A stretch of DNA of 64,000 nt, from positions 1-64,000 of the forward strand of contig NVWL01000003.1 of assembly GCA_002733645.1 (NCBI GenBank). The letters are read 5' to 3'. The notes under the pieces were generated by a model. The model was not told the origin of the DNA. It did no database searches and was given only the letters and a program-made list of their open reading frames with translations. Shown here piece by piece: positions 1-64,000 of this stretch (positions are counted from its first letter, which is position 1; each line of letters starts with the position of its first letter). The translations under genes were made by a program, and so were the position numbers. The DNA is from Oceanobacter sp. GTDB lineage: Bacteria > Pseudomonadota > Gammaproteobacteria > Pseudomonadales > Oceanobacteraceae.

Positions 1-139
1 AGTCATTATGCGGCACGCAAAACAATCCGCCCCGGAGCGATCTCTTTAAGTACCCATATTTTTTGTACCGCTCCGGGGCAAGGTTTTGCTCTAAAGGCCA
101 CAGAATGACCTTGTTGTCTGGCGCCGCACGCACGCCGAT
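1..139 (+). repeat. Inverted repeat element, copy A
   Basis: This 139-bp stretch is the reverse complement of 697-835 with one mismatch. Weaker similarity (roughly 60%) continues to about position 219, where both copies end in the same short A/T-rich motif (TATTTGATCTAAAA). The copy may continue left of the window. It contains an 11-bp perfect stem (GCCCCGGAGCG and its complement) around a 29-base loop. The two copies share an open frame whose C-terminal part has diverged; I do not trust it as a real protein. Probably a dispersed repeat or the remains of a small mobile or RNA-like element. Confidence 0.85.
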
Positions 140-301
140 TAAAGGCGAGGCCGCTATGCCGCTTTTTAAAACTGACGGTGTTAGAGAGTCGAAATAGCAA
201 AACTAATATTTGATCTAAAAGCGCTATACCAGCGATCATGTTTAGTATTTCAAGGAATACGGCATGGAAAGCGTGAGGCATTGAGCCTTGATAGTAAAAA
301 T

Positions 302-356
302 ACTGCTTACTGCTTACTGCTTACTGCTTACTGCTTACTGCTTACTGCTTACTGCC
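302..356. repeat. Heptanucleotide tandem repeat (ACTGCTT)7
   Basis: Seven perfect head-to-tail copies of ACTGCTT occupy 302-350, followed by a partial eighth. It is non-coding and lies between the two inverted repeat copies. Such short tandem arrays change copy number by polymerase slippage, so the tract is likely polymorphic between strains. It is not CRISPR-like, since there are no spacers. Confidence 0.95.
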
Positions 357-436
357 AGCGGCAGAGCTGCTTAAACACTCTGATGTTACGCTGGCTCACT
401 CATTAGCTCTTCTGTTTTTGACTCAAACCTCAAACA

Positions 437-464
437 CAAAAACGCTCGGATAAACCGGGCGTTT
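437..464 (-). terminator. Rho-independent terminator (minus strand)
   Basis: A ten-base-pair stem (440-449 with 455-464, one G-T wobble) with a five-base loop is followed on the minus strand by a T run. It sits 39 bp downstream of the broken gene tail at 503-601 and is probably that gene's original terminator. Confidence 0.7.
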
Positions 465-502
465 AGCAAAGAAACTATCGCTGAATCGGTGCTTAGCCAT
501 CT

Positions 503-601
503 TTAATGCATTAAATCGAAGAACTCATCGTTGGTCCTGTGGAGTTTCTTCAGCGGCACCAGAGGCGTAATACTATGCTCACTGCCATTCCCATTTTTAG
601 A
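503..601 (-). pseudogene. C-terminal remnant of an unknown gene
   Basis: On the minus strand a 32-codon open frame runs from about 601 to a TAA at 503-505, with protein-like composition (it includes PLVPLKKLHRTNDEFFDLMH) and a terminator just downstream at 437-464. No start codon or ribosome site precedes it; a stop codon lies immediately upstream, exactly at the edge of the inverted repeat copy B. I read it as the 3' end of a gene whose front was removed or displaced when the repeat arrived. I do not recognise the family. Confidence 0.45.
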
Positions 602-696
602 TCAAATACCTGGTTGTTTATTTTAAGTCTCTAGCACCTTTTGCTTTAAAATTAGTCCCTATTGCTTTGAAATGCGGTTTAGCGGATTTTCTTTTC

Positions 697-835
697 ATCG
701 GCGTGCGTGCGGCGCCAGACAACAAGGTCATTCTGCGGCCTTTAGAGCAAAACCTTGCCCCGGAGCGGTACAAAAAATATGGGTACTTAAAGAGATCGCT
801 CCGGGGCGGATTGTTTTGCGTGCCGCATAATGACT
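697..835 (-). repeat. Inverted repeat element, copy B
   Basis: Reverse complement of 1-139 with a single mismatch, with weaker similarity extending down to about 598. Beyond 835 the sequence up to about 980 holds further hairpins: a GGGGC/GCCCC stem near 903-922 and a 9-bp stem (957-965 with 968-976). No credible gene is seen between here and the rpoH terminator. It directly abuts the broken gene tail at 503-601. Confidence 0.85.
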
Positions 836-977
836 GCCGTTGGCTGGATGAAGCCGCATGCGCCGAGAAGAGAGGATCGTAAGGAGAAACCTCTCCTTGC
901 ATGGGGCCGGGGGCGGAGCCCCGAAAGGGAATTGAGTTTGAGAGCTGAGTTTGAGAACTTAACTTGAAAGTTAAGTA

Positions 978-1004
978 CAAAAAAGCCGCTCACTGAGCGG
1001 CTTT
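978..1004 (-). terminator. rpoH terminator
   Basis: Stem AAAGCCGCT / AGCGGCTTT (982-990 with 996-1004) with a short loop, followed on the minus strand by six T. It lies 31 bp past the rpoH stop and is a standard Rho-independent terminator for rpoH. Confidence 0.85.
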
Positions 1005-1034
1005 CATTTTTATACGTTAATCAATATTTAACGC

Positions 1035-1904
1035 TTAAGCCAAGATCATATCCGTGCCCATGGCCGTTTTGAGCTTTTTCATCGCATTTTTCTCTAACTG
1101 ACGAATACGCTCAGCCGACACTTGATACATGTCAGCCAGCTCATGCAATGTTGACTTTTCTTCCGTCAGCCAACGCTGTTGAAGAATCGTACGACTACGT
1201 TCATCCAAATCACCCAAGGCTTCATGCAAACGACCATTCGCATCATCGGTATAGTTGGTGTTCTCAACCTGTAAAGCTGGGTCTGCACTGTGATCTTCTA
1301 GATAATATGCTGGTGCTTTGTAGGCTGTATCGTCATCTTCATCAGCACCCGCATCAAACGCAGCGTCGTGTGCGTTTAAGCGACCTTCCATTTCAAATAC
1401 GGTCTTGGTTTCTACCCCAAGATCATCCGCAATCGCAATGGCTTCATCCTGCGACAACCAACCTAGTTTCTTTTTCTTGCTACGCAAGTTGAAGAACAGT
1501 TTACGCTGCGCTTTTGTGGTCGCGACTTTCACAATACGCCAGTTGCGCAGTATGAACTCATGAATTTCAGCTTTTACCCAGTGCACAGCAAAGGATACCA
1601 AGCGCACACCCACTTCAGGATTAAAGCGCTTTACTGCTTTCATCAAGCCAACATTACCTTCTTGAATAAGATCGCCTTGATTCAGGCCGTAACCTGAGTA
1701 GCTGCGAGCGATGTGCACGACAAAACGCATGTGCGACATTACCAGCTGACGTGCAGCTTCTAAGTCACCATGATAATGAAGGCGCTCCGCCAGATCTTTT
1801 TCTTCTTCTGGCGAGAGGACAGGAATTGTATTCACAGTCGTAATGTATGCGTCCAGATTGGCTCCGGGCGACATCGCAAAAACGGCTTGCATACCTTTAT
1901 TCAT
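1035..1904 (-). CDS. rpoH: RNA polymerase heat-shock sigma factor RpoH (sigma-32)
   Basis: Sigma-32 directs RNA polymerase to heat-shock promoters (chaperones, proteases). The 289-residue protein aligns end to end with E. coli RpoH as I know it: the RpoH box QRKLFFNLR is at residues 133-141, region 2 ([17 protein letters not shown]) near 78-94, and the region 4.2 helix-turn-helix ([17 protein letters not shown]) at the C-terminus. The ATG at 1904 is preceded by AGGAGAG at good spacing. It is transcribed alone with its own terminator; in related bacteria it follows ftsX, as here. A candidate target promoter is visible upstream of htpX in this same window. Confidence 0.98.
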
Positions 1905-1963
1905 CTCACTCTCCTGAAAGAACAGTTCATTTTGAACCGATTCTGTCTATCTTTGGGTAAACG

Positions 1964-1993
1964 AGTTTAGCACCCGTTTTTGTAGACCGCCAA
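1964..1993 (-). promoter_or_regulatory. Candidate sigma-70 promoter of rpoH
   Basis: On the minus strand TTGGCG (1993-1988) and TAAACT (1969-1964) are separated by 18 bases, giving a leader of about 50 nt before the rpoH start. It is a match by eye only; the ftsX-rpoH gap of about 210 bp has room for additional promoters. Confidence 0.4.
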
Positions 1994-2118
1994 TTGCTGA
2001 ATACGTTCCTTTTCAGCGCGCTAGAAGCAGGCGATCAAATTATCTTCAGTTAAATAATAGCAAGCCTATTCTTAGTCGTGTGTCTAAAAACGTAAGGGCT
2101 TTTTGATACGCTCATCGA

Positions 2119-3096
2119 TCAGGGTTCAATCTGATGGAGATGCCGAAATACGGACCACCACGAGCCAATCCAGCCAAGCAACATAGCCCCTAACAAAAGC
2201 ACCAGCGCAGCCCCCGCGCCCAGCGGCTGCAGCTCAAACTCAGAGCCATACAAACGTGCTAGATCTTCCACTGGGCCACTCACCAACAGCCATCCAACCA
2301 CAAGCAATACCCAGGACAATAAGCCTCCGACTAATCCAAACCAAAGACCTGTGTATAAAAACGGGCGGCGCACCCAAGCGTTGGTTGCACCCACGAGTTT
2401 GATAACGCGAATCTCATCCACGCGCGAAGCAATGGATAGACGAATTGTGTTTCCCACCACCAGTACAATCGCGAGTGCTAATAACGCCCCGAGCACCCAA
2501 ACAATACGTTCACTGAGGGCTAACAAGGCGTGTAAACGATCTAGCCACGCGGCATCGAGTTCAACATCATCCACCCGGCCATCTGTTTTGAGTGTATCGG
2601 CTAACCCTTTTACATCATTCTGTGGTGCACCCAGGTCAGGCTCAACGACGATCACACCGGGCAGAGGGTTCTCAGGGAGTAAATCAAGTGCATCTCCTAA
2701 GCCAGAGCTATCTCGAAACTCTGCCAGTGCTTGAGTCGCGCTAATGTAACTTGCTGCAGCCACATGATCTCGTGTTCGAATCTCTCGTAATAAGGCTTGA
2801 GCATCATTTTCGTTTAGGCCAGGTTGTAGATACACATTCATACTGCCCGACGCCTGAAAGCGGTTACTTAACTGGCTGAGGTTATCTAGGGTCATCCACA
2901 TCGCACCCGGCAAGGTCAATGATATCGCTATTACTAGCCATGTCATGGCGCTGCCCAGAGGCTTGGTTAAGAGCTTCATTAGGGTTTCAACCGCCACAAG
3001 CTGATGCTGTTGTCCCCAACCACTTAGACGATCTTTGATACTTATATTGTGTGCTGAGGCACCTGCGTTTGATGTTTTCAACGGCTTAGAGGCCAT
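2119..3096 (-). CDS. ftsX: Cell division protein FtsX
   Basis: FtsX is the membrane partner of the ATPase FtsE; the FtsEX complex sits at the division septum and activates peptidoglycan hydrolases through EnvC-like proteins. The protein has a cytoplasmic N-terminus, one membrane segment (about residues 50-75), a large periplasmic loop and three C-terminal membrane segments (about 205-320), the usual FtsX topology. An in-frame ATG exists at 3138, but the ATG at 3096 has GGGAG six bases upstream and leaves only an 11-bp overlap with ftsE, so I use it (about 325 residues). Order ftsY-ftsE-ftsX-rpoH is the classic gammaproteobacterial arrangement. Confidence 0.95.
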   Translation of the reverse strand: MASKPLKTSNAGASAHNISIKDRLSGWGQQHQLVAVETLMKLLTKPLGSAMTWLVIAISLTLPGAMWMTLDNLSQLSNRFQASGSMNVYLQPGLNENDAQALLREIRTRDHVAAASYISATQALAEFRDSSGLGDALDLLPENPLPGVIVVEPDLGAPQNDVKGLADTLKTDGRVDDVELDAAWLDRLHALLALSERIVWVLGALLALAIVLVVGNTIRLSIASRVDEIRVIKLVGATNAWVRRPFLYTGLWFGLVGGLLSWVLLVVGWLLVSGPVEDLARLYGSEFELQPLGAGAALVLLLGAMLLGWIGSWWSVFRHLHQIEP

Positions 3097-3802
3097 GATC
3101 ATCTCCCGCCGAGCTAGCATGTTGAGTGCTGTGTTCATACAGCCTGCCGTGGTCTAGCACTAAGCGACGATGGCCCATGCGTTCAATGAGGGCGATGTCG
3201 TGGGTGGCAATTAATACGGTCACGCCGACCTGCTGAAAACGCAGAAAGAGATTCATAATTTCTTCGGAAAGTTCTGGATCGAGGTTACCCGTTGGTTCAT
3301 CCGCCAGCAGTAGTTTTGGTTTGTTCACTACCGCACGGGCAATACCCACTCGCTGCTGCTCACCACCAGATAACTCAATTGGGTTGCGATGTTCAAAACC
3401 AAGCAAACCCACCGAATCTAACGCGGCACGAACACGACGCGCCGCTTCTGCAGGTTGATAACCGGCAATCAGTAACGGCAGCGCTACGTTGTCGAATACG
3501 GTGCGATCAAACAGCAGTTGGTGATTCTGAAATACGACGCCGATTTTACGCCGTAAATACGGCACTTGTGACGCTTTCATGGTGTTGAGGCTCACACCAT
3601 CAACATATACCTGACCTTTACTCGGCCGCTCCATCTGCATCATCAGTTTGAGCAGCGTACTTTTGCCGGCACCACTGTGGCCAGTAAGAAAGGCGAATTC
3701 GCCTTTCGCTAGCTCAAAATCGACTTGCGATAAGGCCTCTTTACTGCCCGATCGTCCATCAGAGTAGCGCTTAGTCACGCCTTCAAAGCGAACCATACTC
3801 AT
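3086..3802 (-). CDS. ftsE: Cell division ATP-binding protein FtsE
   Basis: ABC-type ATPase that drives FtsX at the septum. All ABC motifs are visible: Walker A GHSGAGKS (41-48), Q-loop glutamine at 92, signature [14 protein letters not shown] (from 144), Walker [10 protein letters not shown] (164-172) and the switch histidine in IATHD. At 238 residues it is slightly longer than the typical 222, the extra being a C-terminal tail. It lies 9 bp after ftsY and overlaps ftsX, so the three are translated from one transcript. Confidence 0.97.
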
Positions 3803-3811
3803 AAGTAGGCG

Positions 3812-5263
3812 TTACTCGTCATCGGGACGGAAAAGAGCACGAGTGAAGTCATCCGCATTGAACGGGCGCAGGTCGTCAATTTGCTCACCAACACCAATAT
3901 ACCGTACAGGCAGACCAAACTGTTTTGCTAACGCGAAGATGATGCCGCCCTTGGCGGTGCCATCGAGCTTGGTCAACGTTAGGCCGGTCACACCGACGGA
4001 CTGCAAGAAGTGCTTGGTTTGATTGATCGCGTTTTGACCCGTTCCCGCATCGAGAACTAACATCACTTCGTGTGGTGCGGTGTCATCGATTTTTTTCATA
4101 ACACGCACGACTTTCTCAAGCTCTTGCATGAGGTTGTCTTTGTTATGTAAGCGTCCAGCGGTGTCGGCAATTAATACATCAACGCCACGGGATGTCGCGG
4201 CCTGTACTGCATCGAACAATACAGACGCCGAATCCGCACCAGTGTGCTGCGCAACCACAGGTACGTCATTACGCTCGCCCCACACTTGCAACTGCTCTAC
4301 CGCCGCCGCACGGAAGGTGTCGCCTGCAGCAAGCATCACGCTCTTACCGCGGGCTTGGAATTGTTTCGCCAGCTTGCCGATGGTGGTGGTTTTACCCACA
4401 CCATTAATACCCACCATCAAAATCACGTAAGGTTTTTTACTGCTATCAATCACTAACGGTTTTTGCGAGACCGCGAGCATGTCTTGCAACTCTTCAATCA
4501 AGGCTTCGTAAAGGGCGTCTGAGTCTCTGAGCTCTTTACGTGTGACCCGCTTAGTCAGGCGATCAATGATTTCTTGTGTTGCTTCGACGCCGACATCGGC
4601 CATGATGAGCTGGGTTTCCAGATCTTCCATCATGTCTTCGTCGATTTCTTTTTTGCCCAGTAGTATACCGGCAAGACCATCGGTCAAATTCGAACGAGTC
4701 TTACTTAAGCCCGATGCCATACGGCCAAAGAAGCCTTTCTTTTCTTCTTTTGATTTTTTAGGCGTAGCGGCAACTGGCTCTTCAACAATCGAATCCTCAA
4801 CTACTGATTCAGAAACCACAGGCTCGGAAACCACAGACTCGGAAACCACAGACTCAGACGTCGTTGATTTAGTGGGGTCTGGTTTTTCTTCCTGAGCCTG
4901 CTCAACGTTTTGTTGTGACTCCGCGGCTTGTTCAAGCAGAGCTTCTGTTTCAGACTCAGGACTATCGGTAGCAACCAATGCCGCTTCAGGCAGTAACGAT
5001 GCTGGCTCTGAATCCGCACTAAAACGACCATCAAATGGCTCATCCGCTACAAGCTCAGAGGCCTCACGACTCGTATCGTCGGCTGAAAACGATTCAGAGT
5101 AAGACTCAGGCTGATCCTGATCCGCCTCTTGTCCTGTATTTTGTTTTACCACATCCTCAGATTCGGGAAGATCAGCCGCTTGTTCTAGCGCTTCCTGTTG
5201 AGGTGTTTCTACGGCTTTCTCAGCAGCAGCTTTGTTCTTTTTTCGCTTAAAGAAATCAAACAT
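3812..5263 (-). CDS. ftsY: Signal recognition particle receptor FtsY
   Basis: FtsY is the GTPase receptor that docks SRP-bound ribosomes at the inner membrane. The conserved NG domain occupies about residues 175-483: G1 GINGVGKT (285-292), DTAGR (367-371) and TKLDGTAKGG (431-440). The N-terminal 170 residues form the acidic A domain found in gammaproteobacteria; part of it is made of five-residue repeats (E-S-V-V-S type, about 137-161). First gene of the ftsY-ftsE-ftsX operon. Confidence 0.97.
   Translation of the reverse strand: MFDFFKRKKNKAAAEKAVETPQQEALEQAADLPESEDVVKQNTGQEADQDQPESYSESFSADDTSREASELVADEPFDGRFSADSEPASLLPEAALVATDSPESETEALLEQAAESQQNVEQAQEEKPDPTKSTTSESVVSESVVSEPVVSESVVEDSIVEEPVAATPKKSKEEKKGFFGRMASGLSKTRSNLTDGLAGILLGKKEIDEDMMEDLETQLIMADVGVEATQEIIDRLTKRVTRKELRDSDALYEALIEELQDMLAVSQKPLVIDSSKKPYVILMVGINGVGKTTTIGKLAKQFQARGKSVMLAAGDTFRAAAVEQLQVWGERNDVPVVAQHTGADSASVLFDAVQAATSRGVDVLIADTAGRLHNKDNLMQELEKVVRVMKKIDDTAPHEVMLVLDAGTGQNAINQTKHFLQSVGVTGLTLTKLDGTAKGGIIFALAKQFGLPVRYIGVGEQIDDLRPFNADDFTRALFRPDDE
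4781..4855 (-). repeat. 15-bp tandem repeat inside ftsY
   Basis: Consecutive 15-bp units encode five-residue repeats (ESVVS, ESVVS, EPVVS, ESVVE, then degenerate). Being a multiple of three, copy changes keep the frame; the acidic A domain is known to tolerate length variation. Confidence 0.8.
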
Positions 5264-5364
5264 CCGGAGTCTCAGAAATAGATCAATCTGGACGGGTACT
5301 AAAGCACCCGGGAACTGGGATGCTATCCTATCATCATCACGTGTTTACCGGGAGTTCTCTGTCA

Positions 5365-6108
5365 ATGTTCCATGGTTTCAGCCGCCGTACCTTAAATGTC
5401 ATTATTATTGGCTGTTTGTTAGTCATCACTGGGATTCAATTTGGCTTCCAAGATAATGAGGATACGCCGCTAGAGCCTATTGCAGCCGCTCCTCTAAGCG
5501 ACACAGGCTGGCACCAATGGCAGAGCAATGAAGATGTACCCGTCTCTTGGCAAACCTTCGGCACAAAAGAACTGCATATTGTGATTCAGCGAGAGGCGCT
5601 TCCCCCCATCAAATTGAACCTTATGCTTAGCCGCTGGGCAACGGAGCTAAGCCAAGCACTCAACGAGATTAGCGAAGCGGCGACAGCTATACCAGGAGCC
5701 ATAGCCCTGCAAGGAGCCACCGACCCCACAACAATGCAACAAGCAGCGGCGTACGTTATTCGTCAACTTCAGCTAACACCTCCCAACCACCAAGAACACA
5801 AGTGCCAACTTGATCATCTTGCTGGCGCTTATTGGTGGAATCAGCAAGATGGCCGCTCTCTCGCGCTTCCCGCAACGGCGGAGATCACTAGCACGGAAAC
5901 ACCTTCCCGCGATGAGTGGCAAAATTTCCGCACTCACGCCTTACGCGACCTTCGTGAAAAGTGGTTATCCCCCTCTGCAGCCATCGACATTCAGGCAGAA
6001 CTTGCCTACCATCGCTGGCCTAACACCTATTTTTACGACCTATATCAGGATCTCTCTCAGGCACAGCGCACCGCGCCAATGACCTTTGCGGATTGCCTGA
6101 CTCGCTAG
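5365..6108 (+). CDS. Hypothetical single-pass membrane or secreted protein upstream of rsmD
   Basis: Function not recognised. From the ATG at 5365, which follows GGGAG by about ten bases, it is 247 residues; an ATG at 5320 would add 15 residues without a good ribosome site. A hydrophobic segment at about residues 11-25 is a signal anchor or signal peptide, followed by a soluble domain rich in Ala, Gln and Leu with no motif I know. It is divergent from ftsY and its stop lies inside or just before rsmD. In some related bacteria M16-type peptidases sit beside rsmD; I see no HxxEH here, so if related it would be an inactive remnant. That is speculation. Confidence 0.75.
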   Translation: MFHGFSRRTLNVIIIGCLLVITGIQFGFQDNEDTPLEPIAAAPLSDTGWHQWQSNEDVPVSWQTFGTKELHIVIQREALPPIKLNLMLSRWATELSQALNEISEAATAIPGAIALQGATDPTTMQQAAAYVIRQLQLTPPNHQEHKCQLDHLAGAYWWNQQDGRSLALPATAEITSTETPSRDEWQNFRTHALRDLREKWLSPSAAIDIQAELAYHRWPNTYFYDLYQDLSQAQRTAPMTFADCLTR

Positions 6109-6119
6109 CGGAATATCCA

Positions 6120-6674
6120 GTGTCTAAACAGTCTCACCATCAATTACGTATCATCGGCGGCGAATGGCGTTCTCGCCGATTACGATTCCCGGCCATTGAT
6201 GGTTTACGTCCAACCATGGATCGTGTGCGTGAAACTGTGTTCAATTGGCTGCAATACGACATTGAAGATGCGCGGGTGCTTGATGCTTTTGCTGGCAGCG
6301 GCGCACTTGGTTTTGAGGCGTTATCACGCGGTGCAAAAGAGGTGATTTTTCTTGAAAAACACCCAAAAGCAGCGATCCAGCTCAAAGAAAACCTTAAACA
6401 ACTTGAAGCAGACAATGCGCAAGTGTGGGCGGGCGATGCCTTGCTATGGTTGGAGCAAAACCCGGAACCTTACGATGTCGTCTTTCTTGATCCGCCCTTT
6501 GGCAAAGACTTATTACAACCCGCACTCGATAAGCTCACACTTTTACCCGGCGCGATGGTGTATGTTGAGCATGAAGCGAAATTAAGACCGATATTTCCTG
6601 CTCACTGGATTGAGCAAAAAAACAAAAGCACCAAAGAATTTTGTTTTCGCTTGTTTGAGGTGGATGAAGCATAA
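6120..6674 (+). CDS. rsmD: 16S rRNA (guanine966-N2)-methyltransferase RsmD
   Basis: Methylates N2 of G966 in 16S rRNA using S-adenosylmethionine. The start of the domain (QLRIIGGEWRSRRL), the SAM-binding motif I (VLDAFAGSGALGFEALSRG) and the catalytic DPPF are all present. Length is about 184 residues from GTG 6120; a TTG at 6093 in the same frame would add nine residues and overlap the previous gene by 16 bp, and neither site has a strong ribosome-binding sequence. Neighbour of ftsY in opposite orientation, as in Pseudomonas. Confidence 0.95.
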   Translation: MSKQSHHQLRIIGGEWRSRRLRFPAIDGLRPTMDRVRETVFNWLQYDIEDARVLDAFAGSGALGFEALSRGAKEVIFLEKHPKAAIQLKENLKQLEADNAQVWAGDALLWLEQNPEPYDVVFLDPPFGKDLLQPALDKLTLLPGAMVYVEHEAKLRPIFPAHWIEQKNKSTKEFCFRLFEVDEA

Positions 6675-6682
6675 CGCTTACG

Positions 6683-7318
6683 CTACGGCAGCATCAGCGT
6701 CACACACGCCCCGCCGCTGGCTAAATTTTCTAAGCGCATTTCTGCCGGATGGCTCGTGCTGGAATGGTGCTTAATAATTAAATCGGTGAAGTATAAACCT
6801 AGACCCGTGCCTCCTGCTTTCTCAGAATCAACGTCACCACGTAAATAGCCTTCAGAAAATCCTGGGCCATTGTCTTTGATCTGAATAACCAGCCCCGTCC
6901 CCTCTTCGTGTGCGCGAATCCTGATTTCAGAGGCACCAGCTTGAGCACTATTGGTCATCACATTGGTTAGCGCCATCTGCATTAAGAAGGCGTTGTAATA
7001 ACCTTGACAGGCAGGATCAATATCCACATATATGGCTAGATCAGTGTAATGTACTTCAAGGCACTCGAGGGCATGACGTACAGTATCCGCAGGCCAAGCA
7101 TCTTCTGATGAAAAATTACCACGCTCTTTTAAACGATAAAGCGTCACAAGCTGCATTGAGTCTTGATGTACTCGACGGGTGCGACTTAACAAAGGCTGTA
7201 AGGCTTCGTGATGCTCTTGCGGAATGCTATTGAGGACTTGCTCTCCTTCCAGTAATACCGATTGCAGCTGATTTTTTAAATCATGAATAATTGCCGCCGC
7301 TAGCTCTCTAGCATCCAT
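6683..7318 (-). CDS. Small soluble sensor-less histidine kinase
   Basis: A 211-residue two-component kinase made only of a phospho-acceptor helix region and an ATPase domain. The H box is HDLKNQLQ with His12 almost at the N-terminus; N box MTNSAQAGA (Asn123), D box DNGPGF (149-154) and G box GGTGLGLYF (169-177) are present, so it should bind ATP. There is no membrane segment or sensor domain. GGAGG precedes the ATG. It lies about 60 bp downstream of a receiver-TPR gene on the same strand and probably exchanges phosphate with it; the input must come from a partner protein. Confidence 0.85.
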   Translation of the reverse strand: MDARELAAAIIHDLKNQLQSVLLEGEQVLNSIPQEHHEALQPLLSRTRRVHQDSMQLVTLYRLKERGNFSSEDAWPADTVRHALECLEVHYTDLAIYVDIDPACQGYYNAFLMQMALTNVMTNSAQAGASEIRIRAHEEGTGLVIQIKDNGPGFSEGYLRGDVDSEKAGGTGLGLYFTDLIIKHHSSTSHPAEMRLENLASGGACVTLMLP

Positions 7319-7380
7319 ATTGCCTCCTGTGTTTTCGATTCTGCTGCTGTGTTTTTTATGCTTTTATTGTCTGAGTTATT

Positions 7381-9015
7381 TTATAACCCAGCGGAGCGTC
7401 GCAGACGTTCGCACGTTGTCTTCAGTCTAACGAATCTTTCATGGCGCTCATCAAGGCGACCTATGCTGCCAATACGGCGCAATAACTTGTAACAATCTTT
7501 CAACTGAATAACGTCGATCTCCTCGCGCTCCATGTAGCTGATTTTTGCTTGTATGGCATTCAACAGTACGCTGATACCGGCTTCTTCATAACGCGTTGCT
7601 TTATCAAAGGCTTTGATTGCTTCATTTAATTCGCCTTTCTCATAATGCCCAACACCCTCTTCGTTTAACGCAGCAGAGAATTCACGCATATTCATATTGC
7701 TTAGCTTGCTCTCTAATGAATCAAGTCGTGCAAGCAAATCAGATTGAAGATTTTTATCTCGCAAAGTTTCCATCATGCCTTGCGCTTTTTCTTTTTGACC
7801 GGTGTCTACAAAGGCCGCGGTTAGCTGCAATTGCTGCTCTCCAGTTGGCTCTTTGATTCGTGCAAGTACACCTTCCGCTTTATCGGCGCTACTGCGTGCC
7901 CTATCTTCATTTGCGGTTATTTTAAACGTATTCGTTTCTGCAATATTGGCATCAAAAATAACGTTCAACTGACCTGAATATTCTTGTTTCATTTCATCCA
8001 GCGCGCGGAGAGCTTTGCTACATAACGTACGGCTATCGCGGCTGTTAGAATCATCCAAGTTAAGCTGAGCAGCTTGCACAAATTGAATATAGGTAGACGA
8101 GCTTTTGTAACAGGAGTACCGGCCCAATCTCATGGCTTGTTCAAACGCATCACGCGCGACATCAACATCACCATTTTCTAACGCCAACTTACCTAACTCC
8201 ATTTGTCGCAGTACTGCACGTGGTGAAATATTAACCGCCGTTTGCAGCTCTTTTTGAGCCTCTTCCATTTTGCCTTCATCCATAAGAATTTTGGCTAGCC
8301 AGTCGTGGCACTGCACATACATTGGATGATCCACTAACGTTTCGTGAATTAGCTGTACGGCTTTTTCTTTATCACCCATAAAATAAAAACAGACCGCTTG
8401 GCCAAGCCGCGCCCAAGACGCACCGCGACTATCGAGTACTTGCCCGTATGCCTGCATAGCGTCTTCGTAGCGCTCTTGGCGCATACACAATTTACCTAAA
8501 ATCCGTGAAATGGGTAAAAGTAAACGCGGGTTGTCTTCTAAAACCTGAGTCGCTAACTCGATTGCCCAGTCTATCTCATCAAGATCAATCGCCTGATTAA
8601 CCGGATGCAAAATGCTCTTCAACACCCACAAGCGATTTAAACGCTCACGCAAAATGCTAAGAGTAAATGGTTTTGTCACATAGGCATCTGGATCGTATTC
8701 AAGCGCCCCCATCACACGATCAACGGCATTTTCACCCGTCACCATAATAAACGACGCTGTCGCTTTTAAGCGGTTTGAATAGCGCGCTTCTTCTAAGATC
8801 TGCTGGCCGTCTTTGCCTTTGCCTAAGTTGTAATCAGCAAACACCATGTCGTAATCGTTCTCAAGAATGAGTTCCATTGCTTCACGGCCATCCGTTGCGG
8901 TGTCTAACTGATTGGCACCCAACATTCCCAGCATACTTTTCAGCGCGCTGCGGGCTTCAACGAGATCATCAACGATCAATATTTTTAGGTCTTGTAAGTT
9001 TACTGCGGAGTTCAT
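7381..9015 (-). CDS. Response regulator receiver protein with TPR repeats
   Basis: About 544 residues. Residues 10-130 form a CheY-like receiver: acidic pair D16/D17, phosphorylated aspartate D61 in FADYN, T93 and K115 in VTKPF. The rest is a run of tetratricopeptide repeats (about 150-470) and a helical tail, so the output is protein-protein binding rather than DNA binding. The ATG at 9015 follows GGGAAGGGG and is preferred over the ATG at 9036. Forms a two-gene unit with the kinase at 6683-7318. The target is unknown. Confidence 0.9.
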   Translation of the reverse strand: MNSAVNLQDLKILIVDDLVEARSALKSMLGMLGANQLDTATDGREAMELILENDYDMVFADYNLGKGKDGQQILEEARYSNRLKATASFIMVTGENAVDRVMGALEYDPDAYVTKPFTLSILRERLNRLWVLKSILHPVNQAIDLDEIDWAIELATQVLEDNPRLLLPISRILGKLCMRQERYEDAMQAYGQVLDSRGASWARLGQAVCFYFMGDKEKAVQLIHETLVDHPMYVQCHDWLAKILMDEGKMEEAQKELQTAVNISPRAVLRQMELGKLALENGDVDVARDAFEQAMRLGRYSCYKSSSTYIQFVQAAQLNLDDSNSRDSRTLCSKALRALDEMKQEYSGQLNVIFDANIAETNTFKITANEDRARSSADKAEGVLARIKEPTGEQQLQLTAAFVDTGQKEKAQGMMETLRDKNLQSDLLARLDSLESKLSNMNMREFSAALNEEGVGHYEKGELNEAIKAFDKATRYEEAGISVLLNAIQAKISYMEREEIDVIQLKDCYKLLRRIGSIGRLDERHERFVRLKTTCERLRRSAGL

Positions 9016-9177
9016 AAGGGCCCCTTCCCTGGTCATTATTTAGTGTAGCAGAGGCTCTGAGTTTCACCTTGAGTGGCTTCAACTATCCCATTTACACAGG
9101 TCGTTAGATGGACTCATTTTGACCAAACATCACTGATTTCGCGTACACTGCTACATTCTTTATGCGGAGGCATTGGT

Positions 9178-10095
9178 GTGGGAAAGGGTGTGAAAAATCT
9201 GATCGGCTATCTAATGATATTAGTCATTCATTTAATGAGTTATGTGTCTTTATCCGCGGCACAGCGGGTAGGACGAGGGATCGGTTGGTTGATGTGGATA
9301 CGCCGAACTCGCGGCCGCGAGGTCGCTCGTGTCAATTTGTCGCTGTGTTACCCCGATCAAACCGACGCTGAGCGCTCAGACATGATTCACGAAACACTAT
9401 TACAAAACGGCATGACAGGCGCTGAAATGGGGCCTATGTGGGGCTACTCGCAGGAAAAGCTGCTAGGCATGATCCGCACCATTCATAATGAACATCTATA
9501 CGACGACGTTATCAATGCATCGGAAGGTGTGTTGCTGATGGTGCCACATTTGGGCAACTGGGAAATCATAAGCACCTACGCCGCGCACAAAAGTAAAATC
9601 ACCGCGATGTATCGCCCGGCCAAAATCAAACCTTTTAATGACTGGATGGTGAAGCGTCGAAGCGCGGTCGGTGCCAATATGGTGGCCACAAATGGGGAAG
9701 GTGTACGCGCCTTGTTTGATATCCTTAAACGCGGTGAAGTGGTTGGTTTTTTACCCGATCAGGAGCCAAAACGTGAGCGCGGTGTGTTTGCTCCGTTTAT
9801 GGGCGTTGATACGCTGACGCCAACCTTGCCTCAACAGCTTATTCAGGAAACTGGTTGTAAGGTGATTTTTGCCTTTTCTGAGCGTCTACCGAATAACCAA
9901 GGCTTCGATCTTCATTTTGTTAGCCCAGAAGAGGATCAGTTTTCAACCGACCCTCTCGTTGCAGCAACCGCGATGAACCGTGCTATCGCCACTTGTGTCA
10001 GCACATGTCCGGCGCAATACCAGTGGACCTACAAACGCTTTAAACGCGGGCAAGAAGGCGTGAAGAACCCGTATAAAGTTGCTAATGTGCCTTAG
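9178..10095 (+). CDS. Lipid A biosynthesis lauroyl/myristoyl acyltransferase (LpxL/HtrB family)
   Basis: Inner-membrane enzyme that adds a secondary acyl chain to the lipid A precursor from acyl-ACP. The family motif HxxxxE/D is present as HLGNWE, with the later YRPAK and FLPDQ blocks and one N-terminal membrane anchor. I choose GTG 9178 (305 residues) because GGAGG lies seven bases upstream and the length fits LpxL; an upstream GTG at 9073 lacks such a site. Monocistronic. LpxL versus LpxM cannot be told from sequence alone. Confidence 0.9.
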   Translation: MGKGVKNLIGYLMILVIHLMSYVSLSAAQRVGRGIGWLMWIRRTRGREVARVNLSLCYPDQTDAERSDMIHETLLQNGMTGAEMGPMWGYSQEKLLGMIRTIHNEHLYDDVINASEGVLLMVPHLGNWEIISTYAAHKSKITAMYRPAKIKPFNDWMVKRRSAVGANMVATNGEGVRALFDILKRGEVVGFLPDQEPKRERGVFAPFMGVDTLTPTLPQQLIQETGCKVIFAFSERLPNNQGFDLHFVSPEEDQFSTDPLVAATAMNRAIATCVSTCPAQYQWTYKRFKRGQEGVKNPYKVANVP

Positions 10096-10098
10096 TAA

Positions 10099-10680
10099 TT
10101 ATTTAAAACGCTGCGCGATTAGGTGGTCGAGACTGGTATAGCGACCACCGCCAGTAAAGAACAGCGACAGCAACATGACAAAATACGTGGCGGCAAATTC
10201 AATTCCGTTATTAAGCACGACTAACGAACCACGCCCGGTTAACCACTCATAATTACCGTGTTCTTGCAGAATTTCTTTGGCGCGACTTAAACGCTCCGCC
10301 GATTCCAGCACTTGTTCATTTGCCAACCAACTGCTGCTATCAGCAATGGCCAGCCAACCATTCCCCCAATGCACACTGAATGCCGCGACCAGCATGGTAG
10401 CCATTAACGGGATACTCACCCAACGAACCGCTAAGCCAATCACCAATAAGGCGCCACCAATCAGCTCAGTACCTGCTGCTAATATGACCATCAATTCTGG
10501 AAAAGGTAATCCAAGCCCCCAATCCGCATTGCCAAACCACGCAACCGTACTGTCAAACGATTGGAATTTATTCCAACCGGCTTGCATCATGATTGGCGCT
10601 AAATACAAACGCATCAGTAGTGGGGCGATACCATCAGCGAACTGAATGCGCTGAATAACAGCCTGAATATGGGAGATCAT
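10099..10680 (-). CDS. DoxX-family membrane protein, HvfX-like
   Basis: A 193-residue DoxX-family protein with four predicted membrane helices (for example GNADWGLGLPFPELMVILAAG in the first half). DoxX proteins next to EGKCG-peptide genes are named HvfX and are thought to assist maturation or handling of the copper-binding peptide in the membrane; the biochemical role is unclear. It is the last gene of the sigma / anti-sigma / hvfA unit, separated from hvfA by 135 bp that contain a strong hairpin. Possible alternative: a general quinone-linked DoxX unrelated to the peptide. Confidence 0.85.
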   Translation of the reverse strand: MISHIQAVIQRIQFADGIAPLLMRLYLAPIMMQAGWNKFQSFDSTVAWFGNADWGLGLPFPELMVILAAGTELIGGALLVIGLAVRWVSIPLMATMLVAAFSVHWGNGWLAIADSSSWLANEQVLESAERLSRAKEILQEHGNYEWLTGRGSLVVLNNGIEFAATYFVMLLSLFFTGGGRYTSLDHLIAQRFK

Positions 10681-10743
10681 AAAAAATCCTTATCGGCTTG
10701 ATGCCAAGAGGCGAAAGAAAGGTTTCAAAGGTCAATCAGGTAA

Positions 10744-10774
10744 CTTCTGTGACGCAGGGGGTGCCTCACAGAAG
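10744..10774 (-). other. Intercistronic hairpin between hvfA-like gene and doxX
   Basis: Perfect nine-base stem CTTCTGTGA / TCACAGAAG with a 13-base loop. There is no T run on the minus strand, so it is more likely an RNA-stabilising or attenuating hairpin that makes the precursor more abundant than the DoxX protein than a full terminator. Confidence 0.6.
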
Positions 10775-10815
10775 CCCTTAGGAAGTAAGCGCTGAAATGC
10801 GCCCGCTAAAATAAA

Positions 10816-11148
10816 TTAGCTTTTACCGCCACACTTGCCTTCGCCGCATTTACCTTCAGCGTCTTTCTTTTTAGAGTCGGCTTTCTTTTCGCCACACTTG
10901 CCTTCGCCACACTTACCTTCAGACTCGGCTTTCTTTTCGCCACACTTGCCTTCACCGCATTTGCCTTCAGACTCAGCTTTCTTTTCGCCGCACTTACCTT
11001 CACCACATTTGCCTTCAGCGTGATGACCTGAAACTTGATAACCAGAGCTAAGCGCTTCAGATGCAAATGGGTTTTCTGCAGCGTTAGCCGTTACAGAAGC
11101 AGCGCTCAACAACATTGCTGCTGATAAAGTTGTCATAGTCTTATTCAT
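10816..11148 (-). CDS. hvfA: HvfA-type EGKCG-repeat metallophore precursor (bufferin-like RiPP)
   Basis: A 110-residue secreted peptide precursor. Residues 1-23 are a signal peptide (cleavage after ANA). The rest carries eight EGKCG motifs in four tandem pairs (45-54, 61-70, 77-86, 98-107) separated by EKKAES-type linkers; every cysteine lies in such a motif. In the known HvfA family an MNIO enzyme (HvfB, DUF692) with HvfC converts these cysteines to oxazolone/thioamide groups that bind copper. No hvfB or hvfC gene is present here. The ATG at 11148 follows GAGAG at good distance and gives the signal peptide directly; longer starts are not credible. The gene sits downstream of an ECF sigma / anti-sigma pair. 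Confidence 0.85.
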   Translation of the reverse strand: MNKTMTTLSAAMLLSAASVTANAAENPFASEALSSGYQVSGHHAEGKCGEGKCGEKKAESEGKCGEGKCGEKKAESEGKCGEGKCGEKKADSKKKDAEGKCGEGKCGGKS

Positions 11149-11275
11149 AATCATCTCTCTTTTTAGGTTGGTCTTATTTAAAGTTACACACAGTGCAGCT
11201 AATTGGCCGCAAAATGTGGCCGCTATTAAGTCAGTCGACCTTAGCAGCGGATTCTTACAACTTAGGCGAAAATAA

Positions 11276-11476
11276 TTATTTATCCTCACTTTTTTTCTGC
11301 TTTTTTGACTCCGGAGCACTACGAACCAGTTCGCGTAAGCTAACGACCTGGCGGCCAAATTGGCGGCACCCGGAACACATCGCAGTATGCATCGTAAGGC
11401 TAGTTTTTTCACTTAACGATAACGCACGCTCCTGACGTTCAGACAGTAAACGGGTTGCTTGCTCACAACTCAACAT
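11276..11476 (-). CDS. Small zinc-finger anti-sigma factor (ZAS type)
   Basis: A 66-residue protein with the H-x3-C-x2-C motif of ZAS anti-sigma factors (His30, Cys34, Cys37) plus Cys4, which together can hold zinc. There is no membrane segment, so it is a soluble anti-sigma factor, probably releasing its sigma when metal or oxidant disturbs the zinc site. It starts three bases after the stop of the ECF sigma gene, so the two are translationally coupled. Confidence 0.85.
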   Translation of the reverse strand: MLSCEQATRLLSERQERALSLSEKTSLTMHTAMCSGCRQFGRQVVSLRELVRSAPESKKQKKSEDK

Positions 11477-11479
11477 AAA

Positions 11480-12127
11480 TTACCCTCGGCCAAACCAGTT
11501 TTCTGACAAGCAATCACGTAATTTAAGGCGCGCTCGGTACAGCAGTACATGCAGATTACTGGTGGATAGTTCCAATGATGCACATATCTCTGCGGACTCT
11601 AGTTCAATAAACTCGCGCATCATAAACACCCGTGCCTGCTCTGCTGGTAAGTGCTCTAAACACACATCAAACACACGCCAAAAGTCAGATTTATCGGCCA
11701 ACTCTTGAGTGTTCCCCCAACGCCGTGGGGTAACGCCTGCACGCCAGTGTCCGCTGTCATCAAAGAATTCGTCGTCGTTCTGGCTGCAAGTCTTACACTC
11801 TTCTCGCACTGGTTCTCGATAGCGGCTGCGTAATACATCCGCAATCTTATGTTTCAATATCGCAAAGACCCAAGTTTTCAAGCTGGCACTGCGAGTAAAT
11901 GAATCGGCATTACGGAGCGCACCCGCTAACGCCTCTTGCACCGCGTCTTCCGCTAGGTGCGGATCATCTAACTGTAATCGAGCGAAGTTCAGCATTTGGG
12001 AACGTAAATTAGCGATTTCTTGATCAGACAAGGTGCCGGCATTCGTCATCGGTTCAGTACCAGACTCGTCATTTAAGGGGGAGGTCGAAAGAATGTCAGC
12101 AGACATAGCGGAGCGTCCGGATTGCAT
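11480..12127 (-). CDS. ECF-type RNA polymerase sigma factor
   Basis: A 215-residue group IV sigma factor. Region 2 (HLAEDAVQEALAGAL, then LKTWVFAILKHKIADVLRS) is near residues 55-105 and region 4 (LPAEQARVFMMREF... ELSTSNLHVLLYRARLKLR) near 155-207. The linker contains a CxxC pair (EECKTCSQ). It heads a unit with a ZAS anti-sigma and the hvfA-like gene, which suggests it responds to copper or oxidative stress and controls the metallophore; that is inferred from similar loci. Start may be ATG 12127 or 12106; neither has a clear ribosome site. Confidence 0.88.
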   Translation of the reverse strand: MQSGRSAMSADILSTSPLNDESGTEPMTNAGTLSDQEIANLRSQMLNFARLQLDDPHLAEDAVQEALAGALRNADSFTRSASLKTWVFAILKHKIADVLRSRYREPVREECKTCSQNDDEFFDDSGHWRAGVTPRRWGNTQELADKSDFWRVFDVCLEHLPAEQARVFMMREFIELESAEICASLELSTSNLHVLLYRARLKLRDCLSENWFGRG

Positions 12128-12207
12128 AAACCCAAACTATAACAGCAGAACCACCACCGTAATGACAAGAATAGTCAGCACGGAAGTCGCTCTGTGTATT
12201 TATAAGA

Positions 12208-13059
12208 TTAACGCAAAAGAAGAAGCGGTACACTTGTATGGCTGACCATATTGCGTGTATGTGATCCTAAAAAGAACTGTCGAATACGTGAGTGGCCATA
12301 AGCCCCCATCACAATCATATTGATGCTATTTTTGTGCTGGTATGCCAGCAACTGAGATTGAACATCGCCGCTTAAATACGCCACGGTTACCTCGAAACCT
12401 TCCTCACGAAGTTGTCCCGCCGCCTGTTCAAGCTGTGCTTTATGCGCCTCATCGTCGTGATTTACCATAACCAAGTGACATGGCAGACCACGCAGTAACG
12501 GGCTATTGCCATAAGACGCCAGTGCGCGTTGAGCTGGCTCGCTGCCATCATAAGCGACCATAAATGAAGTTGGCCGCACAAATTCACCAGCCGTTACCAG
12601 CACTGGGCATTTCACCGTACGCAATACCGTTTCTAAATGGCTACCCACCGCGTTGTCAGAAGGAACTGAGTGATCGTCGCCTTGTCGCCCCATCACGAGA
12701 ACACGAATCTCTTCTTCAAGTTCTGCCACAGCCCGCGCTAAACGCCCATGGCGTTGCAGTGTTGAGACCTCGGTAACGCCAGCATTATGGGCACAGTCTT
12801 TCGCCGCTTCCAACATCAGGTGTCCGCTTTCGATGGCCAGCTTATTGCGCTGAGCATCCAACTCGGACAATTGAGCGAGTAAATGCTCGCGACTGCCCAA
12901 GCCGATACTGCCGGACAAATCCGCCTCTCGCCCCGCTGGCTTTTCAAGCACATGAAGCAGACACAAAGGCTTCTCAAGTTGTTGGCTGACCCAGCTCGCA
13001 GCAGCACACACGGCTGTCGTCCCGTTCGATCCATCAATACAGGCGGTAATCTGATTCAT
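12208..13059 (-). CDS. Universal stress protein, tandem UspA domains
   Basis: 283 residues with two UspA folds. The C-terminal copy keeps the nucleotide-binding signature (GAYGHSRIRQFFLGS, about residues 250-265); the N-terminal copy has a more degenerate version (VMGRQGDD). It follows the SulP transporter gene on the same strand, a pairing seen in many marine bacteria, where the Usp is thought to modulate transport or stress response. The intergenic space holds a hairpin at 13080-13111. Confidence 0.92.
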   Translation of the reverse strand: MNQITACIDGSNGTTAVCAAASWVSQQLEKPLCLLHVLEKPAGREADLSGSIGLGSREHLLAQLSELDAQRNKLAIESGHLMLEAAKDCAHNAGVTEVSTLQRHGRLARAVAELEEEIRVLVMGRQGDDHSVPSDNAVGSHLETVLRTVKCPVLVTAGEFVRPTSFMVAYDGSEPAQRALASYGNSPLLRGLPCHLVMVNHDDEAHKAQLEQAAGQLREEGFEVTVAYLSGDVQSQLLAYQHKNSINMIVMGAYGHSRIRQFFLGSHTRNMVSHTSVPLLLLR

Positions 13060-13079
13060 AATTTCATCCCTATACCAAC

Positions 13080-13111
13080 ACAGGTGTCACCGCGTTGCGC
13101 GAAACACCTGT
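13080..13111 (-). other. Intercistronic hairpin between sulP and usp
   Basis: Eight-base stem ACAGGTGT / ACACCTGT with a 16-base loop lies between the SulP stop and the Usp start. No T run follows, so it is probably an mRNA-processing or stability element in the two-gene unit. Confidence 0.5.
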
Positions 13112-13120
13112 TTCTATTTA

Positions 13121-14608
13121 CTAATGGCCACCCATTAATTTTTCGATTTCTTCAGGCTTATCATGTACCCCGAAACGATCGACAATGGTTGAGCTCGCTT
13201 CATTTAAACCAATGAGCTCTACTTCAGCACCTTCGCGGCGGAACTTCAATACCACCCTATCCAGTGCTGATACTGCCGTAATATCCCAGAAGTGCGCCTG
13301 AGACAGGTCAATAGTCACGCGAGTAACCGCTTCGCGGAAATCAAACGACTTCGAAAACGCATCCGATGAAGCAAAAAACACTTGGCCAATCACATGATAG
13401 CTACGCTCGCCTTCAGCAGTTTGTTCGTTTTTAACCACCATAAAACGGCCAATTTTGTTGGCAAAAAATAGTGACGCCAACAACACACCAATCAGTACAC
13501 CGAGCGCCAAATTGTGGGTCGCCACCACCACGGATACCGTAGTGAGCATCACGACATTGGTGGAAACTGGGTGCTTCTTCAGATTAACAATCGAATCCCA
13601 AGAGAAGGTACCAATCGACACCATAATCATCACAGCAACAAGCGCAGCCATCGGAATCTGACCAATCCATTCATCTAAGAACACCACCATGATCAACAGG
13701 AAGAACCCCGCAACAAAGGTGGATAAGCGCCCACGACCACCGGATTTAACATTAATGATCGACTGCCCGATCATGGCACACCCCGCCATACCACCCAGTA
13801 AAGACGAACCGATATTAGCGACACCCTGCCCCTTACATTCGCGGTTCTTATTACTGTCAGTGTCGGTTAGCTCATCAACAATGGTCGCCGTCATCATGGA
13901 CTCAAGCAGACCTACCGCCGCTAAGGCCGCCGAGTAAGGCAAAATAATCCAAAGGGTTTCTAGCGTTAGAGGCACATCCGGCCATAAGAAAATAGGCAAG
14001 GTATCTGGCAGTTCGCCCATGTCAGCCACGGTACGCACATCAATACCGTAAAACATCGCCACAGCAGTTATTACAACGATACATACCAAGGGCGAAGGCA
14101 ACCAGCTGCCGACTTTCGGCACATAAGGGAATAAATAAATGATCCCCAAACCCGCCGCCGTCATGGCATACACATGCCAGGTCACATTGGTCAGCTCAGG
14201 AAGCTGCGCCATAAAGATCAGGATCGCCAGCGCGTTGACAAAGCCAGTCACCACCGACTTCGACACAAACCGCATCAAGTCACCCAGTTTGAGAAAACCT
14301 GCTGCTATTTGAATGAAGCCACAAAGCAGCGAGGCTGCTAGCAAATACTCAAGGCCGTGATCCTTAACCAAAGTCACCATCAACAGAGCCATAGCACCCG
14401 TTGCTGCTGAGATCATGCCCGGTCGACCACCCACAAACGAGATAATCACAGCAATACAGAACGACGCGTACAGACCCACTTTAGGATCAACACCCGCGAT
14501 AATAGAGAAGGCAATCGCCTCAGGAATAAGAGCCAGCGCCACAACCGTGCCCGCCAGCAAGTCACCACGAATGTTAGATAACCAATCGCGTTTGAGTGTA
14601 TTCAGCAT
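13121..14608 (-). CDS. SulP-family anion transporter with STAS domain
   Basis: A 495-residue SulP/SLC26 permease. The N-terminal signature ([19 protein letters not shown]) and about 10-12 membrane helices fill residues 10-380, followed by a cytoplasmic STAS domain (about 400-490, with ATHNLALG preceding it in the membrane part). Family members carry sulfate, bicarbonate or other anions, often with sodium. BicA-like bicarbonate uptake is possible but the substrate cannot be read here. First gene of a unit with the universal stress protein. Confidence 0.92.
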
Positions 14609-14799
14609 AAATCGCCCACTTCGTATGAACCATCACCCAGAGAATCCGGGTGGAAAGAGCGGCATTGTACAGGGCTTAACCAATGGGGCAACTTGAGTGC
14701 GATATAAGACCTATAAGCATCCACCTGTCTTTATAAGGGTGATACTCTTTGGGCATCTTTATCAAACAACCTAGATTCATATTTCAAAGGATGAAAACC

Positions 14800-15927
14800 G
14801 TGTCAGTCAGCAGAGTTATGATTTTGGGTGGTTATGGTAATTTTGGTAAACGTATCGCAGAAGCGCTAAGCAACATTACCGACATTACGCTGCTCATTGC
14901 AGGACGGAATCCAATCAAAGCGAATGAACTTTGTAATGCACTTAATCAGCAACCTGCTGATTGCGTCCCGGCAGAAATAGACATATATCAAGATGACTTT
15001 GCTAATCAACTACTATCGCTACACGTTGATTTGGTTATTCATACCGGGGGGCCATTCCAAGGGCAAGACTATCGGGTTCCCGAAGCTTGCATCAAAGCAG
15101 GCAGCCATTACATAGATCTTGCGGATGATCGCCGATTTGTATGTGATATCGGCTCGTTATCGAAGAGTGCGAAAGAAAAGGGCGTTCTTGTAGTTTCTGG
15201 AGCTAGCTCTGTGCCGGGCTTGTCATCCGTTGTGATTGATCAATGCGCCGCTAGATTTAAGCAGTTAGATGTTATCGATTTTGCCATCGCTCCGGGCAAC
15301 AAGGCCGAGCGTGGAGAGGCCACTATTCGGGGGATACTCTCTTACACAGGTCATCCGTTCCCTATTTACCAGCAAGGCCGCTGGATAAATACCTATGGCT
15401 GGATGTCACCAAGGCGTTTGAATTTTGGCAGTTCTGTCGGCAAGCGCTGGTTGGCGGATATTGATATCCCCGATCTTGAGCTATTTCCTGAGCGCTACCC
15501 CTCCGTTCAATCTGTAAATTTTCAAGCGGGACTAGAACTGCCCCTTCTGCATTTAGGCATGGTTGGTATGGCTGCGGTTACTCGTTTCAAACTGATTAAA
15601 AACTGGTCCAAGTGGACACCACTGATTTATCGCAGTAGTGAGTGGTTTAAGTACTTTGGGACAGATATTGGCGGTATGCTGATCCGCCTTACGGGTAAAG
15701 CGCAAGATGGTAAACCGCTATCATTAAAGTGGTTGCTCACTGCAGAAAATGGTATAGGGCCATATATTCCAACACTCTCAACCATCATTTTAGCGAAGAA
15801 AATAATTGCCGGAGAAATAACACAAACAGGAGCAACACCTTGTTTAGGTATGTATTCATTAAAAGAGTTTGACCGAGAGGCTTCTCCTTTAGGTATATTT
15901 CATCATTTAGAAGAACATTATGGATAG
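14800..15927 (+). CDS. Saccharopine dehydrogenase-like NAD(P)-binding protein
   Basis: About 375 residues. The N-terminal Rossmann motif GGYGNFGKRIAEAL and the body match the saccharopine dehydrogenase NADP-binding family (unknown substrate; not necessarily lysine metabolism). I choose GTG 14800, eight bases after AAAGGA; ATG 14791 overlaps that ribosome site and a TTG at 14749 is less likely. It overlaps the next gene by 8 bp. The trio with DUF2269 and a DoxX-like protein recurs in proteobacteria, suggesting a shared membrane redox task. Confidence 0.88.
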   Translation: MSVSRVMILGGYGNFGKRIAEALSNITDITLLIAGRNPIKANELCNALNQQPADCVPAEIDIYQDDFANQLLSLHVDLVIHTGGPFQGQDYRVPEACIKAGSHYIDLADDRRFVCDIGSLSKSAKEKGVLVVSGASSVPGLSSVVIDQCAARFKQLDVIDFAIAPGNKAERGEATIRGILSYTGHPFPIYQQGRWINTYGWMSPRRLNFGSSVGKRWLADIDIPDLELFPERYPSVQSVNFQAGLELPLLHLGMVGMAAVTRFKLIKNWSKWTPLIYRSSEWFKYFGTDIGGMLIRLTGKAQDGKPLSLKWLLTAENGIGPYIPTLSTIILAKKIIAGEITQTGATPCLGMYSLKEFDREASPLGIFHHLEEHYG

Positions 15928-16384
15928 CTATTTTTTACTCAAATTCATCCACATACTTAGCGCAACTGTGCTTACCGGTACGGGAATTGGTATCGCATTT
16001 TTTATGTGGATGGTATGTCGTTCTAACAATGCTCAAGCAATTAAAGTAGTCGCACGACTGGTGATATTGGCTGACTGGATTTTTACCGCACCAGCAGTGG
16101 TTGTGCAATTTATCTCTGGCGTACTATTAATGCAGAGACTCGGCTACAGCTATACATCGCCGTGGTTTATTACGGTATTGTCGTTATTTATATTTATTGG
16201 CCTATGCTGGCTGCCTGTTGTGTACATTCAATATCGTTTAAGATCACTCGCACACAATGACAATGTAGAGTCACCAGCATTCTTTAGACTGATGCGATAC
16301 TGGACACTGCTAGGTATCCCTGCATTCAGTAGCATCATCGTTATGTTCTGGCTAATGATATTCAAACCCTTTGCTGTGGCCTAA
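15920..16384 (+). CDS. DUF2269 family membrane protein
   Basis: A 154-residue four-helix membrane protein with the N-terminal pattern LKFIHILSATVLTGTGIGIA typical of DUF2269; the conserved histidine in FIHILSA could ligate a metal or haem, which is conjecture. Translationally coupled to the preceding gene and 6 bp from the next. Function unknown. Confidence 0.85.
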   Translation: MDSYFLLKFIHILSATVLTGTGIGIAFFMWMVCRSNNAQAIKVVARLVILADWIFTAPAVVVQFISGVLLMQRLGYSYTSPWFITVLSLFIFIGLCWLPVVYIQYRLRSLAHNDNVESPAFFRLMRYWTLLGIPAFSSIIVMFWLMIFKPFAVA

Positions 16385-16390
16385 TCACTT

Positions 16391-16786
16391 ATGCACCCAG
16401 TATTATTTATATTTTCGCGATTTAGCCTGAGTTTATTATGGATCACTACAGCTTACGCATCTGTGTTTGGTGACTACAACTTTGGAATTTCTGTTTTAGC
16501 TAATGGAGGTATTACAGGAGGCTTTGCAGACTTAAGCATTTTCGGCGGAGCAGCAGTCGATACGATGATAGGCGTATGGTTATTAACTGGCTGGAAATTA
16601 AAAGAATGCTTAATCGCTCAAGGCATTGTGATTATTATTTATACTGGCTTGCTGACGGTGATTGATTCATCATTTTGGAGCCATCCGTTTGGCCCTCTGA
16701 CCAAAAACATTCCCATCATCGTTTTAATCGCAATTTTATTTGAACAAAATGAGCGGAACATCCAATACAAAAAAGCCCCTCATTGA
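16391..16786 (+). CDS. DoxX-like membrane protein
   Basis: A 131-residue protein with four hydrophobic helices, resembling DoxX-like small membrane proteins (family assignment by topology and the opening LFIFSRFSLSLLWITTAYAS). Third gene of the saccharopine-dehydrogenase-like / DUF2269 cluster. Function unknown. Confidence 0.8.
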   Translation: MHPVLFIFSRFSLSLLWITTAYASVFGDYNFGISVLANGGITGGFADLSIFGGAAVDTMIGVWLLTGWKLKECLIAQGIVIIIYTGLLTVIDSSFWSHPFGPLTKNIPIIVLIAILFEQNERNIQYKKAPH

Positions 16787-16806
16787 AATGTTCGAACAGA
16801 GGGGCA
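16770..16806 (-). terminator. Rho-independent terminator after the DUF6160-like gene
   Basis: GCCCCTC and GAGGGGC pair around a 17-base loop; on the minus strand the stem is followed by six T. It overlaps the end of the convergent DoxX-like gene and lies 35 bp past the minus-strand stop at 16841. Confidence 0.75.
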
Positions 16807-16840
16807 AGCTCACTCAGACTTGGATTAATCAGTAGCTATA

Positions 16841-17695
16841 TCAATGACCATAAATGCGCATTGTACTGTTCTCGATACTCAAATTATCGAGCTTCATTGA
16901 ACCAATTGAAGTTCCACCTAGCTGGATGGCACCCACAGTAATATCAGCATCCATACTCACTAGATCTATCGCCAGGGCGTCACCACCCGCGGCGCGCTCA
17001 CCGTTATAAATATTGGCTTCGATATAAGCGTTGGCGGAAAGTAGGTTAGGGTTGTCATCGTAATCGGAGCGCGTCATACGCATGTCACGAATACCTAAAC
17101 CCAGAAATGGCACGTCAAAATCAAGATCATCAATCCCCATTCGTACTTTTAGGTTTAAACGTTCTTCGCCAAGTACATCATCTTGCCCAATGGTCGCCCA
17201 CATTTGAGTGAATATGCCATCCAGTGCAAAGTTGTCGAGCAAGGTAAGCGTGGTATTGCCGTCCGAGTCTTGTAACTCCCAAGCGCCAGTGGTGATACGA
17301 AAATCCACTGGTGCAGCAAAATTGGTCGGAAATATTTTGATTTGCGCTTCACCGTCGGCGCTGATGTCGAAGTCGATTTTTAATTCATCTAATTTAGTGG
17401 TGGCGTTGATAATAAAGGGGTTTCCGCCGTTTGCGGCATCCATACCCTCTTGAAACAAGTCAACGCGGTTAGTACCACCAATAAAGACTTCATTAACAGA
17501 TAACGAACCTTCATCGGTATAAATAATGGCACCAATATCGATTTCTGTTTCTAATTCAATGGTGACACCCGCTTGGCCCGTGACATTACTCATGCTGGCT
17601 TCATCTAATGACTGAAGATCTGCCAATGCAGCAAGCGGTAGGCTTGAAATAGCAATGCAACTAGCAAAGTTAAGCGCCGATTTTTTTATTTTCAT
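16841..17695 (-). CDS. Secreted DUF6160-like protein
   Basis: About 284 residues with a signal peptide (cleavage near LAALA-D, about residue 26). The mature N-terminus LQSLDEASMSNVTGQAGVTI is the hallmark of DUF6160-type secreted proteins of marine gammaproteobacteria; the rest is beta-rich with many Asp and Asn. Such proteins are found near pilus or surface genes elsewhere but their role is unknown. ATG 17695 is chosen because AAGGA lies eight bases upstream, overlapping the alternative ATG 17704. Confidence 0.8.
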   Translation of the reverse strand: MKIKKSALNFASCIAISSLPLAALADLQSLDEASMSNVTGQAGVTIELETEIDIGAIIYTDEGSLSVNEVFIGGTNRVDLFQEGMDAANGGNPFIINATTKLDELKIDFDISADGEAQIKIFPTNFAAPVDFRITTGAWELQDSDGNTTLTLLDNFALDGIFTQMWATIGQDDVLGEERLNLKVRMGIDDLDFDVPFLGLGIRDMRMTRSDYDDNPNLLSANAYIEANIYNGERAAGGDALAIDLVSMDADITVGAIQLGGTSIGSMKLDNLSIENSTMRIYGH

Positions 17696-17924
17696 GATGT
17701 GCATCCTTACCCATCACAACAGTAAACGTTGCTCGGGTTTTATTATTCTTGTCATTGCTGAAATTCAGCTCTGATAGAAATAATGCGGAAACAATAAAAA
17801 TGAGGATAGTTACTAAAGTAATGAGCTACGCGTTATGGCCCGGAATGATAAAAAGGCATGTATTACAAACGATCAGAAGTGCCCATGCACATTATGGATG
17901 AACACTTTAGTTAGATGCTCAGGA

Positions 17925-19373
17925 TTAACTCCGCCAGAAACTCGGACTCAACAGCACCAGCAATGTGAAAATTTCCAATCGCCCGAGCAGCATGGTTAAC
18001 GCCAGAATCCATTTCGCGGTATCACTGATGTTGCCGTAATGCGCCGACACTTCTCCCAACCCCGGACCTAGGTTATTCAGGCAAGAGCCGACCGCAGAGA
18101 AGGCGGTGACTTGGTCGAGGCCGGTTGCCATTAAGGCAAGCATCATCACCATAAAGGTGACCACGTACAGGGCGAAGAAACCCCATACAGATTCAAGAAT
18201 TCGATCGGATACCGGGGCTTTTCCAAGCTTCACGGGAATGATGGCGTTCGGGTGAATCAAGCGATGTATTTCGCGCACCCCTTGCTTGAATACCAGTAAA
18301 ATACGAATGGCTTTCATACCGCCGCCGGTCGATCCCGCACAGCCTCCAATAAAGGCCATCATAAATAGCAATACGGGTAAGAATACTGGCCACACAGAGA
18401 AGTCTGCGGTGCCAAACCCTGCCGTGGTAGCAATTGAAACGACTTCAAATAAACCGTATCGAAGCGCCCCAGTGAAGTCATAGGTTTCGGTTAACCACAG
18501 TGCTGCGACTGTCAGTACCGCGCCACCTGTCATGATCGAAAAGAAAAACTTCAGCTCAGAATCCAAAAAATAGTGGCGAACGGTTTTATAACGCCACGCA
18601 TAAAAGTGCAGAGAGAAGTTCAGCGCTGACACCAGCATAAAAACAATGGCGATGCTGTCGATGGCGGCGCTGTCAAAATGCCCTAATGAGGCATCGTAGG
18701 TAGAGAATCCACCAATACCAACCGTAGAGAAACTATGAGCTATGGCGTCAAAGGTGCTCATACCGGCAAACCAGTACGCAACAGCGCATGAAATCGTCAA
18801 CGATAAGTAGATATACCAAAGTGCTTTGGCGGTTTCGGTGATGCGCGGGGTCAGTTTGGAGTCTTTTAGTGGTCCGGGCATTTCTGCACGAAAGAGCTGC
18901 ATCCCACCAATACCGAGCATAGGAAGAATGGCCACGGCTAACACGATAATCCCCATACCGCCCAGCCATTGCAGTTGCTGGCGATACCATAGAATCGATT
19001 TAGGCAGGTGCTCTAGGCCCGTCATTACGGTAGCGCCTGTTGTAGTCCAGCCAGATAAGGACTCAAAAAAGGCATCGGCAAAGCTTAGACCGGGGTTGTC
19101 GGCCAGCATAAAGGGGAAGGTTCCGGCCAAGCCTAGGGATAACCAAAATAACGCAGCGACGATAAATCCGTCTCGGGTGCGTAGATCTTTTTTCACATGG
19201 CGTACCGGCAGCCAGGCGAAAAAGCCGATACCCAAAATCAACGACATAGCGATACTGAAAGCTTCCGTCGCGCCATCGTCGTACCACATTGACACCAACA
19301 ACGGCGGTAACATGGTTAAGCTGAATAACATCAAGAAGATGCCCAATACGCGTGCGATTACGGTTAAGTGCAT
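17925..19373 (-). CDS. trkH: Trk potassium uptake protein TrkH
   Basis: 482-residue potassium-translocating subunit with four repeated pore (P-loop) units; SGWTTTGATVM, STVGIGGFSTYD, TTAGFGTADFS and SCLNNLGPGL are the selectivity-filter regions. It works with the cytoplasmic gate TrkA, whose gene ends one base before this start; the ATG lies beside trkA's TGA, so they are coupled. Confidence 0.95.
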   Translation of the reverse strand: MHLTVIARVLGIFLMLFSLTMLPPLLVSMWYDDGATEAFSIAMSLILGIGFFAWLPVRHVKKDLRTRDGFIVAALFWLSLGLAGTFPFMLADNPGLSFADAFFESLSGWTTTGATVMTGLEHLPKSILWYRQQLQWLGGMGIIVLAVAILPMLGIGGMQLFRAEMPGPLKDSKLTPRITETAKALWYIYLSLTISCAVAYWFAGMSTFDAIAHSFSTVGIGGFSTYDASLGHFDSAAIDSIAIVFMLVSALNFSLHFYAWRYKTVRHYFLDSELKFFFSIMTGGAVLTVAALWLTETYDFTGALRYGLFEVVSIATTAGFGTADFSVWPVFLPVLLFMMAFIGGCAGSTGGGMKAIRILLVFKQGVREIHRLIHPNAIIPVKLGKAPVSDRILESVWGFFALYVVTFMVMMLALMATGLDQVTAFSAVGSCLNNLGPGLGEVSAHYGNISDTAKWILALTMLLGRLEIFTLLVLLSPSFWRS

Positions 19374-19374
19374 G

Positions 19375-20748
19375 TCAGAAGAAGCCTAATCCCACTTGGA
19401 AAAGTCGTTCCACATCGGCGATATGGCGCTTATTCATCACGAAGAGAATCACGTGATCGTCAGATTCAACCACCACCTCTGAACGCCCCATGAGTACTTC
19501 TTCACCACGTACAATGGCACCAATGGTGGTACCCGGTGGCAATTTGATGTCGCCAACACGACGCCCAACTACTTTCGATGATGTGCTATCACCGTGGGCA
19601 ATGGCTTCAATCGCTTCTGCCGCGCCACGGCGCAAACTGTGTACATTAACGACGTCTCCGCGGCGTACGTGTGTCAGCAGACTGCCTATGGTCGCTTGCT
19701 GTGGCGAGATAGCCACGTCAATCATACCGCCCTGAACCAGATCGACGTAGTCGGCCTTGTTGATGAGTGTCATCACTTTTCGCGCACCGTGACGCTTGGC
19801 GAGTAAGGACGCCATGACATTCACTTCATCATCGTTGGTGAGCGCGCAGAACACATCGGTGTTTTCGATATTCTCTTCTTCGAGCAAGGTTTTATCCGTC
19901 GCACTGCCGTGCAAAACAACGGTTTTGCTCAGGTTTTCGCTGAGGTAGCGCGCACGATCTTCGTTGTGCTCAATCAGTTTGATACGGTAGTTTTTTTCCA
20001 ACGCTTTCGATAAGCGATAGCCGATGTTACCACCACCAGCGATGATAATGCGTTTGTAGGAATCCTCCGCTCGACGCAGCTCGCTCATTACTTTTTGAAT
20101 GTGCTCCCTTGCAGCCACGAAGAAGACCTCGTCGTCGGCTTCAATTACAGTGTCGCCAGTAGGCTCTATCGCTTTATTACGACGGAACACGGCGGCCACG
20201 CGGGTTTCTACATTCGGTAGGTGATCTTTCAGTGCCGATATGGCTTGTCCCACGAGAGGGCCGCCGTAATAGGCTTTCACCGCCACTAACTGCACACGAC
20301 TGTCGGCAAAATCGAGAACCTGTAACGCGCCCGGAAATTCAAGCAGGCGTTGAACATAGTTCGTCACCACTTGCTCTGGTGAGATCAGTACGTCGATGGG
20401 AAACGCATCCGCGTTAAACAGTTCTGTTTGCCTCAAATAGGCACTGGAGCGGATGCGAGAAATTTTGGTCGGTGTGCGGAATAAGGTGTACGCCACCTGA
20501 CACGCGACCATATTGGTTTCGTCAGAATTGGTGACGGCCACGAGCATGTCGGCATCATCAGCACCGGCGTCACGCAGTACATGAGGGTATGACCCGTGAC
20601 CATAGATGGTCTTCACATCAATACGATCTTGCAGCTCGCGCAGGCGCACGGTGTCGGTATCGATGATGGTGATGTCATTTTTTTCGCTAGACAAGTTCTC
20701 TGCCAGCGTGCCCCCGACCTGCCCCGCGCCAAGGATAATAATTTTCAT
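19375..20748 (-). CDS. trkA: Trk system potassium transporter TrkA
   Basis: 457-residue NAD-binding regulatory subunit with two RCK modules: first Rossmann motif [13 protein letters not shown] at residue 7 and second [13 protein letters not shown] near 237, each followed by an RCK-C lobe. Gates TrkH/TrkG. Upstream of trkH and downstream of rsmB, the arrangement known from Pseudomonas and relatives. Confidence 0.97.
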
Positions 20749-20804
20749 ATCAGCTCAGATCCTGTGCTGTCTATCTATAGATCAACAACGACAATGAGTC
20801 TTTT

Positions 20805-22157
20805 TTAGAACTCATGCGTCTTGTTAAGCAACGCGTAGTAGAAGCCATCATGGCCATCGGTTTGCGGAAATAACTGCCGCCCAGCTTCACATGCCTTCCC
20901 CCAACTTGCCTCTAGTGTAACGACACTTGCTTCAGGATGCTTGTTAACAAACGCCATCACCTGTTCACTGTTCTCTTGCGGCAAGACAGAGCAGGTGGCA
21001 TACAACAAACGACCGCCGGGTTTTAGCAGCGCCCAAGCGCGTTCTAATATCTCGGCCTGCACAGTTTCTAACTGCTGAATGTCTTCACGGCGACGCAGCA
21101 TACGAATATCTGGATGTCGGCGAATCACACCCGTGGCTGAACAGGGTACATCCAGCAAGATGGCATCGAAAGGACTCTCTTCTGTATTACCGCTGTCTGA
21201 GCCCCACCAGCCATCATCGGCGGCAACGTCAGCACATACAACCTCCGCCTCTAAACCAAGGCGAGCAAGGTTCTCGTGAACTCGGCCTAAACGTGACTCG
21301 TCGGCATCAACCGCCAGCAGTGAGATGTCGGCAGTCTCAAGTAGATGACAGCTTTTACCACCCGGCGCCGCACAAGCATCCAGTATGCGCTCGCCATTTT
21401 TAGGCGCCAGTATTTGTGCTGCCAACTGTGCCGCTTCATCTTGTACGCTCACTGCGCCTTCAGCAAACTCGGGCAGGCAGGTAACATCAACACTTTCATG
21501 CAGGTAAATACCATCGGCGCTGTGCTCAGTCGCATGAGCCGACAATCCGTCTTCCAATAACATAGCTAAATAGCCATCACGAGTGTGCTTTCGTTGATTC
21601 ACTCGTAAGCACAACGGCGCACGCTCGTTGTTGGCCTCTAAAATTCGCGACCAATCCTCAGGCCATGCCTTGGTCAGCATTTTAACCAACCACTTAGGGT
21701 GGCTCGTAGCTGTCACAGGGTTGGTTTCGAGTGGCGGCAATAATTCTTCGTATTCACGACCATAACGACGCAAACACGCATTGATCACGGATTTGGCGTA
21801 TTGTTTGCCCATATCATCGCAGACTTCAACGGTGGCATGAACCGCAGCGTGTGGAGCTTTGCCTTGCACCGATAATTGATACAAACCAATGAGAAGTAAG
21901 GCATGTAAATCGGAGTCTTCTTCTTGAAATGGGCTTTTCAACAGTATTTTCACCAACGCATTCAGGCGAAAATACCAGCGACACGTCCCTAAGGTGAGGT
22001 CACGAAAAAAGCCGCGCTCATTTTCGTCAATGTTGCTTTCTAACGCAGGGATCGCCTGATTAAGAGATTGTCCGGCCATCACTTTTGCGATGGCCTGCGC
22101 CGCTGCGAACCGAGGCGTTATTTCAGCCTGTTTGCGACGACCATAAAGGGATTCCAT
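20805..22157 (-). CDS. rsmB: 16S rRNA (cytosine967-C5)-methyltransferase RsmB
   Basis: 450 residues: an N-terminal NusB-like RNA-binding domain (about 15-150) and a C-terminal SAM methyltransferase. Motif I is LDACAAPGGKSCHLLE, and the two cysteines of the reaction are in LLDVPCSATGVIRRHPDI and YATCSVLPQENSEQV. Makes m5C967 in 16S rRNA. Between fmt and trkA as expected. Confidence 0.97.
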   Translation of the reverse strand: MESLYGRRKQAEITPRFAAAQAIAKVMAGQSLNQAIPALESNIDENERGFFRDLTLGTCRWYFRLNALVKILLKSPFQEEDSDLHALLLIGLYQLSVQGKAPHAAVHATVEVCDDMGKQYAKSVINACLRRYGREYEELLPPLETNPVTATSHPKWLVKMLTKAWPEDWSRILEANNERAPLCLRVNQRKHTRDGYLAMLLEDGLSAHATEHSADGIYLHESVDVTCLPEFAEGAVSVQDEAAQLAAQILAPKNGERILDACAAPGGKSCHLLETADISLLAVDADESRLGRVHENLARLGLEAEVVCADVAADDGWWGSDSGNTEESPFDAILLDVPCSATGVIRRHPDIRMLRRREDIQQLETVQAEILERAWALLKPGGRLLYATCSVLPQENSEQVMAFVNKHPEASVVTLEASWGKACEAGRQLFPQTDGHDGFYYALLNKTHEF

Positions 22158-22205
22158 AATTCAGAAGGCCTGTATTGTGAATAAAAATTCAGAGTAAGAT
22201 TTCAA

Positions 22206-23156
22206 TTAAAGCTCAGACGCCAGCACATACAACGGCTGAAAAAGTTTTGGCTGGCCATTAATGATATCGGCCACCATCATCGGCTTTTTACCCGCCAGCT
22301 GAACCTTGCTCAGCAGCAATACACCTTCGTTACAGGCCACTTCAAGGCCCGCTGGGGTCACGTTGGCAATCGTTCCCGGTGCTAGCTGCGTCGTTTTATC
22401 TAACGCTTCCGCCGCATGTACTCGAATACGTTCGTCGCCAAGCAGCGTGTAGGCCATCGGAAACGGATTAAACGCACGAATGCGCTTCGCTAATACATCC
22501 GCGGAGTCATCCCAGTTAATCAGCGCTTCTTGTTTGCTCAGTTTATGTGCATAACAAGCCAGTGCATCATTTTGCACTTCAGGCGTTAGCGAACCAGACT
22601 CGACATCAGACAAGGTCGCTAATAAAGCGCTTGGCCCCATGGCAGCTAAACGGTCGTGAAGCACACCGCCGGTATCATCTAAAGTAATCCCGGTGGTGAC
22701 CTTACTCAGCATGTCGCCGGTATCTAGGCCAATGTCCATCTGCATGATGGTAATGCCCGTCACTAAGTCACCAGCTTCGATACACCGCTGTATTGGCGCA
22801 GCGCCACGCCAACGCGGCAATAACGACGCATGTACGTTCAGGCAGCCATATTTGGGTGCTTCAAGAACATCCTTAGGTAGTAGCAAACCGTACGCGACCA
22901 CCACCATCACATCGGCATTCAGCTCACGAAGCACATCAACATCCGCGCTGTCTTTGAAGTTTAACGGTTGATACACCGGCACTTCATTTTCAAGGGCCAC
23001 TTGCTTCACAGGACTGGGCTGACATTTTTTACCCCGACCTGCTGGGCGATCCGGCTGGCTGTATACCGCCACGACCTCATGTTCGCTATCGATAAGAGCA
23101 CTTAAGTGCAGGGCGGCGAAATCGGGCGTACCCGCAAAAATAATGCGCAAGGCCAT
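22206..23156 (-). CDS. fmt: Methionyl-tRNA formyltransferase
   Basis: Formylates initiator Met-tRNA with 10-formyl-tetrahydrofolate. 316 residues, family length. FAGTPDFAALHL at the N-terminus, the folate/formyl site HASLLPRWRGAAPIQR with its conserved Asn-His-Asp set (NVHASLLP; MDIGLDTGDM), and the C-terminal OB-like tRNA-binding domain. Three bases separate it from def. Confidence 0.97.
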   Translation of the reverse strand: MALRIIFAGTPDFAALHLSALIDSEHEVVAVYSQPDRPAGRGKKCQPSPVKQVALENEVPVYQPLNFKDSADVDVLRELNADVMVVVAYGLLLPKDVLEAPKYGCLNVHASLLPRWRGAAPIQRCIEAGDLVTGITIMQMDIGLDTGDMLSKVTTGITLDDTGGVLHDRLAAMGPSALLATLSDVESGSLTPEVQNDALACYAHKLSKQEALINWDDSADVLAKRIRAFNPFPMAYTLLGDERIRVHAAEALDKTTQLAPGTIANVTPAGLEVACNEGVLLLSKVQLAGKKPMMVADIINGQPKLFQPLYVLASEL

Positions 23157-23159
23157 GGC

Positions 23160-23681
23160 TTAGCGTTTTCCTTCTCGGGCTTCTAATTTGTGCTTCTTAT
23201 CAAGTTTGTCTTTGATGCGCTTACGCTTTAGCGGTGAAACATAATCCACCATCAGCTTGCCATCAAGATGATCAACCTCATGCTGAATACACACCGCCAA
23301 CAAACCAGTGCATTCCATTTCAAAAGCATCACCATTGCGATCTAGCGCTTTTACTGAGCAGTGCTCAATACGGGAAACGTCTTCATAAAAGCCCGGCACC
23401 GAGAGACAACCTTCTTGCATTGTCTCCATTTCGCCGTCTAAAACGGTGATTTCGGGGTTGATAAAGACAAGAGCTTCACTTTTATCTTCCGAGACATCGA
23501 TGGTAATGATACGTTCGTGTATGTTGACCTGACTGGCGGCTAAACCAATGCCAGGGGCTTCATACATGGTTTCAAACATGTCTTCGACGATTTTTTTAAC
23601 TCGTGCGTCAACTTCTTTTACAGGTTGTGCAAGAGTTCGCAGACGTGGGTCTGGAAATTCCAGAATATCTAGTATGGCCAT
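23160..23681 (-). CDS. def: Peptide deformylase
   Basis: Metalloenzyme removing the formyl group from new proteins. All three motifs are present: [18 protein letters not shown] with the metal cysteine, and [11 protein letters not shown] with the HExxH metal histidines. The family start is [11 protein letters not shown], so ATG 23681 (173 residues) is used; the frame stays open upstream to 23738 but has no homologous extension. No clear ribosome site precedes either. Divergent from the LysM gene. Confidence 0.96.
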
Positions 23682-23786
23682 GTGAAATACTGTACTTGTG
23701 GAATAATATGGCAGTGACTTGCTACTATGACTGCTCAAAGCAGAATTTTAAGTCACCCTGTACGCTAATAATAAAGGGAATAAAGG

Positions 23787-24848
23787 ATGAGCAAAACCAT
23801 CAAACGTCTTCTCGTTACGGGTTTGATGTGCCTTTCAGCCAGTGTAAGCGCATTGGAACTAAAAGCCGACGCCCCTGATCGTTACACCGTAAAGAAGGGT
23901 GACACTCTCTGGCACATTGCAGAACGCTTTACTGGTAATGCATGGGAATGGCCTGAAATATGGTACCAAAACGACCAAATCAGTAATCCTCACCTCATTT
24001 ATCCGGGCGACATGATCGGCTTAATTGAAGTAGATGGCCAGCAACGATTGACCGTCATGGAACGTGGCCAAGCCAGTCGTACCGTAAAATTGCGTCCGGG
24101 CGATGTAAAATTATCCCCAACCGCACGGGTTGAGCCTATCGAAGCCGCCATCGCTGCCATCCCTATGGATGCGGTTCAAGGCTTCTTGCGCGACCACCGT
24201 GTTGTGACGGCGGAAGAGCTAGCAGCGGCACCGCACATCATTAGTGGCTACGAAGGCCGTATCCTCATGGGTTCAGGCACTAAGGTATACGCCCGTGGCA
24301 ATGTCGGTGAAAATATCGATGCTTCTTACGGTGTCTACCGCAAAGGCGAAGTCTACAAAGATCCTGAAACCAATGAAGTACTGGGCCTTGAAGCTACAGA
24401 CATTGGTGTCGCGAATGTTCTGTCTAACGATGACGGTACGCTGACTTTGATGTTGAAAAACACCAATCAGCAAGTCGCCATTGGCGACCGTCTGTTTGAG
24501 TTAGAGGAAAGTCCACTCGCAGCCAGCTTTGTTCCCAAAGCTCCGGGGCAACTGATCGCCGGACAAATCATTGCGGTAACAAATGGCGTCAATAACGTTG
24601 GTCAGTTTGATGTTGTTGCTCTTAACCGTGGTATTCGTGATGGCTTAGAAGCGGGTCATGTAATGCTGATCAAAAAAGCAGGCGCGGTAATTTACGATCG
24701 TGTCGCCAAAGAAAAAGTGCGTCTGCCAACCGAAGAAGCAGGCAGCATGTTGGTATTCCGAGTATTCGACAAGATGTCTTACGCTCTGATTATGAAAGCG
24801 TCACGTCCATTAAAAGTGGGCGATTACTTTGAGTCTCCTGAGATTTAA
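23787..24848 (+). CDS. LysM-domain cell-wall-binding protein
   Basis: 353 residues with an N-terminal signal peptide (cleavage near SVSALE, about residue 22) and a LysM domain directly after (YTVKKGDTLWHIAERF... NPHLIYPGDMI, about residues 32-85). The remainder is an uncharacterised beta-rich domain. LysM binds peptidoglycan, so it is periplasmic. It stands between def and dprA in many Pseudomonas-like genomes; similar proteins are loosely compared to TsaP. Confidence 0.9.
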   Translation: MSKTIKRLLVTGLMCLSASVSALELKADAPDRYTVKKGDTLWHIAERFTGNAWEWPEIWYQNDQISNPHLIYPGDMIGLIEVDGQQRLTVMERGQASRTVKLRPGDVKLSPTARVEPIEAAIAAIPMDAVQGFLRDHRVVTAEELAAAPHIISGYEGRILMGSGTKVYARGNVGENIDASYGVYRKGEVYKDPETNEVLGLEATDIGVANVLSNDDGTLTLMLKNTNQQVAIGDRLFELEESPLAASFVPKAPGQLIAGQIIAVTNGVNNVGQFDVVALNRGIRDGLEAGHVMLIKKAGAVIYDRVAKEKVRLPTEEAGSMLVFRVFDKMSYALIMKASRPLKVGDYFESPEI

Positions 24849-24897
24849 TCGTTATTCAGTACAAATTAGCCTCGAATGAGGCTCCCATGGAGGGAAT

Positions 24898-26034
24898 ATG
24901 CTCACGGATGAGCTGTTACTTGCTTGGTGGCGACTCCGCCGCCTAAGCGGTATCGGAAATATCGCCTTAAATGACATTCGTCAGAATCTAGCTTCTGCCC
25001 ACCACTTTGCAGATCAAGCCCCAAAACAACTCACAGATGCCTCTCTCGACGATCTTATTCGCCTAGGCCTGCCTGTAACCAAAGCCGAGCAGTACTTCAA
25101 TGACGAAGCGCTTTCTGCAGGTTTCGAGGCACTGATCAAATGGTGCGCCGTTGAACATCAAGGTGTATTACTGGCGGGCATACCACCTTATCCGGAAGCC
25201 CTGGCCAGTCTTAGGGATGCCCCCACATTGCTTTGGTATCGTGGCGACCTAAATAGCCTGAATGCTCCCATGCTGGCGATTGTGGGTAGTCGAGGGGCGA
25301 CTCCCGCCGCGCTAGAATGGACACGACAGACCGCCGCATCTTTAGCGGAAGCTGGGCTTTGTATTGTCAGTGGATTAGCCCTTGGCATTGATGGCGCTGC
25401 ACATGCCGGAGCTGTGCTTAGCGGACAATCAAATTCAACCGTCGCCGTTATGGGGACGGGGCCAGATCTGGTGTATCCCGCTCGTCATCGTCAATTGGCT
25501 CAGGATATTTACCACAGTGGCGGCTTACTACTCACCGAGTTTGCTCCGGGCACCAAAGCACAAGCAAGGCACTTCCCTTCGCGCAACCGCATTATCAGCG
25601 GGTTAAGTATCGCCACCTTAGTGGTAGAAGCAGGGATTCGCAGTGGCACTATGATTACCGCGCGCATGGCAGCGGATCATGGGCGGGATGTCTTTGCCTT
25701 ACCCGGTGCTATTGCTAACCCTATGAGCAAAGGGCCGCACCAGCTAATACGAGAAGGCGCGTTATTAGTGGAATCCGCAAAAGATATTCTTGAAGCGCTC
25801 AGCCTATCTGTAAATTCCCCCGCCAGCACCTCCGATTTATTTGATCAAAGCACAGACAAAAAAACCGTCGATATTCCGCCCTTAGTAACCCTGGTCGACT
25901 ACACTCCGACCGCCGTCGATGTCATTGCCATAAGATCTGAGTACTCCATCGCCGAACTCATGCCGCAACTATTACAGCTTGAGCTGGATGGCTGGCTCCT
26001 GCAAGTGCCTGGGGGTTACTGTCGCACCACATAA
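24898..26034 (+). CDS. dprA: DNA-processing protein DprA
   Basis: Binds incoming single-stranded DNA and loads RecA during natural transformation. 378 residues: an N-terminal helical part, the Rossmann-like DprA core (IVGSRGATPAALEWTRQTA, then SGLALGIDGAAHAGA, and RNRIISGLS) and a C-terminal winged-helix-like domain (about 325-378). About 50 bp after the LysM gene, likely co-transcribed. In relatives tsaC follows directly; here a signalling module intervenes. Confidence 0.96.
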   Translation: MLTDELLLAWWRLRRLSGIGNIALNDIRQNLASAHHFADQAPKQLTDASLDDLIRLGLPVTKAEQYFNDEALSAGFEALIKWCAVEHQGVLLAGIPPYPEALASLRDAPTLLWYRGDLNSLNAPMLAIVGSRGATPAALEWTRQTAASLAEAGLCIVSGLALGIDGAAHAGAVLSGQSNSTVAVMGTGPDLVYPARHRQLAQDIYHSGGLLLTEFAPGTKAQARHFPSRNRIISGLSIATLVVEAGIRSGTMITARMAADHGRDVFALPGAIANPMSKGPHQLIREGALLVESAKDILEALSLSVNSPASTSDLFDQSTDKKTVDIPPLVTLVDYTPTAVDVIAIRSEYSIAELMPQLLQLELDGWLLQVPGGYCRTT

Positions 26035-26249
26035 TGCATGATCATTAAACACCGGACCCACAACCCCTGTTTTCCCCAAATAAGGCAAGGTTAGTCACAC
26101 GTCCTGTGCTGGTGAAGTACGTCCTCTCGACTAGACTGCAAATATAAGCCGCACATTCCTGATTTAAATCCCAAGGTATGAATGCGCCTTGTCACGCCCC
26201 AAGCTCACTGATAGCAAGGCCTGCAACTGACTTAATAGAGGATTGTTTA

Positions 26250-27062
26250 ATGTCTCAAGCCGCCACAGCGAATCAAACGAATATTGCTGGCAGTTATCTT
26301 ACGTTTCACCTGTCTCAAGCAAAATACGCACTGCCTGTGGATGCGATTCAATACATTACCACCCGAGATGCGATTGATCCGCACGATATTCCACGCGGTA
26401 AATCCGAACAAAGCCGAATATTTACCTTTCAGGAAGAGCAAATTTCTCTGTATAACTTCAGCGGTTTAATAGGTTCCGCCTCTCAGATTGAAGAGTGCCA
26501 AGCCTTAATAGATATGCTCGATCAACGAAAACAAGATCACCTTGATTGGATGGAAGCACTCGAGGCAAGCCTTGAGTCCGGGACAGAATTCTCCAAAGCC
26601 AAAGATCCGCATCAATGTGCGTTTGGGCGCTGGTATGACCACTATCACACCAACGACGAAGAGCTTCGCGCCATTATGGTTCTATTTGATGCCCCTCATA
26701 AACGTATCCACTCTCTCGCAGACACCCTTTTATCGATGGTGAAAGACGAAAACAAAGTCGCCGAGGCGCTTCGTATTCTTAATGATGAACGTCATTCGAC
26801 CTTGAAACAGTTACTACGTTTGTTTGGCCAAGCCAAAAGCCGACTCTCCGACATGCTCAAACCAGTCGTCGTAATCCTACACGCCAACGACCGCAGTTAC
26901 GCGGTTGAACTGGACAGTATTGATCAAATTATGGAGTTCAATAATTCACACTGGCTGCCGGGGAAAGAGCAAGATCTCAAACATCCTTGCTACGATGGTT
27001 TTTTGCAAAAAACCGAAGGCGAATTGTATATTCGTTTAGAACCAGCTCACCTTATCACATAA
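26250..27062 (+). CDS. CheW-like protein with an inserted CZB zinc-binding domain
   Basis: 270 residues in a split design: a CheW-like N-terminal part (residues 12-80, LTFHLSQAKYALPVDAIQ), a CZB domain (about 90-165) and a second CheW-like part (about 203-270, VVVILHANDRSYAVELDSI). CZB ligands are visible: His97 (HLDW), Cys123 in CAFGRWYD, His150 and His154. CZB domains bind zinc and sense hypochlorous acid or zinc in chemoreceptors and diguanylate cyclases. ATG 26250 has AGAGGA at good spacing; an upstream ATG 26178 is less likely. The 215 bp before it hold no gene. Convergent with the kinase at 27117. Confidence 0.87.
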   Translation: MSQAATANQTNIAGSYLTFHLSQAKYALPVDAIQYITTRDAIDPHDIPRGKSEQSRIFTFQEEQISLYNFSGLIGSASQIEECQALIDMLDQRKQDHLDWMEALEASLESGTEFSKAKDPHQCAFGRWYDHYHTNDEELRAIMVLFDAPHKRIHSLADTLLSMVKDENKVAEALRILNDERHSTLKQLLRLFGQAKSRLSDMLKPVVVILHANDRSYAVELDSIDQIMEFNNSHWLPGKEQDLKHPCYDGFLQKTEGELYIRLEPAHLIT

Positions 27063-27116
27063 GTGATCAGCCTCTGTTCGTAGCACTTAAAACAAAGGCC
27101 TAGTTAATCAAGACAG

Positions 27117-28889
27117 CTATTTAGGCAAGCTGACCACAAAGCAGGCACCACGCTCAGGAATGTCTTCCAGTGCTATCTTCCCTTTATGGCGTTCGACAAT
27201 ACTGTAAACCGTGGACAACCCGAGGCCTGTCCCTATGCCTATCGGCTTTGTTGTAAAAAATGGGTCAAATACTTTCGACCGTATCTCCGCAGGAATCCCT
27301 GCTCCTGTATCTTGAATACGCACCCACCAATATTCATCGCTCTCGCTGATGGAAGCATACAACTTGCCGCCACCGGGCATGGCATGTACGGCATTCTGGA
27401 TAAGATTCATGATGACTTGTGCCATCATGCCGCTATTGCCTTTCACGATGGCTTTCTCGGGTAGCTCTTCCACAATGCCGATTTTGTCAGCGATCTGGTG
27501 CTTCAGAATACCAATACTGTCGCGATAACAAGCCACCAAATCAAAGTCGTCACTTTCAACCTGATCTTTATGTGCGAAGTTCTTCAAGTTTTGAACGATG
27601 TCGCAGACCCGAGTCAGGCCAGAACGAGAATCTGAGACCAGTGAGAATACATCCTCCAGTACAAACTCTAGGTCGATCGACTGTTCTCGGTCATGAATCG
27701 TAGAGAGCAGTTGGCTGCGAAGCTGCTCATCACCGACCTCAAGAGCCTTTGCAAAGCGATCATGCAGTTTAATCAGCTCTGTCATACCGCCAATGTATTC
27801 ATCCAACGGTTCAAAGTTACTTAACACATACGACACTGGGTTATTAATTTCATGCGCTATACCCGCTGCTAGCTGCCCTAAAGACGACAATTTTTCAGCA
27901 TGAAAAAGCTGTTCTTGAGTAGAATACAGCTGATTCAATGTTTCTTGTAAGCGCTCATATTGCACTTGCAAGCGCTGCTCACTTTGCCGACGCTCTGCGT
28001 GTGCCCGTAATTGATCAGCCGTCTTTTCCAGCAGATTCACTGTACTCACATCCAACTGCTGCAACATGTCTGGTGTCAGCAACATTAACAAGTAGCCGTT
28101 GATGTCGGCATAACACCGATACGGTATCAATATACTGCCTGTAATCTTGGTACCGAGACACTGTGTCGCGCTCTGATGCAGTTCTAGCTCGGCATTCAAT
28201 TGCACTAAAATCGGCTTATCTACGAGGTTTAACGTCTCAAATTGCTGGCTAATGACGGTCGACCAATCAAGTCCTTGATTCACTTCAGGAAAGGTTTGCA
28301 GTAGTTGAGCCTCCGCATCGAGGTACAAGCTGTGCGCACCAATTAGATCACTCAATAAAGCCGACACCTCACGCAGGTGTCGTTGTTGAATCGCTTCGTC
28401 TCGCCCTGAACGAGCTAACCACGTCAGTAACGCCAACTCCGCCTCGCGACGCTTTTTACTTTTATCTCCCAGCTGGTGTTGCTGCATCTCAGCCTGAATA
28501 AGCTCAATCAGAAAGGCTTCCGAAAAATCATGCTGCGACTGTAAGCGATGGATGCTTAGCTGAGACAGTTGCGTTGAAAGCCCACCAATGGACATGCCAT
28601 CGACAAAACACACCAAGCGCATGACATGATTTTGTAGACGCTCACGTAAGTATTTAATTTGCTCTACAACCTCAGCCTTGTTCGCTTCAGTAATAAACGC
28701 AATCAATACAGGATGGGAGGGGTTTTTCTTCAGCCACTTTTGCGTAGCCTTACCCGGCAGCAGTGGCTCTGGCATCACCATCGTTGCCAACAATTCATTT
28801 GAAAGTTCACTTAACAGTGATGCTGGAAACTGCCCAAGTACCGCCCATGAAGCGCTCACCAAGCCTTGAATAGGTTGCTTACCTGTCAT
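27117..28889 (-). CDS. Cytoplasmic sensor histidine kinase
   Basis: 590 residues. Residues 1-300 form an unknown input region with no membrane helix (a GAF-like fold around 165-290 is possible), a coiled coil follows (300-335), then the phosphoacceptor helix with His346 in [12 protein letters not shown] and a complete HATPase domain ([29 protein letters not shown]). ATG 28889 follows GGAG by five bases; a GTG just upstream is the alternative. It lies between a CheW-CZB gene and a BLUF photoreceptor gene and has no response regulator beside it. Confidence 0.88.
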
Positions 28890-29013
28890 CACAACTCCGT
28901 CAGTTACATTCAGGTCTACACTCAGATTAGACAGTTTGGCTAATCACCCCAACAGAATGGGACTAAAGTCAGACGAAATTTTGATCCTATTTAGCCGACT
29001 AACAAGGTGAAAC

Positions 29014-29430
29014 ATGCTGATTCGACTTACATACCTCAGCAAAGCGACACGCGATATGAACATGCAAGACATCCAAGATATCTTGACGGTCGCCCGAGAT
29101 AATAATCAGGGCTTAGAAATATGCGGCATGCTTTGTTACGACCAGCGCTATTTTTTACAAACACTGGAAGGCCCACGCGACGACGTGAATGAACTATTTT
29201 TAGAGATCGCCGAAGATCCCCGCCACGATGATGTCGTCATCATTAGTTATGAATATATCGATGCAACCACCTTTGGCTCTTGGGACATGGGGTTTGCTCC
29301 CGCAACGGATGCCTTTTATAAGTTGTTGAATGATGTCGGCCAAAATACCTTTGACCCCCGAGCCTTAACACCGGAACAAGCGGTAAGTTTTTTAAGCGGA
29401 CTATCCGAGCAACACCAAACGAATAATTAA
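29014..29430 (+). CDS. BLUF-domain blue-light photoreceptor
   Basis: 138 residues, a stand-alone BLUF flavoprotein. The photochemical residues can be placed: Tyr7 in LTYLS, Asn30/31 in DNNQGLEICGMLCY, Gln49 in FLQTLEG, and Trp90-Met92 in SWDMGF. FAD bound here changes hydrogen bonding on blue light. No output domain is fused, so it must act through a partner; the divergent kinase 125 bp away is the obvious candidate. The spacing allows a shared promoter region. Confidence 0.92.
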   Translation: MLIRLTYLSKATRDMNMQDIQDILTVARDNNQGLEICGMLCYDQRYFLQTLEGPRDDVNELFLEIAEDPRHDDVVIISYEYIDATTFGSWDMGFAPATDAFYKLLNDVGQNTFDPRALTPEQAVSFLSGLSEQHQTNN

Positions 29431-29539
29431 ACATCAATAACATAGAGCAAGTAACACAGAGATAGCGCCTCAGCTCCCTTGCCGACACCACGACCTTATT
29501 GTAGGGTTCTCGGTCTGAAAAACTGAACGAGACATCGCT

Positions 29540-31052
<1,513 letters not shown>

Positions 31053-31066
31053 ATTAAGGACACAGA

Positions 31067-31891
31067 ATGACCGACCTCTATGCGGTGTTTGGCAACCCAA
31101 TTGGGCACAGTAAATCGCCTGACATCCACAATGCCTTCGCCGAGCAAACAGGTGAAGACTTGTTTTACAAAGCCATTCTTGCGCCTTTGGATGGGTTTGA
31201 AGACGAAGTTCGTCGCTTTGTTTCACATGGAGGGCATGGCTTAAATGTCACTGTGCCTTTCAAAGAAAACGCCTACCGCATGGCGGACGAAATCACCCCT
31301 AGAGCGCAACAAGCCCAAGCCGTCAACACCCTCAAAAAGCTGGATGATGGCCGCCTTCTGGCAGACAACACCGACGGCGCTGGCTTAGTACGTGACTTAA
31401 CCGTCAATCATTCTGTGAGCTTAGCTGGCAAACGCATACTGATTCTTGGCGCTGGGGGCGCAGTACGTGGCGTTCTTCAGCCCCTACTCGAAGAAAAGCC
31501 AGCAGAGATAGTGATCGCCAACCGAACGGCCAGCAAGGCGGAGCTATTAGCCAATGATTTCGCCGAATTGGGCAACGTCTCTGCGTCTGGCTTCGGTGAT
31601 ATAGAAGGCAGCTTTGGAATTATTATTAACGGCACCTCAGCCAGCTTAGCCGGTGAATTACCTCCAGTACCTGAGAGCGCCGTCAGCCATGTCACCGTCT
31701 GCTACGACATGATGTACTCATCTAAAACCACGGTATTTAACGCTTGGGCCGAAAAACTAGGGGCTGCACGTACCATTGACGGACTCGGTATGCTGGTCGA
31801 ACAAGCGGCGGAAGCCTTTTTTGTGTGGCGTGGAGTACGCCCACAAACGGCACGAGTCATGAAAGACCTTCGCAGCGAAAGACGCCGTTAG
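31067..31891 (+). CDS. aroE: Shikimate dehydrogenase AroE
   Basis: NADPH-dependent reduction of 3-dehydroshikimate to shikimate. 274 residues: substrate site [15 protein letters not shown], catalytic Lys in [10 protein letters not shown] with Asp in [12 protein letters not shown], and the NADP Rossmann motif [14 protein letters not shown]. Last gene of tsaC-hemF-aroE. Confidence 0.97.
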
Positions 31892-31898
31892 CACCATC

Positions 31899-31926
31899 AA
31901 AAAAGCCCAGCATTTGCTGGGCTAAA
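31899..31926 (-). terminator. Bidirectional-looking terminator between aroE and choice-of-anchor I gene
   Basis: AGCCCAGCA / TGCTGGGCT pair with a two-base centre. The T run is on the minus strand, so it chiefly ends the minus-strand gene at 31972-33813; it may also stop aroE transcripts. Confidence 0.8.
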
Positions 31927-31971
31927 ACACGATCTACTTTTATTCTCTTTCTAAAAACAGACTCGCTACTC

Positions 31972-33813
31972 TCAGTTAAAACTGATCTCAAATACCGACG
32001 TTGTACCGCTCACCTCATTACCAACCGCAATGTAGTGCGCACCACCACGAGTAAAGTAATCAATTGATTCTGGGCCAAGATCACCGGCTGCCGTGTTGTA
32101 AGTGTCGTTATCACACTCATCACCGTCCAACTCAGTACATACGCCCTCGGTGAAGTCACGGTTATTTAGGTAGCTCTGGAATACTGGTGCCGCTGGATCA
32201 GTGATATCAAACACCATCACACCACCTTGACGCTCTAGACCCACAAACGCGAAGTAACGCTCACCAATTTTTGCCGTCTCGATCGCTTCTGGCTCCGTGC
32301 CTTTGTCATCACTGCGGTTATCGCCTGAGTTGCCTTCATCATTGGTCGAGTTGAAGTGATCAGGCTCTACGGCATAAACCTGCTTAGCAATCTCATCACC
32401 GCTGTCGTATACCAGATCACCGGCTTCGCTCCAGATAGAAAACGAACGTGCACCAAAGGTCACGATATCATCGCCTGCGGCGTAACTAGCCGCATCCGTT
32501 ATCACTTTAATGCGCTTCAGCTGATCGTTATCATCTAACGCTGCTTTTAATGGGTGAGCGGCATCAACCAGATCAACGATATCGCCGCCACGCGCTTCAT
32601 CGATAAATGAAATGCAGTCGTCTTCTTCCGTTGTGTAAGCCGTCGCGTCCTCATTATCGCCGCCTGGAGCGAAATCATCGCCATCCCACGTGTGTGAAGC
32701 GTTATCACAAGCTTCTTGCGTCGTTTCATAAATGTACTCACGACCGTCACCTTCGTTGGCTGACAAGATATACGTCGTGCCATCAATATCAACACTGGCT
32801 AAGGTGTCTGGCATATATAAGCCGACTAACTGCTCGTAGCTAGCGAATTCACCAGTGCCTGCATCTTTGTTTGAAGCATCCAGCTCATTACCCGACGCTG
32901 CATTCCAAGACTTAAGCCCTAGACCTTTAAACGCCGTCACACTGGCTGACTCGATATCAATAATGGCCAGTGCGTTATTTTCTTGCAGAGCCACCCACGC
33001 GGTATCGCCAGCTGTGTTTAAAGCAATGTACTCAGGCTCAAGATCTTGGGCAACAGAGGTACCAGCAGGGCCAGCTAAGCGGACATCCATCGGCATTTCT
33101 GCAGCACGAGCAGCGTCGGTATTAAACTCAGCAAAAGACACTTGATTCACCACAGCGTTTGCAGCATCGAAGCCTTCTTTTAAATCAACAACCGTGACAG
33201 AACCCTCTGGGTCGTTGCTGTAATCAGCACTTGGCTCGCCTTCGTTGGCCGTTAAGATGTAACGGGCATCATCAGTCAAGGCCACCATATCGGGCAATGC
33301 GCCAGCGGTATAAGTACCAATCAATGCAAGCGTGTCAGAACGGTAAAGCGCGATTAAGCCTGCGTCTTGTTTTGTCGCGGCTTCAATCGCCACTGCGACT
33401 AAACCCTGTTTGGCTGATACGCTATTCGCTGCGCCAATCTCCACACCGGCGGCTGTCGCTGCGGCGGCTAGATCGATAGTGCTCTCTTTTGATGGCGCGC
33501 TATTCGTGGCTGCAAGCGACAACACGTCGATGGTTGCGTCTTCCGAATTAACCACATAGAGACGATCCGAACATGAGTCGTAACTGACGATTTCAGCTGA
33601 TGAGGTATCAAAATCATTACCCGGTGCGTACGTATCGATAAGTGACAATGACAAAGTGCCTGCCGCCTCAGATTCTTCAACAGAGGTTGCTTCAGTACAT
33701 TCAATCCCTAAATCAAGAAGGGCTTGGTAGACTTCGTTATCGCTATTATCATCGCCGCCACAAGCTGCAAGCGTTGCCGCGCAGATCGCAGGCACAATCA
33801 ATTTAATTTTCAT
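31972..33813 (-). CDS. Choice-of-anchor I family lipoprotein
   Basis: 613 residues with a lipoprotein signal (LAAC lipobox, Cys about residue 18) followed by a Gly/Asp-rich stretch. The body matches the choice-of-anchor I family, a beta-propeller-like surface protein group (LTANEGEPSADY, SANEGDGREY, FGARSFSIW, FVGLERQGGVMVFD). Members are secreted or surface-attached; some are linked to alkaline-phosphatase-like annotations, but activity is unproven. ATG 33813 is chosen since AGGA lies seven bases upstream; ATG 33819 is the alternative. Confidence 0.9.
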   Translation of the reverse strand: MKIKLIVPAICAATLAACGGDDNSDNEVYQALLDLGIECTEATSVEESEAAGTLSLSLIDTYAPGNDFDTSSAEIVSYDSCSDRLYVVNSEDATIDVLSLAATNSAPSKESTIDLAAAATAAGVEIGAANSVSAKQGLVAVAIEAATKQDAGLIALYRSDTLALIGTYTAGALPDMVALTDDARYILTANEGEPSADYSNDPEGSVTVVDLKEGFDAANAVVNQVSFAEFNTDAARAAEMPMDVRLAGPAGTSVAQDLEPEYIALNTAGDTAWVALQENNALAIIDIESASVTAFKGLGLKSWNAASGNELDASNKDAGTGEFASYEQLVGLYMPDTLASVDIDGTTYILSANEGDGREYIYETTQEACDNASHTWDGDDFAPGGDNEDATAYTTEEDDCISFIDEARGGDIVDLVDAAHPLKAALDDNDQLKRIKVITDAASYAAGDDIVTFGARSFSIWSEAGDLVYDSGDEIAKQVYAVEPDHFNSTNDEGNSGDNRSDDKGTEPEAIETAKIGERYFAFVGLERQGGVMVFDITDPAAPVFQSYLNNRDFTEGVCTELDGDECDNDTYNTAAGDLGPESIDYFTRGGAHYIAVGNEVSGTTSVFEISFN

Positions 33814-33916
33814 AGTCATGTCCTAGTCATAAAATTAGGTCGTAAATTCTGTGACGCAGATTGACTGATAAACATGTCAGTTAAATGACAAAACCAAAGT
33901 GGTTTTTAGACAAATA

Positions 33917-33946
33917 AAAACGGGCGCTAAAAGCGCCCGTTTTTTA
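33917..33946 (-). terminator. Terminator after the YebC/YeeN-type gene
   Basis: AACGGGCGCT / AGCGCCCGTT stem (33920-33929 with 33932-33941) with a short loop and A/T runs on both sides, so it can work on either strand. Here it ends the gene at 33961-34680. Confidence 0.85.
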
Positions 33947-33960
33947 ATCACATGCGGCCA

Positions 33961-34680
33961 TTATTCAAATGACCCGTTGTGATAGATTTCCTGAACATCT
34001 TCGAGGTCATTAATCAAGGCTGCAAAACGTTCAAACTGCTCAACGTCGTCACCTGAAACGGGATGCTCCATCGTCGGCAAGTAAGTGATCTCTTCCATTT
34101 CAAAATCGATTTCAGGGTTCATTTCCTGCAAGGCGGTTTTGGTTTTAAAGAAATCTGTAGGCGGCACCAGCACAGTAATCATACCGTCTTCGCAATCGAT
34201 GTCTGACACATCCACGTCCGCCATCATCAGCGCTTCGAGTGCTTCTTCTTCGTCATCACCAGCAAACACAAACATCGCACGGTGATCGAACATGTGCGAC
34301 ACCGACCCCTGAGTACCCAGCTTGGCTTTGCACTTAGAGAACACACCGCGAATATCACCAAAGGTGCGATTGTGGTTATCTGTTAACGCACTGATCAGCA
34401 CCATACAGCCACCCGGCGCGATCCCCTCATACAACGCGGGAACGTAATCTTCGCCCACACCTCCGGAGGCTTTATCGATCGCTTTTTCAATCACGTGGCT
34501 CGGTACCTGGTCTTTCTTGGCACGATCGATCAGGCTGCGTAATGACAGGTTCGCTGAAGGGTCTGTACCGCCCGACTTAGCGACAACATAGATCTCACGG
34601 CCATACTTTGAGTAGACCTTGGTTTTGGCCCCGGCCGTTTTGGCCATTGATTCTTTACGGTTTTGGTACGCTCTGCCCAT
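33961..34680 (-). CDS. YebC/PmpR (TACO1) family protein, YeeN type
   Basis: 239 residues of the YebC/PmpR family, with the N-terminus [20 protein letters not shown] that marks the YeeN subgroup rather than classic YebC. Family members have been described as transcription regulators and, more recently, as factors helping ribosomes at difficult sequences; which holds here is open. Blocks [21 protein letters not shown] and GSVSHMFDH are typical. Monocistronic with its own terminator. The 298 bp between its start and the racemase gene hold nothing I can identify. Confidence 0.93.
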
Positions 34681-34978
34681 GGGAATTGCTTCTAAATGGC
34701 TAGTTGAAAGACATGAATTGTAACGCTAGGCGAAGCCGTTGTCAGTCTTGAAGCGCGTATTTGATTTTTATCTGTATCTGGCGCTGACAAAAAAATAAAT
34801 ACTTAGATAACGCCTGCTCGACTTAGGAATAACTAAGCAGATCAAATACTGGAAGCTCGCACCGACTCTCATCTAGATATTCGATTTTAATCATCAATGA
34901 TTTAGATTGGTCTTGTAGGTATAAATATAACCTAGCGAGGTTAACAATAACTGGATGGTCATTCCTGATAGTTAACTT

Positions 34979-36163
34979 CTAGATACATTTTCTCTGGTAT
35001 AAATCAGATATGTGTTCATCACTATAACCTAGCTGCTTCAAAACAGTCTGGGTATCAGCACCCAACTCCCTACCTGCTTGATGAGCGGTTGGGCGCTTAA
35101 AAGGCAGCGCTGAATCGATTTGTCTAATTTCATTATTGTTGGCGTCAAGCGCCTGAGTGACCATACCTCTGGCTATAAAATGAGAATGTTTAAACGCTTC
35201 ATTCATGGTTAATACTGGTTCAACACAAGCATCTACCTTAGCAAATTCTGTTTGCCAATAAGATAAAGACTTAGTACGAACTTTGTCAGCGATAGTAGCT
35301 CGAATTTGACGCTGAACCTCTTCACTCTGATCGGAGATTTTGCTTTTCAATTCGGATAAATCTAAAACTGCTAATAAATTCATAGCAAAGCCAGGCTCTA
35401 AACTTCCAATAGAAATATGACGTTGATCGGCAGTTTCATAATAATCATAAAACAAACCGCCATTAAGCATCTCACTGCCTAACTCAGGGTCTTCTCCACT
35501 CGATATAGCATTAGAGCCAAACATAGTCGTCAATGCCATTGCGGCGTCACTCATACTGATATCTAAATACTGGCCCTCATTAGTAGTCATACGTTGAATG
35601 TGGGCCGCCATAATCGCCATAACCGCATGATGAGAACCACCGGCTATATCAGCAATCTGAGTTCCAGATAATACCGGCCCTGTTTCCTTACGACCTGAAA
35701 AACTGGCTAACCCAGAGAGCGCTAAATAATTAATATCATGGCCTGCACGATCTTTAAGTGGGCCGGTTTGGCCGTACCCGGTAATCGAGCAATAGATTAA
35801 TTTTTGTTGAATCTTTTTCAGCGAGTTATAATCTAAACCTAAGCGTTGCATTACCCCTGGTCTAAATTGTTCGATAACGACATCGTACTCCCTAACGAGC
35901 TTGTGAATAATTTCTTTCGCATCCTCATGCTTTAAGTCAATCGAGATACTCTGCTTATTTCGATTCAAAGTTGCGTGAGCAGCAGAAACTCGGCAACTTT
36001 TATCCCCAACAAAAGGAGGCATCAACTTAACTAAGTCTGGACGAGTAGGGGATTCAACTCGAAGAACTTCCGCCCCCATATCTGCAAGCAGTTGAGTGGC
36101 ATAAGGCCCAGGTAATAGAGTAGTAAAATCAAGAATTTTCAAACCTGCTAAAGGCAAAGACAT
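34979..36163 (-). CDS. CaiB/BaiF CoA-transferase family protein, alpha-methylacyl-CoA racemase-like
   Basis: About 394 residues of the family III CoA-transferase fold. The block GHDINYLALSG, with the His and a following Asp in IADIAGG and Glu in GSLEPGF, matches the catalytic set of alpha-methylacyl-CoA racemases more than that of transferases using an aspartate at the ATPGPY-like site. Such racemases convert R to S methyl-branched acyl-CoAs so that beta-oxidation can proceed. Start is ATG 36163; a TTG at 36193 has no ribosome site. Last gene of the five-gene oxidation operon. Confidence 0.88.
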   Translation of the reverse strand: MSLPLAGLKILDFTTLLPGPYATQLLADMGAEVLRVESPTRPDLVKLMPPFVGDKSCRVSAAHATLNRNKQSISIDLKHEDAKEIIHKLVREYDVVIEQFRPGVMQRLGLDYNSLKKIQQKLIYCSITGYGQTGPLKDRAGHDINYLALSGLASFSGRKETGPVLSGTQIADIAGGSHHAVMAIMAAHIQRMTTNEGQYLDISMSDAAMALTTMFGSNAISSGEDPELGSEMLNGGLFYDYYETADQRHISIGSLEPGFAMNLLAVLDLSELKSKISDQSEEVQRQIRATIADKVRTKSLSYWQTEFAKVDACVEPVLTMNEAFKHSHFIARGMVTQALDANNNEIRQIDSALPFKRPTAHQAGRELGADTQTVLKQLGYSDEHISDLYQRKCI

Positions 36164-36260
36164 AAGTGAAGAATCCAAAAGGTGCTGTAACAAGAATAAG
36201 AATTTCTGAAGTGGAAATAACGCCAGCTAGAATAGTTCTAACTAGCGTCTGATATAAACC

Positions 36261-37409
36261 TTATTTAACCATGTCACGACCAATAATGAGCTTCATAATT
36301 TCATTGGTTCCGGCATAAATCTTTTGCACTCGGGCATCAGCATAAGCACGGGCAACAGGATATTCCCACATGTAGCCATAACCACCATGCAACTGTAAGC
36401 ATTCATCTACCACATCACATTGAATATCAGTGGTGAGTAACTTCAACTTAGCAGCCGTAACTGGGTCGAGTTCTTTATTGATATGCAGGTCTAAGCACTT
36501 ATCAATAAATACTCGTGCCATAGTTACAGTAGAAGACATCTCTGCCAGCTTGAACTGTGTATTTTGAAAAGCGGCAATCTCACTACCAAAAGCTTTACGC
36601 TCTTTCACATATGTAACTGTTTTCTCTAATATGGACTCAGCACAAGAGATGGCAGATAGCGATACTGATAGGCGCTCTTGTGGCAACTCTTGCATTAAAT
36701 AAATGAAACCCATGCCTTCGGTACCTAATAAATTTTCTTTAGGTACTTTTACATCTTGGAAAAATAATTCAGAGGTATCTTGAGCCTTCATACCAATTTT
36801 ATTTAAGTTCTGGCCTTTAACAAAACCTTCACTATCGGATTCAACCAAAAATAGACTAGTGCCTTTTGCCCCAGCAGATGGGTCTGTTTTAGCAACCACA
36901 ACGACAAGATTAGCAAGCTGACCATTAGTAATAAAAGTTTTTGAACCATTAAGAATATAATGTTCACCATCATTACTTAACACCGCATTAGTTTTCACAC
37001 CCTGCAAGTCAGAACCAGTACCAGGCTCTGTCATTGCTATCGCAGTGATGATTTCACCGTTCACACAACCCGGTAAATATTTTTTCTTCTGCTCCTCTGT
37101 CCCATAAGCCATGATATAAGGCACAGCAATGTCCGAGTGCAAACCAAAACCGACACCGGTTAAACCGAAGTTAGCAATTTCTTCTGCAACCACTGCGTTA
37201 TAACGAAAATCGACCCCCACACCACCATAAGATTCTGGCACTGTTGGACTTAAATATCCCATTTCACCAGCCTTGCGCCAAAACTCCGTACTTACTTGAC
37301 CGTCTTTTTCCCACTGCTCATGAAAGGGAACGGCCTCTTCTAGCAAGAACTTGCGAAAGCTATCACGAAACATCTCATGTTCAGATTCAAATACAGTACG
37401 TTTTATCAT
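36261..37409 (-). CDS. Acyl-CoA dehydrogenase
   Basis: 382-residue FAD enzyme introducing the alpha-beta double bond in acyl-CoA. The signatures AIAMTEPGTGSDL and the C-terminal QLHGGYGYMWEYPVARAY... AGTNEIMK are clear; the glutamate in GTNEI is the usual catalytic base. AGGAAG precedes the ATG. Located between the FadJ-like gene and the racemase gene, so likely acts on the same substrates. Chain-length preference cannot be read. Confidence 0.95.
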   Translation of the reverse strand: MIKRTVFESEHEMFRDSFRKFLLEEAVPFHEQWEKDGQVSTEFWRKAGEMGYLSPTVPESYGGVGVDFRYNAVVAEEIANFGLTGVGFGLHSDIAVPYIMAYGTEEQKKKYLPGCVNGEIITAIAMTEPGTGSDLQGVKTNAVLSNDGEHYILNGSKTFITNGQLANLVVVVAKTDPSAGAKGTSLFLVESDSEGFVKGQNLNKIGMKAQDTSELFFQDVKVPKENLLGTEGMGFIYLMQELPQERLSVSLSAISCAESILEKTVTYVKERKAFGSEIAAFQNTQFKLAEMSSTVTMARVFIDKCLDLHINKELDPVTAAKLKLLTTDIQCDVVDECLQLHGGYGYMWEYPVARAYADARVQKIYAGTNEIMKLIIGRDMVK

Positions 37410-37442
37410 TTTTGACTTCCTGTTTTTATTTGTTTATTAAAA

Positions 37443-39611
37443 TTATTTGTCTTCAAAGATCATATGATCTTTTGCCATTCTTTTTAGCAAGCCTGGTACT
37501 TTAAAACGCTCTCCGAAGTTTTTGTGTAACTGCTCAGAGCGCTCTATGAAATTATCCAAACCGATTTGATTAATGAACTGTAAAACCCCACCAGTCCAAA
37601 CAGGATAACCAATGCCCATGATAGAGCCAATATTGGCATCACGAACGCTGGTTAGAACATTTTCTTCAAGACAACGGACGGTTTCTATCGCTTGAATATA
37701 GAGGAGACGATCTTTGATTTCTGCCAAATCAATTTTTCTATCTGCTTGCTCAAAGGTTGCTTTCAAACTCGACCAAAGTTGTTTTTTCGATCCTTTTGGT
37801 AATTCTTTATCTGGATATGAATAAAAACCTGCTCCAGCGAGCTTACCTTCGCGCTTCAATGAAATCATCTTATCCACTGTCACTTCAGCAGGATGATTAA
37901 TATATTTTTTACCTTCTGCCTCCATATCAAGCATGGTTTGCTTTCGGATCTTTTCTAGTAACGTTAAGCTTACTTCATCGGTAACTGCCAGAGGTCCAAC
38001 CGGAAAACCTGCTAAGAAAGCACCATTCTCAATGGCGGCTGCGGAAATCCCTTCTCCTAGCATGGCAATCCCTTCGTTAACAAAGGTGCCAAAGACACGT
38101 GAGGTATAAAATCCACGACCATCATTTACTACAATCGGCGTTTTCCCAATTTGCTGAACATAGTCATAAGCGAAGGCTAACGTTTCATCAGATGTTTTTT
38201 CACCGCAAATAATTTCTACCAATGGCATTTTATCCACGGGAGAGAAAAAATGGAGGCCAATAAAATTCTCAGCATTTCTCGATGCTTCTGCTAAACCCGT
38301 AATAGGTAAGGTAGAAGTATTAGATGCAAATACTGCTGAAGATGATAACTGTGCTTCCGCCTCTTGAGTAACGTTGGCTTTTAATTCACGGTTTTCAAAT
38401 ACCGCTTCAATCACTAAATCACAACCGGCTAATTTCTGAGCATCATCAGTTGGCAAAATTCTATTTAATAACGCATCACGTCTATCTTGTGAAATGTGAC
38501 CTTTACTTAATTTCTTATCCACAATTTTTTGTGAGTAGGCTTTGCCGTTCTCTGCATTTTCTAGGCTGATATCTTTCAAAACAACATCAATGCCTTTTGA
38601 AGCAGAAGAATAAGCGATACCTGCTCCCATCATGCCAGCACCTATTACACCAAGCTTGTTAGCTTTTTTTCGTTCAATATTATCAGGTCGCGCAGCTCCA
38701 GCTTTAATCTCGTTCAACTGATACCAGAAAGTGCCAATCATATTTTTAGCGATTTGGCTGCAGGCTAATTCAACAAAATAGCGGGACTCAATACGCATCG
38801 CCGTTTCAACATCCACTTGTAGGCCTTCTATCATAACGGCCAAAATAGATTCAGGAGCAGGCAGCGTTCCCTTGGTTTTAGCTCGAACCATTGCCGGAAC
38901 AATTGGCAGTATTTTTGCTAATCCAGGATGATTGGGTTTACCCCCAGGAACCTTATAGCCTTTCACATCATAAGGCTGTTGAGTATTGCCATCGGTCGTT
39001 GAATTAGATTTAATCCAACCAATCGCAGACTCCAGCATAGCTTCTGGCGAATCAACAATCTGGTCAATCAAACCAAGCTCTAAACCTTCATCAGGCTTAA
39101 ATTGCTTACCTTCTAATAAGAAAGGCATTGCTGCTTGAACACCTAATAAACGTGTCATACGAATTACGCCACCACCGCCGGGCAATAATCCCAGAGTGAC
39201 TTCAGGCAGGCCTAAGATAACGCCTTTTTTTAATGCAATGCGATAATGAGCAGAAAGCGCCAGCTCCCAACCACCACCTAGCGCTGCGCCATTTATGCAT
39301 GCAACAACTGGCTTACCCTGAGTTTCAATTGCGCGCAGAGCTAGCTTTAAACGATTGACCATATCGTATAATTGATCTGCGTTTTCTTTTTGTATCGTAA
39401 ATAAATCGTCGAGATTACCACCAGCAAAGAACGTCAATTTAGCCGAACGAAAAATCACCCCGGAATAATCATCTTGAAGAAGCTTCTCAACCGCAGCACA
39501 TAATGAATCGGTAAATTCATCATCCATTAAGTTAGCGCTGGCATTGGGTTTATCAAGAATCAGATGAACAATATTATTCTGATCTTTTTCATAAATTACT
39601 GAATTCATCAT
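37443..39611 (-). CDS. Multifunctional enoyl-CoA hydratase / 3-hydroxyacyl-CoA dehydrogenase (FadJ/FadB-like)
   Basis: 722 residues: N-terminal crotonase domain (about 1-200; oxyanion-hole block GAALGGGWELALSAHYRIA and LPEVTLGLLPGGGG hold the two glutamates) and C-terminal NAD-binding dehydrogenase (LGVIGAGMMGAGIAY near 318, SNTSTLPI, ENFIGLHFFSPVDKMPLVEI). Hydrates enoyl-CoA and oxidises the 3-hydroxy product. It follows directly on the thiolase stop, with AAAGGA as its ribosome site. Confidence 0.95.
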   Translation of the reverse strand: MMNSVIYEKDQNNIVHLILDKPNASANLMDDEFTDSLCAAVEKLLQDDYSGVIFRSAKLTFFAGGNLDDLFTIQKENADQLYDMVNRLKLALRAIETQGKPVVACINGAALGGGWELALSAHYRIALKKGVILGLPEVTLGLLPGGGGVIRMTRLLGVQAAMPFLLEGKQFKPDEGLELGLIDQIVDSPEAMLESAIGWIKSNSTTDGNTQQPYDVKGYKVPGGKPNHPGLAKILPIVPAMVRAKTKGTLPAPESILAVMIEGLQVDVETAMRIESRYFVELACSQIAKNMIGTFWYQLNEIKAGAARPDNIERKKANKLGVIGAGMMGAGIAYSSASKGIDVVLKDISLENAENGKAYSQKIVDKKLSKGHISQDRRDALLNRILPTDDAQKLAGCDLVIEAVFENRELKANVTQEAEAQLSSSAVFASNTSTLPITGLAEASRNAENFIGLHFFSPVDKMPLVEIICGEKTSDETLAFAYDYVQQIGKTPIVVNDGRGFYTSRVFGTFVNEGIAMLGEGISAAAIENGAFLAGFPVGPLAVTDEVSLTLLEKIRKQTMLDMEAEGKKYINHPAEVTVDKMISLKREGKLAGAGFYSYPDKELPKGSKKQLWSSLKATFEQADRKIDLAEIKDRLLYIQAIETVRCLEENVLTSVRDANIGSIMGIGYPVWTGGVLQFINQIGLDNFIERSEQLHKNFGERFKVPGLLKRMAKDHMIFEDK

Positions 39612-40820
39612 TTAAATCCTTTCAATAATAGTTGCGATACCCATACCACCACCAACACACAGCGTGGCAAGGCCGACTTTTAGATCACGCGCTTCAAGCT
39701 CGTCCAGCAGGGTACCTAAGATCATTGCACCGGTTGCACCTAATGGGTGCCCCATAGCAATTGAGCCTCCATTCACATTAACGATGTCTTCACTGATTTC
39801 CATTTCATCAATAAAACGCATTACCACAGAAGAAAAGGCTTCATTCACTTCAAACAAATCAATATCAGAAATATCCATACCAGCTACTTTTAAAGCTTTG
39901 CGCGCAGCAGGCCCCGGACCGGTTAACATGATGGTGGGGTCTGTTCCTACCACCGCAGTCGCCACTATTCGGGCGCGGGGCTTCATATTAAATTGCTTAC
40001 CTGCCGTATCACTGCCAATTAAAACCAATGCGGCACCATCAACAATACCCGATGAATTCCCAGGGCTATGTACATGACAAATCGATTCAACTTGTGGGTA
40101 AGGTTCTTTGGCAACACCATCAAAACCCATATCGCCCATTGCCTGGAAAGACGGTTTTAATTTACTCAAGGTTTCTACACTGCTATCAGGACGAATTAAT
40201 TCATCATGATCCAGTAGGATGAGTCCATTACGATCGGTCACCGGAATGACTGATTTTTTAAAGGCATTTTTTTCCCAAGCTGCTGCGGCTTTTTGATGTG
40301 AGCGCACCGCAAACTTATCTACGTCTTCGCGGGAATAACCGCCCAGCGTTGCAATTAAATCAGCACCAATCCCTTGTGGCATAAAACCTGTCGACATATT
40401 GGTTTCTGGATCCATCGCCCAAGCGCCACCATCACTCCCCATTGGTACACGGGACATAGATTCAACACCGCCAGCAACAACCAAATGCTCCCAACCGGAG
40501 CGGATCTTCATCGCTGCGGCATTCACCGCCTCTAAACCCGACGCACAAAAACGGTTTAATACCACACCAGCTACATCGTTATCCCAGTTGGCCGTTAGAG
40601 CGGCTGTTTTTGCAATCACCGCACCTTGATCACCAACCGCTGTGACACACCCGATGACAATATCGTCTACGGCGGCGGTATCAAACTGATTACGTTCTTG
40701 TAGGCTAACCAGTAAGTCACTAAGTAGCGTGATAGGCTTTACTTCGTGCAAAGCACCATTGGGCTTACCACGTCCACGCGGGGTGCGAATGGCGTCGAAA
40801 ATATATGCTTCAGTTGTCAT
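39612..40820 (-). CDS. Acetyl-CoA C-acyltransferase (thiolase)
   Basis: 402-residue thiolase cleaving 3-ketoacyl-CoA. The nucleophile is the Cys in [11 protein letters not shown], with [18 protein letters not shown] (His) and LCVGGGMG (second Cys) towards the C-terminus. In the operon between the SDR and the FadJ-like gene; 24 bp after the SDR. Confidence 0.95.
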
Positions 40821-40844
40821 GGGGGTTCCTTTTATCTAGGGCCG

Positions 40845-41606
40845 TTATTTAGGTGCCATACGTAACGCAGAATCTATACGAATTACTTCGCCATTAAGTA
40901 TGGGGTTTTCCACAATATCTTTGACTAAACGCCCAAACTCTGCCGGTTTACCCAAACGCGACGGGAAGGGAAGGGTTGCTGCCAAACTGTCTCGAATTTC
41001 TTGAGGAAAAGACTCCATCATAGGCGTCATAAATAGACCCGGTGCAATGGCCAATACACGAACACCGAATTTTGCCAATTCGCGTGCGGCAGGTAAGGTC
41101 ATCGCGACTATGCCGCCCTTAGAGGCTGAATACGCTGCCTGGCCAATTTGGCCTTCAAATGCTGCAACTGAAGCAGTAGAAATAATCACGCCGCGTTCAC
41201 CATCTTCATTCGCTTCACGATTTTTCATTTGATCGGCCGCTAGGCGCATAATATTAAAGGAGCCAATCAAGTTGACTTGAATCACCTTACTAAAAAAATC
41301 CAATGTCATTGGACCTTCACGGCCAATAATACGACCAGGATTGCCAATGCCGGCACAGTTCACTGCAATACCACAATCACCATAAGATTCTTTCACAGCC
41401 AGCATGGCTTGCTCTGCACTGTCGGCGCTGGTGACATCACAAAAAACGGCCATACCATCAATCTCCTTGGCAACGGCTTCCGCTTTGTCCATTTGCACAT
41501 CAAACACAGCAACCTTAGCTCCCTGGCTGGCGAGAAATCGTGCCGTTGCCTCACCCAACCCTGAAGCTCCACCAGTTACAACTGCAGGAACACCTTTCAT
41601 ATCCAT
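40845..41606 (-). CDS. Short-chain dehydrogenase, 3-hydroxyacyl-CoA dehydrogenase type II-like
   Basis: 253-residue SDR with the NAD motif [21 protein letters not shown] shortened at GxxxGxG, NCAGIG, and the catalytic YSASKGG. Overall it resembles HSD17B10-type 3-hydroxyacyl-CoA dehydrogenases, which act on branched-chain and steroid substrates. First gene of the operon, with AAGGA six bases before ATG 41606. Its upstream region is shared with the divergent AraC-type regulator. Confidence 0.93.
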
Positions 41607-41706
41607 TGCAAAATCCTTAATTCTTATATTTTTTTAAAACGTTATCGCCTCATACTGGCCAAACTCACTGAGGCAAGCAATGCCATAAAGGGCTAAATTA
41701 TTATCA

Positions 41707-41779
41707 TAAACGGACATCGTATGTATAATAATGGGGAACTATCTTAATCTTAAGCAGAACAAATAACTTAAACGGACAT
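41707..41779. promoter_or_regulatory. Direct repeat in the beta-oxidation/AraC divergent promoter region
   Basis: The 11-mer TAAACGGACAT occurs twice in the same orientation, at 41707-41717 and 41769-41779, 62 bp apart (about six helical turns). AraC-family proteins usually bind direct repeats, so these are likely half-sites for the regulator at 41804. Both copies lie on the regulator side of the gap. Confidence 0.6.
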
Positions 41780-41803
41780 ATTCACTATTTAGCCTGAGTT
41801 ATC

Positions 41804-42841
41804 ATGACAGTCGATATTCCTACAAAGACACAAACCATCTCGCCTTATTACCAAAATGTAATCATTCGTGGCGCTAAGCGTTTAAATTACAACACCCAAA
41901 TTTTATTACAGATAGCAGGCTTGCCCGAAGTCTGCACCAAGCGCCAATCTCCAGAAAAAGCAACCAATCTTATTCGCGCTGTATGGCAAATGATGGACGA
42001 CGAATTTATGGGCTTTACTCAGCAGCGTTGTAAACAAGGGGTATTTGCCATCATGGCCAGACAGGCCATTCAGTGTCAGACGCTGCGAGAAGCTCTAATT
42101 CAAGGCACGCATTTTTATCAAACGATTCGCAACGACATTAGCCTGTCTTTTATAGAAGATAGTGATACCGATAACGGAACAAATAACGAAGCAGTATTAA
42201 CCTTGCAATTGGCAGATGAATCTCTAGACCCTGACCACTTTCTGATTGAGTTTTTTTTATTAATCTGGCACCGCTTTTCTATTTGGCTAGTTGGACAAAA
42301 AGTGCCACTAAAATATGCCAGCTTTAAATACCCAGTTCCTGATCATGTGAAAGAATACAGCTTGTTATTACCTTGTCACTGCCGATTTAATCAAGATAAA
42401 AATAGCATCGTCTTCGATCGTAACGCCCTATCTTTACCAATTAAACAAAAAGAAAGAGAGCTGAAACGGTTCTTAAAAAATTCTCCTGCCGACTTACTTA
42501 GTAAACCCATGTTCCACAGTACTTTTACCACTCAAGTGATGAACTACATGGGAGAACACCAAATAGAGAGAATACCCTCAATCGATCAAGTAGCTATTTA
42601 TTTTAATATGAGTTCGCGCAACTTACGCCGACGCTTAAAAAAAGAGGGTGGCAGCTATCAGGCACTAAAAGATACCCTAAGACAAACCCAGGCGATGAAA
42701 CTGCTCAATGATAAAGAACTAGCGATTAATCAAATAGCGAGGGAAGTTGGTTTCAATGAACCAGCAGGTTTTACCCGTGCTTTCAAACAATGGACTGGAA
42801 AATCGCCTAAACAGTATCGAGACGAAGGACAAAGCGAGTAA
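41804..42841 (+). CDS. AraC-family transcriptional regulator
   Basis: 345 residues: an arabinose-binding-domain-type N-terminal ligand region (about 20-210) and a C-terminal AraC double helix-turn-helix (about 245-340, ending INQIAREVGFNEPAGFTRAF KQWTGKSPKQYR). Architecture of OruR/ArgR-like regulators. Divergent from the beta-oxidation operon, so it most likely controls it, with the substrate or an acyl-CoA as inducer. The following 220 bp carry no gene. Confidence 0.93.
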   Translation: MTVDIPTKTQTISPYYQNVIIRGAKRLNYNTQILLQIAGLPEVCTKRQSPEKATNLIRAVWQMMDDEFMGFTQQRCKQGVFAIMARQAIQCQTLREALIQGTHFYQTIRNDISLSFIEDSDTDNGTNNEAVLTLQLADESLDPDHFLIEFFLLIWHRFSIWLVGQKVPLKYASFKYPVPDHVKEYSLLLPCHCRFNQDKNSIVFDRNALSLPIKQKERELKRFLKNSPADLLSKPMFHSTFTTQVMNYMGEHQIERIPSIDQVAIYFNMSSRNLRRRLKKEGGSYQALKDTLRQTQAMKLLNDKELAINQIAREVGFNEPAGFTRAFKQWTGKSPKQYRDEGQSE

Positions 42842-43064
42842 TAAAAACTTCCACCAACCCTTAAATGCCAATAAATACAGGGTGTTATATAAGGCAGAAA
42901 AGGCGCGATATCAAAGTACATCTAGATTCACTTTCAAAATATCTAGAAGTCAATTCAATCAATATCGTATATTTTTACTCATCAATTATCCTTGTTTTTT
43001 TAATTTTTTAGCTTAGTTAATACTTTGTCGGGTATTAGCAGACATTGGAACGGGTGCCTTGGCA

Positions 43065-43658
43065 TCACACCTCCCTCCCTTCGGCCAAATACGTATCTTT
43101 CAGACCTACATAATTTCCGGCACCATAAGTAAAAAAGCTGCGTTCATCATCAGTGATTGGGCGAATTTTTTTTGCCGGGGTGCCCATGTACACATATCCG
43201 CTTTCAAGCACTTTTCCCGGTGAGACTATCGCGCCTGCGGCGACGATGACTTCGTCTTCGACTATTGCACCGTCCATTATCATGGATTTCATACCGATCA
43301 GTACTCGGCTTCCTATCGTACACCCATGCAACATGGCTTGGTGGCCGATGGTGACGTCGTCGCCAATAATCAGTGGATAGCCGCCGGGGTTGTAACCGGA
43401 GTCATGGGTGATGTGCAGCACTGATCCGTCTTGCACGCTGGTGCGAGCGCCAATACGAATATAGTGCATGTCGCCACGAATGACAGCCAAGGGCCAGACT
43501 GAGCAGTCGTCGCCTAAATGCACGTCCCCTATGATTACGCCGGTGCGATCAACAAACACGCGTTCGCCTAAATGCGGGGTAATGCCTTGATGCGTTCGTA
43601 TGTTGCTGCGCGCTTCGTTGTCTGCATGACTGCCTGTCTGCCCCACTGAATCACTCAT
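43065..43658 (-). CDS. Gamma carbonic anhydrase family protein (YrdA-like)
   Basis: 197 residues, a left-handed beta-helix of hexapeptide repeats (IGDVHLGDDCSVWPLAVIRGD onward). Zinc-type histidines are seen in LHITHDSG and GHQAMLHGC, but YrdA-type members often lack demonstrated carbonic anhydrase activity. Residues 1-25 form a polar N-terminal extension. Divergent from prlC, a common neighbourhood. Confidence 0.93.
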   Translation of the reverse strand: MSDSVGQTGSHADNEARSNIRTHQGITPHLGERVFVDRTGVIIGDVHLGDDCSVWPLAVIRGDMHYIRIGARTSVQDGSVLHITHDSGYNPGGYPLIIGDDVTIGHQAMLHGCTIGSRVLIGMKSMIMDGAIVEDEVIVAAGAIVSPGKVLESGYVYMGTPAKKIRPITDDERSFFTYGAGNYVGLKDTYLAEGREV

Positions 43659-43736
43659 ATTTCACTCCGGCCTTGCTTGTATTTTTAGTATTTGACCCAA
43701 ATACTCTATGTATTGCCACCGCTTTGGAAGTTCTTA

Positions 43737-45842
43737 ATGTCTAACCCTGTTTCTAGCTCGACTGTGTCGTCGAACCCATTACTACAAACTCATATTTTGC
43801 CACCGTTTTCTGCGATCAAGCCTGAGCATGTAGAGCCTGCTATCTCTGAGTTGCTAAACCGCAATCGCGAGCGCACAAATGCCTTACTGGCGGAATTTGC
43901 AAAATCTGGTGCAACGCCAACCTGGGAGACACTGAATACACCGATTGATCTATGGGACGACGAAGTAAACCAAGCGTTTTCGCCGGTGGGGCATTTAAAC
44001 AGCGTGATGAACAGCGATGAACTGCGCGATGCTTACAACGCGTGTTTGCCGCTGTTGAGCCAATACAGCACCGAGATTGGTCAAAACGCGGATTTATTCA
44101 AAGCCTATGAAGCGGTTAAAAACAGCGAGGCGTTTGCTTCGCTGAGCCAAGCGCAACAAACCGCCATTGAGCACGCCCTGCGTGATTTTCGTTTAGCCGG
44201 TGTAGATTTACCCGCCGATAAAAAAGCGCGTTACGGTGAGATTCAGCAGCAGCTTTCGAAGTTAACCAGTAAGTTTGGTGAGAACGTACTCGATGCTACC
44301 CACGCGTGGAGTAAGCACATCACGGATGTGGCTGAGCTGGATGGCCTGCCAGAGTCGGCGTTAGGTTTGTTAGCGCAACAAGCCAAGCAGAAAGACCTTG
44401 AAGGCTATTTGATCACCCTCGATTTTCCGTCGTATGTGCCAATCATGAGTTACGGCACCAACCGTGAATTACGCCAAGAGTTGTACACTGCGTTTGTAAC
44501 GCGTGCTTCTGACACTGGCCCTAATGCCGGGGAGTTTGATAACAGCGATGTGATGAAAGAAATCATGGCGTTGCGCTACGAACTGGCCACCTTGCTTGGT
44601 TTTGAAAATTTCGCCGAATATTCTGTGTACACCAAAATGGCGGAATCCGGTCAGGAAGTGATCGATTTCCTTAACGATCTAGCGGTAAAAGCCAAGCCAC
44701 AAGCCGAGCGTGAATTCGCCGAATTAAACGCCTACGCCGCCGATGAGTTAGGACTCACTGACCTGAAACCTTGGGACGTTACCTTCGCCTCGGAAAAACT
44801 TCGCCAAGCACGCTACAGTATTTCGCAGGAAGATATTCGCCCTTACCTACCCGTCAACACGGTAATCAAGGGTATGTTCGAAGTGGTGTCACGCCTGTAC
44901 GGTGTTCAGTTTGTTGAGCAAAGTGAGTTTGATACTTACCACCCGGATGCACGTTTCTTCCATGTCGAAAAAGACGGCCAGCAAATTGCGGCCTTCTATT
45001 TGGATATGTACGCCCGCGCGAAAAAACGCGGCGGTGCTTGGATGGATGTTGCGCGTAATCGCATGAATACAGCCAATGGCACACAACTGCCAGTGGCTTA
45101 TTTGGTATGCAACTTCTCGCCAGCGGTTGGCGATACGCCAGCTTTGCTCACACACGATGAAATGACGACGCTCTTCCACGAGTTCGGTCACGGCCTGCAT
45201 CACATGATGACTGACATCGACGTTGCTGCTGTGAGCGGCATCAGCGGTGTGGCCTGGGATGCTGTCGAGTTACCAAGCCAGATTATGGAAAACTGGTGCT
45301 ACGAGCCAGAAGCTTTAGCGTTCCTGAGCGGACATTATCTAGAAAAAGACGGGCATACCGGCGAGCCATTACCAAAAGAGCTGCTCGATAAATTACTCGC
45401 GGCAAAGAACTTTCAAAGCGCCATGATGACCATGCGCCAAATTGAATTCTCGTTATTTGATTTCCGCCTGCATCGTGAATACAGCGACACCAACCCAGTA
45501 ACGGCAGAAGAAATTTTGGCCGACGTTCGCGAGAAAGTGACCGTGGTGCCGACGGTTGATTTCAACCGCTTCCAACACAGCTTTAGCCACATATTTGCCG
45601 GTGGTTATTCAGCGGGTTACTACTCGTACAAATGGGCCGAAGTACTGAGCGCCGATGCGTACTCACGCTTTGAAGAAGAAGGCATATTCAACCCAGAAAC
45701 CGGCGCGAGCTTCTTAAAAGAAATCATCAGCCAAGGTGGCTCACGTGAAGCCGGTGAATTGTTTGAAAACTTCCGTGGCCGCAAGCCGTCGGTCGAACCT
45801 TTACTGCGTCATTGCGGTATTGATGTACCGGAGGTCGCATGA
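43737..45842 (+). CDS. prlC: Oligopeptidase A (M3 family)
   Basis: Cytoplasmic zinc metallopeptidase that degrades peptides, including signal peptides. About 701 residues from ATG 43737, which follows GGAAG by six bases; an ATG at 43692 would add 15 unrelated residues. Zinc site LFHEFGHGLHHMM (HExxH), with the downstream Glu in the PSQIMENW block. The stop overlaps the yheV start (ATGA). Confidence 0.96.
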   Translation: MSNPVSSSTVSSNPLLQTHILPPFSAIKPEHVEPAISELLNRNRERTNALLAEFAKSGATPTWETLNTPIDLWDDEVNQAFSPVGHLNSVMNSDELRDAYNACLPLLSQYSTEIGQNADLFKAYEAVKNSEAFASLSQAQQTAIEHALRDFRLAGVDLPADKKARYGEIQQQLSKLTSKFGENVLDATHAWSKHITDVAELDGLPESALGLLAQQAKQKDLEGYLITLDFPSYVPIMSYGTNRELRQELYTAFVTRASDTGPNAGEFDNSDVMKEIMALRYELATLLGFENFAEYSVYTKMAESGQEVIDFLNDLAVKAKPQAEREFAELNAYAADELGLTDLKPWDVTFASEKLRQARYSISQEDIRPYLPVNTVIKGMFEVVSRLYGVQFVEQSEFDTYHPDARFFHVEKDGQQIAAFYLDMYARAKKRGGAWMDVARNRMNTANGTQLPVAYLVCNFSPAVGDTPALLTHDEMTTLFHEFGHGLHHMMTDIDVAAVSGISGVAWDAVELPSQIMENWCYEPEALAFLSGHYLEKDGHTGEPLPKELLDKLLAAKNFQSAMMTMRQIEFSLFDFRLHREYSDTNPVTAEEILADVREKVTVVPTVDFNRFQHSFSHIFAGGYSAGYYSYKWAEVLSADAYSRFEEEGIFNPETGASFLKEIISQGGSREAGELFENFRGRKPSVEPLLRHCGIDVPEVA

Positions 45843-46132
45843 GCGATACGCCATCCGGCTTCACACCAAAGAAAAAGCCCCGCCGTTTTATCGCCGGGGC
45901 CGTGTGCCCCAAGTGCTCTGAAATGGATCGTACCGTCATGTACAAAAATGACGACGATGAAGAAGTGCGCGAGTGCATCAGCTGTGGCTTTAGCCAGACC
46001 ACCAGTGAGCAAGCAGTAGAGGATAACGCCCAAGAACTCGTCACCCGCGTAACGCCGGATGGCAAGCCGCTACTCGATGAAGGTGAACAGCCGCTAAAGA
46101 TTATGGGGCTCGATTTAGGCAAAAAAAACTAA
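45839..46132 (+). CDS. yheV: YheV family zinc-ribbon protein
   Basis: 97-residue protein with two CxxC pairs (VCPKCSEMD and ECISCGF), a zinc-ribbon. YheV-type genes are conserved beside prlC in gammaproteobacteria; function unknown. Overlaps prlC by 4 bp and is therefore translationally coupled. Confidence 0.92.
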   Translation: MSDTPSGFTPKKKPRRFIAGAVCPKCSEMDRTVMYKNDDDEEVRECISCGFSQTTSEQAVEDNAQELVTRVTPDGKPLLDEGEQPLKIMGLDLGKKN

Positions 46133-46158
46133 CCCATAGGCCCGTCAGGACACTGACC

Positions 46159-46190
46159 TTACCGGAAGGGATCTGATACCCTTTCGGTAA
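46159..46190 (+). other. Strong hairpin downstream of yheV
   Basis: A 12-bp stem with one G-T wobble (TTACCGGAAGGG with CCCTTTCGGTAA) and an eight-base loop, preceded by a small GTCAG/CTGAC stem at 46144-46157. No T run follows, so it may be a factor-dependent end or an mRNA-protecting structure for prlC-yheV. Confidence 0.5.
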
Positions 46191-46205
46191 ACCACCAAGA
46201 CATGG

Positions 46206-47090
46206 ATGCCTGTGAACATCTCTCGCTTTATTCCTGCTGTGCTCTTCCCTTCTGTACTTATCCCTGCAGTATCCTCCAGCCTTATGCTTTGCCTATCCGT
46301 CGACGTACTGGCCGATCCGGTATACGCCGAAGACTTTGATACCGACTTACCACCACCCCGCGAGGGCGTTGATACCAGTTTGGTCACAGGAATGTGGTTA
46401 CTGAAATTTAAAGACGTAGGCATTTACAAGCGTTATGACGAAGATGGCAACAGCACAAAGACTGAAGTCGTTACTACGGGGTGGGTGTACGACCTAATCG
46501 AGCCAACCATCTTGCGTGACGACAATTATGAAGTTATTGAAGAAGATCATACGCAGCCTAGATTTTTATCTTTGAATTGCCTTCCCTTTGATAATCAAGA
46601 TGGAAGGACAAACTATCCAGGTCAATGGACAAATGCTCAATACAAAGCGACCAATGCATACTACAACCACATCCAGAAAGAAGAGACAATCACAGGCTAT
46701 CTAACCGTCACACACCTTGGTGGTGGCAACATATCTGGATACGGAAGATATACTCAACATCCAGCAGGATTTGCAGGGCGTTTTAATCAAGATAACCTTA
46801 TTAGTCATGAATTAACGATGAGCGGCGTAAAAATCAGTAATAACGCAAGTCATGATGACAACCCCGATTTAGAAAGTGACTTTTCCACATGCGGTGGAGC
46901 AGTGCTCATAGAAACCAGTATTGAAGGCGAAACTCCGACGCTCAATACGGAAGTACTCGGGGGTTTCATTGGTGAAGAAGAAAGCATAACTTCACCACCT
47001 TATTTTGAAGATTATAATTTCAGAGTCAAAACGTTAAATAAAAACGATGCTGGAAATAGTGAAAAAGTTACTAGCTTAACCTTCAATTAA
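46206..47090 (+). CDS. Hypothetical secreted protein
   Basis: 294 residues, no family recognised. A hydrophobic N-terminus (about 5-38, end VLADPVYAE) is a signal peptide; the mature protein is rich in Asn, Asp, Gly and Thr and looks beta-structured (GNISGYGRYTQHPAGFAGRF). Cys at about 125 and 230 may form a disulphide. It begins a run of three secreted-protein genes lying 14 and 7 bp apart. Base composition from about 46500 is more A/T-rich than flanking housekeeping genes, which may signal acquisition. Confidence 0.75.
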   Translation: MPVNISRFIPAVLFPSVLIPAVSSSLMLCLSVDVLADPVYAEDFDTDLPPPREGVDTSLVTGMWLLKFKDVGIYKRYDEDGNSTKTEVVTTGWVYDLIEPTILRDDNYEVIEEDHTQPRFLSLNCLPFDNQDGRTNYPGQWTNAQYKATNAYYNHIQKEETITGYLTVTHLGGGNISGYGRYTQHPAGFAGRFNQDNLISHELTMSGVKISNNASHDDNPDLESDFSTCGGAVLIETSIEGETPTLNTEVLGGFIGEEESITSPPYFEDYNFRVKTLNKNDAGNSEKVTSLTFN

Positions 47091-47104
47091 ACGGATTTTA
47101 TTTC

Positions 47105-47938
47105 ATGAAAGCTATTAAGAAATTACAACGTTTATCCGTCGTAATCCTTTTATCTTTTTCAACTAGTCTATTGAGTGCATGTTTTCTAGAAGAAAAAGCG
47201 GAAGACTTTATTGAAGGCAGTACAACCTCTCAAGACATTGAGAAAAAGGACTTTAACCAAAACATTGTATTTTCTGATTATGGGATGTATGGAAGAACCA
47301 TTTACTTCACTGACAACGACGGCCAAGAATGGTGTTATTACGATGTACTAAAAATCGACAGCGCTAGTCAGTTAGAGTTTATCATATCTGAACCTATTGA
47401 AAATCAATGTTCTATAGATAACTCAAGACATTTCAGTATATTTGAGACGATGATAACTGGCGAAAACAAAAAAGATGACTCTATTATTATTTCAACTTCT
47501 GGCATTCACAGTCGCCAAGAAATATACCCAAGCAATGGAGATTACTCAGAGTCCAACATTGAATTTCAGGAAAAAATAGATAATGACTTCTTCCCTACTT
47601 TGGGAATAATATTAGCAATCCAACAAGCAATATTCGGCCCTATATTCACTAGCTCAGTGATTCCATTTCAAATAGCGGAATATGAAAGCACTTTTGTAGC
47701 CAATATAATTAGTCCTACAGACTACATATATTTCGGATTTCCAGAGTCGGATGATGTTACATCAATTTATTCTATTTTGTTTTTTTCGCTCAACACTCCA
47801 AACCCACCTTTAGATGTCATCTATACTATTGCAACCAACACAGAGGACAGAAAAGCACTCTACACTGCTCACCCGTATCAACGACTGACCCCCACGGAAG
47901 ATGATCCTTATCCCCTGATTCAGATTCGCGTAGAGTAA
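47105..47938 (+). CDS. Hypothetical lipoprotein, paralogue 1
   Basis: 277 residues, unknown family. A lipoprotein signal ends in LLSAC (Cys26). The body shares with the next gene: FNQNIVFSDYGMYGRTIYF, WCYYDVL, YPSNGDYSESN and the C-terminal TAHPYQRLTPTEDDPYPL. The last motif is nearly identical in both. Cysteines in WCYYD and NQC are also conserved and may form a disulphide. Membership in a larger family cannot be tested here. Low GC. Confidence 0.8.
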   Translation: MKAIKKLQRLSVVILLSFSTSLLSACFLEEKAEDFIEGSTTSQDIEKKDFNQNIVFSDYGMYGRTIYFTDNDGQEWCYYDVLKIDSASQLEFIISEPIENQCSIDNSRHFSIFETMITGENKKDDSIIISTSGIHSRQEIYPSNGDYSESNIEFQEKIDNDFFPTLGIILAIQQAIFGPIFTSSVIPFQIAEYESTFVANIISPTDYIYFGFPESDDVTSIYSILFFSLNTPNPPLDVIYTIATNTEDRKALYTAHPYQRLTPTEDDPYPLIQIRVE

Positions 47939-47945
47939 GCTAGCT

Positions 47946-48773
47946 ATGAGTTTATTCAAAAAGAGAGTATCTCCATATCTATTGGTAACGCCCTTGGTGC
48001 TCGCTTTATCAAGTTGTTCTGACTCTAATAATTCATCAAAGACCAATCCCGACTTCAACCAAGATGTTATATTTACAGACTATGGTACCTACGGTCGTAC
48101 TATCTATTTTGACGATGACGAAGGTAGTACATGGTGTTATTACGACATTCTCACCATGAACAATTCGAAAGAATTAAAATTAACAATATCCACACCCATT
48201 AAATTTGAGTGTCATCTTGATAAATCACTATATTTAACAACTGAATATATAAGTATTACAGGGGAAGAAAAAAATGATAGTAATGATTTTAATCTTTCAA
48301 CAACGACAACCGAATCCGAAGCTACATATTTAATTTATCCTAGCAATGGTGATTTTTCTGAAAGCAATACGGAATACCAAAATGCAAGAGTTAATATAAT
48401 CAACCCAAATCCATTAGCACCATTTATAACTCTTGGTCCTTACCGTTCAGGTAATACAGTAGCCACATTAAGAATTTCTAATATCAATGGCGGATATTTT
48501 TCAAATCGAATAAGCATCAACGATTACTGGTCGGTAAATGGCTTAGCGAATAGCGAGACAACGGTCGAAGAAGCAATCGAAGGTGTTATTAAAAGTAACA
48601 GCTTACTTATTTCACTCCTATCTGATGGCGATGAACTCCCCGTATCAGACCTACCATACACCTTGTTAGGTAGACCTGATAACCGTGAAGAGCTCTACAC
48701 CGCACATCCGTATCAACGATTAACACCGACAGAAGATGATCCTTATCCTCTTGCTCAAATAGTGACTGACTGA
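47946..48773 (+). CDS. Hypothetical lipoprotein, paralogue 2
   Basis: 275 residues, clear paralogue of the preceding gene. Lipobox LALSSC (Cys24), then FNQDVIFTDYGTYGRTIYF, WCYYDIL, YPSNGDFSESN and the C-terminal TAHPYQRLTPTEDDPYPL. The middle (about 130-230) has diverged strongly, so the ends appear to be constrained. It sits 7 bp after its twin, so it is a tandem duplication in one transcript. Function unknown. Confidence 0.8.
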   Translation: MSLFKKRVSPYLLVTPLVLALSSCSDSNNSSKTNPDFNQDVIFTDYGTYGRTIYFDDDEGSTWCYYDILTMNNSKELKLTISTPIKFECHLDKSLYLTTEYISITGEEKNDSNDFNLSTTTTESEATYLIYPSNGDFSESNTEYQNARVNIINPNPLAPFITLGPYRSGNTVATLRISNINGGYFSNRISINDYWSVNGLANSETTVEEAIEGVIKSNSLLISLLSDGDELPVSDLPYTLLGRPDNREELYTAHPYQRLTPTEDDPYPLAQIVTD

Positions 48774-48809
48774 TTCAGTCACTATTTTCACGACCGTTTA
48801 GTCTCAACG

Positions 48810-49604
48810 TTAACTGCTTGCGTTATCAGCCAATCCTTTCTCTAAAACCCACGCATCAAAGGCTTCCATCGTACGGTTAAGCCCTTCTCCCATCGCCAAT
48901 ATATGATCCATTTCCCAAAACTCAACAAACTTACCGTGCTCAAAGCGCGCCGCGGTCGCACGCCCTATGGGCGTGCGCACGATCAAATCATCCGAACCCG
49001 CAACGACAAGCACCGGTGTTTTAATTCGCTCAGGGTAGACTTTGCTGGCTTTTTTTGAATCTAAGAACCAGAACACCATCTCGGTATAGGCTTTGCCGGA
49101 ATCCGCCTTGAGTTGATCAAACGCGTCCGCTGCATCTTCTTCGCTATGTTGATTACACACATAAGAGCGAAAATCATCCCATACAGGATATACCGGGCGC
49201 TTCCAGAAGCCCCACTGCATGAAGTGATGATAGAAAATCTTGAACATCGTAGGGTACAACGAGAACATACCTGCGGCGGGGGCAGGCGATAGCAACATTA
49301 ATCCAGCGTGTTCCACTCGTTGTGCCACCAGCTGGGCAATCAATCCACCCATAGACCAACCCACAATAATCGGCGGTGTGTCTAGGCCATTAATTAGCTC
49401 TACAAAGTCGTCTGCGTAATCTTGTAGGCTCACCGCGGCGACGCTCCGTGCGCCCTCCATGACAGGGAGATCGTGATAACGCAATGGCGGGGCATGAACT
49501 TCATAGCCTCGTTGCTCTAGAGCCGCTGTCATTTCGTCCCAAGACTCTGGGTAGGACCAAGTACCATTGATTAACACAATGGGTCTCAATGTTGATGCAC
49601 TCAT
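48810..49604 (-). CDS. Alpha/beta hydrolase
   Basis: 264 residues with nucleophile elbow GWSMGG, acidic residue in VVAGSDD and His in WEMDHILAMG, so a full catalytic triad. Esterase- or lipase-like; the substrate is not readable. Start ATG 49604. Convergent with the lipoprotein genes. Confidence 0.9.
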   Translation of the reverse strand: MSASTLRPIVLINGTWSYPESWDEMTAALEQRGYEVHAPPLRYHDLPVMEGARSVAAVSLQDYADDFVELINGLDTPPIIVGWSMGGLIAQLVAQRVEHAGLMLLSPAPAAGMFSLYPTMFKIFYHHFMQWGFWKRPVYPVWDDFRSYVCNQHSEEDAADAFDQLKADSGKAYTEMVFWFLDSKKASKVYPERIKTPVLVVAGSDDLIVRTPIGRATAARFEHGKFVEFWEMDHILAMGEGLNRTMEAFDAWVLEKGLADNASS

Positions 49605-49773
49605 GACGCACTCCGAGCCATTTTTATGATTTGGTGCGACAGATTAACTGAACTATTTTAAGGTTCAAGCAATAAAGTGCGGGCAATGTACTGCCGTTTT
49701 TACAACTATTTTCAACGATATGACCCAAACAACCTCTTTTTAGGCACGTTAGGAAAAACTGTGAACCTGTCGC

Positions 49774-49866
49774 TTGTTGCCAGTGTCAAAGCTCGCATAC
49801 ACTAATTTCAGATCAGCACCCAACCACGGGCAGGTGAGGCAGGAAGCTTCCCTGCCCGTTTTTTTA
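49774..49866 (+). ncRNA. Candidate small RNA ending in an orphan terminator
   Basis: A promoter-like TTGTTG (49774-49779) and TACACT (49798-49803), 18 bp apart, would give a transcript starting near 49810. It would end at the GGGCAGG-type stem (49826-49834 with 49851-49859) followed by seven T, i.e. a RNA of about 55 nt. The gene upstream is on the opposite strand, so the terminator has no other plus-strand client nearby. Confidence 0.4.
49826..49865 (+). terminator. Orphan intrinsic terminator
   Basis: Nine-bp stem ACGGGCAGG / CCTGCCCGT with a T run on the plus strand only. The nearest plus-strand coding stop is more than 1 kb upstream, past a convergent gene. Confidence 0.85.
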
Positions 49867-49959
49867 TGGATCTGTGTTTTCACATCTGCTTTTGTCAGTT
49901 GGAGGGTGGCGACCACTCCGTTCTGGGTTACACTCGACTAGTAAGAAAGGAGCCTTACT

Positions 49960-51774
49960 TTGAAGTTTCGTCGTCTACTGTCTTTATCCATTATTCTGTT
50001 TATTACCCAACTTAGTGGGTGTGCTACCTATGGCAATGGCCTTGAGCAGGCTCTTATGGATGCCGATCAAGGTAATTACGCCGCTGCCGCCACAAAAATT
50101 GAATCGACGATCAATCCGACCGGCAAAGACCGCCTGCTTTACCATCTTGAGCTGGGCGTGCTCAAACACCTCGAAGGCGACTATCAAGCCAGTAACGACC
50201 TGCTCGAACGCGCCTCTCTCATTATTGAAAGCCTGCAACAAGACAGCGTCTCCGATTCTCTGGTCATGGCGATGAGCAATCCGCGTAATATTGCTTACAC
50301 AGGTAATACCCACGAACGCGTCCTGATTTACTACTACAAAGCCATGAACTATTTGGCCATCGCCGCCACACTACCTGAAGGCAATGCCAAGCTGGATGCC
50401 ATTGAAGGGGCTCGTATTGAGTCTCGCCGTTTGTTGTTGCGTTTGCAGGCCCTGAAAAATAACGAAGGTAGCTACGATAATGCCAAAGACGATAACGAGC
50501 GTACTTTCTCTCAAGTACTGCGCGTTTTTTCGGTATTGATGGGGAATTTGGTAGATACCGATGCATTGACTTACCGTGATGACGCCCTTGCGCATTATCT
50601 AACCGGTGTCAGCTTTGAGATGAACAAAGAATACGACAACGCGCGCATCAGCTATCAAAAATCCGCTGAAAGCTACGATAAGGGTTACGCCGAGCAGTTT
50701 CGCTTAGGCAATGGCATGGGCCAACAAGCTTGGTTTGATGTCGCTCGTATGATGCAGCGCAGTGGCTTTAGACGCTCAGAGTGGCAGAGAGTCTCTGCTG
50801 ATAAGCTGCCAGTCAGCATGCAACAAGAGCTGTTAACTCTGGCAGACAACCCAAACACCAAAGCGCAAATACTGGTGGTAGAACACAAAGGGCGAGTTCC
50901 CGAGAAAAAGGAACTCAATTTACAGCTGTCAATCAATCCGAATTTGCGCGCTCTTGAACTTCAGCCTTACTTTTTTGAATACACCCAAGAGCAGATCAAT
51001 TGGTTCTATCTTCTTTACGCCGACAAGCTTATTTATGGCTTAGTCGCTGATTACTTAAATGCCACCCGCAATTTACGTATCGACTTTTTCACTAAAACTA
51101 TCTTCCTTGGCCCACTCTATGACACCGCAGAAAACCTAGGGCTCACTCAGGCCATTGGGAAGTCTCTGCGTGTTACTGTGCCTTATTATGATCCGCCTAC
51201 CGATTACGGCGACAGCTTGCTGACCATTGGCCAGCAGACTTGGTCACTAGATCAAGCCGCCAGCCCACAACAAATGGCGATTCAAGAACAAATGAAAAAT
51301 GCCGGCCCTGAAATTCGTGAAGCACTCGGGCGCGCCGCAGTAAAAGCTATGACGGCCGCGGCTATTGGTAATCAAGATAGCTCTGGCATTCTCGCTTTTG
51401 CTGGAAAGCTGGTTGCCCAGCTCAGCGACGCCGCCGAAACTCGAAGCTGGCTGTTATTACCCGCCGAAGTACATATTAGACGCTTGTTTATCGAACCCGG
51501 AGACTACACACTGAACCTCGATTCAAGGCTTGCTGATGGAAATCGACGACAGTCGCAAACCAACATGTCACTTGAAGCGGGGGATATTAAGTTTTGGCAA
51601 GTACGGTCATTAGGTGCAGGGGCCACTACAAGTCCGATCACCACTACACCGTCGACTAACACCAAGCCTCTAAAGAAAGCCCCTAAAACCGCGGTAGAAT
51701 CAACGCCAACATCCGATTCTAATGCGGAACCGATAGCGACAAAACCGATCAGAAGACTACCAACGAAGGATTGA
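49960..51774 (+). CDS. COG3014-like lipoprotein with TPR-like region
   Basis: 604 residues. Lipoprotein signal ending LSGC (Cys21), then a helical TPR-like part (about 25-290, e.g. YAAAATKIES and DDALAHYLTGVSFEMNKEYDNA), then a C-terminal region with a Pro/Thr-rich tail. It resembles COG3014 proteins, which recur in front of LpoB and LPP20 genes. Start TTG 49960 has AAAGGAG upstream. Probably acts in the periplasm with the next two products. Confidence 0.85.
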   Translation: MKFRRLLSLSIILFITQLSGCATYGNGLEQALMDADQGNYAAAATKIESTINPTGKDRLLYHLELGVLKHLEGDYQASNDLLERASLIIESLQQDSVSDSLVMAMSNPRNIAYTGNTHERVLIYYYKAMNYLAIAATLPEGNAKLDAIEGARIESRRLLLRLQALKNNEGSYDNAKDDNERTFSQVLRVFSVLMGNLVDTDALTYRDDALAHYLTGVSFEMNKEYDNARISYQKSAESYDKGYAEQFRLGNGMGQQAWFDVARMMQRSGFRRSEWQRVSADKLPVSMQQELLTLADNPNTKAQILVVEHKGRVPEKKELNLQLSINPNLRALELQPYFFEYTQEQINWFYLLYADKLIYGLVADYLNATRNLRIDFFTKTIFLGPLYDTAENLGLTQAIGKSLRVTVPYYDPPTDYGDSLLTIGQQTWSLDQAASPQQMAIQEQMKNAGPEIREALGRAAVKAMTAAAIGNQDSSGILAFAGKLVAQLSDAAETRSWLLLPAEVHIRRLFIEPGDYTLNLDSRLADGNRRQSQTNMSLEAGDIKFWQVRSLGAGATTSPITTTPSTNTKPLKKAPKTAVESTPTSDSNAEPIATKPIRRLPTKD

Positions 51775-51778
51775 TAAT

Positions 51779-52366
51779 ATGCTTAATTTCACCAAAAAAA
51801 TTGCGACTCTCACGCTGATCGGCGCTGCCGTTATTAGCGCAGGTTGTGCCACCAAAGTGACCCGCGTTGATCCAAGCGAAGAGATCGCGCTATCAGACCA
51901 GTGGAACGCCAAAGATTCAGAGCTTGTCGCCACTGAAATGATCAACGATATGCTGTCTTTCCCTTGGGTGACTGAATTTGAGATGGATAACAACCGTCGC
52001 CCGACGGTGATTATTCAGCGTATTAGCAATAAATCCCATGAGCACATTGCCATTGATACGTTCGTAAATGACATCAAGCGCGCAATCATTCGCTCGGGCA
52101 AAGCGAGCTTTGTGGCCGGTGGCGAAGAACGAGACGCCGTTCGTGATGAGCGTCGTGATCAAGAGTTAAATTCGAAAGACGCAAAAAACATGGGCCAAGA
52201 AAAAGCCGCCGATTTTGCACTGTCTGGCAGCATCAATTCGATTGTGGATGAAGCCGGTAAAAAGCGTGTGACCTTCTATCAAACAGATCTGAAACTGATT
52301 GATATGGAATCCAACATTGAAGTATGGAACGGCCAGAAGAAGATTCAAAAGCTTCAGGAGCGTTAA
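51779..52366 (+). CDS. lpoB: Penicillin-binding protein activator LpoB
   Basis: 195-residue outer-membrane lipoprotein (lipobox SAGC, Cys23) of the LpoB/COG3417 type; activates a bifunctional class A PBP in the periplasm. The core WVTEFEMDNNRRPTVIIQ and FALSGSINSIVDE is typical. It starts 4 bp after the COG3014-like gene. Confidence 0.88.
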   Translation: MLNFTKKIATLTLIGAAVISAGCATKVTRVDPSEEIALSDQWNAKDSELVATEMINDMLSFPWVTEFEMDNNRRPTVIIQRISNKSHEHIAIDTFVNDIKRAIIRSGKASFVAGGEERDAVRDERRDQELNSKDAKNMGQEKAADFALSGSINSIVDEAGKKRVTFYQTDLKLIDMESNIEVWNGQKKIQKLQER

Positions 52367-52506
52367 TAACGCACGCTCCTGTATGCATTCAGGCTGATGC
52401 CGTTACGAAACCGTAGCTTTAATCAAATAAGCTACCGCAACGAACGTCGAGAAACACTAGGGCGTTCGTGCGATGTTTATTTAGTCGTTTATTCAGGCCC
52501 CGACAC

Positions 52507-53559
52507 ATGACGCAAAAATTTATTCCTACTCTTCTCGCACTGTCAATATCCGGAGTAATGCTCTCTGGTTGCTCGTCTATGTTTAAATCGGATACGGAGG
52601 TCGTTCCCGAGGACAGAGTGCTTACGAATAGCCAGCCAAGCTGGGTAACCGCACCTCCGCAACGAGCTAACGTCGCTTATGGTGTAGGCTCGATGGAAGT
52701 CTATGGAAGCCCGGATCAAGCGTTAAAGCGTGCGTCTGACTTTGCCAGAGCCGACCTAGTCAGCCGTCTCAAAGTCACGATTAGCGGGACCAATTCAAGC
52801 AGCATCAATGAATACTCATTAAACGGCGAAACCCGCCTCCAAAAAAACATTAGCCAAGTCGTTAGCAGCAAAATCCCGACTGTAACTCTCGACGAGGTAG
52901 TGATTGAAGAAACCTTCGTCGATGACAAGTACGCTTACGCATTGGCCAAACTTGATCGTGCCGCTGCTGCCGCTCGCCTAAGCCAGCAAATTGTCGCCAC
53001 CGAGACTGAATTACGCTCGATGGCCAGTACAGAAATCTCAGGCGAAACCAAGCTCGCTCGACTACAGCAGCAACTCCCTGCAATGCGCGTCTTCGCCCAG
53101 CGCGACCAACTGGCGGAACAGTATGCCTTTATCGATACCAGCCGAATTGGCCCTTCACTGCCGAATGATTTAATAGCGTACCGCCAAGATATTTTGGCCT
53201 CGCTAAAAGAGCTTCAAGTGAACTTAGTGTTATTAGATGACGGAGCGAAAATCATGCGTGGGGGCCTTGCGGAAGCATTCACGGCACAAGGTCTGCGTTT
53301 GGGAAATAACAGCAATACCGACCTCACCTTTGAAGTCAGTGCGACACTCGATAGCCAAAAAAGCAGCGGCAACGTTTACGTGTTTGCCAATGCGCGGGTT
53401 AACTTAAGGGATACTGACGGCAAGATACTCAGCTCATTTGCTAAAAAAGCGCGGGGCGTTTCAGGCTTGCAGCAGAATGCATTAAATAAAGCGTCTGAGA
53501 AGCTAGCACAGCTATTGTCAGATGAGTTAGCGGCGACCTTAACCGAGCGTTTGCAGTAA
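52507..53559 (+). CDS. LPP20-family lipoprotein
   Basis: About 350 residues from ATG 52507; lipobox MLSGC near residue 19 and an LPP20 domain at about 60-170 (LKVTISGTNSSS... VYALAKLDR-type block). A coordinate 39 bp upstream is a possible start but adds an uncharacteristic prefix. Third of the COG3014 / LpoB / LPP20 cluster; 140 bp separate it from lpoB. Confidence 0.88.
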   Translation: MTQKFIPTLLALSISGVMLSGCSSMFKSDTEVVPEDRVLTNSQPSWVTAPPQRANVAYGVGSMEVYGSPDQALKRASDFARADLVSRLKVTISGTNSSSINEYSLNGETRLQKNISQVVSSKIPTVTLDEVVIEETFVDDKYAYALAKLDRAAAAARLSQQIVATETELRSMASTEISGETKLARLQQQLPAMRVFAQRDQLAEQYAFIDTSRIGPSLPNDLIAYRQDILASLKELQVNLVLLDDGAKIMRGGLAEAFTAQGLRLGNNSNTDLTFEVSATLDSQKSSGNVYVFANARVNLRDTDGKILSSFAKKARGVSGLQQNALNKASEKLAQLLSDELAATLTERLQ

Positions 53560-53714
53560 TTTAGTCAATACTCACTATCGCTAGCGCTTCGTTACAGAAA
53601 ATGAATGGCCGTGCGGCTTCATGTTTTAAAGTGAGTTTTCTTATTCGCTGCTGAGGTCGCGGCTCACGAATATCTATTCATCACGATCTCAGCGGAACAA
53701 GCATAGGTAAGAAA

Positions 53715-54845
53715 TTATGCCGCCTGAGCAGTTGCACCATAAAGGTTGTTGTACTGCTCTGCGGTTATCAGAGTGCCGTTATTTTCATCCCAAATAATGT
53801 AGCTAAATGCGTTAGGAATGTCTTTTAGGCTAAGGCGCTTCACATTCGTAAACAAGTGACGATACTGCTGATGACACGCTTTCAGGTTGTAGTTGGGGAT
53901 ACGCGCGGATAAATGATGAATGTGATGGTAAGCAATGTCTGCAGAGAACCAGTTCAAGAATGCTGGTAGCTTTAGGTAGCTCGTTCCAGCGAGTGCTGCA
54001 GTGTAGTAATCCCAACCTTCATCTCCAGAGGCATACACGCCTTCGTAGTTGTGCTGCACCGTGAACAAGATGATGCCAATGGCCCCGGCCAGCGACAGCG
54101 CAATCACATAGACACTAAAAAATTCAGCGGCACCAAAGAAGCTAGCGGCAAGCACCCACAAAGACAGCAACACGACGTTGTTGGCTGACATATGGCGATA
54201 TTCTCGCCAAGTAGCCCAATAACGCGTCTCGTAAGTTGAAGCAATATCACTGTACGATTGGCTGCGGTCGGCAAGTTTGCCTTTTACTAGGTGCGCAACC
54301 AACCCCAATGTGCCTTTGATCCAGGTAAAACGGGGATTAAAGAGAAAATAGAGGAACCCTGCCAGCGGCCCCATGAACAGCTTACGCTGGCGAGCGTAAG
54401 AGCATTTCTGTTTATCTGAAAGCTCACTGTACTCCTCGACGGACAACACACTCAACGGACCGCGATACTTATTCCAGTTGCCATTGGTCGAATGATGATA
54501 ATCATGATGCTTCGACCACACGTATTGCGGAACACCACACATCACCCCAAAAATAAATCCTGCTCTGGCGTTCGCTTCGGGCGTTGGGTATAGGCAGTTG
54601 TGGCCGCAATCATGCAGCATCACAAATACACGAAGTACAAATAAAGTAAGCAAAGCTGTAAAAAAGGCGCTGAGCCAGTAAGACACCGAGAGGCTTTCGA
54701 TCGCAGCATAAAGCAGCAGCATATAGGGAGCGATTGTCGTAAAGGTTTGTGTCAGCGCTTTACGTGTACTACGTTGAACGAAGCTACTCACCAACTCGTT
54801 TTTTTCGGCCTTTAACGCCAGTGTCTCAACTGCCAATGTGCTCAT
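53715..54845 (-). CDS. Fatty acid desaturase
   Basis: 376-residue membrane di-iron desaturase with the three histidine boxes: HDCGH (78-82), HHDYHH (113-118) and HHIHH (about 310). Four to six membrane helices flank them. Introduces a double bond into acyl lipid chains, adjusting membrane fluidity; electron partner unknown. Upstream lies a strong nested palindrome, probably its operator. Position of the double bond cannot be read. Confidence 0.93.
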   Translation of the reverse strand: MSTLAVETLALKAEKNELVSSFVQRSTRKALTQTFTTIAPYMLLLYAAIESLSVSYWLSAFFTALLTLFVLRVFVMLHDCGHNCLYPTPEANARAGFIFGVMCGVPQYVWSKHHDYHHSTNGNWNKYRGPLSVLSVEEYSELSDKQKCSYARQRKLFMGPLAGFLYFLFNPRFTWIKGTLGLVAHLVKGKLADRSQSYSDIASTYETRYWATWREYRHMSANNVVLLSLWVLAASFFGAAEFFSVYVIALSLAGAIGIILFTVQHNYEGVYASGDEGWDYYTAALAGTSYLKLPAFLNWFSADIAYHHIHHLSARIPNYNLKACHQQYRHLFTNVKRLSLKDIPNAFSYIIWDENNGTLITAEQYNNLYGATAQAA

Positions 54846-54917
54846 TTTCTATTTATTCTCAGATTGTCATATTCCGTTAACTTAAGGGTGAGCCAAAGCT
54901 ATGAAACATACAAACTC

Positions 54918-54960
54918 ATTTGAGCAACAATGCGTACTTAATTGTACGCATGGCTCAAAT
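54918..54960. promoter_or_regulatory. Nested palindromic operator upstream of the desaturase
   Basis: Two concentric inverted repeats: outer ATTTGAGC / GCTCAAAT (54918-54925 and 54953-54960) and inner ATGCGTAC / GTACGCAT (54930-54937 and 54944-54951) around TTAATT. The inner box GCGTAC-N-GTACGC resembles operators of TetR-family unsaturated-fatty-acid regulators (FabR/DesT type). It lies 73 bp upstream of the desaturase start; no T run supports a terminator. Confidence 0.7.
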
Positions 54961-55002
54961 TGTTACATTTATTTTACAATGAGAATAGTGAGATCTAAAA
55001 AA

Positions 55003-55428
55003 TTACTTAACTGAGATAACGGCCATCGTCAGGCGGGAAATACAACTCAGTTTGTTTGAGTCATCAAAAATACGAATCTCCCAAACTTGCGAGGTACGAC
55101 CTTGATGCACAATAGAGGCGATACCAGTCAATTCGCCGGATCGAACGCCACGCAAATGGTTGGCGTTAATTTCTTGGCCAACCGCATACTCTTTTGAGTT
55201 ATCTAGGCAGAGGTTTGCGGCCATGCTACCGAGTGTTTCGGCAAACAGTACGTTAGCCCCACCGTGCACCAAGCCAATGGGTTGAAAAGTGCGATGATCG
55301 GCCGGCATGGTTCCTTTTACAAAATCACCACCAACCTCAGTCACTTCAATGCCTAAGTTAGAGCATGCAGTGTTTTGCATCGCTCGATTCATCTCGTCAA
55401 TATCCGGTGACGCAAACCAAATACTCAT
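55003..55428 (-). CDS. Hotdog-fold acyl-CoA thioesterase
   Basis: 141 residues of the PaaI/YdiI hotdog family: GLVHGGANVLFAETLGSMA carries the HGG loop and catalytic acid (Glu in AETLG). Hydrolyses acyl-CoA thioesters; menaquinone-type (MenI) or general detoxification cannot be told apart. ATG 55428 follows GGAGG by five bases, better than ATG 55440. Confidence 0.92.
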   Translation of the reverse strand: MSIWFASPDIDEMNRAMQNTACSNLGIEVTEVGGDFVKGTMPADHRTFQPIGLVHGGANVLFAETLGSMAANLCLDNSKEYAVGQEINANHLRGVRSGELTGIASIVHQGRTSQVWEIRIFDDSNKLSCISRLTMAVISVK

Positions 55429-55536
55429 AACAACCTCCATAAAAAGTAGTACGGTCTATTTAGACAAAGTATCAGTCGTAAACCGTCCAGCACCAGCGTT
55501 TCTGGTGGCATGGAGTGTTGCGAAAATAATCGCGTT

Positions 55537-58221
55537 TTATTTTTGCGGCCTTTGCTGAAGCAGCGTTTGAGTCAAAATACGTGGATCAACTGGTTTTGCA
55601 ACATGCGCATTCATACCAGCCTCTAAACACGCTTGAATATCTGATTCCATAGCATTCGCTGTCATACCTATCACCACTAAATCAGGCTTCATCGCCCGAA
55701 TACGGCGTGTTGCCTCGTATCCATCCATCACTGGCATTTGCACATCCATTAGCACCATATCTATCGAAGTATCACTTTGCACCGCGTCAACAGCCACCTC
55801 ACCATTTTCAGCAACGGAGGTCACAACCCCCTGCTTGTGCAATAGCTCTTGCATCAAAATCTGGTTCAGCACGACATCTTCAACAATAAGAATTTTCAGC
55901 CCCTGAAGTGAGTTAGTCATGGGCACGGGAGTATTAGGCTCATCCTGTACTTGTTTGCGAGCATCAAGGGAGAGCCTCAAGAAAACAAAAAACTCGCTGC
56001 CTTCCCCCACCGTACTTCGCACTAGTATGTCGCCACCCATCAACTTAGCAATTCGCTTGGAGATACTTAAACCTAATCCCGTCCCGCCAAAATGACGACT
56101 TGTTGATGCATCAGCCTGCCCAAAGGCTAAAAATATATGCTCTAACTTATCGGGAGGAATCCCGGACCCGCTATCCATAACGCGAATGGTCAATTTGACA
56201 TCGCCGTAACTGAAGGTAAGGCCTACATTCCCAGCCGAGGTAAACTTAAACGCATTACTTAATAGATTCATAACTATTTGCTCTATACGCAAATGATCCC
56301 CAATCAAAAGCATCGGGACATTACGGTGAACATCTATTTTAAAATCCAGCTGTTTGTCATCTGCGATTTGACTAAATAAGGCCTCCATTTTACGAGCTAT
56401 TTTTCGTACATTAACTTCACCCGTTTCTAGCTCCATTTTGCCTGATTCAATTTTTGCGTAGTCCAAGGTTTGATTGATTAATCCTAGTAACGTTTCCGAG
56501 GCGAGGCCGGCCTTCTGTAAAAAATCACGCTGCTGGTTTGTTAATTTAGAATCAAGGGTAAGGTAAATAAATCCACTAATCGCATTTAATGGGGTACGTA
56601 ATTCGTGACTCATATTGGCCAAAAACGTGGACTTTGCAGCACTTGCTGCATTCGCTTTCGAAACCGCATGTTTTAGCTCTCGGGTTCGCGCTTCCACTTG
56701 CCGCGTCACACTCTCAATAGTGCCCGAGGTGGTTAGTGCAAATATCTGAAATAACGCCGCGATAACAAAGCCACCCGTAAGAATGACATAACTTGTCCAA
56801 TCGTCTCCGCCAAATTTGTAATTAGCGCCAGGGGAGATATCTAGACGATATTCACGTCCCGCAAACCTCTCCACGTAAGAGAGCACGGATAGATGAGTGT
56901 AATCCACGCCTTCTTGTTCGAATAAAGGTAATTCAGAATCTGTCACATCATATAAACTAAACTTTAAACCGGCTTCCCTAGCTCGTTCAGCACTATCACC
57001 TAAGATACCCTCAACTCTCAAAACACCACTGGCGTATCCCATTAAAGACTCTGGGTTTTCGCGACCAAATACAGGGGTATATACAATAATGGCTTTTTCC
57101 TCGCCCTCTGTCTGAGCTAAGGTAATTGGCGCGGTAGCCACCCCGCTGTTTTGATTTGCAGCCTCAAGAAGCGCTTCTTTGCGTGTAGGGTTCGCGGCTA
57201 AATTCAAACCAAAAGCTTTGCGATTTTTCTCTAGGGGGTGGATATACAGAACGGGATAATATTCCTTACGCTGCTGTGCTAAAACCACAGAACCATCCGC
57301 AGCAAGCTCGGTTAAGTGAAACTCGGGAAAGCCCTGTTTTTGAAAGTAGGCCTCCCAATCAAGACGACCCTGATGATCTAAAACCTCGGTCCAGCCAACC
57401 GCTTGAAAGGCGTCGTCGTTCTCCATAACCCGCTCAGAAAACCGATTAAACTCATCGAAACTGATAAATTCACTCGCCAAAAATAACGCCGCATACGATG
57501 TTAATTTGTTTTCGGCGATCACCAAGCGAGATTCAACAGTGCGGGCAAGATGATCAGCCTCGGCCTTTAACGCCGCAATGTTTTGCTCCTCACTATGCTC
57601 AACAGACTTAATAAACACCCCATAAACAGCAACAAGGATCAGCAGCATAGGGATGAACGTTTTCAGCTTGCGACTCCGGCTAAAACTGCTTTCAGGCGCT
57701 AAAATAACCTGCACCATCGGCGTGACTAATAACACCCCAATCGAGTCGCCCACCCACCAAGTGATCCAGTTAAATGTAAATCTAGAAACTGGAATGAAAT
57801 CATTCGCCAATAACACAAACGACCCCACCGTCGCCGCGACAATACAGCCAACCAAAACCACAATTGCACAAAATTTTAAAATGAATCGCGGATCGTCCCA
57901 GCGCTGGCTTCCTCGAAGAAAACGCCGATACAGCCAGGCACCAAACCAAGCTTGTGCAGTAGAACCCACGCCAATAGCGAAACCGGTAAGAACCGGCACC
58001 AAGGATAAATCAAAGAAACCACCAGAGGTTCGGTATAGATTGGCAGCAGTGGCACCAATAAGCACCGCAGGTATCGCTACCCGGGCAGGTGTGAACAAAA
58101 ATGCAGACAGCGCAATACCAGCGGCAGGCCATACAGCCGACGCGAAATCAGGAGGAATTGATAGTGCGGCCCCAAGCCTCGCAGCAGCAAAATAGGCCAA
58201 AGCGATGATTAACGCAGACAT
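55537..58221 (-). CDS. Hybrid sensor histidine kinase (MASE1-CHASE-HisKA-HATPase-REC)
   Basis: 894 residues. N-terminal MASE1 membrane domain of about eight helices (1-195), a CHASE-type extracytoplasmic ligand domain (about 225-445, with QAVGWTEV), a further membrane helix near 480, HisKA with His in NMSHELRTPLNA (about 540), HATPase (NLLSNAFKFT, DSGSGIP, GTGLGLSISKRI) and a receiver (LIVEDVVLNQ, phosphoacceptor Asp in VLMDVQMPVMDGYEA, Lys in HVAKPV). No partner regulator is adjacent. Confidence 0.93.
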   Translation of the reverse strand: MSALIIALAYFAAARLGAALSIPPDFASAVWPAAGIALSAFLFTPARVAIPAVLIGATAANLYRTSGGFFDLSLVPVLTGFAIGVGSTAQAWFGAWLYRRFLRGSQRWDDPRFILKFCAIVVLVGCIVAATVGSFVLLANDFIPVSRFTFNWITWWVGDSIGVLLVTPMVQVILAPESSFSRSRKLKTFIPMLLILVAVYGVFIKSVEHSEEQNIAALKAEADHLARTVESRLVIAENKLTSYAALFLASEFISFDEFNRFSERVMENDDAFQAVGWTEVLDHQGRLDWEAYFQKQGFPEFHLTELAADGSVVLAQQRKEYYPVLYIHPLEKNRKAFGLNLAANPTRKEALLEAANQNSGVATAPITLAQTEGEEKAIIVYTPVFGRENPESLMGYASGVLRVEGILGDSAERAREAGLKFSLYDVTDSELPLFEQEGVDYTHLSVLSYVERFAGREYRLDISPGANYKFGGDDWTSYVILTGGFVIAALFQIFALTTSGTIESVTRQVEARTRELKHAVSKANAASAAKSTFLANMSHELRTPLNAISGFIYLTLDSKLTNQQRDFLQKAGLASETLLGLINQTLDYAKIESGKMELETGEVNVRKIARKMEALFSQIADDKQLDFKIDVHRNVPMLLIGDHLRIEQIVMNLLSNAFKFTSAGNVGLTFSYGDVKLTIRVMDSGSGIPPDKLEHIFLAFGQADASTSRHFGGTGLGLSISKRIAKLMGGDILVRSTVGEGSEFFVFLRLSLDARKQVQDEPNTPVPMTNSLQGLKILIVEDVVLNQILMQELLHKQGVVTSVAENGEVAVDAVQSDTSIDMVLMDVQMPVMDGYEATRRIRAMKPDLVVIGMTANAMESDIQACLEAGMNAHVAKPVDPRILTQTLLQQRPQK

Positions 58222-58530
58222 GAAATACTCTGATGAAAGTCGTCAAATCAGTATAGGCGTGATTTGGAAAACCACTACGTCAAGAATGGGGATGGCTCTG
58301 TTGCACCAAACACAAGTGAGGCTGATAACAGTTCAAGCGGTGCCCCCTGATAAACGCGCACCATTGCCAATACTCAAGATCAAAATCACCAATTCAATAT
58401 CCAACTTGTGACAAGGTGCCTGAACAAGTTAATTTGGCGCCTTTTTCTAATCTACTAGCACTGGTAAGATTGAAGAATATATAGCCTGCCTTGCTAACTT
58501 CATAAAAAAACAACAAATCAGGAGCATTCC
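58222..58530. other. Intergenic region, no supported gene
   Basis: These 309 bp hold the start-side of the kinase, a short plus-strand open frame (58205-58411, 68 codons, not trusted) and, directly after it, an intrinsic terminator at 58413-58446. A GGCTCTGTTGCA string near 58290 resembles some insertion-sequence ends but is unpaired. The AGGAG ribosome site of the next gene is at the right edge. Confidence 0.5.
58413..58446 (+). terminator. Orphan intrinsic terminator
   Basis: AAGGTGCC pairs with GGCGCCTT (one T-G wobble) with a 15-base loop, followed by T residues on the plus strand. No confirmed plus-strand gene lies upstream; the untrusted 68-codon frame ends two bases before it. Confidence 0.7.
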
Positions 58531-59493
58531 GTGGCTGAAAAAGACTACCTTGCCATGTGGTTTAATGTCCGCCGCAAATACGGTATTCAAGATACCATTT
58601 ATTGGGGATGGTACGACCCAAAGGCTCAGAATATAGACTGGAAGACATGGAGACACGCAGATGCTGATGGAATGGCAGGATTTGCAAACATCTTGCGTAA
58701 AGATGGATTCCCTTGCGATCCACTGCCTGTGTGTAACGAAACTTCAGTGCCCGGCTGGAAAGAAATCATCAAGGCACAACGTGACAACCCAATTAAAGAG
58801 TCAGCAAAGACGATTCCATGGCGTGAAACATACATAAACAACGACGAATTCATGCCTGAAGTATCGGTCATAAACAAAGAGCAAACGACTCTTCTATACC
58901 AACAAGCAAAAGCTCGCAAAGTTAGTTCTGGGAATATTATTTTTTCTGCTCTGAGTCGAGTGGTCGCTCGTGAGTTAGTTGAAGGGGATGCACCTTTTTA
59001 CTGGTTTTACCCTGTCAATGTCCGTGGTGCCACAAATATCAAGACAGAGTCTTTCAATCAAGCGTCTGGTTTGTATTTACTCGTTGATAGCCACTCGACA
59101 GCGGAAGATTGGCAAGCACAAATGCGAACTCGTATGAAGGCAAAGCAACACTGGAAGAACTGGAAACTCGCTAATTTAGGCAAGCTAATTGGTGAGCGAG
59201 GCGTCAGTATCGTATATAAATTTACCAGCGGTAAGCAGTTCTATGCAGGTAGCTGCTCAAACTTAGGCACATGGCCACTTATTGATGCACGAAACCCTCC
59301 AATTGAGCATGATCGCCAATTAGTTGCTGTAGCACCAGGTACTGCGAATTACCCGGTATCTAGCTGCATGGTAGATTGGAATGGAAGCATTGCCTTAACA
59401 CTTAAACTGAACCCTTACATCTGCAGAGACCAAACACAGCTCAAGAAACTACTCAAGCAATGGTATGAAGAAATCATTACAGACATTACTTAA
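58531..59493 (+). CDS. Condensation/CAT-fold acyltransferase-like protein, paralogue 1
   Basis: 320 residues, start GTG with AGGAG upstream. The motif RHADADG (residues 41-47; His42, Asp46, Gly47) reads as the HHxxxDG active site of CAT/condensation-type acyltransferases with the first His replaced by Arg. Later blocks fit that fold: KVSSGNIIFSALSRVVAREL, PVNVRG and SNLGTWP (position of the N-x-G region). Only about 40 residues precede the motif, against more than 100 in usual members, so the N-terminal half is shortened. Substrate unknown; a non-catalytic role is possible. Confidence 0.7.
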   Translation: MAEKDYLAMWFNVRRKYGIQDTIYWGWYDPKAQNIDWKTWRHADADGMAGFANILRKDGFPCDPLPVCNETSVPGWKEIIKAQRDNPIKESAKTIPWRETYINNDEFMPEVSVINKEQTTLLYQQAKARKVSSGNIIFSALSRVVARELVEGDAPFYWFYPVNVRGATNIKTESFNQASGLYLLVDSHSTAEDWQAQMRTRMKAKQHWKNWKLANLGKLIGERGVSIVYKFTSGKQFYAGSCSNLGTWPLIDARNPPIEHDRQLVAVAPGTANYPVSSCMVDWNGSIALTLKLNPYICRDQTQLKKLLKQWYEEIITDIT

Positions 59494-59630
59494 GTTAACC
59501 CTGTCTCATTGAGTTGAGGCAGAAGTTTATTTTTTCCTGCCAGTACACTTTTTTAAATAGCAGCTTTACTGAAAGTATTCCCCCTGCATTGCCTTTCGCA
59601 ATCATGGCCAATTTCTTGTAAGGAGCGCAC

Positions 59631-60611
59631 ATGGCAGAAAAAGATTATTTAGCGGTTTGGTTCAATGCTCGACGCCGTTACGGCATCGACGATACTATTT
59701 ATTGGGGTTGGTTCGACCCTCAAACCAAACATACTGATTGGCAGTCATGGCGTCACGCTGATGGAGATGGCCTCTATGGCTTAGCCAATGCGCTTCGTCA
59801 GCAAGGCTACCCCTCCACGCCACTTCCTAACTGTAGCGAGAGTTCCATACCTAGCTGGCGAGAAATCACTAAAGCGCGCAAAGCTCACCCCGTTGACGAG
59901 TCCGAAAAAGCAGTTAATTGGAAGCAAACTTACCCCTATGACGCTGGCCAACAGTTTGAACCAGAGGTCTGTTCGCTGAATAAAGCACAAACAGATGCTT
60001 TAAAAGTCTATGCTTCAGAACATAAAGTCAGTACCGGAAACGTGTTATTCGCGGCATTGAGCAGAGTCGTTGCAAGAAAGCTAATTAGTGGTGATGCTCC
60101 TTTTTACTGGTTTTTTCCAGTCAATGTACGTGGTGCAACAGGTATTAAAACTGAATCATTCAACCAAGTATCCGGCGTCGCCATCCGCGCCAATCCAAGC
60201 TCTACCGCCAATGATTGGCAAACTCAAATGCGCCAACGGTTCAAAGCCAAAGAACATTGGATGATGTGGAAGTTGGCAAATCTTAGTAAATACTTCGGTG
60301 AGCCGGGAGTGGCCTGGTTTTATAAACGCTCCAGCATGAAGCAGTTTTACATGGGAAATTGTTCTAACTTAGGGGTCTGGCCATTGCCCCATGAGAACAA
60401 CCCACCTAAGCCGACCGATGGCCGTTTACTCGCCGGCGCAGCACCCGGCACTGCAAACTACCCGGTATCTAGCAGCATGATTGAGTGGTATGGCGAAATA
60501 GCCCTAACACTCAAGCTTCACCCATATATTTGCCCAAATCAGTCACTTATCCGTGAGTTGGCGGACGCCTGGTTAGTGGAAGTGTTGGCGGACATTCAAC
60601 GGCAAAAATAA
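59631..60611 (+). CDS. Condensation/CAT-fold acyltransferase-like protein, paralogue 2
   Basis: 326 residues, more than half identical to paralogue 1 by eye. It has RHADGDG at 41-47 and the matching blocks KVSTGNVLFAALSRVVARKL, PVNVRGATGIKTESFNQ and SNLGVWP. The ATG follows AAGGAG. The 137 bp gap and own ribosome site point to an old tandem duplication with separate translation. Role unknown; fatty acid, wax or peptide-like acylation are options. Confidence 0.7.
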   Translation: MAEKDYLAVWFNARRRYGIDDTIYWGWFDPQTKHTDWQSWRHADGDGLYGLANALRQQGYPSTPLPNCSESSIPSWREITKARKAHPVDESEKAVNWKQTYPYDAGQQFEPEVCSLNKAQTDALKVYASEHKVSTGNVLFAALSRVVARKLISGDAPFYWFFPVNVRGATGIKTESFNQVSGVAIRANPSSTANDWQTQMRQRFKAKEHWMMWKLANLSKYFGEPGVAWFYKRSSMKQFYMGNCSNLGVWPLPHENNPPKPTDGRLLAGAAPGTANYPVSSSMIEWYGEIALTLKLHPYICPNQSLIRELADAWLVEVLADIQRQK

Positions 60612-60621
60612 CCTCCATAAA

Positions 60622-60654
60622 AAAGCCCGCGCAGCCATCAAGCTCGCGGGCTTT
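60622..60654. terminator. Bidirectional terminator between paralogue 2 and htpX
   Basis: Stem AAAGCCCGCG / CGCGGGCTTT with a 13-base loop and A and T runs on its two sides, between convergent genes; it can serve both. Confidence 0.85.
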
Positions 60655-60676
60655 CTGTGTGCATATAAAACAGCGA

Positions 60677-61579
60677 TTAGCCTTGGTAACGATCCTTCAA
60701 TGCCTGAATGCGCACATCCAACGGCGGATGCGTCGAAAACAGTTGAGAGAATTTCCCTTCTCCACGAATACCAAAGGCCACCAGCTCACCATTTAGCTCA
60801 CTTGGTTGGTCGTAGGTTTCTTTCAAACGCATTAAGGCCGAGGCCATTGCCGCAGGACTAACCAACTCCGCACCCGCTTGGTCCGCACGAAACTCACGAC
60901 GACGACTGAACCAAGCAACAATAGTCGATGCCAAAATGCCTAGAATAATTTCAGAGACTATAGTCGCGATAAAGAAACCAATCCCCGGGCCATTCTCATT
61001 TTTGAAAATCGCTTTATCGACGAAGTTACCGATGATACGTGCAAAAAACATCACAAAAGCGTTCACAACGCCCTGAATCAGCGCCAAGGTGACCATGTCA
61101 CCGTTTGCTACGTGACCGATCTCATGGCCCAACACAGCTTTTACTTCTTCGCGATCCATACGCTGCAACAAACCGGTAGATACCGCCACCAACGCATTAT
61201 TTTTATTCCACCCCGTGGCAAAGGCATTCGGTGCTGACGATGAAAAGATACCGACCTCAGGCATACCAATTCCGGCTTTATCCGAGAGTTCTTTGACGGT
61301 ACTCACGAGCCATTGTTCACCCGAGTTATGCGGGTTATCAATGATCTGCACGCCCATAGAGCGCTTCGCCATCCACTTTGAGATCAGTAGCGAGACAATA
61401 GAGCCAGCCATACCAAAAACCAAACAGAAAACCAGCAGGTTCTGCAAATTCAGACCCGAGCCGTTTTGCTCAAAGTAAGAACCTACGCCCAACAAACTAA
61501 GAGTTATGCTGGCAACAAGAATGACCGCCAAGTTGGTAGCCATAAAAAGGATGATACGAAGCATGGTGTTGCTCTCCAA
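60677..61579 (-). CDS. htpX: Membrane zinc metalloprotease HtpX
   Basis: 300-residue inner-membrane protease that degrades damaged membrane proteins alongside Fts[11 protein letters not shown] zinc motif near residue 145, with a third ligand Glu in [12 protein letters not shown], and four membrane segments. Heat-shock or envelope-stress induced in known species; a sigma-32-like promoter is visible upstream. Confidence 0.96.
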
Positions 61580-61628
61580 ATAGGATGTCTGTCGTTAATC
61601 AAATGTCTTGATCATAGATATGATGCAT

Positions 61629-61656
61629 TAAATGCGGCTTTTATCCTCAATTTCAA
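61629..61656 (-). promoter_or_regulatory. Candidate sigma-32 promoter of htpX
   Basis: On the minus strand TTGAAA (61656-61651) and CCGCATTTA (61637-61629) are separated by 13 bp, close to the E. coli heat-shock consensus (CTTGAA and CCCCATNT). It lies about 50 bp before the htpX ATG. By-eye match. Confidence 0.5.
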
Positions 61657-61702
61657 TCGTTCTAGAGTGTAAATAAACGTGATGACAGTTATGATGCACA
61701 AA

Positions 61703-61797
61703 CCCAGGGGGAGGTCTCTTTATATAAACGGCCTGAGATTAGCGATTGAGCTTAAACCCCGGAACCTGATCCGGTTAGTACCGGCGTAGGAATGGGG
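61703..61797 (+). ncRNA. TPP (thiamine pyrophosphate) riboswitch
   Basis: The conserved THI-element core is present: CTGAGA (61733-61738), ACCC-type box at 61756-61760, ACCTGAT (61764-61770), CCGG-N6-CCGG (61771-61784) and GCGTAGG (61784-61790). The GCGTAGG of the aptamer can pair instead with CCTACGC at 61848-61854, and GGGTCT (61862-61867) with AGACCC (61899-61904) would bury the ribosome site AGGA (61894-61897). This suggests translation control of the TonB receptor that follows. Confidence 0.85.
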
Positions 61798-61905
61798 AAG
61801 CAGATAACACTGCCGACACTTCTAATGGCATACAGCCTAGCTGTATCCCTACGCGACAGCCGGGTCTTTCTAAACCAATTTTTAACGGTTAATAGGACAG
61901 ACCCA

Positions 61906-64000
61906 ATGAACTCTCGATTTATCCGCACGCCTCTGACAATCGCTCTAGCAACGATCGCCACAACAACTTACGCAAACGACATCGCCCTGACACCAGTCAC
62001 CGTCGAGGCCGACTTCCGCCAGACCGATGTTCAGCAAATTCCTGAGGCCGTGACTGTAGTAAGCAGCGACGATATTTCAGCCAGCAGCGCCGAGCACTTA
62101 GAGCAAGTATTGAGCTTTGCACCCAACGTAAACTTCTCATCAGGCGCTTCCCGTGGCCGCTTCTATCAAATTCGAGGCATCGGCGAGCGCAGCCAGTTTA
62201 TCGACCCGGTCAACCCGTCCGTTGGCTTAGTTATTGATGGCATCGACATGACCGGCCTTGGCGGTGCAGCAGCTCTGTTTGATGTGCAACAAGTTGAGAT
62301 TTTGCGTGGGCCACAGGGCACTCGCTTTGGTGCAAATGCCTTGGCTGGCATGATCAACATCCGCAGTAATGACCCAACAAAAGAAAACGAAGGCTACCTA
62401 TCGGCTCGCGCTGGTAACTACGACAGCTACGGTCTGGGTGGCGCGGTGTCTGGTAGCCTTGGAGAAAACGTCCAAGGTCGTCTTGCCGTTCAAGGGTTCC
62501 AATCCGACGGTTATATGGAAAACCAATTTCTAGAGCGGGATGACAACAGTAAAATCGACGAAGTCATCGCACGCGGCAAACTGGCCTTTCAGCTAAGTGA
62601 CGATACAGACTTAGGGGTCACCTATCTCTATGCCGACATAGACAACGGATATGATGCGTTTAGCCTCGACAACACTCGTAAAACCTACTCGAACGAACCG
62701 GGGACTGATGCTCAGGACACAAATGCGATTGCGCTGAATTTGAATTCCGCACTCAGTAGCGCAGTACAGATGGAAACCGTACTAACTGGCAGCTGGTCAG
62801 ACGTGGAATACAGCTACGATGAAGACTGGGCCTATGGTGAATACATTTGGTTAGATGATGACCCTATCTACACCCCCGATCCATGTGATGTATCTCAAGG
62901 GCCATGCCTTGCCGACTTTGACGGCTACAGTTCGTTCGACCAGTACTTGCGTGACTATGATCGTCAGTCAGCTGACGTGCGTCTTCTATCTGGCCCCGAT
63001 GGCCGAATCTTCGGTGATAGTACAGATTGGGTCGCGGGTATTTACGCTATGAAGCGCAACGAAGACCTAACGCGCAATTACACCTACCTTGAAGCGCCTT
63101 TCACCAGTGAGTTGGAGTCGACAGCCCTTGCTGCTTATGGTGAATTGAGTACCGACTTATCTACCAACTTGCGCCTTATCAGTGGCCTGCGTGTTGAAAA
63201 TTGGACCAACGATTACCAAGACAGCGACGCCATTATCGGCAAAACCGATGAAACTTTAGTCGGCGGTAAAATCACCCTCGAAGCCTTACTTGGCTTAGAT
63301 CACTTAGGGTATTTATCACTCGCTCGTGGCTATAAAGCCGGTGGCATCAATACAGACCCTGATATTTCAGAAGCGAACCGTGAATTCGATACTGAGTTCA
63401 ACAACACCGCAGAGATCGGCTTGAAGTCTGTATTGCTGAATAATGACCTCACTACAAGGATTGCTGCATTTTATATTCAACGCAAAAATCAGCAGGTAAA
63501 AAGTTCATACGCGGTACTGGACGACAATGGTCAACCGGTTAGCTTCCAAGATTATCTTTCCAATGCCGCCGAAGGGCGCAACTACGGTGTCGAGCTGGAA
63601 AGCAGCTGGGATCTCACCAAACGTCTGAATTGGGAACTAAGCTACGGCTACCTCATCACTGAGTTTGTTGATTACAGCTACCAAACAGACGATGGTGAAG
63701 TGAACAAAGACGGGCGCGCTCAGGCACATGCACCTCAGTACAGTGCGGCATCGGCATTGACCTTGGCATTAACCGACGCGCTGTCTGTACGCTTGGGAGC
63801 AGAAGCAAAAGACGCGTTTTACTTCTCGGATAGCCATGACGAACAATCGAAAGCCTATGTTCTCTGGAATGCACGTGTCGCCTATGAAAAGTCTGATTAC
63901 AGCCTCGCGCTGTATGGCCGCAACCTGACTAATCGCGATTATGAAGTGCGCGGCTTTGGTGGTTTTGGCAACGACCCGCGTGACGGTTACACCACCAACC
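61906..64000 (+). CDS. TonB-dependent receptor, TPP-riboswitch controlled (truncated at window end)
   Basis: Open for the last 698 codons of the window with no stop, so the 3' end is missing. Signal peptide residues 1-24 (end TTYAND), TonB-box-like LTPVTVEAD, plug domain with RGIGERSQF and LRGPQGTRFGANALAGMINI, then a beta-barrel. AGGA lies eight bases before ATG 61906. Because a TPP riboswitch precedes it, the cargo is probably thiamine or a thiamine precursor such as HMP, as proposed for TPP-regulated outer-membrane receptors; this is inference from regulation. Confidence 0.88.
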   Translation, partial: MNSRFIRTPLTIALATIATTTYANDIALTPVTVEADFRQTDVQQIPEAVTVVSSDDISASSAEHLEQVLSFAPNVNFSSGASRGRFYQIRGIGERSQFIDPVNPSVGLVIDGIDMTGLGGAAALFDVQQVEILRGPQGTRFGANALAGMINIRSNDPTKENEGYLSARAGNYDSYGLGGAVSGSLGENVQGRLAVQGFQSDGYMENQFLERDDNSKIDEVIARGKLAFQLSDDTDLGVTYLYADIDNGYDAFSLDNTRKTYSNEPGTDAQDTNAIALNLNSALSSAVQMETVLTGSWSDVEYSYDEDWAYGEYIWLDDDPIYTPDPCDVSQGPCLADFDGYSSFDQYLRDYDRQSADVRLLSGPDGRIFGDSTDWVAGIYAMKRNEDLTRNYTYLEAPFTSELESTALAAYGELSTDLSTNLRLISGLRVENWTNDYQDSDAIIGKTDETLVGGKITLEALLGLDHLGYLSLARGYKAGGINTDPDISEANREFDTEFNNTAEIGLKSVLLNNDLTTRIAAFYIQRKNQQVKSSYAVLDDNGQPVSFQDYLSNAAEGRNYGVELESSWDLTKRLNWELSYGYLITEFVDYSYQTDDGEVNKDGRAQAHAPQYSAASALTLALTDALSVRLGAEAKDAFYFSDSHDEQSKAYVLWNARVAYEKSDYSLALYGRNLTNRDYEVRGFGGFGNDPRDGYTTN

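Follow-up and report, generated by a model that had tools for sequence, protein, structure and literature searches.

A compact branch of the CAT/condensation fold, duplicated in Oceanobacter and encoded within a GH3 ligase cassette in its relatives

What can a protein of the CAT/condensation type do when much of its N-lobe is missing and nothing that resembles its pathway lies beside it? The question is raised by two adjacent genes of Oceanobacter sp., found in a window (the whole stretch of DNA that we analysed, 64,000 nucleotides) corresponding to contig C46 of a 3.9-Mb genome, G000. Waxes, storage fats, mycobacterial lipids and peptides are among the products of CAT-fold enzymes, and a conserved branch that dispenses with part of the N-lobe and with the motif's first histidine would show how little of this fold suffices. 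The pair and its surroundings are as follows.

55537..58221, minus strand: left neighbour, presumably a MASE1-type hybrid histidine kinase (ORF)
58531..59493, plus strand: compact protein of predicted CAT fold, copy 1 (ORF; 320 aa, GTG start)
58651..58671, plus strand: RHADADG of copy 1, residues 41-47, a catalytic-type HxxxDG (sequence, alignment)
59011..59028, plus strand: PVNVRG block of copy 1, residues 161-166 (sequence, alignment)
59257..59277, plus strand: SNLGTWP block of copy 1, residues 243-249 (sequence, alignment)
59631..60611, plus strand: compact protein of predicted CAT fold, copy 2, the one modelled (ORF; 326 aa, ATG start)
59751..59771, plus strand: RHADGDG of copy 2, residues 41-47 (sequence, alignment)
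60117..60134, plus strand: PVNVRG block of copy 2, residues 163-168 (sequence, alignment)
60363..60383, plus strand: SNLGVWP block of copy 2, residues 245-251 (sequence, alignment)
60677..61579, minus strand: right neighbour, presumably an HtpX-like membrane protease (ORF)

The first-pass annotation of this DNA described two adjacent paralogs carrying RHADxDG, PVNVRG and SNLGxWP in this order, and the open reading frames agree with it, the copies being 59% identical. A Shine-Dalgarno-like AGGAG can be read just 5' of both starts, and in-frame stops lie 11 codons before the start of copy 1 and three codons before that of copy 2, so that the short N-termini do not result from wrongly called starts. 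A degraded longer gene was rejected on the same grounds, the short form being found family-wide. A promoter scan returned none (4.0 in shuffles), and two terminators were found (2.6 in shuffles). The flanking genes, which we take from their sequences to encode the kinase and the protease, also flank the pair or a single copy at three other loci (L022, L024, L026), and at locus L105 of genome G006 they adjoin with no gene between them, as an empty HtpX site.

Sequence searches leave these proteins without a family name. None of 19 members reached the Pfam gathering score of Condensation (PF00668), WS_DGAT (PF03007) or PapA_C (PF16911), and at E values up to 0.01 the sole Pfam match among them was PapA_C in one protein, at the E of 4e-4 that copy 2 gives (20.3 bits, under the cut-off of 30 bits). 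Copy 1 matched PapA_C weakly, also under the cut-off (E 0.012). NCBIfam gave zero matches for both window proteins, a sequence search of the PDB with copy 2 and the family profile gave none, and neither did phage and plasmid records searched with copy 2. In a profile comparison, residues 131-321 of the window protein aligned to 267-468 of a WS/DGAT protein of the same order, PVNVRG facing PMNMRT and the SN blocks lying close, with an E of 1e-4 for this single comparison and a probability of only 57.5%. The suggestion of a separate branch stands as far as sequence families go: this is a real, conserved and unnamed compact branch of a known fold. Among the open-licence PMC papers listed, we found none on a compact CAT branch or on the cassette described below.

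A predicted fold lacking the CAT core would have refuted the first-pass annotation; the AlphaFold model of copy 2 (pLDDT 89.4, pTM 0.88) has this core, its predicted fold being the two-lobe CAT/condensation fold. The closest structural match by VIA-align is AzeD (8s6l), at 12% identity, and WS/DGAT, PapA5 and TRI3 match the model at similar Z (16-19.5); in Foldseek, PapA5 is the top match (E 8e-9), with AzeD in ninth place (E 2e-8). With PapA5 (1q9j), WS/DGAT (6chj) and TRI3 (3fp0), the compact proteins share the two-lobe fold, the HxxxDG motif and the PVNxR-type and then SN-type blocks in the same order. Unlike them, they lack about 90 residues before the motif, never have the first His and reach no Pfam gathering score. 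The compact form is without the first beta-alpha-beta part of the N-lobe, which is shorter by roughly 90 residues, in line with the earlier remark that most of the usual N-terminal half is missing. VIA-align permits residue 1 of the model near the start of the target structures, a placement compatible with an internal rather than a terminal deletion, the first helix being retained. We also modelled the full-length protein of the Oleispira cassettes, whose pLDDT of 48.5 served for a rough view of secondary structure only.

Conservation across relatives argues that the motif is no chance pattern. In an alignment of 31 rows (the two window proteins and 29 relatives with a locus in hand), every row has the motif His and the Arg of PVNVRG, and 30 rows each have the Asp and the Gly of the motif; Trp97, Trp160, Arg167, Asn178, Trp210, Gly242, Gly248, Trp250 and Pro278 are invariant. 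The first position of HHxxxDG, rightly reported as Arg in the window pair, is never His (0/31) and holds R, S, P, Q, E or A. The single protein without the Asp belongs to G006 and has four motif residues deleted. This alignment leaves out G018 (whose member is in alignment A2 only), G691, nine of the 15 compact-positive genomes of family f222 and the partial copy of G007 (L017/L059), and the starts of L022b, L023, L024, L061 and L118 were placed by hand at the conserved start. The motif lies early in the chain: its position is 42 in each window protein, compared with 131 for the full-length protein of the Oleispira cassettes and over 100 in nearly all WS/DGAT ORFs listed. In 36 of 43 family matches (one of the 43 being a contig-edge fragment) the stop-to-stop frame does not exceed 356 aa, which leaves no room for a full N-lobe; in the other seven, frames run to 363-437 aa and the true start is ambiguous.

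Compact genes are found in 18 of the 44 genomes of the window's own family (G004 and G007 with divergent copies only), in 30 of 390 genomes sampled in the order, and in the class sample in one of 369, the window's own. Named relatives with a compact gene include Thalassolituus, Oleibacter, Oleispira, Bermanella and Bacterioplanes, which are oil-degraders. In the tree, for which L124 was shortened by 40 residues, the window pair falls within a solitary lineage (a clade of 10 rows, 100/100) apart from the genes that lie in cassettes. Copy 2 clusters with L022b and L023, and copy 1 stands, less surely, at the base of the HtpX group (94/86). Elsewhere a solitary compact gene adjoins what is presumably, from its sequence, a Fe2OG-like gene, in two families: at L061:8121-9188 (G006, with the four HxxxDG residues lost) and at L113:10219-11187 (G513, intact).

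The claim that no partner genes stand beside the pair holds for the window, where the neighbours are the kinase and the HtpX-like gene, but it fails for the relatives and for the rest of the genome. Loci of Oleispira, Bermanella, Bacterioplanes, Thalassolituus alkanivorans and T. marinus carry a cassette in the order small GNAT-like gene, GH3, double GNAT, compact gene, MFP and RND, with an extra full-length HHxxxDG protein in Oleispira and Bermanella. The same order recurs in another family, f222 (L116, L118, L123, L124, L133, and L117 with MFP/RND turned round), where GH3 and compact gene lie within about 3 kb of each other, by coordinates, in 14 of 15 compact-positive genomes, the exception being G513. 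A double GNAT is directly upstream on the same strand at 17 of 29 compact-holding loci examined, and GH3 is also in the cluster at 15 of these 17 (L027-L034, L060, L116-L118, L123, L124, L133; without it, L115 and L134); the other 12 loci are HtpX-linked, Fe2OG-linked, ole-type or other. The L028 cassette protein matches GH3 in Pfam (E 4e-39), and GH3 motif I was recognisable with one regular expression in 15 of 17 GH3-holding loci (no match in L123 and L124). The name double GNAT stands for near-threshold Pfam hits, one of them above the cut-off (L074), and the small protein is GNAT-like by our reading of a sequence with no relevant family hit.

The trio of small GNAT, GH3 and double GNAT also occurs without a compact gene in other Gammaproteobacteria (L074-L078), which makes the compact enzyme an optional step. 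Seven class genomes besides G000 have a double GNAT, and neighbourhoods were covered for six of them (only 3.3 kb for L069), G354 being left out. In G554 the trio and the compact gene are on different contigs, the latter together with a second double GNAT. The L075 trio sits with a Rieske oxygenase, fatty-acid desaturases and an RnfD/FG-GAP protein, in what looks like a different, unstudied biosynthetic cluster. At L134:926-8993, a GNAT-like gene, a double GNAT and a compact gene without GH3 lie near genes that by eye resemble those of an aryl-polyene-type fatty acid synthase.

The genome of the window has a cassette of its own on another contig (G000:C78), with a double GNAT and MFP about 70 bp apart, a GH3 that is 57% identical to that of L028 and no compact gene. 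Since the cassette lacks its own compact gene, the window pair probably serves it in trans. Four other genomes have a cassette likewise without a compact gene (G002, G003, G004 and G513). Direct reading found an intact solitary-type compact gene elsewhere in the genome of G000, G002, G003 and G513, the last from the other family; in G004 (cassette L108), whose genome is 80% complete, only the divergent compact gene of an ole cluster was found. G006 is the mirror image, with a compact gene in the cassette and the motif of its solitary copy deleted. The simple relocation of a cassette copy to the HtpX site is not favoured, the window genes being in the solitary lineage and G006 holding both lineages. 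Most plausibly, the pair is a solitary paralog that was duplicated and took the place of the in-cassette gene.

Among the 44 genomes of the family, GH3 (>500 bits) is found in 17, an operon- or solitary-type compact gene in 16 and both in 16 (Fisher p 4e-11, a value inflated because the genomes are related and not independent). Outside the family, GH3 exceeds 400 bits in 16 of 21 compact-positive genomes and in none of 21 compact-negative controls (one at 170 bits). The five compact-positive genomes below this level (G653, G691 and G707 with 76-166 bits, G545 and G615 with none) all belong to f14 and f210. Four of these (G545, G615, G653, G707) have divergent compact members in other settings, and in G691 a GNAT-like gene, a double GNAT and a compact gene occur with GH3 not beside them.

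How might such a protein work within a GH3 pathway? We see about an even chance that the compact proteins are stand-alone, catalytically intact acyltransferases of CAT/condensation fold and that the window pair acts in trans with the GH3 cassette of the same genome. In such a pathway the GH3 ligase would use ATP to couple a fatty acid with an amine or an amino acid, and the GNATs would acylate its product further. The catalytic base in this superfamily is the second His of HHxxxDG; with H42 in this part, the compact enzyme would take the acyl group of a thioester and transfer it onto a hydroxyl (or amine) group of the intermediate, possibly forming an ester on an N-acyl amino acid, and the MFP-RND pair would export the product. 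Marine bacteria would, on this view, make an amino-lipid-like product that has not been characterised and is probably exported, by a pathway that is testable gene by gene. More doubtful is a fuller version, a further acyloxyacyl-type amino-lipid route in which GH3 N-acylates, a compact CAT (not OlsA, OlsF or OlsI) esterifies, the GNATs decorate and MFP-RND exports a biosurfactant or signal of marine hydrocarbon degraders. The CAT fold would then work without its first beta-alpha-beta unit, perhaps completed by self-association or by the double GNAT.

Several results count against the preferred reading: AzeD, the closest structural match, is titled a dehydratase, the profile match to WS/DGAT is weak (57.5%), the trio is also found with no compact gene, G004 combines a cassette with an ole-type compact gene only, the settings of family members differ and, in the class sample, G000 alone had the protein. 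The compact enzyme might be a CAT-fold protein that has given up acyl transfer and, as AzeD does by its title, acts on an intermediate in another way, by dehydration, epimerisation or hydrolysis. We consider this quite unlikely, given that identity to AzeD is 12%, that Foldseek places the acyltransferase PapA5 above it and that fold similarity does not set the reaction. An enzyme that kept acyl transfer might still make an amide, joining an acyl or aminoacyl thioester to an amine in the manner of condensation domains, and leave any ester to another protein. Yet GH3 and the two GNAT-like proteins already cover amide formation, the compact model matches WS/DGAT, PapA5 and TRI3, which make esters, at similar Z (16-19.5), and, looking by eye through the cassette ORF lists (ORFs of at least 110 aa), we recognised no gene for a carrier protein; this alternative is therefore unlikely. 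Catalysis might also be absent altogether, the compact proteins being scaffolds or lipid carriers, as the reduced N-lobe and the first His missing in 31 of 31 would allow. This is hardly to be expected of proteins that, in members drawn from several bacterial families, always have the motif His and in 30 of 31 cases the Asp as well, and among which the sole motif-less protein (G006) has an intact in-cassette paralog.

The in-trans part of our preferred reading has its own competitor, in which the pair is unrelated to the cassette, acts on a lipid substrate of its own and co-occurs with GH3 by shared ancestry. The kinship that inflates the Fisher p fits this, as do the separation of the solitary lineage from the in-cassette genes (100/100, clade of 10) and its adjoining a Fe2OG-like gene in G006 and G513. 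It nevertheless seems very unlikely in view of the reciprocal retention in two families: the solitary gene is intact in genomes whose cassette has no compact gene (G000, G002, G003, G513) and has lost its motif where the cassette has kept one (G006).

The closest known systems share some features with the compact proteins and their cassette and differ in others. AzeD is a stand-alone condensation-fold protein of 433 residues from Pseudomonas aeruginosa, and we know of no GH3/RND cassette associated with it. In planctomycetes, the bacterial GH3-like enzyme OlsH makes N-acyl ornithine and a separate O-acyltransferase, OlsI, then adds a second fatty acid (PMC12493201). In both systems the gene of a GH3-like ligase shares a cluster with that of a separate acyltransferase (here a putative one), and the logic is that of an amino lipid. 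On this model, the compact enzyme would serve as acyltransferase in a GH3 pathway whose product MFP-RND would pump out. OlsI is an alpha/beta-hydrolase, whereas the acyltransferase-type protein of the cassette has the predicted CAT fold and is joined by two GNAT-like proteins and an MFP-RND exporter; by eye, we recognised no OlsI-type alpha/beta-hydrolase acyltransferase among the ORFs listed for the cassettes. Wax/TAG synthesis was considered and rejected: the WS_DGAT family was not found in the nine genus genomes searched and is present in two of 18 relatives.

In two families (L058, L119), divergent compact members have an oleA-like gene on one side and, on the other, an oleC-like and then an oleD-like gene, a setting that hints at hydroxy-acyl substrates. 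It resembles ole clusters without oleB (oleACD), which are linked to beta-lactones (PMC7064751), but the window pair falls in a different branch of the compact tree. At L058 neither the OleC-like nor the OleD-like protein reaches the cut-off of its olefin equivalog. Since members occur beside oleA-, oleC- and oleD-like genes or alone, membership of the family does not fix the substrate. At L058:10164-15401, L059:12-3848 and L119:5267-11030, where the divergent compact gene is accompanied by ole-like genes, a short-chain dehydrogenase follows the oleD-like gene and no oleB-like gene was recognised nearby by eye; the L059 contig begins inside the compact gene, so that oleA falls outside the view.

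The RND pumps of some cassettes have an additional trait, at the following places.

L028:10185-13496: RND pump, RMF-like tail in the C-terminal ~50 residues
L027:7851-11132: RND pump, tail as above
L029:6951-10241: RND pump, tail as above
L060:12069-15332: RND pump, tail as above
L063:11784-15047: RND pump, tail as above

By eye, this tail is absent from the RND of L030-L033. In L028 it matches ribosome modulation factor (RMF, PF04957) with 31.8 bits, above the gathering score of 27.9, and 4 of 4 tails tested gave 31.6-43.5 bits, an unexpected fusion of a transporter to a ribosome-hibernation domain.
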